In this document: in pieces, positions 1 through 23,913 of the stretch
Layout of the letters: each line of letters starts with the position of its first letter
How positions within the stretch are numbered: the stretch's first letter is position 1
Source of the DNA: a virus
DNA: 23,913 nucleotides
Direction: 5' to 3' (one strand)
IMG/VR virus record: IMGVR_UViG_3300030202_002285
Span: 7,313-31,225 of that record
Made by a program: the position numbers and the translations under genes
Notes under the pieces: generated by a model
Databases searched by the model: none
The model's input: the letters and a program-made list of their open reading frames with translations, nothing else
Told to the model about the DNA's origin: nothing

Positions 1-327
1 ATGGGTTCTATGGGTAGTAATAAAGCTCCAGGATTTCAACCAGACCCTTCAGGTCCAGGTGTTGGAGATTTGTACACAGGTCCAGGAAATGACGAAATGG
101 ATACTGATCCAGGTCAATATGACAATGATACCGATTATGGTTCTGAAAGTTGCTATAATCTTTTAGGACAACAAGTTTCATGTGGTAATTGTCCTGATGG
201 CTCATTAGTTAATATGGGACAATGCATGGGTGGAAGCGGTGATGGAGACAATGATGGGGGCGGTACTGATGATGGCTGTTCACCTCAATATAATATGTTA
301 GGTCAGTGTATATCTTGTTGCGATTAA
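1..327 (+). CDS. Cys-rich acidic protein, probably the C-terminal part of a larger virion protein
   Basis: The reading frame is open from the first base, so the ATG at 1 may be internal and the real gene may begin outside the window. The visible 108 residues are Gly/Asp/Pro-rich and disordered-looking, with ten cysteines in the last 60 residues. Two copies of a motif are visible: CYNLLGQQVSC (residues 51-61) and CSPQYNMLGQCISCCD at the very end. The same motif occurs at both ends of the protein at 21896-23059, which argues that this is a related late virion protein rather than an early gene. There is no signal peptide or membrane segment in the visible part. Function unknown. Any disulfide or metal-binding role for the cysteines is inference. 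Confidence 0.6.
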   Translation: MGSMGSNKAPGFQPDPSGPGVGDLYTGPGNDEMDTDPGQYDNDTDYGSESCYNLLGQQVSCGNCPDGSLVNMGQCMGGSGDGDNDGGGTDDGCSPQYNMLGQCISCCD

Positions 328-342
328 TATCTTGGGAGAGAT

Positions 343-561
343 ATGAGTGATATTGAAAATTATGACTGGTTAGGATTATTAAAGTCTACAGTAGATGTAG
401 TAACTAATGGCTTTATAAATGATGAGGCTGCTTCTAAAAGGTATAGCATTTGTAAAGAATGTCCTTTTTTAAAAGACAGTTCTCAATGTAGAAAATGTGG
501 TTGTATGATGAAAGCAAAAGTAAAAGTAAAAGGAGCATCATGTCCAATAGGAAAATGGTAA
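343..561 (+). CDS. small zinc-ribbon-like protein
   Basis: A 72-residue protein with a good ribosome binding site (GGGAGAG, 334-340) ahead of the ATG. The second half carries six cysteines (C37, C40, C49, C52, C54, C67) in the order CxxC, CxxCxC and a final CP near the end, with basic residues between. This spacing suggests one structural zinc site, as in small phage zinc-ribbon proteins often found in tailed-phage genomes. The N-terminal 30 residues look helical. It ends inside the next gene's start region (22-base overlap). It sits just ahead of the packaging genes, so a role in packaging or late expression is possible, but nothing in the sequence decides this. I do not recognise a specific family. 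Confidence 0.75.
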   Translation: MSDIENYDWLGLLKSTVDVVTNGFINDEAASKRYSICKECPFLKDSSQCRKCGCMMKAKVKVKGASCPIGKW

Positions 562-842
562 ATAGCTTTATGGATGATGTTATGGCTGAAGATTCTACGG
601 ATCTTTTAAATAACGACATGGCAGAAGGAGAAGTTAGAGAAGTTCAAGCTGGTTTAAATCTTGTCTCAGCTATTATGCAAAAAAAAGATGATTCTAATAT
701 TGAATTAAAAGTAGATGGTGTTTTTGGACCTAAGACTTACAGTGCGTTTAAAAACTTTTATACGTCTTTGCCTGAAGGTACTAGAAATAAACTATCAGCT
801 GCTGATAATCCATTATTGAATGTTGATGGAAAAATCGTTTAA
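540..842 (+). CDS. small protein with peptidoglycan-binding-like domain
   Basis: I chose the ATG at 540 because AGGAG at 531-535 lies just before it; the open frame extends to 495 but that start has no ribosome site. An alternative is the ATG at 555. The 100-residue product has an N-terminal acidic helix, then a segment (residues 31-75) matching the pattern of PG_binding_1 domains: a VxxVQxxLN helix, the turn VDGVFGPKT (58-66), then a helix SAFKNF. In that family DGxFGxxT is the hallmark turn and the domain binds cell-wall peptidoglycan. No catalytic domain is attached. It overlaps the terminase start by 23 bases. Two putative wall hydrolases follow 3' of the terminase, so it may be a targeting subunit, or a virion protein that touches the wall. 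Assignment rests on one short motif. Confidence 0.6.
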   Translation: MSNRKMVNSFMDDVMAEDSTDLLNNDMAEGEVREVQAGLNLVSAIMQKKDDSNIELKVDGVFGPKTYSAFKNFYTSLPEGTRNKLSAADNPLLNVDGKIV

Positions 843-2391
843 TATAAACACACAAAACGTATCTAAAGCTGAGCAACAACTAGAACTAGCTAAAAAAGAT
901 ATGATTGCATTTGGTAAATTATTTTTACCAGATGATTTTATGAGGAGTGAAACTCCATTTTTTCATTACCAAGTAGCTGATGTAATTTCTGATTTAGAAC
1001 AAAAACAAACAGCTATTATATTACCTAGGGGTCATGGGAAAACAGTTTTAACTAAATGTAATATTTTACAGGATTTTTGTTTTACTAAAGATCCTTTGTT
1101 TTACGGATGGGTAGCTGCAAGTAGTAAAATATCAGTACCTAACTTAGATTATATAAAATATCATATTGAATTTAACGAAAGAATTTTGTATTATTTTGGT
1201 GAACAAAAAGGTAAAAAATGGACAGAAGACGATATAGAATTTAAAAATGGGTCTAAACTTATTAGTAAATCAAATTTATCAGGTATTCGTGGAGGAGCTA
1301 AACTCCATAAAAGATACGACCTTATTGTCTTGGATGACTTTGAAGATGAGAATAATACCATTACAGCTGAGTCTCGCTCTAAAATTGCGAATCTTGTTAC
1401 GGCTGTTGTGTTTCCTGCTCTTGAACCTGGTACAGGGAGGTTACGTATTAATGGTACTCCCGTTCACTTTGATTCATTTATTAATAACATACTTGTTGCA
1501 AACACTAAAGCAGCAACTGAAAAAAAAGATTTTAGCTGGACGGTAATAACCTACAAAGCTATACAAGATGACGGAACTCCTTTGTGGCCTGATTGGTTTG
1601 GCGAAAAGGAAATGGAGAGAAAGAAAAAGTTTTATACTGACTCAGGGCAACCTCAAAAGTTTTATCAAGAATATATGATGGAGGTTCAGTCTGCAGAAGA
1701 CGCCATATTCACAAGAGAACATATAAAGTATTGGGAGGGGGAATATAAGTATGATGAAGAGAGTCAAATATCTTACATCGATGATAAAGAAAAAGGATTT
1801 TTACCAATCAATGTATTCGCTGGTGTGGATCCTGCTACTGATAGTATACGTAGGGATAGTGATTATAGCGTACTTCTCGTTGTTGGGGTTGATCTTAACA
1901 ACAATGTTTATATATTGCATTATACACGAGTTAGGTCAATTCCTGTCTTGGGCATTCCTGGGGAAGGGAAAAAAGGTATTGTTGACCATATGTTCGACCT
2001 TAACAATATATACCACCCGAATTTATTCGTGGTTGAAGATACGACTATGTCGAAGCCTGTTTTTCAATCTCTCAATGCAGAGATGCGTAGAAGGAATGAC
2101 TTCGGAGTTAAATACGTGGCTGAAAAACCTGGGACAAGGATGTCGAAACGTGATAGAATCCAAGAGATTCTGGCACAAAGGTTCGCAATAAAAAGTATGC
2201 ATCTTAGAAAAGATCACTATGATTTGCAACATGAAATCCTTACATTTGGACCTAGGATGGGGCACGATGATACTATCGATGCGTTAGCATATGCTTGTAA
2301 ATATGCATACCCGTCTAAGATAGTTAAAGAAAATAAATCTGGCGATTGGTATAAACACAAACCAAGAGCTAAAAGTTGGGTAACAGCATAA
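820..2391 (+). CDS. terL: terminase large subunit (DNA-packaging ATPase and nuclease)
   Basis: The motor that cuts concatemeric DNA and pumps it through the portal. In the 523-aa product the N-terminal ATPase has a Walker A loop LPRGHGKT (68-75) and a Walker B strand DLIVLDDFEDE starting at D167. The C-terminal RNase H-fold nuclease has its acidic residues at D337 (in GVDPATD), E406/D407 (VVEDTT) and D484/D487 (GHDDTID). Length and order are normal for TerL. The start is uncertain: ATG 820 or 826, neither with a good ribosome site, so translation is probably coupled to the overlapping upstream gene. No small terminase is recognisable in the window. Base composition shifts within the gene: the row at 901-960 is about 28% GC, rows at 1921-2100 are about 43-45%, and the next gene reaches about 50%. 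Confidence 0.95.
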   Translation: MLMEKSFNINTQNVSKAEQQLELAKKDMIAFGKLFLPDDFMRSETPFFHYQVADVISDLEQKQTAIILPRGHGKTVLTKCNILQDFCFTKDPLFYGWVAASSKISVPNLDYIKYHIEFNERILYYFGEQKGKKWTEDDIEFKNGSKLISKSNLSGIRGGAKLHKRYDLIVLDDFEDENNTITAESRSKIANLVTAVVFPALEPGTGRLRINGTPVHFDSFINNILVANTKAATEKKDFSWTVITYKAIQDDGTPLWPDWFGEKEMERKKKFYTDSGQPQKFYQEYMMEVQSAEDAIFTREHIKYWEGEYKYDEESQISYIDDKEKGFLPINVFAGVDPATDSIRRDSDYSVLLVVGVDLNNNVYILHYTRVRSIPVLGIPGEGKKGIVDHMFDLNNIYHPNLFVVEDTTMSKPVFQSLNAEMRRRNDFGVKYVAEKPGTRMSKRDRIQEILAQRFAIKSMHLRKDHYDLQHEILTFGPRMGHDDTIDALAYACKYAYPSKIVKENKSGDWYKHKPRAKSWVTA

Positions 2392-2400
2392 GGAGTAAAT

Positions 2401-2793
2401 ATGCCTAGATTTGGTAAAAGAAGTAATGCAAAGCTTGCAAGTTCTGATGAAAGATTGCAAAAAGTATTTAATGAAGTTATAAAGCATGTAGACTGTTCTG
2501 TATTAGAAGGACACAGGTCTAAGGATAGGCAAAATAAATTATATGACGAAGGAAAAACTAAAGTCCGTTACCCAAAAGGTAGGCATAATGCTAGCCCTTC
2601 TCTCGCTGTTGATGTCGTGCCTTACCCTATTGACTGGCATGATAGAGAACGTTTCCACCTTTTTGCTGGGTATGTCCTTGGGGTGGCTCGTGGGATGGGT
2701 ATTACTCTTCGTTGGGGAGGAGACTGGAATATGAACTTTGAAGTTGATGATAATAAATTTGACGACTTCCCACATTTTGAGGTAAGAGATTAA
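2401..2793 (+). CDS. M15-family metallopeptidase (endolysin candidate)
   Basis: A 130-residue protein after an AAGGAG site. It has the layout of phage M15 peptidases (T5-type L-Ala-D-Glu peptidases and VanY-like carboxypeptidases): a GHRS strand (37-40), then H62 and D71 in RHNASPSLAVDVVP, and the final PHFE with H125. In the family these His/Asp/His residues bind catalytic zinc, and the enzyme cuts the stem peptide of peptidoglycan. There is no signal peptide or separate wall-binding domain, so release would need a holin. The gene is much richer in GC than its downstream neighbour (about 50% in the rows 2581-2700 against 30% at 2821-2880), which suggests a different origin for this segment. 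It overlaps the next start by one base pair run (TAATG). Confidence 0.85.
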   Translation: MPRFGKRSNAKLASSDERLQKVFNEVIKHVDCSVLEGHRSKDRQNKLYDEGKTKVRYPKGRHNASPSLAVDVVPYPIDWHDRERFHLFAGYVLGVARGMGITLRWGGDWNMNFEVDDNKFDDFPHFEVRD

Positions 2794-3359
2794 TGGATAT
2801 AATGGAAGAAGGTCGTAAAGACCAAATAATTACTACTGCTAAATCTTTAATAGGTTCAGACTTTGAAATACAAGGCAGTAAAGATAAAGTTTGTTTAAAA
2901 TGTGCTAAAACTATTTATCAAAAATCAGGAATACCTTTTCCTGCTACTAATAGTGTTATAACTTTTATGGATGCTATTGAAGGTTATAAAGTAGATATGT
3001 ACGATAATCCTAAAGATAGACAAGGAAAAAGAATACCTTCACGATATGAACATAGAAATGATTGGGAGATAATTGTTTCTGCTGGATCTATAAGACCAGG
3101 AGATATTATGGTAGTTAATAATACAGAAGGTGGTATGCATGCAACTGTTGTTTCTAAAATGTCAGGAAATCCTGATAGTATGGGGATGTTTAGCGGTTGG
3201 TTTTCAGGTATAGATGTTATACATGATAGTGGTAAAGATGGACCTGTAAAATCATCTCATTATGAATGGTATGATATTAATGAAGGTCAAGGTGGAGATA
3301 AAGGTCCTAATAGAAAATTTGTAAAAGGTTATAGATACAAAGGGAGCAAAGTAAGATGA
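2793..3359 (+). CDS. NlpC/P60-like cysteine peptidase (putative cell-wall hydrolase)
   Basis: A 188-residue protein whose ATG overlaps the preceding stop (TAATG); a second ATG lies at 2802. The order of features suggests the NlpC/P60 or CHAP papain-like fold: a helix AKSLIG (16-21), a cysteine-bearing helix KVCLKCAKTIYQKSGIPFP with C34 and C37, an IRPGDIMVV strand (100-108), then a histidine in GGMHATVV (H116) and a later IHDSG (H144). In this family Cys-His plus a polar residue cleave peptidoglycan stem peptides. The cysteine context is not the canonical DCSG, so which Cys is the nucleophile is unclear. It adjoins an M15 peptidase, giving two different wall-cutting chemistries side by side: one could act at lysis and the other during entry. 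Family assignment is moderate. Confidence 0.6.
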   Translation: MDIMEEGRKDQIITTAKSLIGSDFEIQGSKDKVCLKCAKTIYQKSGIPFPATNSVITFMDAIEGYKVDMYDNPKDRQGKRIPSRYEHRNDWEIIVSAGSIRPGDIMVVNNTEGGMHATVVSKMSGNPDSMGMFSGWFSGIDVIHDSGKDGPVKSSHYEWYDINEGQGGDKGPNRKFVKGYRYKGSKVR

Positions 3360-3811
3360 GTCAAAGAGAAATGGAAAAAAAGAAACAATTTTTAGACTTT
3401 ATGAATGGACAAAGGTCAAATGCTGTACCTTCAATGCCTAAAAACTTAAGTGAGTTAGATAAACCTGAAATGATAAAGATGTTTAAATTAATGTCAGTTC
3501 TTGAGACTGGTAGCACTAAAGGTTGGCCAGCAATGAGAAAAATGTTTATTGAACAAAAAATAAAAACTCCAAGTTCTGGTTCTATGAAAAATATAAATGC
3601 AAACTTAGCTCAAAAAGTTTCATCTAAAAATATAAGTCAAGAAGATATTATCATGAATGAAATGAATATGGATACTAATGATATAATAGAAAAAATTAAT
3701 GATGGAACTGTAGACATTGATGCAGGGCAAAAAGAATTAGATAAAATGCAAATGATTGATGGGGATATGCCTGGTCAGGGAAAACAAAAACAAGGTAATT
3801 GGAGAGGATAA
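3356..3811 (+). CDS. unknown protein between lysis genes and portal
   Basis: A 151-residue, Met/Lys-rich, mostly helical protein without recognisable motif. It starts in an ATGA overlap with the preceding gene, and its own stop overlaps the portal ATG (TAATG), so it belongs to the same translationally coupled run. Its last codons double as the portal's ribosome site (GGAGAGG). It has no cysteines, signal peptide or membrane segment. The C-terminal 25 residues are Gly/Gln-rich and probably flexible. Its place just ahead of the portal would fit a small packaging, portal-chaperone or minor head protein, but the sequence does not show which. A small terminase is conceivable, although I see no helix-turn-helix signature. 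Confidence 0.75.
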   Translation: MSQREMEKKKQFLDFMNGQRSNAVPSMPKNLSELDKPEMIKMFKLMSVLETGSTKGWPAMRKMFIEQKIKTPSSGSMKNINANLAQKVSSKNISQEDIIMNEMNMDTNDIIEKINDGTVDIDAGQKELDKMQMIDGDMPGQGKQKQGNWRG

Positions 3812-6171
3812 TGTCAAAGAAAAAAGCAGAAAGAGTAAGACAAATATTTAATACTGTAAATGGCAATACTAGGTCAAGATGGGAATCTGTAAATCAAAAA
3901 GCATATGATTTTGCTAATGATAATCAATTATCACAAGATGAAAGAATAGCATTAGAAGAACAAGGTATGCCTACATTTACTATTAATAGAATTTCTCCTG
4001 TAGTAGAAATGTTAAATTTTTATGCTACTGCAAATAATCCTAGATGGCAAGCTATTGCTTCTGAAGGTAGTGATACAGATGTTGCGGGTGTTATATCAGA
4101 CTTAGCAGATTATATATGGTATAATTCTGAAGGAGGATGTTTATACTCCAACGCTATTAATGATGCTGTAACTAAATCAATAGGTTATCTTCAAGTAGAT
4201 GTAGACCCTAATCAAGACTTAGGTATGGGAGAGGTTATTATTAAACAACCAGAACCATTTGATGTTTATGTTGACCCTAAATCTAGAGATATGCATTTTA
4301 AAGACGCTGGATTTATAATGGTTAGAAAGTTAGTTCCAAGAGACCATTTAAAAGAATTATTTCCTCAGTTTAAATCAAAAATTACTAAATCTAATAGTAA
4401 TGAAAACTTTGAATATACTTATTCTAATAAAGACAGAGGAGAAGAACAAGTAGACTTTACTTATAAAGATATAGGCTCAGAATCTATTGATCCATTAACT
4501 GGAGAAAAAGATGATATACTTGAGTTATTTGAATTGTTTGAAAAAATAAAAATAGAATACACTAATGTATTTTATAAGATACCTGTTAATAAAGAACAAT
4601 TAGCAAAAATACAAGAACAGGTACAAGTTAAATTAGCTGAAGTAAGTAAAGAACAAGCTGTAGTTTTAAAAGAACGAGTTTCTAAAATGCAAAAAGCTGT
4701 TCAGTCTGGAGATATGCTACCAGAAAGAATGCAACTAGAATTAGAAAAAGCACAAAAAGAACAACAAGCTGAGTTACAACAAATACAACTTCAATATCAA
4801 AGTCAATTACAAAGAGAACAAGAAAAAACTGCTAATGTTATTATCTCTAAAAAAGAGTACGACCTTATGGTTAAAAATAAAGTAGACTTTGTTAAGAATA
4901 TTATTAATGTTGTTCCTTTCTTTCAATCAAGAGTTAAACAAACTTGTGTTATTGGTGATCAAATGCTTTATGAAACAGTTTTACCTGAAAAGATTACAGA
5001 GTATCCTATTGTTCCTATACATTTTAAATGGACAGGTACTCCTTATCCTATGAGTGCAGTTTCACCTTTAGTAGGAAAACAACAAGAAATTAATAAATCT
5101 CATCAACTTTTAATACACAATGCTTCTTTAGGAAGTAGTTTAAGATGGATGTTTGAAGAAGGCTCTGTAGATACTGATTACTGGGAAAGATATTCTAGTT
5201 CTCCTGGTGCATTGCTACCTATTAGACCTGGTTCTCAACCTCCTACTCCTGTTCAACCTGCTCCTTTAAATAATGCTTTTTATCAAATAGTTCAAAACTC
5301 TAAACAAGATATGGAATATTTAGCAGGTATTTATTCTTCTATGATGGGAGATACTGGAGGGCAGCATGAAACATATAGAGGTATGTTAGCTACTGATGAG
5401 TATGGAACACGAAGAATTAAACAATGGTTAAAAAATAGTATTGAGCCTTCCCTAAAACAATTAGGTACTGTAGTAATGCAGTATGCTCAATCTGTTTATA
5501 CTGCTCATAAAGTATTTAGAATAGTTCAACCTAGTGCTTTGCAAGAAGGAAGAGATGTTGAGATGAATGTTCCTTTATATAGTGATAAGGGTAAAGCTAT
5601 AGGTAAATCTTTAGATATAACTACAGCTAAGTTTGATATTAGAATTATAGCTGGTTCTACAATGCCTATAAATAGATGGGCTTATTTAGATGAGCTAAAA
5701 CAAATGCTACAATTAGGAGTTATTGATGATGTGGCTTTATTGGCTGAAACTGACTTAAAAGATAAAGAAGCTATTGCTAAGAGAAAAAGTTTATATTCTC
5801 AGTTATCTGGACAAGTTAAAGGAGCTCAGTCTACAATAAAAGACCAGGCTGGTACAATAGAAACTCTTGAGAGGCAAGTAGTTCAAGCAAACATAAGAAT
5901 GAAAGTTATGGCTGCTGAAATGGAAGTCTTTAAAAAGAAAGAAGAGGCTAAGGGCAAGATACAAAGAGCTCAATCTTCTGTAGAGGATAATGCTAAGCAA
6001 GAAAGAGCAAAGCAAAAATCTACTACAGATATGCTTCTTTCTAAATTAGGAGATACAGTCAATAGGACTGAAAGAAATTTAGGAGCATCTATGGCAGATG
6101 CCGATAAACGAATGCAAGAAAATGCAAGAGAGCAACAAAAAAGTGTTGCTAAAGAAAATAATAAGTCTTAA
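3811..6171 (+). CDS. portal protein, P22-like family
   Basis: The dodecameric ring at the capsid vertex through which DNA enters and leaves. I start it at ATG 3811, preceded by GGAGAGG (3801-3807); the frame extends to a TTG at 3799, which lies inside the previous gene and has no ribosome site. The 786-aa product has the usual P22-type opening: a helix with W24, a Q/DER stretch, then PTFTINRISPVV (54-65). The core clip/wing sequence includes the YPIVPIHFKWTG region and a region ending YRGMLATDEYGTRRIKQWLK. Two extra features stand out: a highly charged Gln/Glu/Lys coiled coil of about 80 residues (roughly 260-342) inserted in the middle, and a long C-terminal coiled coil (roughly 670-780), the place of the barrel in P22. 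Confidence 0.9.
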   Translation: MSKKKAERVRQIFNTVNGNTRSRWESVNQKAYDFANDNQLSQDERIALEEQGMPTFTINRISPVVEMLNFYATANNPRWQAIASEGSDTDVAGVISDLADYIWYNSEGGCLYSNAINDAVTKSIGYLQVDVDPNQDLGMGEVIIKQPEPFDVYVDPKSRDMHFKDAGFIMVRKLVPRDHLKELFPQFKSKITKSNSNENFEYTYSNKDRGEEQVDFTYKDIGSESIDPLTGEKDDILELFELFEKIKIEYTNVFYKIPVNKEQLAKIQEQVQVKLAEVSKEQAVVLKERVSKMQKAVQSGDMLPERMQLELEKAQKEQQAELQQIQLQYQSQLQREQEKTANVIISKKEYDLMVKNKVDFVKNIINVVPFFQSRVKQTCVIGDQMLYETVLPEKITEYPIVPIHFKWTGTPYPMSAVSPLVGKQQEINKSHQLLIHNASLGSSLRWMFEEGSVDTDYWERYSSSPGALLPIRPGSQPPTPVQPAPLNNAFYQIVQNSKQDMEYLAGIYSSMMGDTGGQHETYRGMLATDEYGTRRIKQWLKNSIEPSLKQLGTVVMQYAQSVYTAHKVFRIVQPSALQEGRDVEMNVPLYSDKGKAIGKSLDITTAKFDIRIIAGSTMPINRWAYLDELKQMLQLGVIDDVALLAETDLKDKEAIAKRKSLYSQLSGQVKGAQSTIKDQAGTIETLERQVVQANIRMKVMAAEMEVFKKKEEAKGKIQRAQSSVEDNAKQERAKQKSTTDMLLSKLGDTVNRTERNLGASMADADKRMQENAREQQKSVAKENNKS

Positions 6172-6190
6172 ATTAACAACATTTAATTTA
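6169..6190 (+). promoter_or_regulatory. AT-only inverted repeat at the portal stop codon
   Basis: TAAATTAA (6169-6176) and TTAATTTA (6183-6190) form a perfect 8-bp dyad with a 6-base loop, beginning at the portal stop and ending just before the scaffold's AAGGAG site. Being all A/T it is weak as an RNA hairpin and could be chance in such AT-rich DNA. Confidence 0.35.
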
Positions 6191-6203
6191 TAAGGAGAGA
6201 AAC

Positions 6204-7112
6204 ATGGACCAAGATACAAGTAACCCAGATACTTTGCCTTCCGATAACAAAGAAGCACAAAATGAAGTATTTGGCTCTAGTACCGAGTTCTTTGAACAAT
6301 TGGAGCAGGAAGTCAATGGAGGCGTAGATGATAGCCTTCTTGAACAAATGAACCAAGCACCCCCTGAGGCGAGAAATGAACCCCCTGTCTCAAACGAGGG
6401 CCCTCAACAGGCAACCCCTCAAAATATACAGGGCAATAGTAACTCAATCGATTGGGAAAAACGATACAAAGATTCAAGTAGGGAAGCTCAAAAACTTTCG
6501 GCCAAAGTTAAACAGCTAAGACCTTTTGAACCTTTGATGGATGTCATGCGTAAGGATGATGGTTTAGTGACACACATTAAGGACTATTTGCAAAATGGTG
6601 GTTCCCCAGCAAAATCTGTTAAAGAAGAGCTGGGTTTAAATGAAGATTTTCATTACGATCCAAATGAAGCTTTAGATAACCCTGAATCTGATTCAGCTAA
6701 AGTTTTTAATGCGAGCGTTGATAAAGCTGTAGAAACTAAGGTTTCAAAAGCTCTTCAAGAAGAAAATCAGAAAAAAGCTAAAGCAATGGCACAACAAAAA
6801 TTAGCTCAAGAAGCGAATAAGTTTCAAAAAGCTAATAATCTAGATGCTGAGTCAATGAAAGCTGTATTACAAAAAGCATATAAATCAAAATTAACTTTTG
6901 ATGACGCTTATTTACTTTTAAATAAAGGTAAGTCAGCTCAAAATATTGCGAACAATGTAAGACAGGAAGTTGTTCAACAAATGGAAAATGTGCGAAATAT
7001 TCCTCAAAGTGCGAGCCAAACTAACAGTGCGCAGGCAGAAAAAAGTAAGTCCGACCAAATATTTGATAATTTATTAGGTACGGACGAAACTGTAGATAAT
7101 CTGTTCGGTTAG
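6204..7112 (+). CDS. capsid scaffolding protein
   Basis: A 302-residue protein lying between portal and major capsid protein, the standard place for the scaffold that shapes the prohead and is then lost. It begins after AAGGAG (6192-6197). The N-terminal 80 residues are acidic and Pro/Asn/Gln-rich. WEKRYKDSSREAQKL (about 84-98) and then long charged helices with predicted coiled coil follow (about 165-260). The end, DQIFDNLLGTDETVDNLFG, has two amphipathic LLG/LFG repeats that may bind capsid protein. There are no cysteines. Identification is by position and character, since scaffolds diverge fast. The N-terminal coding stretch is markedly GC-rich (about 63% in the row 6361-6420 by hand count), unlike the portal upstream. 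Confidence 0.8.
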   Translation: MDQDTSNPDTLPSDNKEAQNEVFGSSTEFFEQLEQEVNGGVDDSLLEQMNQAPPEARNEPPVSNEGPQQATPQNIQGNSNSIDWEKRYKDSSREAQKLSAKVKQLRPFEPLMDVMRKDDGLVTHIKDYLQNGGSPAKSVKEELGLNEDFHYDPNEALDNPESDSAKVFNASVDKAVETKVSKALQEENQKKAKAMAQQKLAQEANKFQKANNLDAESMKAVLQKAYKSKLTFDDAYLLLNKGKSAQNIANNVRQEVVQQMENVRNIPQSASQTNSAQAEKSKSDQIFDNLLGTDETVDNLFG

Positions 7113-7134
7113 CCTTAAAGATCAGGCTTCCGAA
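7104..7134 (+). promoter_or_regulatory. RNA hairpin across the scaffold stop codon, upstream of the capsid gene
   Basis: TTCGG (7104-7108) pairs with CCGAA (7130-7134), and AGCCT (7111-7115) pairs with AGGCT (7124-7128), separated by a small TT/T internal loop and closed by an 8-base loop. The TAG stop of the scaffold gene (7110-7112) lies in the stem. No T-run follows, so it is not a classic terminator; mRNA processing or stability is more plausible. The function is inference. Confidence 0.5.
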
Positions 7135-7163
7135 TGTAACTCGTAACATAGGAGGACATTAAA

Positions 7164-8687
7164 ATGTCTGATTTATTTAAAACTGGTGATTTATCGCCAG
7201 GCTCGAGTACTGGGATTACTACCCCTGGACTACCTTCTGGTGGAATGGGGAATCCCGATACTGGTGATCTAAGAAGAAAGTATAATTTCGGTGATCGTGT
7301 CTCTGAGTTGTCTATTGCTCAAGATCCTTTTTTTAGGTTCTTAAGTAAGGTTTCTAAAAAACCAACTGACGATCCTCAATTCAAGTTTACCGAAAAAAGG
7401 CATTCTTTTCATAAAAGATATGCTTATGTAACTGCTCATCATACATCAAGTGCTGTAAGTACTGTTGCTGCGACTGTAACTGCAACTGATATTGACGTAG
7501 ATGACGTTTACTATTGGAAAATGGAAGCTGATTACAAAACTGGTGGAAACATCACTTCTGTATATGGTAATGCTAGCAATCAAGTTAATATAGGGTCAAC
7601 AGGCACAAAGCCTGCTTTCTTTATGCAAAATCAAGTTGTTAAAATTAACTTTAATAGCTCATTACCAACAGTATCTTCATACGCAGGAAACGACTATATT
7701 CTTTGTAGAGTAATGGAAGTTACTGATAATGGTGAAGCTGTTATCCTAAAAACTAAAGTTGTTAAAACTTTAAACACAGCAACAAATAACAAGTTATGTT
7801 CATTCAAAGCAACTACTACAAGTATGACTGGTGAGAATGTTAATTCTTTAAGTGACTCATCTTCTGCAGGTATTGAACCTAAGAAGTGTTATGTTGTTGG
7901 AAATGCACATGAAGAAGGTTCTGGGTATCCTGAAACTTGGAAAGATCAGCCTTATTCTACAAGCTATGGTCAAACTCAAATATGGAAAACATCTTGCGCA
8001 ATGACTAACACTGCAAGAGCAACTGCTCTAAGATATGACCAAAATGAGTGGGCTAGAGTATGGAAAGAAAAGCTGATTGAACATAAGTTCGATATGGAAC
8101 AATCTTTATTGTTTGGTGCTCAAGAAAGTAAAGATGGTATTAATTATACCGAAGGTGCTATTAATTGGATTCTAGGAAAAGCTAATATATTTAGTGGATT
8201 CAGCATATCAAGTTATACTGCTGATGATTTCTTAGATGACATGTCTGCATACATGGACCCACGTTATGGTGGTGGTGGTTCAACAGTATTTTTCTGTTCT
8301 ACTGCTGTATATAACTGGTTACATAAATTAGGTGGATACTTCAAAAATAACGTTGAATTATCTTCTAATTTTAGAGCAGATATGGCTATTACAGGCAAAA
8401 AGAAAGTATTCGGTGTTGACATCACTACAATTTCTACTCCTTATGGAGATATGAATGTAGCTAGAAATATTCACTTAGATGGTACTGATATAAGCATACT
8501 TGCTATTGATATGAAGCATGCTGCATACAGACCTCTAGTGGGTAATGGTCTCAACAGAGATACTTCAGTGTACGTTGGTGTTCAAACTCTAGAGAACAGT
8601 GGTATCGATAGACGTGTGGACTTAATCTTAACAGAAGCAGGAATGGAATGGCAAATGCCTGAAGCTCATGCTATCTGGAAATCATAG
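7164..8687 (+). CDS. major capsid protein, SU10/DUF5309-like
   Basis: The 507-aa shell protein, starting after TAGGAGG. Visible family features are a Gly/Pro-rich leader (1-38), then NFGDRVSELSIAQDPFFRF (41-59), an alpha/beta core, and near 266-320 the segment with TQIWKTSCAMTNTA followed by a long helix (EWARVWKEKLIEHKFDMEQSLLFGAQ region). That second segment is typical of the SU10 major-capsid family of HK97-fold proteins. The C-terminal 120 residues hold the DMKHAAYRPL and GVQTLENSGIDRRVDL strands. There is no sign of an N-terminal protease-cleavage partner in the window. It follows the scaffold and precedes the small decoration-like gene by 11 bases, and is presumably the most highly expressed gene here. 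The first ~150 bases are richer in GC than the rest. Confidence 0.9.
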   Translation: MSDLFKTGDLSPGSSTGITTPGLPSGGMGNPDTGDLRRKYNFGDRVSELSIAQDPFFRFLSKVSKKPTDDPQFKFTEKRHSFHKRYAYVTAHHTSSAVSTVAATVTATDIDVDDVYYWKMEADYKTGGNITSVYGNASNQVNIGSTGTKPAFFMQNQVVKINFNSSLPTVSSYAGNDYILCRVMEVTDNGEAVILKTKVVKTLNTATNNKLCSFKATTTSMTGENVNSLSDSSSAGIEPKKCYVVGNAHEEGSGYPETWKDQPYSTSYGQTQIWKTSCAMTNTARATALRYDQNEWARVWKEKLIEHKFDMEQSLLFGAQESKDGINYTEGAINWILGKANIFSGFSISSYTADDFLDDMSAYMDPRYGGGGSTVFFCSTAVYNWLHKLGGYFKNNVELSSNFRADMAITGKKKVFGVDITTISTPYGDMNVARNIHLDGTDISILAIDMKHAAYRPLVGNGLNRDTSVYVGVQTLENSGIDRRVDLILTEAGMEWQMPEAHAIWKS

Positions 8688-8698
8688 GAGGCTTGAAA

Positions 8699-9106
8699 AT
8701 GGCAAACAATATACCATTATATGGTGCTAATAAAGCAGGTGGTGATCTTGGCGACCTTCAAGACTTTGTTGAGGGTTCTATGAAAGTAGCAGAGTATAGT
8801 GCTAATTTAGACGCAAATGCTTCTGATGTAGTAGTTCATACTGCGGCTGCTCAAGGAACTCACATGCTAGGTTACTCTTTATATGTTTCTAATGTAAAGG
8901 GTGCTGCTGGAGATTTCCAAGCCAACATCGAAGTTAATTCAATCGATGGGCCTTTAACAGTTGCTGGTCAATCTGGTGAAGTGTTTGGAGGTGGAGGTGA
9001 GCTTGCAAATACTGAAACAGTTAGCATAGTATTAACAGGTTCTGCTGGAGACACTGCTGATGTAAGAGTGATTGTCTGGGGTTCTGCTAATACTGACCTA
9101 ACTTAG
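8699..9106 (+). CDS. capsid decoration-like protein
   Basis: I start this at ATG 8699, seven bases after AGGAGG (8686-8691); the frame also opens at a TTG (8693) that sits too close to that site. The 135 residues are rich in Ala, Gly, Val and Thr, with alternating hydrophobic residues (VVVHTAA, GYSLYVSNV, VSIVLTG, DVRVIVWG) that indicate an all-beta sandwich. There are no cysteines or helices of note. Its place directly after the major capsid protein, its small size and its beta fold fit a head decoration or cement protein. It could equally be a minor capsid protein. Confidence 0.65.
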   Translation: MANNIPLYGANKAGGDLGDLQDFVEGSMKVAEYSANLDANASDVVVHTAAAQGTHMLGYSLYVSNVKGAAGDFQANIEVNSIDGPLTVAGQSGEVFGGGGELANTETVSIVLTGSAGDTADVRVIVWGSANTDLT

Positions 9107-9116
9107 GAGGTAAACG

Positions 9117-9356
9117 ATGGCAAGTAAATACTGGATAGGCAACGAGCCTTCGAGCGATGTAACTAGTGCGCAAGCCCAAAAGATTGCTGCTGCGCCTGCA
9201 GGTGCTATCACTGATTTAACAGATAGTACAGGTGGAGCGGTGTCTGATACTTGCAACGATACTAGCGCTAATACGAAAGATGATTTAGCGTCTATTATTG
9301 CTAAGGTAAACGGCATAATTGCTGCATTAAGAGCTCACGGAATCGTAGCTGAGTAA
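9117..9356 (+). CDS. head-fibre-like small protein
   Basis: A 79-residue protein with a perfect TAGGAGG ribosome site. It opens with MASKYWIGNEP, has a central GAITDLTDSTGGAVSDT turn (about 29-44), and closes with a helix DDLASIIAKVNGIIAALRAHGI. Small proteins with a LTDSTGG turn followed by a helix of this kind (A-x-I-x-x-x-I-x-A-x-L-x-x-x-G) recur after capsid genes in many tailed phages and are annotated as head-fibre or virion-associated. The function is by that resemblance. Its codons are more GC-rich (GCG, AGC, AAC) than those of the following gene. A structured intergenic gap follows it. Confidence 0.6.
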   Translation: MASKYWIGNEPSSDVTSAQAQKIAAAPAGAITDLTDSTGGAVSDTCNDTSANTKDDLASIIAKVNGIIAALRAHGIVAE

Positions 9357-9367
9357 TAAATAGTCAA

Positions 9368-9414
9368 GGGCGTCACACAGGAAGTCTTCTCTCCCCGCGT
9401 GGCGCCTAAGACTT
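9368..9414 (+). promoter_or_regulatory. GC-rich hairpin with an overlapping alternative stem
   Basis: The longest gap of the window (9357-9429) holds a GC-rich element. GGCGTCAC (9369-9376) pairs with GTGGCGCC (9399-9406) if one G-U pair is allowed, and G9368-U9407 can extend it. A second perfect pairing, AAGTCTT (9382-9388) with AAGACTT (9408-9414), uses the loop of the first and the bases just after it, so the two stems are either alternatives or a pseudoknot. No T-run follows. It lies between the head-fibre gene and the next gene's AAGGA site. Confidence 0.55.
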
Positions 9415-9429
9415 AAATAAAAGGAATAA

Positions 9430-10842
9430 ATGGCACAAACGGTACAACAGACAGTAGAAGCAAGATTAGGAGTATCAATACCTGATGCATCAAATGTAGT
9501 TGAAGTCACAGACTTGGGACAATATATGCAAGATGGTATATCAGAAATATACAGAGGTCTACAAAGGCAAAATGCAGTAGACGAACTTAGATTATTTTTG
9601 GGTAATAGTTCTATATTAAGAACAATGGTAACTGTAGGATGTACTAGTGCTAACCCAGCTGTCTTTGCATCAACAGGACATTACTTTCAAGTTGGTGATT
9701 ATGTTAAGCTTGATAAATTTGTTCAAAATGCAAGCTTAAATGAAACTGTGCAAAAAGTTGCAACAATAGCAACAAATAGTTTTACTCTTGAAAATATTAC
9801 CACAGGAGTACTTGAAACTGGCCCAGGTGGAACAGCTGTAAAATTAAATGAATTTACAGATTACCAAACTAACCCTATAACAGGATTAGAATCAAAATTT
9901 TTTAATACAGGATATGTACTTGTTGAAAGAGCTTTTTCAGAATCTAATAGTACTTTTTCAAAAGAAGGAATGTCCCTTAATTATTATGCTTGTAAAGAAA
10001 TAAGCATTGATAATGCACATAAAGCAACAGACCCTTTATCTGTAGACTTTGCAACTCCTAGAAATCCTGTATACTATAGAAACTCAGAAAATGGAAGTAT
10101 TACTGTTTTACCCGCACCTTCAGCTACTAATTTAGTAAGAGTATGGGGATTAAAAAACTTTAGGGCTATGCCTGCATCAGCTTCTGTTGCAACCTATAGT
10201 GAATTTCCTGATTCTTATTTTCAAGCATTAATATATTATAGTACAGCTCAATCGGCTTTTGCTTATGTATCAAATACTGCAGCTCAATTAAGGGCTTTAG
10301 CACATGGAACCTCTACAACTGTAACTAGGTTAGCAGATACTCCTCCTACAATACCTTATGCTTTAGCTAATACTATAACAGCAGCCCCTCCTGCATTTAA
10401 CAAGCCTACAATTAGTCCTGATTATGCAACTTTAAATGCATTCTTAGCTGATGATGATGCTGAAATGGCTCAACAAGTATCGACTAAAATTAGTCAAGAG
10501 CTACAACAATATGCTCAAGATATACAAAATGAAGTGGGTGAATGGACAGATCAATTTCAAAGATGGCAACAACAAGTTGCTTTTGAGATACAAAATGCGG
10601 ATGGAGATTTACAAGCTTTATTAGGTCAATATCAAAATGAAGTAGCAAGGTTTCAAACAAATGTTCAAACTTATGCTCAAGATATACAACAAGAAGCTTC
10701 AAAAGTTTCAAATTTAATACAAAAACGTTCTGGAGAGTTTACATCATTTAGCAATATAGCTACACTTTATGAAAACAAATTTCAGCAATTTATAATGGCA
10801 CGTATGCCTGCTCAACAAAAAGGAGGAAATAGTGCTAGTTAG
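9430..10842 (+). CDS. virion neck/connector-region protein with C-terminal helical stalk
   Basis: A 470-residue protein starting after AAGGA. Residues 1-60 hold a helical opening (GQYMQDGISEIYRGL). About 60-160 is a beta region with VGDYVKLDKF and TNSFTLENI strands. From about 270 the helical SYFQALIYYSTAQSAFAYV segment appears. Residues about 340-460 are a Gln-rich coiled coil. Within the coiled coil the peptide YAQDIQ recurs 54 residues apart (positions 361 and 415), encoded by an exact 18-base direct repeat. It lies between capsid genes and the adaptor-like protein, so a head-completion or neck role is likely. It ends 11 bases inside the next gene, and its last codons supply that gene's AGGAGG site. 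No enzyme motif is visible. Confidence 0.65.
   Translation: MAQTVQQTVEARLGVSIPDASNVVEVTDLGQYMQDGISEIYRGLQRQNAVDELRLFLGNSSILRTMVTVGCTSANPAVFASTGHYFQVGDYVKLDKFVQNASLNETVQKVATIATNSFTLENITTGVLETGPGGTAVKLNEFTDYQTNPITGLESKFFNTGYVLVERAFSESNSTFSKEGMSLNYYACKEISIDNAHKATDPLSVDFATPRNPVYYRNSENGSITVLPAPSATNLVRVWGLKNFRAMPASASVATYSEFPDSYFQALIYYSTAQSAFAYVSNTAAQLRALAHGTSTTVTRLADTPPTIPYALANTITAAPPAFNKPTISPDYATLNAFLADDDAEMAQQVSTKISQELQQYAQDIQNEVGEWTDQFQRWQQQVAFEIQNADGDLQALLGQYQNEVARFQTNVQTYAQDIQQEASKVSNLIQKRSGEFTSFSNIATLYENKFQQFIMARMPAQQKGGNSAS
10510..10689 (+). repeat. pair of exact 18-base direct repeats coding a coiled-coil unit
   Basis: TATGCTCAAGATATACAA occurs at 10510-10527 and again at 10672-10689, in the same reading frame and 162 bases (54 codons) apart. 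The repeats encode the same YAQDIQ peptide in the C-terminal stalk of the 9430-10842 protein, suggesting partial duplication of a helical unit. Confidence 0.8.
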
Positions 10843-12103
10843 AGAATTGATGGAGAGAACAAGTATTAGTAACTTTGGTTTAGCCAGGATGTTTATAGAA
10901 GATGGTTTATTAGAAATGTCTATTCAACAAGCTCCTTGGCAAAGAGAAATAACAATGAGTATTGTTAAAGACCAAAGATTTTATTATTTTCCTCAAGATT
11001 GCATAAAAGTTATGGATATTATGGTTAGAAACCATATGAACAGTAAAGGGGAGTATAGGTCAATATCAAGATTATTAAACGAACCTATGATAAAAGATAT
11101 TTCAAAAAGCGAAGGTAATCTTAATGATGGTGGCAAAATTAGTGATTTAAATAAAGGTATAAATAATACCAATGAAACATTTTATCTAACTGGAAGCGAA
11201 AGTACAGATGTTACAGGTTCTAGAGAGTATGGATATTATATAAAAGGAAATAAATTAAGTATAGTAGAAAAAGCTGTAGCTACTGACCCTAATGCAGATG
11301 TTATTAATGATACAAACGCTTATCAAAGGTCTGACAATACTTGGAGAACTCCTGGTGTATCTAATATAGGTGGTATTAAAATTGTTTATGCTTATAATCC
11401 AACTTACTATATAAATAAACTTGGATTAGGAGCAACATCAGCTTTAACAAATCATACAGGAATTAGCCATTTTATTCCAGCAGGTAGTACTGCTCTTACT
11501 ACGGCTCCTGTATGGCCCTCCAATACTGAATTTGTTATTCAATTAGCAACATTTGAGTCGGCAAAGACTGCAACAAGCATAACTGATTATGCTGCATATA
11601 ATGTAGACTCAGGTGATAAAGGTTCTAATTGGAGCGCAGGAAAATGGATATATGTAGAAGATTTAGGATTTTGGTCAGGATTGTGGGAGATAACACAAAC
11701 TGCAGCTGCTGATCATGCCGATGTAGGGGAAGAAGCAGGAAAAGCTCAAATAGGAGTTAGAAGACCTGTTAATTGGCTAAAAGGACAAGTACCTGAAACA
11801 ACTGAAACATTAGGTGGTCCTGTTCCTATAATCAATGTATATAATTTAAATAGGACTCCTATAGCAGTTACTAACATTAATTCCTTATATACTGATAGAG
11901 AAGACTTTAATCTTCCTATTACAGATTTACAAGGAAGTTCTTTAATGTGCTATATAAAGTCTCAAATAGCGTTAGAATCGGGGAATATAGAATTAAAAAT
12001 GTATTATGACAAAGAGTTTAAACGTAAACTCGCACAACAAGAAACAGCATATGTGTCAGGACCGCGAATGATTTCGTCTGGCCCGTTTGCACTTAAAAGA
12101 TAA
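10832..12103 (+). CDS. head-to-tail adaptor-like protein
   Basis: This gene starts at a GTG (10832), five bases after an exact AGGAGG (10821-10826), within the end of the previous gene; an ATG at 10850 lacks such a site. The 423 residues begin with NFGLARMFIEDGLLEMS, then a strand-rich segment ending FYYFPQDCIKVMDIMVRN. That layout (helix with FI-DGL-EM, then a D-Q-x-x-Y-x-x-P-x-D strand) is seen in phage adaptor or tail-tubular-A-like proteins that sit under the portal. The middle is beta-rich with an apparently inserted domain (about 120-320). The end returns to helix. It is larger than P22 gp4 or T7 gp11, which may reflect the insertion. The role is assigned from the N-terminal pattern and the gene position. 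Confidence 0.6.
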   Translation: MLVRELMERTSISNFGLARMFIEDGLLEMSIQQAPWQREITMSIVKDQRFYYFPQDCIKVMDIMVRNHMNSKGEYRSISRLLNEPMIKDISKSEGNLNDGGKISDLNKGINNTNETFYLTGSESTDVTGSREYGYYIKGNKLSIVEKAVATDPNADVINDTNAYQRSDNTWRTPGVSNIGGIKIVYAYNPTYYINKLGLGATSALTNHTGISHFIPAGSTALTTAPVWPSNTEFVIQLATFESAKTATSITDYAAYNVDSGDKGSNWSAGKWIYVEDLGFWSGLWEITQTAAADHADVGEEAGKAQIGVRRPVNWLKGQVPETTETLGGPVPIINVYNLNRTPIAVTNINSLYTDREDFNLPITDLQGSSLMCYIKSQIALESGNIELKMYYDKEFKRKLAQQETAYVSGPRMISSGPFALKR

Positions 12104-12115
12104 TAGGAGAATAGT

Positions 12116-12514
12116 ATGGCATTAAATATGGACAAACATATCTATGATCACAAAGGCATAAGGGAATATGAAGGTGACGAAACTGGTAATATTGTCCTAG
12201 GTCAGTCTGGCATAGATGTGCTAACAGATACAAATGATATTGTAACAGCAGGAGAAGATGGCACTACATCTAAAATAGGTGGAGCAGCATTTGATTGTAC
12301 TGCAGTTAAACAATGGACTCAGATAATGGTTTTAGGTAAACCTGCATCAACGGGTGTTGAAATACAATTTCAAGTAAAGACAGGTTCAGTAACATATACA
12401 GATATTAATGTGTTTATACCTGTAGGAACATCAATATATGGGTCATTTTTTAAAGTTAAATTGATAACTAACCCAGCAACTAACAAAGAAGCCCTCTACT
12501 TAACTAGGGGATAA
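12116..12514 (+). CDS. small beta-rich virion protein
   Basis: A 132-residue protein with an AGGAG site before its ATG, 12 bases after the adaptor-like gene. It has no membrane segment. Alternating strands such as TQIMVLGKPAS, GVEIQFQVKTG, YTDINVFIPVG and SFFKVKLITN predict a beta sandwich. Proteins of this size and type between adaptor and hub genes are usually minor head, tail or decoration components. I recognise no family. It resembles the 8699-9106 protein in size and strand pattern, but I see no clear residue-by-residue similarity. Confidence 0.6.
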   Translation: MALNMDKHIYDHKGIREYEGDETGNIVLGQSGIDVLTDTNDIVTAGEDGTTSKIGGAAFDCTAVKQWTQIMVLGKPASTGVEIQFQVKTGSVTYTDINVFIPVGTSIYGSFFKVKLITNPATNKEALYLTRG

Positions 12515-12525
12515 AGGAGAATACA

Positions 12526-13236
12526 ATGAGTGGAGGACCAGCAATTAATGATTTAGTCGCTCAGGCTTTTGGATCAGGAGATAGTGACGGAAGTGCTGAA
12601 GTACACGAATCAACAGTAGGTGGCAAAGGAGCCAAAAAAGACGGACCTGGAAGTAGTAATAGAAAATCAAAAAAATATAAAAATGTTACTTCTCAGACTA
12701 AAACTAAAGAAAAAATAAGCAGACAGTCTTATAAAAAAGATGTGCAGAAAAAAGTTGCGGCAGCAGCAGCGGCTAAAAAAGCAGCAGATGAAGCAGCAGC
12801 AAAAGCTAAAGCTGAAAAAGACGCTCAAGCCAAAGCAGCAGCAGAGGCTGCAGCTAAGAAAGCGGCTGAAGATGCAGCTAAAGCAAAGGCAGCAGCAGAA
12901 GCGGCAGAGAAAGCTGCTAAAGAACAAGCTGCTAAAGAGGCAGCAGAAAAAGCAGCCAAAGAAGCAGCTGCTAAAAAGGCTGCAGAAGAAGCTGCTAAAA
13001 ATAAATTACCAAATCCACCAAGCTTTGAAAAGTTTCTTAAAGATTCAGGTAAAGGTACATTTAAAGGACCTCAAGCTGCTAGAGAAGCATATAATAAATT
13101 ACTAGGGTCTGGTAAGTATAAAAAAATACCTAACAAAGGTTATGGTAGCGGAGGATCAGCAGGTCAAGCTGGAAGTGGAACAGGAGGAGGCGGTAAAGCA
13201 GGACAAGCTGGCTCAGGTTCTGGAAAGTTTAACTAA
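12526..13236 (+). CDS. Ala/Lys-rich TolA-like helical protein
   Basis: A 236-residue protein after AAGGAG. Residues 77-159 are almost only Ala, Lys and Glu in AAAKKAAEEA-type repeats, a long single helix like domain II of the cell-envelope protein TolA. Before it lies a Gly/Ser/Lys-rich stretch. After it comes a small segment, FEKFLKDSGKGTFKGPQAAREAYNKLL (about 167-193), then a Gly-rich tail with two AGQAGSG units. There is no signal peptide or membrane anchor, so it is not a TolA homologue in function. It may be a rigid rod in the virion or a protein that mimics TolA. Low-complexity coding makes family searches unreliable. Its stop overlaps the next ATG (TAATG). Confidence 0.7.
   Translation: MSGGPAINDLVAQAFGSGDSDGSAEVHESTVGGKGAKKDGPGSSNRKSKKYKNVTSQTKTKEKISRQSYKKDVQKKVAAAAAAKKAADEAAAKAKAEKDAQAKAAAEAAAKKAAEDAAKAKAAAEAAEKAAKEQAAKEAAEKAAKEAAAKKAAEEAAKNKLPNPPSFEKFLKDSGKGTFKGPQAAREAYNKLLGSGKYKKIPNKGYGSGGSAGQAGSGTGGGGKAGQAGSGSGKFN
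12754..13002 (+). repeat. Ala/Lys/Glu codon-repeat tract
   Basis: This stretch codes the 83-residue helical rod of the preceding entry from GCA, GCT, AAA and GAA codons in irregular short units. The repetition explains the long frame-shifted open stretches seen on both strands here, which are not genes. Confidence 0.8.
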
Positions 13237-13418
13237 TGGTTGACTCGCTTAGAACTGCTAGTGTAGGAGTAACAGGAAGTTCTTTGTATTGGATTGAATG
13301 GGTGCCGCCTTTGATAAGCTCTTTGGCGGCAGCTGCAACACTAGTATATATGCTAATAAAAATATGGAGAGAACTTAGATATGGTAACAGTAAAGAGAGC
13401 GGTAGTAACGCCAGATAA
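13236..13418 (+). CDS. small single-TM protein, holin candidate
   Basis: A 60-residue protein starting in a TAATG overlap. It has a short N-terminal region, one hydrophobic segment (about 24-44, VPPLISSLAAAATLVYMLIKI), then a short basic/polar tail with KIWRELR. One-TM phage proteins with a basic C-terminal tail are often holins or holin-like (T7 class II type), which open the inner membrane for the endolysin. The gene lies about 10 kb from the putative wall hydrolases, so the link is by type only. It overlaps the phosphoesterase gene by 38 bases, and the latter's GGAGAG site is inside it. It could also be a membrane anchor for the virion-gene product that follows. Confidence 0.6.
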   Translation: MVDSLRTASVGVTGSSLYWIEWVPPLISSLAAAATLVYMLIKIWRELRYGNSKESGSNAR

Positions 13419-14148
13419 ACATTTTCCGCTAGCTGATACAGCAGCAATAAATGTTTTGTGCAAAACTATAAAGTTAGTAAAGCCTACAGTATATGTAGAC
13501 TTAGGAGATGTTGGAGAGTGGGAAGCATTTTCTTCTCATAAATGGAAAAGAAAAACAGCTCCTCCTTTAGAATACTTGGTTAAAGATTTTGATCAAGATG
13601 TAAGGGATGTCAATATAGGTATGGATATTATTGACGAAGCTTTAGATAAGGTTAATTGTAAAGAAAAGTATATAACGGAGGGCAATCACGATAATTGGTT
13701 GAATATTGTGGTTGGACAACACCCTTACTTACCTCAGTATTTATTTAAAAATGCTGTGAATCTTGAAAATAGGGGGTACCATTACTCACCTATGGGCGAT
13801 TACCTTAAGATTGGAAAACTTAACTTTTACCATGGCCATCATTATGGAGGTCAATACCATTCAGCTAATCACCTTAGAAAATTAGGTGGTAATGTAATGT
13901 ATGGTCATTGGCACGACATACAACAACATTCAGCCACACATATAGATGGTCAAAAATCTGCTTGGAGTATAGGATGCTTGAAGGACATGTCTACTGAGAA
14001 AAATGCTTGGTTAGGTGGAAGACCTATAAATTGGTCACACGCATTCGCTATAATAGACTTTTTTGATAGCGGTGAGTTTACAGTAGACGTAGTTCAAATT
14101 ATTAACGGTAAAGCCATAGTATGGGGTGAATTAATAAATGGGAATTAA
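13381..14148 (+). CDS. calcineurin-like metallophosphoesterase
   Basis: A 255-residue protein with the motifs of the calcineurin-type fold in order: DKH (12-14), GDVGEWE (42-48), GNHD (101-104), a histidine cluster FYHGHHYGG (149-157) and GHWH (175-178). In the family these Asp/Asn/His residues bind two metal ions and hydrolyse phosphate esters, from nucleic acid ends to cyclic or modified nucleotides. The substrate cannot be told here. There is no signal peptide. The start has GGAGAG (13366-13371) at good spacing. It lies in the late structural run between two small membrane proteins, which is unusual for a nucleic-acid enzyme. It could act during lysis, modify host nucleotides, or be a virion component. 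Confidence 0.88.
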   Translation: MVTVKRAVVTPDKHFPLADTAAINVLCKTIKLVKPTVYVDLGDVGEWEAFSSHKWKRKTAPPLEYLVKDFDQDVRDVNIGMDIIDEALDKVNCKEKYITEGNHDNWLNIVVGQHPYLPQYLFKNAVNLENRGYHYSPMGDYLKIGKLNFYHGHHYGGQYHSANHLRKLGGNVMYGHWHDIQQHSATHIDGQKSAWSIGCLKDMSTEKNAWLGGRPINWSHAFAIIDFFDSGEFTVDVVQIINGKAIVWGELINGN

Positions 14149-14150
14149 AT

Positions 14151-14453
14151 ATGGATTGGTTACAGGTATTAGAGCAATATGGAGTCCCGCTTGTAGTAGC
14201 AGTTGCGTTTTGGTTATTTATACAAAAACAAAATAAGTTTATACAAGATGAACTACAAAAAGAACTAAGAGAATCTTTTGAAAGACTTGAAGGTATAGTT
14301 ATATCTTTAATTAATCAACAAAAGAAAATGCAGATAGAGCAAAAAGGTATTAAAAGAAGCTTTGAAGCATTAGTAGAAATTATAGCTGCTTTATCAGGAA
14401 ATGGATTAAAACACAAGTTTATGAGAACGTTAGAAAAAAAGGATGATGAATGA
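14151..14453 (+). CDS. one-TM protein with coiled coil (BhlA/UviB-like layout)
   Basis: A 100-residue protein with a weak ribosome site. An N-terminal membrane segment (about 11-25, GVPLVVAVAFWLFI) is followed by a charged coiled coil (QDELQKELRESFERLEGIV and on). This is the layout of small BhlA/UviB holin-like proteins and of some spanin-type proteins, though it lacks a lipobox. It follows the phosphoesterase by two bases and ends in an ATGA overlap with the next gene. With the 13236-13418 protein it may form a holin/regulator pair. The sequence alone does not show which, if either, is the lysis clock. Confidence 0.6.
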   Translation: MDWLQVLEQYGVPLVVAVAFWLFIQKQNKFIQDELQKELRESFERLEGIVISLINQQKKMQIEQKGIKRSFEALVEIIAALSGNGLKHKFMRTLEKKDDE

Positions 14454-14635
14454 TACAAGCATTAGTATTAAAAGGTATTATTGGAGCTGTTATGAAAGCT
14501 ATTGAAAAAGCTCCTGATAAAAAAATAGCTAAAAATCACGAAAAAAGAATCAGTAAACTAGAAAAACAAGCACATTCTCCTAGAGATTTTGTGACTTGTA
14601 ATTGTTGTAAAAAGAAACTAAAGGAGAAAAAATAA
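14450..14635 (+). CDS. tiny basic protein with CxCC motif
   Basis: A 61-residue, Lys-rich protein translated from an ATGA overlap. It has a short hydrophobic start (MIQALVLKGIIGAVMKAI), a charged helix, and a C-terminal VTCNCCKKKLKEKK. The three clustered cysteines near the end are notable for so small a protein and could bind metal or a cofactor, or be palmitoylated-like in character; this is a guess. No family is recognised. Confidence 0.6.
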   Translation: MIQALVLKGIIGAVMKAIEKAPDKKIAKNHEKRISKLEKQAHSPRDFVTCNCCKKKLKEKK

Positions 14636-14636
14636 C

Positions 14637-14846
14637 ATGAGTTTTTTAAAAAATATGATAAGTGAACATAAAGAAGAAATCATTAATAAGATATTTGATG
14701 ATGAGCTTCAAGAAAAAATTGTTACTAAATTAAATGAGCATGTTGATATTCCTATTATATCTGAGAAAACAGAAGAAAAGATTTTAAATGCAATCTATGA
14801 TTCTATTGAAGATGTAGTTAAGAATGCTATGATAGAAAAGCTGTAA
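14637..14846 (+). CDS. tiny acidic helical protein
   Basis: A 69-residue protein after AAAGGAG. It is almost fully helical (EEIINKIFDDELQEKIVTKL, EEKILNAIYDSIEDVVKNAM) with amphipathic heptads, no cysteines and no membrane segment. It ends one base before the TTG start of the large gene that follows, so translation is probably coupled. No function can be assigned. It could be a chaperone or small connector for the neighbouring large virion protein. Confidence 0.6.
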   Translation: MSFLKNMISEHKEEIINKIFDDELQEKIVTKLNEHVDIPIISEKTEEKILNAIYDSIEDVVKNAMIEKL

Positions 14847-14847
14847 A

Positions 14848-17800
14848 TTGCCTAAAAAGAACTATATAATAAAAGATTTTAGTGGTGGAGTAAATCAGTT
14901 TTCTGCTACTTCTGAGTTAGAAGATAGTGAAGCTCTTAGGTCTATAAACTTAAGGGGTGATAGGGATGGGAAGTTAAGAGTTGGTTCTCATCCTGTAGCT
15001 TTAAATACATCTTCTTTAACTAATCATTTTACTGCAGGAGAAGGTTTTTATTCAAAAAACACAGATTACATTACTGATCAATTAAGTAGTGCTTACCCTG
15101 CTGTTCCTAATACTAATGTAGTTATAGACCAGTCAAGCACTATTATTACTGATACTGCAACACCAGGTGAATTAGTATGGGATTCTGGGCATGCAAATTA
15201 TGCAGGAGCTACAGTTAAATTTGGGGTAAATGATAATTTCTCTAATTTTAAAGCAGGTCAGTGTTATCATGTTCGAATGTTAATATTAAACACTAACAGA
15301 AATAATGAAACTGCTTGGCCTGGATGGTTAGAAGCTCATATTTCGGACGATAATCCTACAACCTATGCTGGGTCTGACCCAGACTACTATATGCGTAATA
15401 CGGGCTATATAGGACCTAATGGAGGCATATTTATAAAGTCAAACGAACATAACGCAGTTCCAGCAGGATATTCTCAATGTACAACAAGTACAAAAAATTA
15501 TTATGTAGTTGTAGACTTTGTTATTAAAGCTCCGTATTATTTTCATGGAGGAGGTAATACAGGAAGTTTATGGTTGTTAGGCCATCCAAATGGAACAGTT
15601 ACAGCTGGTTATAATATATGGAGATTAGCTGGTTTATCTTTTAAGGAAGTTCCAAGTGAAGTTGGAGTTGCTACAGCTGCAGGTCAATTAATAACAGATG
15701 CTCCTGAACTTATGTATGTTAATAGAGATGCAATTATACAAAGTAATGCTAACTCTATAGGAGCTCCAGTTACTTCAATGCAATATAAAAATTATGCAAA
15801 TAGTGATGCTACTGGTTCTCCAACATCTAAATCTACATCTTCTTCTCAACATAATGCTTTTCAAGTAGGTCAATTGTCAAGACATTCAAGTGGAGACTTT
15901 ATAGAAAATAAAACTAGTGAGCCTAAAATAGTAGGACCTTTAGTTAAAAATACAAACGATGGTTTAGGCGGTATAGGTTCTACTGTTACTACTAACGCTA
16001 CTTCAACAACTATTAATAATGATAAGTTTCCTTTTATTAAACATGATGAGATTAGACAATATTATACAAGAGCTCAAGACCCAAACTCTGTTCACATGTA
16101 TCCTGATAAGGTTGTAGGTGGATTAGGAAGAAAGTTAGTAAGTCATGTAAATACAACTAACTTAGATAGATATGATCTTGCTAAACTAATAACTCAAGGT
16201 CAAATAGGTCTTTCTGTAACTCAACCAAGTGCAAATGGCTCTGAAATAAAAGAAGAATGGAAAAAGAAATGGAAGTTTGGAATAGCATATAAGTTAATAG
16301 ATAATAGTTATACAAATGTTCAAGAAGGTGGTAGTATTTGCCTTACCTCTGAAAATGGTACAGTAATAGAATACGCCTTTTTAGACCCTAAATATGAAGC
16401 AGGAACAACTAATGGATTCCATGCAGGTAGAACTATTACTATGAATGGAGGCAGTGCTAACCCTACCAATGTAGGTGTTTATGCTTCTGAAGGCTCTTTA
16501 ACAGCCACATTAGTAACTGCAGCTAATACAGCTAAAAATAAAGAACCTTTTGAAATTCCTAATACACAGATACCTGGAAGAGGTAGTCAAACAGCAACAG
16601 GATTTGTTTATGCTAGTAAAGCTAATGTGGATTTAGAACTAGATTTAACTGCAGCCGCATGGACAGAGAATCCTAGATTTGAATTATTCTTTAAGGAAGA
16701 TATACACGAACATTTTGGAGAGATTTTACCAGACGTTAGTTTAGCAGGTTTATCTGGATTAGGTTATACTTTAGATGACGAAAGCAGTTGGATTCACTAC
16801 TTAGGTGGTAACACAAATGGAAGAGACCCAAGAATAGACGGGTTTATTGTTTTTATGTATTCAGATGAAGATTTAGCTGTTGATGAAGATTTGCCTTGGC
16901 AACCTTTATTTGAGGTAAATTTAAATACTAAAGAGTATAAAAACTGGACATATGATCAACAGTGGAGAAAATTTGAACAAAGTACAGAAGATGCATCAAG
17001 CATGGGACATACTTTTGCTACATATACTACAGATGAGAAATTTGCACATGATGGTTCTTATAATTGCGAAAGAGTTCCAGACCCTACTTCTTTTACTTAT
17101 TCTGACTTAATACCTTACAGTTCTACAGAACAAACTAAAGTAAGATGGAAAAGTTCAGCTGTAATAAATGGAAGAGCAGTTATTGGAAACACATATCAAG
17201 ATAACAGAGCTTATGGAGACAGAATAATTGTTTCTGCTCCTGGGACAATAGATGTTTTTCCTGAAACATATTCTTTTGATGTAGGCTCAGGTGATGGTCA
17301 ATCTATTGTAGCTATGGAATCTTTTAACGATAAATTGTTAGTCTTTAAACAAAAAACATTATATATACTTAATTTTACAGACCCTGAAAACTTTTTTGTT
17401 GAAGCTGATTATGATTTTTATGGTCTTAAGAATCCTGCAGCAGTATGTAGTTCTGATTTTGGTGTAAGCTGGTTATCTGAAAAAAGAGGTGTATTACATT
17501 ACAATGGCTCAGAGATAAAAGACTTATCAACAGGGAAACTAGATTTAGAAAGTTTGTCTAATTCTTTAGATGACGGATGGAACGATTTACACAGACCTTT
17601 AGTAGGCTTTGCTCCTAAAACACAATCTTTGTTATTAGTAGTAGATTCTTATATGAATGGTACTGGAGCTGCAGCTACTAAGTCTGAATCTGCTTGGGTG
17701 TATGATTTTAGAAATGAAGATTGGTGGATGATGGATCAACTAACTAACAATGTTGCTTTTTCTAATCTTCAAAATGGAAAGTCTGGAGATATTATTTATG

Positions 17801-18285
17801 CATCTAGTGGTATTGTCAGTACGGTTGCATACCCTACTAATTCAGCAGTAAACCCTGTTTCAAAACTAGATTTAATGACTATTAATGGAGTTGCAGGCTC
17901 AAGAAGGGGAGTATATCAAACTAAAGAAATTGATTTTGGAGATGCTGGTTTATTAAAAAATGTTTATAAAGTTTCTGTTAAATGGAAAAGAGGAGCACTT
18001 GATGTTAATGTTGCTAATGGATACACATTAAAAGCTGTTATAAATGGTAATTACGATGATGGAGATTTAAAAGCATTTAACGGTTCTGGAGGTGCAAACA
18101 TATTAAATGGTGTAGATACTGATAATGATTGGATTGTTAGAGATATAGTTCCTGCAACTCCTGCTCAGTTTAAAAATATTAAAACGTTTGCACTTCAAAT
18201 AGGACATGCATCAGACAGTAGTCAATCAAGCAAATTTGAATTAGATAGTATTAGCATTACATATAGAATTAAGGCAGCAACTTAA
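14848..18285 (+). CDS. large hub/neck protein, P22 gp10-like propeller with inserted domains
   Basis: The only usable start is a TTG (14848) right after the previous stop: the conserved opening IIKDFSGGVNQ and the DSEALRSINL stretch begin only a few codons later and no ATG precedes them in frame. The 1145-aa protein has that N-terminal phage-neck signature (about 7-45). About 100-265 is a beta-sandwich-like region (opening GELVWDSGHANY) that looks like a carbohydrate-binding insertion. More beta domains follow. Toward the end (about 765-890) there are strands YGDRIIVSAPGTIDVFP, LLVFKQKTLYILNF and WLSEKRGVLHYNG. The last pattern is shared by P22 gp10-like and other tail-hub propeller proteins that close the neck. 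The C-terminal 200 residues are again beta-rich. It is much longer than P22 gp10. Confidence 0.7.
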   Translation: MPKKNYIIKDFSGGVNQFSATSELEDSEALRSINLRGDRDGKLRVGSHPVALNTSSLTNHFTAGEGFYSKNTDYITDQLSSAYPAVPNTNVVIDQSSTIITDTATPGELVWDSGHANYAGATVKFGVNDNFSNFKAGQCYHVRMLILNTNRNNETAWPGWLEAHISDDNPTTYAGSDPDYYMRNTGYIGPNGGIFIKSNEHNAVPAGYSQCTTSTKNYYVVVDFVIKAPYYFHGGGNTGSLWLLGHPNGTVTAGYNIWRLAGLSFKEVPSEVGVATAAGQLITDAPELMYVNRDAIIQSNANSIGAPVTSMQYKNYANSDATGSPTSKSTSSSQHNAFQVGQLSRHSSGDFIENKTSEPKIVGPLVKNTNDGLGGIGSTVTTNATSTTINNDKFPFIKHDEIRQYYTRAQDPNSVHMYPDKVVGGLGRKLVSHVNTTNLDRYDLAKLITQGQIGLSVTQPSANGSEIKEEWKKKWKFGIAYKLIDNSYTNVQEGGSICLTSENGTVIEYAFLDPKYEAGTTNGFHAGRTITMNGGSANPTNVGVYASEGSLTATLVTAANTAKNKEPFEIPNTQIPGRGSQTATGFVYASKANVDLELDLTAAAWTENPRFELFFKEDIHEHFGEILPDVSLAGLSGLGYTLDDESSWIHYLGGNTNGRDPRIDGFIVFMYSDEDLAVDEDLPWQPLFEVNLNTKEYKNWTYDQQWRKFEQSTEDASSMGHTFATYTTDEKFAHDGSYNCERVPDPTSFTYSDLIPYSSTEQTKVRWKSSAVINGRAVIGNTYQDNRAYGDRIIVSAPGTIDVFPETYSFDVGSGDGQSIVAMESFNDKLLVFKQKTLYILNFTDPENFFVEADYDFYGLKNPAAVCSSDFGVSWLSEKRGVLHYNGSEIKDLSTGKLDLESLSNSLDDGWNDLHRPLVGFAPKTQSLLLVVDSYMNGTGAAATKSESAWVYDFRNEDWWMMDQLTNNVAFSNLQNGKSGDIIYASSGIVSTVAYPTNSAVNPVSKLDLMTINGVAGSRRGVYQTKEIDFGDAGLLKNVYKVSVKWKRGALDVNVANGYTLKAVINGNYDDGDLKAFNGSGGANILNGVDTDNDWIVRDIVPATPAQFKNIKTFALQIGHASDSSQSSKFELDSISITYRIKAAT

Positions 18286-18926
18286 TGGGTTTAACAAAAA
18301 AATTACAAAGAGAATCTGCTTCAAAGATTGTAGTACCTAAAGAAAGAGTTAATCTTCAAGGTTTAAATAATGGAGATATGAGGTTAACAAAAGACTCTAC
18401 TGGGTTAAAGTTAAATGTAAAGTATAATAATAAATTATATGAAACATTGCTAAGGAGCAGACAAGATGGGATAGAAAATAAATATAGAGATAGTTCTTTA
18501 TTTTCAATACATCATAAAGCTTTAGATTCGTCTGTAACAAAAAATGTCTGGTTAGGTATGGATATGGATAGTGGTAAAAGTACAGGCATAACAACTTTAA
18601 AATTTGGCTCTAAGTACTTTTCTAATGCAGCTAAATTACGTAAATTAAGTTGGATAGCAGATGTAGTAGGGGCAGGAATTTGGGGTTTTAAAATAAGAAG
18701 GTACAGAAAAACAGGTAGTGTTTCTTCTGCTCTTAATTATGTAGATGTCTGGATTTCAGAGACTAATTTTACACCTGTTCAAGGAAAAGTTAATCATGTT
18801 AACATAGACTTAAATGTTAAAGCAGATGATATTTTAGCTTTCTATTTTAAAGTACCTATAATTACAGGTGCAACTTGGATAGGTATGAACTATGAATTTC
18901 AAAACAAAATAAACAAGATGAGGTAA
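18285..18926 (+). CDS. tail-fibre-like/receptor-binding candidate
   Basis: A 213-residue protein starting in a TAATG overlap with the hub gene. Residues about 28-60 (NNGDMRLTKDSTGLKLNVKYNNKLYETLL) follow the pattern GDxR..Tgx.L.VKYNNKxY seen at the head of many phage fibre proteins. The rest is beta-rich, ending with DDILAFYFKVPIITGATWIGM, and resembles trimer-forming or adhesive tip domains. There are no membrane segments or cysteines. The position directly behind the hub gene supports a role in receptor contact or as fibre attachment. I do not recognise a named family. Confidence 0.5.
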   Translation: MGLTKKLQRESASKIVVPKERVNLQGLNNGDMRLTKDSTGLKLNVKYNNKLYETLLRSRQDGIENKYRDSSLFSIHHKALDSSVTKNVWLGMDMDSGKSTGITTLKFGSKYFSNAAKLRKLSWIADVVGAGIWGFKIRRYRKTGSVSSALNYVDVWISETNFTPVQGKVNHVNIDLNVKADDILAFYFKVPIITGATWIGMNYEFQNKINKMR

Positions 18927-18929
18927 GTT

Positions 18930-19838
18930 ATGGCAGGAGAAAGATTAAGAAGAGCTAAAAATCAAGCTAATATGGCTTTTAATGTAGGACTTGATGACTT
19001 AATGTCTACTTTAGATTTTAGAGACAAATGGAATACATTTAAACAAGAAGTTAATGCAGCAAATAAAAAAGCTCAAAGAAAATCAGGTCTAATGTCTTTT
19101 GTCAGAACTGCAGTTTTTTATGCAGCAGCAGTTGCTACAGGAGGTATGAGCAGTATTCCTTTGAAAGCTGCAATATCTGCTGGAGCCTCAGCGGCAGGTG
19201 GGATGTTAGCAGATCAATGGTACGGAGATTTAAAGGCTCCTAAAACTCCTGAAATGAGAGCTTCTAAATTTAATAAAGCAAGGAATATAGAAAAATATGG
19301 ACAGTTAGAAGATTCTTATACTGAGTTAGAAGGTGATATAGATTTAGCAGAACAAAGTATAAATTCTGCACACTATATAGAACCTTTAACAAATGCATTG
19401 GCTTTTTATGGTCCAGAACTAGCTAAAGGTGTAGCTGATGGTTCTATAGGACTAAATTGGTTTAAAGGACTTGGCAAAGGTGGAGAAATGTTTAATCATT
19501 TAATGACTCCAGGTGGAACTAGCGGTATGACTGAATCAGGTAATTTTTTAGCATCAGCAGGAAGTTCAGTAGATATAGGTTCAGGAATGCAAGTAGCATC
19601 AACTTCTGCAGGAACATCTGATATGTCTATGGATTCTGATGTAGCAGCATCAGTAGCATCAAATCCTTCAAATTCTTCAGTAGATTGGGCTGCAATAGAA
19701 GGAGTTTTGGATACTTTAAGAACTGATGTAGATGCATTACAAAATGCTCCATCATCAAACACTGTTCCAATGGGAGAGTCTTATGGTATGAGTGATGATT
19801 ATGATTTTTCTGATGAAATAGCAGATTCAATGACTTAG
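18930..19838 (+). CDS. putative internal/ejection virion protein with hydrophobic Gly/Ala region
   Basis: A 302-residue protein. The N-terminal helix is basic (AGERLRRAKNQANM), and residues about 54-95 are hydrophobic and Gly/Ala-rich (SFVRTAVFYAAAVATGGM and AAISAGASAAGGML), enough for one or two membrane-crossing or amphipathic helices. The middle is helical, then Ser/Gly-rich. A short helix, WAAIEGVLDTLRTDVDAL, and an acidic tail end it. Position after hub and fibre genes and a membrane-active-looking region fit an ejected protein of the P22 gp7/gp20 or T7 gp14 kind. This is inference from place and character. Confidence 0.5.
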   Translation: MAGERLRRAKNQANMAFNVGLDDLMSTLDFRDKWNTFKQEVNAANKKAQRKSGLMSFVRTAVFYAAAVATGGMSSIPLKAAISAGASAAGGMLADQWYGDLKAPKTPEMRASKFNKARNIEKYGQLEDSYTELEGDIDLAEQSINSAHYIEPLTNALAFYGPELAKGVADGSIGLNWFKGLGKGGEMFNHLMTPGGTSGMTESGNFLASAGSSVDIGSGMQVASTSAGTSDMSMDSDVAASVASNPSNSSVDWAAIEGVLDTLRTDVDALQNAPSSNTVPMGESYGMSDDYDFSDEIADSMT

Positions 19839-19845
19839 GAGATAT

Positions 19846-21333
19846 ATGCCCGAATTTGACGTAAATGAATGGTTAGAAGATAATGGATATGACACAGGTG
19901 AAAACGCTAGTGATCAATTAGACGATTACTGGGGTAATGCTGACTATAATATAGAAGCATTATTAAGCGTAGACCAAATGTTGTTAGCAGACTCTGCTGA
20001 CCCTTTAGCTTCTAGTATGTATGAATGGAGCTTAGCAAATCCTGAATATACAGGAGCTGAATTTGCAGAAGAAATGTTTAATGTTATGTGGGCATCTGCT
20101 AGCTCAGCAGCTCAAACAGAGTTTGTAAATACTTGGAATAACTGGGCTGCAGACCATGAAGATTCAGATAATGTTAGCATATATGATAATGATATTTCAG
20201 GTGCCGCAGCTGAGTGGGGTGCAATATATGGACCTACTTTTGACAGTGGTGCAGATTTTTTTAATCCTAATATAGATGAAAGTTTTATAGCAATGAACAC
20301 GGGTATGGAAAGTTTAATAAACTCTTATAACCAACAATACGGTACAACGGCTTATCAAAATCAAATAGATATGTTAGCTTTAGAAGAAGCAGATTATGAA
20401 AATCGTTCAGAAGATTATACCACTTCTATGCTAGAACAATTAGAAGGATTAAGTATACAAGCAGGAAGTGCTAAAGATCAGTATTCTTTATTAGGTAAGA
20501 AAGATTTATCTGCACAAGCAGCTAGAGGTTTAAGTCAAAAAAGCAAAGGATTGTTAAGTAATAATTTAGATTTAAAATCCTTAAGACTTCAATTAGAAGG
20601 TATGTCTACAAGTATGGATGCTTCTAGGACTATGGAAGAACAAAATCAAGAGCTATTACAATTAGAGTGGCAAAATCTTTTAACTGAAAATTTTAATGAA
20701 TGGAATGTAAATCAAGAATTGGCTTTTGATGATTTATTATTAGATTTAGATGGACTAGTTGATACTTTTAATCAAGCAGTTATAGGTGCTTCAGAAGAAG
20801 AGAGTGCTTTATTATGGGATCAATTAAGTGCTATTTTAAGTTCTGGAGGCATCACACCTCCAACAACAGGCGATGGTTGGGATGATAACGATATAACAGA
20901 ACAAGGTATGTGCGTAACTACAGATGGTAATATAGGTGTTATATGCGGCATGGATACTGGTAATCCAGGAGTATGTGTTTTAAGTTTAGATGAGTGCTTA
21001 GCAACAGAAGATGATGAATTTGGTCCAGATCCAGATGCTGGGTTAGATGAAAATGGCTGTCAACCTGGTTTTTCTTGGAATGAAGAAACTCAAAATTGTG
21101 AATATACTGATGGCATTCCAGGACCTGATGATGATGAAGTTGATTGTGACCTTATTGAAAACATGGGACTTCCAGAGTGTATGCCAGAAGGTGATGACCA
21201 AACTCCACCTGATTATGATATAGAACCTCCTGAAGAAGAAGAAGATTTTAATGATTTTCCTACTACTGATCCTGATTTAGAAGATGATTTAGATTGGGAT
21301 CCTAATGATGAGTTTGGAGATAATATTAGTTAA
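19846..21333 (+). CDS. acidic helical virion protein with Cys-rich tail
   Basis: A 495-residue protein after TAGGAG. Residues 1-60 are acidic. About 150-330 is helical coiled coil (SMLEQLEGLSIQAG, MEEQNQELLQLEWQNLL). From 352 to 384 there is a Cys module, EQGMC...TTDG...VICG...DEC, followed by GCQPGFSWNEETQNCEYTDG. The last 90 residues are Asp/Glu/Pro-rich. The 352-384 module aligns with residues 332-365 of the protein at 21896-23059, which shares the same order of Cys, DG and CG. No signal peptide is present. It sits among the putative ejection proteins. The cysteines are unusual for a cytoplasmically assembled virion part. Function unknown; a structural or ejected role is likely. Confidence 0.6.
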   Translation: MPEFDVNEWLEDNGYDTGENASDQLDDYWGNADYNIEALLSVDQMLLADSADPLASSMYEWSLANPEYTGAEFAEEMFNVMWASASSAAQTEFVNTWNNWAADHEDSDNVSIYDNDISGAAAEWGAIYGPTFDSGADFFNPNIDESFIAMNTGMESLINSYNQQYGTTAYQNQIDMLALEEADYENRSEDYTTSMLEQLEGLSIQAGSAKDQYSLLGKKDLSAQAARGLSQKSKGLLSNNLDLKSLRLQLEGMSTSMDASRTMEEQNQELLQLEWQNLLTENFNEWNVNQELAFDDLLLDLDGLVDTFNQAVIGASEEESALLWDQLSAILSSGGITPPTTGDGWDDNDITEQGMCVTTDGNIGVICGMDTGNPGVCVLSLDECLATEDDEFGPDPDAGLDENGCQPGFSWNEETQNCEYTDGIPGPDDDEVDCDLIENMGLPECMPEGDDQTPPDYDIEPPEEEEDFNDFPTTDPDLEDDLDWDPNDEFGDNIS

Positions 21334-21896
21334 TGGACTATAATTTTAAAATAGGAAATTTTGAAGGAGTAGGTAATAGGAAAAGGCCTAATAATGATAT
21401 GGTATCTCAGTTTTTATCTGATAATAGCTCTGTATGGAAAGATTTTGATGTCTACCTATGGGGTAGTTACCCTGACAATAAAAAGACCTGGGATGTTGAT
21501 TTTTTAGTTCATGCACCTCAAGGAATTGATACTGAGCAAATGGAAGAAATAAGTGTACGCTCTCTTGAAAATAGTATAATAAAGAATAAATTTTTAGCTG
21601 ACATTGGTTTTTCAGATGAACAAAATATGATTGACTTTAATAATGTTATGAATACTTATAATACAACAGGTAACAAAACTCCTACTACAGGTTACATATA
21701 TGCTGATAAATGGTATGCTGGTGACTCAGTATTTAGAGATAGAAATAAGATTACAGAAGGTATCTTAGAAGAAATGGATAATAATATGTATAAAAAAACA
21801 TCGTTTATACCTTATCCTAAAATGGTTAATAATATTAAAAAAGATATAAATTACTATAAAGACAAACCTATGTTAGTTTCAAGGAGAGGAGAATAA
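21333..21896 (+). CDS. DNA polymerase beta-type nucleotidyltransferase (MNT-like)
   Basis: A 187-residue protein overlapping both neighbours by TAATG junctions. Residues 38-60 match the NTase active-site strand-turn-strand: YLWGS (41-45) then WDVDFLV (53-59), giving the hG-S and D-x-D (D54, D56) residues that bind two metals. A third acidic residue may be D90 in FLADIGF. The remainder is helical and basic at the end (KMVNNIKKDINYYKDK). In the superfamily such proteins transfer NMP to proteins, RNA or small molecules. Substrate and partner are not readable here. It is embedded between two virion-type proteins, which suggests late expression and perhaps packaging or injection. The motif match is good, but the third carboxylate is only a guess. 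Confidence 0.72.
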   Translation: MDYNFKIGNFEGVGNRKRPNNDMVSQFLSDNSSVWKDFDVYLWGSYPDNKKTWDVDFLVHAPQGIDTEQMEEISVRSLENSIIKNKFLADIGFSDEQNMIDFNNVMNTYNTTGNKTPTTGYIYADKWYAGDSVFRDRNKITEGILEEMDNNMYKKTSFIPYPKMVNNIKKDINYYKDKPMLVSRRGE

Positions 21897-23059
21897 TGGC
21901 AAATTGTTATAATGTAGCAGGTGATAGTACTTCTTGTTCAGCTAATGACTGTATAGGCAGTGATTGTTCAGGTAGTTATGAAGTAGGAGGAACTGTAATT
22001 AATGATCCAGATTTTGGATTAGAAGGCTTTGCAGGCATGTCGCAAGATGAATTTCAACAATGGTTTATAGGGTTACATGACTGGGGTACTGTTTATGAAG
22101 GTAATGCTAACCCTGGTGTATCAGACCCAACATATATAGATGAAGATTCAGCCTCTCAATTATCAGAACTTTTTCAAGGCTATAATACTTTAGAAGAAAT
22201 GTATTTAAGAGGACAAAATCAAGAGAATGAGATAGAAAGAACTCTTCAATTAGAAGCGTGGGATGAGGCAACAAATTTATTAATAGAAGAAAAAAATGCT
22301 AGAAACCAATCGTTTACCGATAAACAAAAAGAATTATTTATGCTAAATGAATCATTTGACGACTATGTTTCATCTTGGCAAAATAAAGCAGATATTACAG
22401 AGTCAGTAAAAAGAAAAAGAGATTTAGAAAACCAAAGCACACGACCAGGAAGGTTGATGTCAGATGAAAAGAAATTAATGGATGATACGGTAAAAGATGT
22501 GTTAAATGATTTCTACTCAAAACAAGATTTTCAAGATGAGAAAATAAAAGCAAAACTTTCTTTAATGGACACAAGAACAGCAAACATATATAACTCTTCT
22601 ATTTTAAAGAAACAAAATGATTTAGAAGAAAGACAAACTAAATTGGTAAATGATTTAAACAAAGCAGATGTTAAGCTTCACGAACAAATATTAAGCTTAA
22701 GAGAAGAGTATGAATTAGATATATATAATACTATAGAAGACTTAGGTATAACAGGTGCTTTTTTTGAAACAGAATATGAAAATGAGCCTACTAATTTTGA
22801 GTGTCTCCAATGGTCAGATTCTGGCGAGTGTTTAAATTGGAATGAGTCAGGTGCTTTAGGTGGAGATTCTAACCCTGATAATGTACAAGATGAAGGCTTG
22901 TGTTATATGACAACATGTGATGGTACAACAGTTCCAGTAAACTGTGGTGAATATTCTCAAGGCCATTACTTTGTAGACCCTGATGCTTGCTATGATCCAG
23001 AAAGCGAATGTATACCGATTCTTAACCTTCTAGGACAAGACACTGGTAATTGTGATTAA
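21896..23059 (+). CDS. helical virion protein with Cys-rich motifs at both ends
   Basis: A 387-residue protein after GGAGAGG. It begins MANCYNVAGDSTSC, whose C-Y-N-x-x-G-x-x-x-S-C spacing equals that in the 1-327 protein. Residues about 90-290 form a charged helical coiled coil (ENEIERTLQLEAWDEATNLL and on). Residues 332-365 repeat the Cys module of the 19846-21333 protein. The last 16 residues, CIPILNLLGQDTGNCD, match the last 16 of the 1-327 protein in spacing (CxPxxN[ML]LGQxxxxCD-stop). There is no signal peptide or membrane helix. It is probably a virion or ejected protein, from position and architecture. Confidence 0.65.
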   Translation: MANCYNVAGDSTSCSANDCIGSDCSGSYEVGGTVINDPDFGLEGFAGMSQDEFQQWFIGLHDWGTVYEGNANPGVSDPTYIDEDSASQLSELFQGYNTLEEMYLRGQNQENEIERTLQLEAWDEATNLLIEEKNARNQSFTDKQKELFMLNESFDDYVSSWQNKADITESVKRKRDLENQSTRPGRLMSDEKKLMDDTVKDVLNDFYSKQDFQDEKIKAKLSLMDTRTANIYNSSILKKQNDLEERQTKLVNDLNKADVKLHEQILSLREEYELDIYNTIEDLGITGAFFETEYENEPTNFECLQWSDSGECLNWNESGALGGDSNPDNVQDEGLCYMTTCDGTTVPVNCGEYSQGHYFVDPDACYDPESECIPILNLLGQDTGNCD

Positions 23060-23115
23060 GTTTTGAATTTAACAATAAAATTAGTAATTTAATAAACGGA
23101 AATAGGTAAAAATAT
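23060..23115 (+). other. AT-rich spacer before the last gene
   Basis: This 56-base gap is nearly all A/T. It contains a small dyad, AAATTA-G-TAATTT (23078-23090), which is too short and AT-only to call a hairpin. There is no clear promoter box or terminator. The next gene's ribosome site is weak (AGG at 23104). Confidence 0.4.
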
Positions 23116-23913
23116 ATGGCAAAATATAAACATTTAGATCAGACTCCTGATACTCTACAGCAGTTTATAGCTCAAATTCCTTCTTTAATTAGTAACTTTA
23201 GGTCTTTAACTATAGAAGAAACTAGACGTAAAGAAACTGAAGAAACAAGAAAAATAGAAAGAAACGAAGATATTGCTCGTAGAACAAAATGGAGAGAAGA
23301 AGATAAAGCAGCAAAATTAAAAGAAAAAAAAGAGAACGTGTTTATTACTAAAGCTGAAGCCCATTCAACTTATTTAAAGCAACTAAGAATATCAAAAATT
23401 GAAGAATACAATGTTGATTTAGACGCTTATGAAAAGCTAGGTATGAGTGTAGATGCATCAGATAAAATAAATCAAACAAAAGGTATGGAACAGTTAATAA
23501 CTTTGTTTACAGACCCTAATAATGTAGACTTATCTGAAAATGCATTAATAGCAAAAGAAATAAAAATATTAGAAAGTTTAATTAGTGACGTAGATTCAAG
23601 AAAAAAGAAAATAGAAGGAAGGTTGACTTTTGCAGACAACTTTAATAAAGAGATTAACAAACGAGAAAACTTTTTTGAAAAAGGTCCAGAAGATGAATTT
23701 GAAAGTATGACAGGAATACAGTATTGGACTCAAGGTGATATGGATATGTTAATATCAGATATATTAAAAGATGAAGTATTTAAAGAAGAAAACGGTGTTC
23801 ATGCAAATTCTAATGGTGAGTGGAAAGAATATGCTAGTGAGTATATAGAGGTTATACAAAACCCTTCAGATGCAAAGCTAAGAGCAATGAATGGTGAAAT
23901 TATTAAATATCAG
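23116..23913 (+). CDS. coiled-coil protein, 5' part of a gene cut by the window end
   Basis: The frame starts at ATG 23116 (MAKYKHLDQTPDTLQQF) and stays open for 266 codons to the last base, so the gene is incomplete. The visible part is strongly charged. About 30-75 is a Lys/Glu/Arg coiled coil (EETRRKETEETRKIERNED), and more helices follow with the DYxSR-like polar runs. It contains no cysteines so far, and no recognisable enzyme motif. It follows the two Cys-rich virion proteins and may be another ejection-type or internal virion protein; the missing part could contain the family's diagnostic domain. Confidence 0.65.
   Translation, partial: MAKYKHLDQTPDTLQQFIAQIPSLISNFRSLTIEETRRKETEETRKIERNEDIARRTKWREEDKAAKLKEKKENVFITKAEAHSTYLKQLRISKIEEYNVDLDAYEKLGMSVDASDKINQTKGMEQLITLFTDPNNVDLSENALIAKEIKILESLISDVDSRKKKIEGRLTFADNFNKEINKRENFFEKGPEDEFESMTGIQYWTQGDMDMLISDILKDEVFKEENGVHANSNGEWKEYASEYIEVIQNPSDAKLRAMNGEIIKYQ

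Follow-up and report, generated by a model that had tools for sequence, protein, structure and literature searches.

A candidate structured RNA, Mu-gpT-DE, is located downstream of a phage capsid gene, and small RNAs of the RNAIII type bind the Shine–Dalgarno (SD) sequences of their target mRNAs through C-rich loops. Mu-gpT-DE is named, as RF03012, in the accessible part of PMC7657543. In the icaR mRNA of Staphylococcus aureus, according to the accessible part of PMC3868564, a pyrimidine motif in the 3′-UTR pairs with the SD of the same mRNA, which blocks initiation and makes the duplex accessible to RNase III; the same source also mentions S. aureus RNAIII and other small RNAs with UCCC loops. 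The Rhodobacter puf operon, which encodes products required in unequal amounts, contains a structured boundary (accessible part of PMC11354728).

Here, we describe two RNA hairpins flanking the capsid genes in a 23,913-nt stretch of DNA (the window) from one member of a group of uncultured marine phages that carry SU10-type capsid proteins. As in icaR, a pyrimidine motif that follows coding sequence is complementary to an SD of the same (assumed) transcript; unlike the icaR motif, as far as the accessible text describes it, the motif here is a hairpin loop in a phage late operon, lies ~3.2 kb and three genes past its target, and has a pairing predicted from co-variation. The locus shares with puf a structured boundary within an operon and differs from the part of that system accessible to us in having a pair of hairpins, of which one covers a stop codon, as well as a loop co-varying with an SD, all known from sequence alone. 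Like Mu-gpT-DE, it has a candidate structured RNA 3′ of a phage capsid gene, whereas RNAIII-type small RNAs are separate regulatory RNAs that act in trans on several targets. New here is a downstream loop that is complementary to the SD region of a scaffold-like gene, the two co-varying among relatives. Among the papers listed in a literature search, whose coverage excluded most subscription journals, none described a phage element of this kind.

Results

The plus strand of the window carries a scaffold-like gene (6204–7112, 302 aa), the major capsid protein (MCP) gene (7164–8687), which encodes a member of the SU10_MCP family (PF17236, E 1.1e-23), and two small genes (8699–9106 and 9117–9356), followed by the gene after the capsid block (9430–10842). 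The scaffold-like gene was named for its place between the portal and MCP genes and for synteny with SU10, its product having neither a PHROG match nor a significant Pfam match. The small head gene at 8699–9106, also without a PHROG or Pfam match, is decoration-like by position only. The original prediction had labeled 9117–9356 as a head-fibre gene; a small gene (79 aa) is indeed present there, but no PHROG or Pfam family match for this label was found. The product of 9430–10842 weakly resembled the SU10 adaptor (PF24175, E 1.4e-4, short of the curated threshold), and a single near-copy was found when it was used as a query. A TTTGAGAGGTAATAGCTCAATATAAGGAT element was present in relatives, a T7-type promoter being one idea raised for it. 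PF00940 (single-subunit RNA polymerase) was unmatched in the 52,329-bp record and equally in 14 of 14 control genomes.

Relatives were collected from a viral collection by taking the best 80 for each of seven MCP queries, which had 158 to 598 relatives per query. A set of 183 distinct loci provided 123 usable gaps at the place of the downstream hairpin, with 27 gaps set aside as too short, 17 because no gap preceded the contig end, and 16 longer than 200 nt, which were read apart. One locus (L003) was excluded from later hairpin counts, since it had 0 genes past the MCP gene and its called gap resembled coding sequence. The count of compensatory changes covered distinct sequences only, with hairpins of −12 kcal/mol or stronger and, for the upstream hairpin, folds with at least 7 crossing pairs.

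The downstream hairpin (9362–9413, plus strand), which closes the capsid block, had a folding energy of −24.9 kcal/mol and a z-score of −4.7, with 0 of 200 shuffles folding as well. It ranked first for stability among 7,957 windows of 42 nt on each strand and was only the fourth site when plus-strand windows of 65 nt were used. Among the relatives, all 123 usable gaps had z ≤ −1.59 relative to shuffles and 118 had z ≤ −2; in 101 of 137 loci, the hairpin outranked every other 50-nt window. The main downstream hairpin was a G+C-rich stem-loop of −15 kcal/mol or stronger in 116 of 122 loci, with a median of 19 pairs and a span of ~50 nt; UUCG loops were found in 22 of the 122, with stems of ~12–13 pairs in the listed examples. 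Compensatory changes in relatives, set beforehand as the test of the original prediction, were present: pairing was kept in 33 of 40 two-sided changes, versus 37–65% with slid partners. On the plus strand, 365 G-U pairs were counted against 23 A-C mismatches, compared with 61 against 95 for the reverse complement. A DNA-level element is disfavored because this G-U bias favors the plus strand.

The claim that no terminator-like T-run follows the hairpins was borne out in the window, and U-tracts were nearly absent after the downstream hairpin in relatives. Only 1 of 117 cases had TTTT in the 12 nt that follow the hairpin, the longest T-run reached at least 3 in 4 of 122 hairpins, and T made up 22.6% of the sequence after the hairpin versus 28.2% of the rest of the gap.

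The upstream hairpin (7103–7135, plus strand) spans the scaffold-like gene's stop codon (7110–7112); its stem has 6 + 5 bp interrupted by a small internal loop, and its folding energy is −14.0 kcal/mol. Its fold had a z-score of −3.9 in 7100–7140, where 0 of 200 shuffles were as good, and was weaker in the wider region 7095–7163 (z −2.3, 7 of 200 shuffles). The repeat had been described as intergenic (7104–7134); the hairpin proved to be real and conserved, but its 5′ arm is formed by the last codons and the stop codon of the scaffold-like gene. A z-score of −2 or lower was found in 150 of 179 loci, versus 34 of 1,043 other stop codons, with a median of 10 pairs across the stop codon. Pairing was kept in 21 of 25 two-sided changes, versus 25–43% with slid partners, and a G-U bias again favored the plus strand, in this case without a reverse-complement control. 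Together, the comparisons for the two hairpins indicate that their places are conserved across a deep family.

All three originally predicted inverted repeats are present in the sequence. The 8-bp AT-only stem at 6169–6190, however, was at chance level (z −0.59, 56 of 200 shuffles folding as well), and the portal-stop region of relatives was likewise unremarkable (median z −0.28; 13 of 176 at or below −2). The broader statement that the exceptional gaps carry inverted repeats did not extend to all four gaps of at least 20 nt, as 23060–23115 had no significant fold (z 0.05). Sequestration of the MCP gene's own SD by the upstream gap was suggested by single loci and rejected as a candidate, since only 9% of 182 loci had an SD less accessible than 95% of their shuffles; SD accessibility for the window's MCP gene was unremarkable relative to shuffles (quantile 0.83). 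Compared with the SDs of the other gene classes, those of MCP genes did rank as less accessible (p ≤ 0.04), so a weak effect of sequestration may exist.

The apical pyrimidine motif of the downstream hairpin, UUCUCUCC (9387–9394, plus strand), a candidate anti-SD loop, is a perfect 8-nt complement of GGAGAGAA (6194–6201, plus strand) in the SD region of the scaffold-like gene, its proposed target. Of the 41 loci with a CUCUCC loop, 29 had GGAGAG at the scaffold SD, versus 1 of the 123 lacking that loop. A further count gave 24/33 versus 0/85 loci, with 2/145 at the other genes of the same loci, and a count by clusters gave 13/18 versus 0/28. When the 41 clusters with pyrimidine loops were permuted, none of the 300 permutations in any of 8 draws reached so low a value, whereas control ribosome-binding sites (RBSs) displayed no such signal (p 0.37–0.97). 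The RBSs of the MCP gene and the other tested genes did not co-vary with the downstream loop; the fibre RBS had a p of 0.07 when every loop type was included. The loop–SD signal of the scaffold-like gene was itself weaker in that setting (p 0.013 at 75% and 0.038 at 70%), and UUCG loops and most GCUUCCCCUCC loops had no match to the scaffold SD. Refined start sites gave p 0.0013 and 0.0001. The signal was repeated in held-out loci (5/8 versus 1/38, p 2e-4), where pyrimidine loops alone gave p 0.052 and 0.014. Loop and SD also switched together on the MCP tree (sign test, p ~0.016), a pattern that recombination replacing the MCP gene alone could mimic.

By duplex energy, the scaffold RBS was fifth of the 26 RBSs in the window, the genes at 343, 12526, 13381 and 21896 scoring better, and among the 89 pyrimidine-loop loci of relatives it was the best loop target in 0 and in the top 5% in 26. 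Unique targeting, by energy or by longest match, was unsupported in the relatives; a single best target is expected of a single-target regulator and is outside the published definition of icaR. In local folds of the window, the loop motif was 60% unpaired and the SD 31% unpaired, and a nested co-fold model, which cannot represent the loop contact, showed no gain. That the loop and the scaffold SD share one transcript was assumed from gene order. Since the loop is complementary to the scaffold RBS and co-varies with it, the match points to translational control as well.

Phage SU10 has an MCP of the same Pfam family, the same gene order, and a hairpin at the same place, after an Ig-like head gene. 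It differs in its T6 tract and UUCG loop and in the absence of a significant fold at the scaffold stop (z 0.6 and 0.0). The structured RNA elements described here match no Rfam family at gathering score: covariance models, including that of Mu-gpT-DE, gave 0 matches in the window and 17 relatives, and the weak e-value matches within 6100–9500 fell on neither hairpin.

Discussion

Comparison of the relatives showed a conserved hairpin place, compensatory changes, a sense-strand bias, near-absent U-tracts and loop–SD co-variation. In our preferred reading, to which we give roughly even odds, the hairpins would act as RNA elements bounding the capsid cistrons, and the downstream loop would in addition repress the scaffold-like gene. 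The original proposal that the hairpins serve differential expression of the capsid block remains plausible on these sequence grounds.

Hairpins that persist without loop complementarity, as in the UUCG class, and stable stems without a U-tract, which suit a barrier, would also fit elements that serve segment stability only, blocking exonucleases and setting the half-life of the capsid segment, with the loop–SD match arising incidentally from pyrimidine-rich loops. A precedent is the hairpin between cistrons of the Rhodobacter puf operon (accessible part of PMC11354728). We consider this explanation rather doubtful, as it predicts neither the fit of the loop to the scaffold RBS and to no other tested RBS class nor its repetition in held-out loci. 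Termination or attenuation of transcription between the capsid and tail genes, working without a canonical U-tract and lowering tail-gene transcription, would be in keeping with Escherichia phage SU10, in which an annotated terminator (8934–8970) at the same place comprises a UUCG stem and then T6. However, the scarcity of TTTT and the low T content after the downstream hairpin argue against termination, which would also leave the loop and the stop-codon hairpin unexplained, making it improbable. Classical RNase III substrates are longer than stems of ~10–13 pairs. While the long downstream stems would suit RNase III sites that release the capsid mRNA, the upstream stems and UUCG hairpins are shorter than such substrates, and cleavage is therefore unlikely as a shared function; we regard this explanation as very improbable.

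Under the reading that combines boundary function with repression, both hairpins, as sense-strand RNA, would mark the ends of the capsid segment on a long late mRNA, and the downstream hairpin would shield the 3′ side of the capsid cistrons. Its pyrimidine-rich loop may pair, in cis or in trans, with the scaffold-like SD, which on a shared RNA lies ~3.2 kb upstream. This pairing would stop ribosomes at the scaffold-like gene and perhaps create a double-stranded nuclease substrate. Because transcription reaches the downstream hairpin only after the capsid genes, young transcripts would still allow scaffold translation and complete ones would not, and this late closure would hold scaffold output down compared with that of capsid protein. 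The stop-codon hairpin could guard the capsid segment against decay of, or coupling from, the silenced scaffold cistron, and phages with UUCG loops would retain the boundary function only. More tentatively, and with less than even confidence, we propose that the locus encodes a cis-acting RNA timer, in which the anti-SD loop ends scaffold translation after capsid transcription, the stop-codon hairpin preserves the capsid cistrons, RNA structure alone sets the scaffold-to-capsid ratio, and loop and SD have been repeatedly re-matched.

Tailed phages need balanced amounts of scaffold and capsid protein, the autoregulation of P22 scaffold being a known example, and to our knowledge this balancing is understood in few systems only. 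Our comparison suggests an RNA switch that may balance the building blocks of the virus shell: a conserved RNA pair could set the scaffold/capsid balance directly and, if this is true, riboregulation between a 3′ region and an SD would be extended to phage assembly.

Relatives and gene order

The 52,329-bp virus record contains the window at positions 7313–31225. Pfam places the major capsid protein (MCP; gene 7164–8687) in the SU10 capsid family (PF17236, E 1.1e-23) and the portal in the P22 portal family (E 5e-59); the gene 3′ of the capsid block shows a weak SU10-adaptor likeness (E 1.4e-4, under the cut-off). The gene order is similar to that of Escherichia phage SU10 (portal, small gene, scaffold, MCP, Ig-like gene, terminator, next gene), and because the 302-aa gene (6204–7112) lies between portal and MCP as in SU10, we call it scaffold-like. 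Its product had no PHROG match and no significant Pfam match and belongs to a conserved family, in which 15 aligned members were 32–68% identical to that of the window. An MCP search of 50,697 phage records gave a single distant match (22.9% identity). Seven MCP queries of viral contigs matched 479, 590, 158, 580, 337, 550, and 598 relatives, and the best 80 per query were retrieved.

The sole relative from the bacterial and archaeal genome collection was a 9,350-bp contig (L262) in a Flavobacteriales MAG, which may be phage DNA that was co-binned; the strong Shine–Dalgarno sequences (SDs) argue against a flavobacterial host. The same record also carries, beyond the window and on the minus strand (L084, 722–1378 and 1375–2370), a ThiF/E1-like gene (PF00899, E 3e-21) beside a gene with a weak JAB-domain match (PF14464, E 5e-4, under the cut-off), judged from these matches a candidate ubiquitin-like pathway pair in a phage. 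Downstream of the window lies a plus-strand 3,009-aa reading frame (L083, 1784–10813), followed by a 961-aa frame without a Pfam match at E 0.01.

Conserved hairpins at the two ends of the capsid block

Three inverted repeats had been named in the original prediction, and folding bore out two of them. The repeat at 7104–7134 (upstream hairpin, 7103–7135, over the stop codon of the scaffold-like gene) gave a z of −3.9 (7100–7140), and that at 9368–9414 (downstream hairpin, 9362–9413) a z of −4.7 (9355–9431). Among 7,957 42-nt windows, 9367–9408 ranked first on each strand and 7096–7137 fell within the lowest 0.5%; among 65-nt windows, 9351–9415 was only the fourth site on the plus strand. The AT-only repeat (6169–6190) was dropped as an element, its fold being unremarkable both in the window (6160–6203, z −0.6) and in relatives.

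Collapsing the window and 257 relatives (258 sequences) on the final 300 nt of the MCP gene left 183 distinct ones: 27 with <700 nt after that gene, 17 without a gap before the contig end, 16 with a called gap >200 nt, and 123 with a 45–200-nt gap after zero to three small genes. All 123 gaps folded better than their own shuffle means (z ≤ −1.59; 118 ≤ −2 and 88 ≤ −3), and 116 of 122 main hairpins (L003 left out) reached −15 kcal/mol or better. Judged by eye, a strong hairpin lay in the first 130 nt of 14 of the 16 long gaps and was absent from that stretch in L050 and L148. Of 137 loci examined (window and L003 excluded), 101 had the downstream hairpin as their strongest 50-nt window and 131 had it among their top 1%. 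Its sequence varied widely across relatives while its place (medians, 18 nt past the preceding stop and 16 nt ahead of the next start) and stem were kept.

A 55-nt stretch around the scaffold-like stop had a median z of −3.38 over 179 loci (150 ≤ −2), compared with 0.15 for 1,043 other stops in these loci (34 ≤ −2) and −0.15 where the last capsid-block gene ends (134 stops, 9 ≤ −2); 40 of 65 later-fetched loci also had z ≤ −2 there. The 5′ arm is coding sequence of the scaffold-like gene, whose C terminus is Phe-Gly in 11 of the 15 listed proteins and variant in the other four.

Plus-strand folds of the downstream hairpins contained 365 G-U pairs versus 23 A-C mismatches, and their reverse complements, folded separately as a control confined to this hairpin, 61 versus 95; the upstream hairpins had 276 versus 0. 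This bias points to elements of the sense RNA. Downstream, 33 of 40 two-sided changes in 40 disjoint sequence pairs retained pairing, and upstream 21 of 25 in 69 pairs; slid controls gave 7–13 of 17–24 and 2–6 of 7–15. The comparison favors the true register, since the structure came from one member per pair. The proposal of functional RNA hairpins thus survived the check for absent compensatory changes. Both structures and their conservation are close to certain.

Co-variation of the downstream loop with the scaffold SD

The loop motif of the window (9387–9394) is a perfect 8-nt complement of the SD region of the scaffold-like gene (6194–6201), and loops in many relatives match their own scaffold ribosome-binding site (RBS): 9 nt in L006, 10 nt in L242, 11 nt in L035, L036, L046, and L060, and 7 nt in L023, L049, L066, and L079. 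Loop segments of 122 hairpins fell into partly overlapping classes (UUCUCUCC 32, CUUCC 31, UUUCUCC 7, UUCG 22, none 35). With a single representative per 75% MCP cluster (41 clusters with pyrimidine-rich loops), own loop–scaffold RBS pairs averaged −10.57 kcal/mol and permuted pairs −9.32, and 0 of 300 permutations in each of eight draws were as low as own pairs. The same test gave p 0.37–0.97 for the MCP, decoration, fibre, next, and other RBSs. Across all loop types, the scaffold RBS gave p 0.013 (75%, 46 clusters) and 0.038 (70%, 17 clusters), and the fibre RBS 0.07; with refined start sites, the scaffold values were 0.0013 (all loops) and 0.0001 (pyrimidine loops).

GGAGAG occurred in the scaffold RBS of 24 of 33 CUCUCC-loop loci versus 0 of 85 others (13/18 versus 0/28 by 75% cluster), and at 2/145 and 5/335 other strong-SD genes of these loci. 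A FastTree phylogeny of the MCP (118 rows) showed 16 changes of the loop motif and 15 of the RBS motif. Its well-supported branches gave 10 independent pairs; on average, the RBS followed the loop in 7.5 of these, opposed it in 0, and was unchanged in 2.5 (p about 0.016 by sign test). In two smaller loop classes, with too few pairs for the tree test, the own RBS fitted in 5/5 loci each; these RBS motifs, present in 17 and 27 loci altogether, are also found where the loop is missing.

Three further scans yielded 185 new loci. In 93 the MCP end matched one of the first set exactly; 66 distinct new loci were left, of which 46 had both elements (MCP 65–95% identical to the nearest first-set locus). 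In this held-out set, 45 of 47 downstream hairpins reached −15 kcal/mol, and GGAGAG accompanied CUCUCC in 5/8 loci versus 1/38 without it (p 2e-4; MCP RBS, 0/8 and 0/38). Cluster permutation gave p 0.0057 (75%) and 0.0028 (85%) for all loops and 0.052 and 0.014 for pyrimidine loops (MCP control, 0.43–0.82). Pooled, GGAGAG was found in 29/41 CUCUCC-loop loci versus 1/123 without; the pooled portal RBS gave 3/31 versus 0/77 (p 0.02; the window's own clade supplied two of the three) and p 0.91 by permutation. Co-variation of loop and scaffold SD is well supported by these sequence comparisons, and was seen again in new loci.

Further structured motifs in relatives

A second motif, CUCAUUCAC-GCUU-AGUCA-AGGC-UUAGAG followed by an SD, lies in or near the gap between hairpin and next gene (13 distinct sequences, 32 loci, reverse strand 0; for example, from about 6088 in L178, 4218 in L185, and 7504 in L009), and was not seen in the window. 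Its inner stem changes from GCUU/AAGC to GGGA/UCCC (L185) and its outer stem from CUC/GAG to GCAC/GUGC (L178); 17 relatives scanned gave no Rfam match, and it is possibly a riboswitch or leader element. A third element, UCUGAAAUUUGAGAGGUAAUAACUCAAUAUAAGGA, lies immediately behind the last small head gene's stop codon in relatives (for example, L028 6667–6750, L047 5580–5655, L078 5888–5968); its inner stem covaries (UUGAG/CUCAA, UCGUG/CACGA), and it bears some resemblance to a T7-type promoter.

Possible roles of the hairpins

A canonical terminator at the downstream hairpin was rejected because T is depleted in the 8 nt past the stem (22.6% versus 28.2% in the remaining gap) and only 1 of 117 cases has TTTT within 12 nt, in agreement with the lack of a T-run noted originally. 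The corresponding SU10 hairpin carries a T6 tract, a UUCG loop, and a terminator annotation, and the downstream hairpin may possibly descend from a terminator that lost its U-tract. Unlike the upstream hairpin of the window's relatives, the SU10 scaffold stop lacks a significant fold.

By energy, the scaffold RBS was never the best window among the 89 pyrimidine-loop loci (top 5% in 26) and came fifth of 26 RBSs in the window, behind genes 21896, 343, 12526, and 13381; in local folds, its SD was 31% and the loop motif 60% unpaired. Because energy does not single out the scaffold RBS, more than one RBS may be a target of the loop in this clade. The window RBSs of genes 343, 3811 (portal), 13381, and 21896 also carry GGAGAG with a 6–8-nt loop fit; those of the MCP, decoration, and small genes are of the AGGAGG type.

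The nearest tested precedent for such pairing is icaR of S. aureus, in which a 3′-UTR UCCCCUG motif pairs with the SD, blocking initiation and exposing the duplex to RNase III (PMC3868564). We propose that both hairpins would be boundary elements of the capsid segment, and that the downstream loop would have an additional antisense function against scaffold translation; segmental stability of the puf-operon type (PMC11354728) would cover phages with non-complementary loops. Inferred from sequence, this function has about even odds of being correct. In this clade, the loop may target the RBSs of a small set of (late) genes, among which the scaffold RBS would be the conserved one.

Follow-up and report, generated by a model that had tools for sequence, protein, structure and literature searches.

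Putative disulfide tails on ejection-type cassette proteins of a podovirus-like phage group

INTRODUCTION

The ejectosome of phage T7 is made up of gp14, gp15, and gp16 (internal virion proteins B, C, and D), which follow the tail protein in gene order, helix-type proteins first and a giant one last. Cysteine is scarce in these proteins: there is a single one in gp14, and both gp15 (747 aa) and gp16 (1318 aa) are devoid of it. A review of ejection proteins emphasizes that the periplasm is oxidizing and that the proteins partly unfold as they exit; the words cysteine and disulfide are absent from its main text (PMC8954989). Even numbers of cysteines are preferred in the secreted proteins of several Gram-negative bacteria (PMC7678975), and the mature virion of a crassvirus contains disulfide bonds in its tail (PMC10172136). 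Strictly paired cysteines are unexpected in the virions of tailed phages, since these are built in a reducing compartment.

Here we describe a gene cassette of uncultured, marine, podovirus-like phages that resembles that of T7 in its position after the tail protein, in the same succession of helix-type and giant proteins, and in the near absence of cysteine from its gp15- and gp16-type proteins. It differs in possessing cysteine tails, which the T7 proteins lack, and in that for two of its proteins, here called P1 and P2, homology to the T7 sequences was not detectable above chance, apart from a weak motif-level match to a gp14 homolog.

RESULTS

The DNA analyzed here (the window, 23,913 nucleotides) covers positions 7313 to 31225 of the 52,329-base IMG/VR virus record IMGVR_UViG_3300030202_002285. 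Its gene set is podovirus-like, with a terminase (phrog_38, E 5e-70), a portal (phrog_156), and a major capsid protein recognized in PHROGs. The closest cultured phages show only ~25% terminase identity; IMG/VR holds hundreds of relatives, the best 80 of which show terminase identities of 73 to 91%, and the near-full-length-looking contigs of the group are about 49 to 58 kb. A terminase search of genome contigs for a host returned no relative. A second, near-identical copy of the virus region is present in IMGVR_UViG_3300030061_002585 (L001 and L131), where P2 differs at one residue. Short gaps (NNNN) occur in both near-identical records, and one in the window record lies just upstream of ORF1, within the ORF1 frame.

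The region 3' of the large tail or internal virion-type protein (14848 to 18285; phrog_511, E 6e-5), which anchors the cassette in relatives, was compared across the relatives and the near-identical contig; this gene and all other features described with window coordinates in this and the next two paragraphs, as well as ORF1 and the cysteine segments and hairpin of P1 and P2, lie on the plus strand. The gene order is conserved: after the tail protein come fibre-type proteins, the small cysteine-free P0, and P1 and P2, then one or two longer proteins of helix type and a giant protein that can reach 3000 aa. In the window, P0 (18930 to 19838; 302 aa, no cysteine), which has a Gly/Ala-rich hydrophobic stretch, is the first gene of this ejection-type cassette. 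The genes for P1 and P2 lie after that for tail tubular protein B and before those for the gp15/gp16-type proteins, the location expected of T7-type ejection proteins. Several relatives have a methyltransferase-like gene inserted among their fibre genes (LEIGFGMGICADY; L119 6267 to 6842, L240 6652 to 7203, and L243 3667 to 4215).

P1 (19846 to 21333, 495 aa) consists of an acidic, mostly helix-type, cysteine-free body followed by a tail with 8 cysteines (aa 356 to 445) and an acidic, proline-rich C terminus. P2 (21896 to 23059, 387 aa) has 12 cysteines, which are divided between an N-terminal cluster (CYNVAGDSTSCSANDCIGSDC, aa 4 to 24, 21905 to 21967) and a C-terminal tail (aa 303 to 386, 22802 to 23053) whose eighth and last cysteine lies one residue before the end; the helix-type body between them is cysteine free. 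By eye, no signal peptide or membrane anchor is evident in P1, which starts MPEFDVNEWLEDNGYDTG and ends PNDEFGDNIS, or in P2, which starts MANCYNVAGDSTSC. AlphaFold models of window P2 and of P2 from L253, a type of prediction that the preliminary description had called for, were unusable (mean pLDDT 38 and 40).

Between P1 and P2, overlapping both at the start and stop codons, lies a gene for a nucleotidyltransferase-like protein without cysteine (21333 to 21896), which has a GS...DVD motif and matches NTP_transf_2 below cutoff (E 0.0028). Homologs 41 to 43% identical to it are encoded in the same cassette of L125 and L129, after P2. P3 (617 aa, helix type) starts at 23116 and continues past the window end at 23913; its only two cysteines form a hairpin, CGEGLIYDETTGLC (aa 547 to 560), that was read in L001.

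Pfam and PHROGs searches gave no family for P1 or P2, and the window copies had no PHROG hit. In the relatives, the two are paralogs that share a body with a GFAGSG-like loop (97.8% in hhalign for two sets compared; also found by BLASTP), and these bodies are encoded after the tail protein and before the giant one. A profile of this core matches window P2 (E 2e-4) and leaves window P1 unmatched; when iterated, it also matches a cysteine-free protein of 150 to 160 aa in the same place in looser relatives. The window P1 tail, for its part, resembles the P1 tail of L123 (score 83 versus 41 ± 8, with none of 3000 shuffles as high). A cysteine stretch was found in P1, P2, or both in the window and 12 relatives, nearly always as a C-terminal tail, and other relatives are without it. 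The same core has zero cysteines in both proteins of L117, in P1 of L122, L124, and L128, and in small pelagiphage-type proteins, and since several relatives' cores do without cysteines, the tails are dispensable for core function.

No cultured phage was hit in tblastn searches with the P1 and P2 proteins of relatives, with the giant protein's C-terminal third, or with the L049 protein discussed below, and P1/P2 proteins had no match there better than E 0.4. Profile scans with P2 and the nucleotidyltransferase returned no contigs beyond the relatives already in the set. Among 11 reference proteins, the P1/P2 family profile matched one segment of gp32 of pelagiphage HTVC011P, a gp14 homolog, at an i-E of 7e-4 (hhalign probability, 1.8%), and T7 gp14 matched the profile at a full-sequence E of 0.017, with composition bias present. 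The putative link of P1 and P2 to T7 gp14 is one of position and a weak motif only.

All 22 of the complete cysteine-tailed proteins from the window and its relatives have an even number of cysteines (2, 4, 6, 8, 10, 12, or 14). This gives a p of 2.4e-7 against a coin; of the other proteins with at least 2 cysteines at the same loci, 35% have odd counts, and at that rate p is 7e-5 (Fisher, 1.7e-4). These values are optimistic because homologs are not independent. The sole odd count, 13 in L122, belongs to a reading frame truncated where its contig stops. Six further proteins also have even counts; they are partly selected for pairs, because most were found through the hairpin motif described below. 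The counts of homologs differ, always by even numbers: in L125, L127, L129, and L128, P2 has 8, 8, 6, and 4 cysteines and P1 has 4, 4, 2, and 0, the P1 family as a whole having 4, 4, 2, 2, and 0. Cysteine conservation in relatives had been proposed as a check, and in the P2 family two cysteine columns, forming one pair, proved invariant; the remaining columns are present or absent block by block, the four-cysteine block CPCPDGGxSVxCC being lost whole in L128 and a third pair being lost whole in L129.

Spacing follows the same pairing. From an odd-numbered cysteine to the next (2i−1 to 2i), 60% of the distances are 8 to 16, with a mode of 12, compared with 28% from 2i to 2i+1 (Mann-Whitney p 1e-4). 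The tails contain 0.8% histidine and five CxxC motifs in about 2300 aa, and cysteine makes up 6.9% of them. In the other cassette proteins, taken as those encoded >1.5 kb 3' of the tail protein, there are 34 cysteines in 61,513 residues (0.055%), versus 0.72% in upstream proteins. With their even counts, their gain and loss of whole blocks, their hairpin spacing, and their few histidines and CxxC motifs, the tails look unlike random acidic cysteine-containing sequence, and the sequence offers good support for predicting that they are disulfide modules. The preliminary description had left the choice between disulfide- and metal-type modules; the former is supported, and the latter is disfavored. 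Over thousands of residues, gp15- and gp16-type ejection proteins are cysteine free or nearly so in T7 (L276), HTVC011P (L277), and loci L113 to L130, and such scarcity may be a general rule for them.

A cysteine-rich module of about 33 residues had been described as duplicated in P1 and P2. The two segments, with four cysteines each, were located as claimed (P1 aa 352 to 384, EQGMCVTTDGNIGVICGMDTGNPGVCVLSLDEC, 20899 to 20997; P2 aa 332 to 365, DEGLCYMTTCDGTTVPVNCGEYSQGHYFVDPDAC, 22889 to 22990), and no statistical support was found for the P1 segment as a duplicate of the P2 segment. BLASTP aligned them at E 1.4. Their Smith-Waterman score is 31, shuffled sequences scoring 22.1 ± 4.6; the resulting p of ~0.05 (0.04 when the shuffles keep the cysteine positions fixed) applies to a pair that had been selected by eye. 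The optimal alignment comprises EQGMC..VTTDG..VICG only, that is, the first 17 to 20 residues, and leaves out the second half. Comparison of the whole tails gave a p of 0.14, and whole-protein BLASTP of P1 against P2 found no match. With scores this near chance, the duplication is not confirmed.

The best-supported recurrent unit is instead the nearby stretch mentioned last in the preliminary description as a small cysteine loop, GCQPGFSWNEETQNCEYTDG (P1 aa 404 to 423), which is present as described. Its two-cysteine hairpin, CQPGFSWNEETQNC (aa 405 to 418, 21058 to 21099), recurs in relatives with the consensus C-P-x-G-x2-[WY]-N-x2-T-G-x-C. Carriers include window P1, P3 in its part past the window end, P1/P2 proteins of L114, L119, L123, L124, and L125, and terminase-adjacent proteins of L006, L049, and L063. 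Profiles built from other genomes in a leave-one-genome-out scheme, judged against shuffles that keep the cysteines and the pattern's own fixed residues, gave a combined p of 7e-13 (0.010 for the window P1 copy alone). Selection of the 17 members by eye and by pattern leaves some bias in this statistic. A looser hairpin pattern run over all six-frame open reading frames gave 30 occurrences versus 21 ± 3 expected; this was too weak alone, and the leave-one-genome-out profile was used in its place.

Three resemblances to known proteins were found, all of which are leads and not memberships. Among PDB sequences, the top match to the hairpin profile was contryphan-Vc1 (5kkm and 2n24; E 0.083, not significant), a single-disulfide hairpin (type sequence CxPGxx[WY]N...C); its sequence WCQPGYAYNPVLGICT and CQPGFSWNEETQNCEY are similar in cysteine spacing and turn residues, but contryphan-Vc1 is a free peptide rather than a tail module. 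The C-terminal hairpin of Pfam CBM_14 (peritrophin-A chitin-binding; positions 27 to 49) matches hairpins of L049, L006, and window P1 at E 0.0065 to 0.065; the whole domain was not found, the best hit being a partial match of 17.0 bits versus a cutoff of 22.1. The top cultured-phage match of the P1 tail was CoaA, a minor coat and adsorption protein of the filamentous phage (inovirus) Pf1. Its database E value was 0.4, and a two-sequence comparison gave 38% over 63 aa (E 6e-7, shuffle z about 10). CoaA has two hairpins of the same consensus (GCAEGSTYNAQTGVCE and GCPPGYSWSGTTCV), Gly/Pro-rich linkers, and an even number of mature cysteines (16, after residue 30). It differs in its apparent signal peptide and membrane anchor, of which none are evident in P1 and P2, and in belonging to another virus class.

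Cysteine blocks similar to those of the tails occur outside the ejection cassette. ORF1 (1 to 327), a Gly/Asp-rich protein with 8 cysteines whose 5' part is broken by the N gap, contains CYNLLGQQVSC and YNMLGQCISCCD, which resemble both ends of P2; the CYNxxGxxxSC-type motif common to ORF1 and both P2 ends has a p of 0.001 to 0.013. The terminase-neighbor proteins of L049 (16 cysteines) and L063 (8 cysteines) are homologs, 46% identical, that differ in hairpin number and have an identical four-cysteine C-terminal block, CELDNHCDDGEICVMGVC.

Other genes of these loci were noted in passing. A small zinc-ribbon-type protein (window 343 to 561; CxxC...CxxCxC...C) is conserved beside the terminase in L006, L007, L010, L040, L049, and L061. 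A peptidase-like protein (window 2401 to 2793; HNASPSLAVDVVPYPIDW...HFEVRD) adjoins the terminase. It is conserved in L049 and L063, and in these two an additional cysteine-rich protein separates it from the terminase. The protein at L114 3295 to 4881 has a tail with DECGVCGGDGSSCKDCAGVPNGSAVVDDCGVCNGNNAC repeats, which resemble repeats of extracellular bacterial proteins.

DISCUSSION

On balance, we favor the reading that P1, P2, ORF1, and P3 are late virion-type proteins with small disulfide modules in their tails, the clearest of them a single-disulfide hairpin; the modules would remain reduced until the proteins leave the cytoplasm and only then close. The gene neighborhood of P1 and P2 fits ejection proteins, and the tails are taken as modules closing outside the cytoplasm because even cysteine numbers mark exported proteins of several Gram-negative bacteria (PMC7678975) and a crassvirus tail has disulfides (PMC10172136). 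During virion assembly in the host cytoplasm, the tail cysteines would be reduced and the tails probably unstructured and acidic. The cysteines would oxidize in pairs only after export, in the periplasm if the proteins are ejected during infection, or in seawater once the cell has lysed. A closed tail could form a rigid, exposed tip that would act as a binding element or as a locking element for the assembly in the envelope, or its role might be no more than protective. We infer that P1 and P2, as putative virion proteins, are ejected and oxidized after leaving the cytoplasm, and that the closed tail has a role of this kind.

A bolder proposal, which we consider doubtful, joins the tails to the cysteine scarcity of the rest of the cassette as a redox switch: the ejection-cassette proteins would have been purged of cysteine, leaving them free to unfold and refold, and the paired-cysteine tails would oxidize shut after ejection and make envelope insertion irreversible. 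The narrower idea that cysteine avoidance serves passage through an oxidizing space is one that we infer from the scarcity. Somewhat less doubtful, if still unlikely, is a function in surface adhesion, whereby P1, P2, and the terminase-neighbor proteins would sit on the virion exterior, become oxidized once lysis has released them into seawater, and attach to the surfaces of hosts or particles. The tails are hypervariable on conserved cores, like binding tips, similar blocks occur in the terminase-neighbor proteins outside the ejection cassette, and the best match of the P1 tail is CoaA, whose cysteine loops may bind likewise. However, that match is far from significant database-wide, P1 and P2 lack an evident signal peptide, and they lie between the tail and giant internal-type proteins, with separate fibre genes upstream.

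Zinc or iron-sulfur binding could be read into the clusters CPCPDGGxSVxCC and CGNC, and Pfam LRV_FeS touches ORF1 (E 0.026, far below cutoff). The low histidine content and the rarity of CxxC make a metal site very improbable, as does the gain and loss of pairs as well as quartets; no paired CxxC knuckles or Pfam metal-site match at cutoff was found in the tails, and the nearby zinc-ribbon-type protein looks quite different. Lowest in our estimation stands the view that the cysteines are incidental to drifting, low-complexity acidic tails. The hypervariability of the tails, their absence from some relatives, and the chance-level score of the 33-residue module would agree with it, but the even counts, the hairpin consensus, and the cysteine density of 6.9%, versus 0.055% in other cassette proteins, would not.

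If real, paired cysteines would tell which parts of the virion work outside the cytoplasm, and the scarcity of cysteine in ejection-type proteins, T7 gp15 and gp16 included, would provide a simple, testable signature for proteins that have to cross the oxidizing periplasm unfolded. There is also a hint that one small disulfide hairpin may be common to tailed and filamentous phages.
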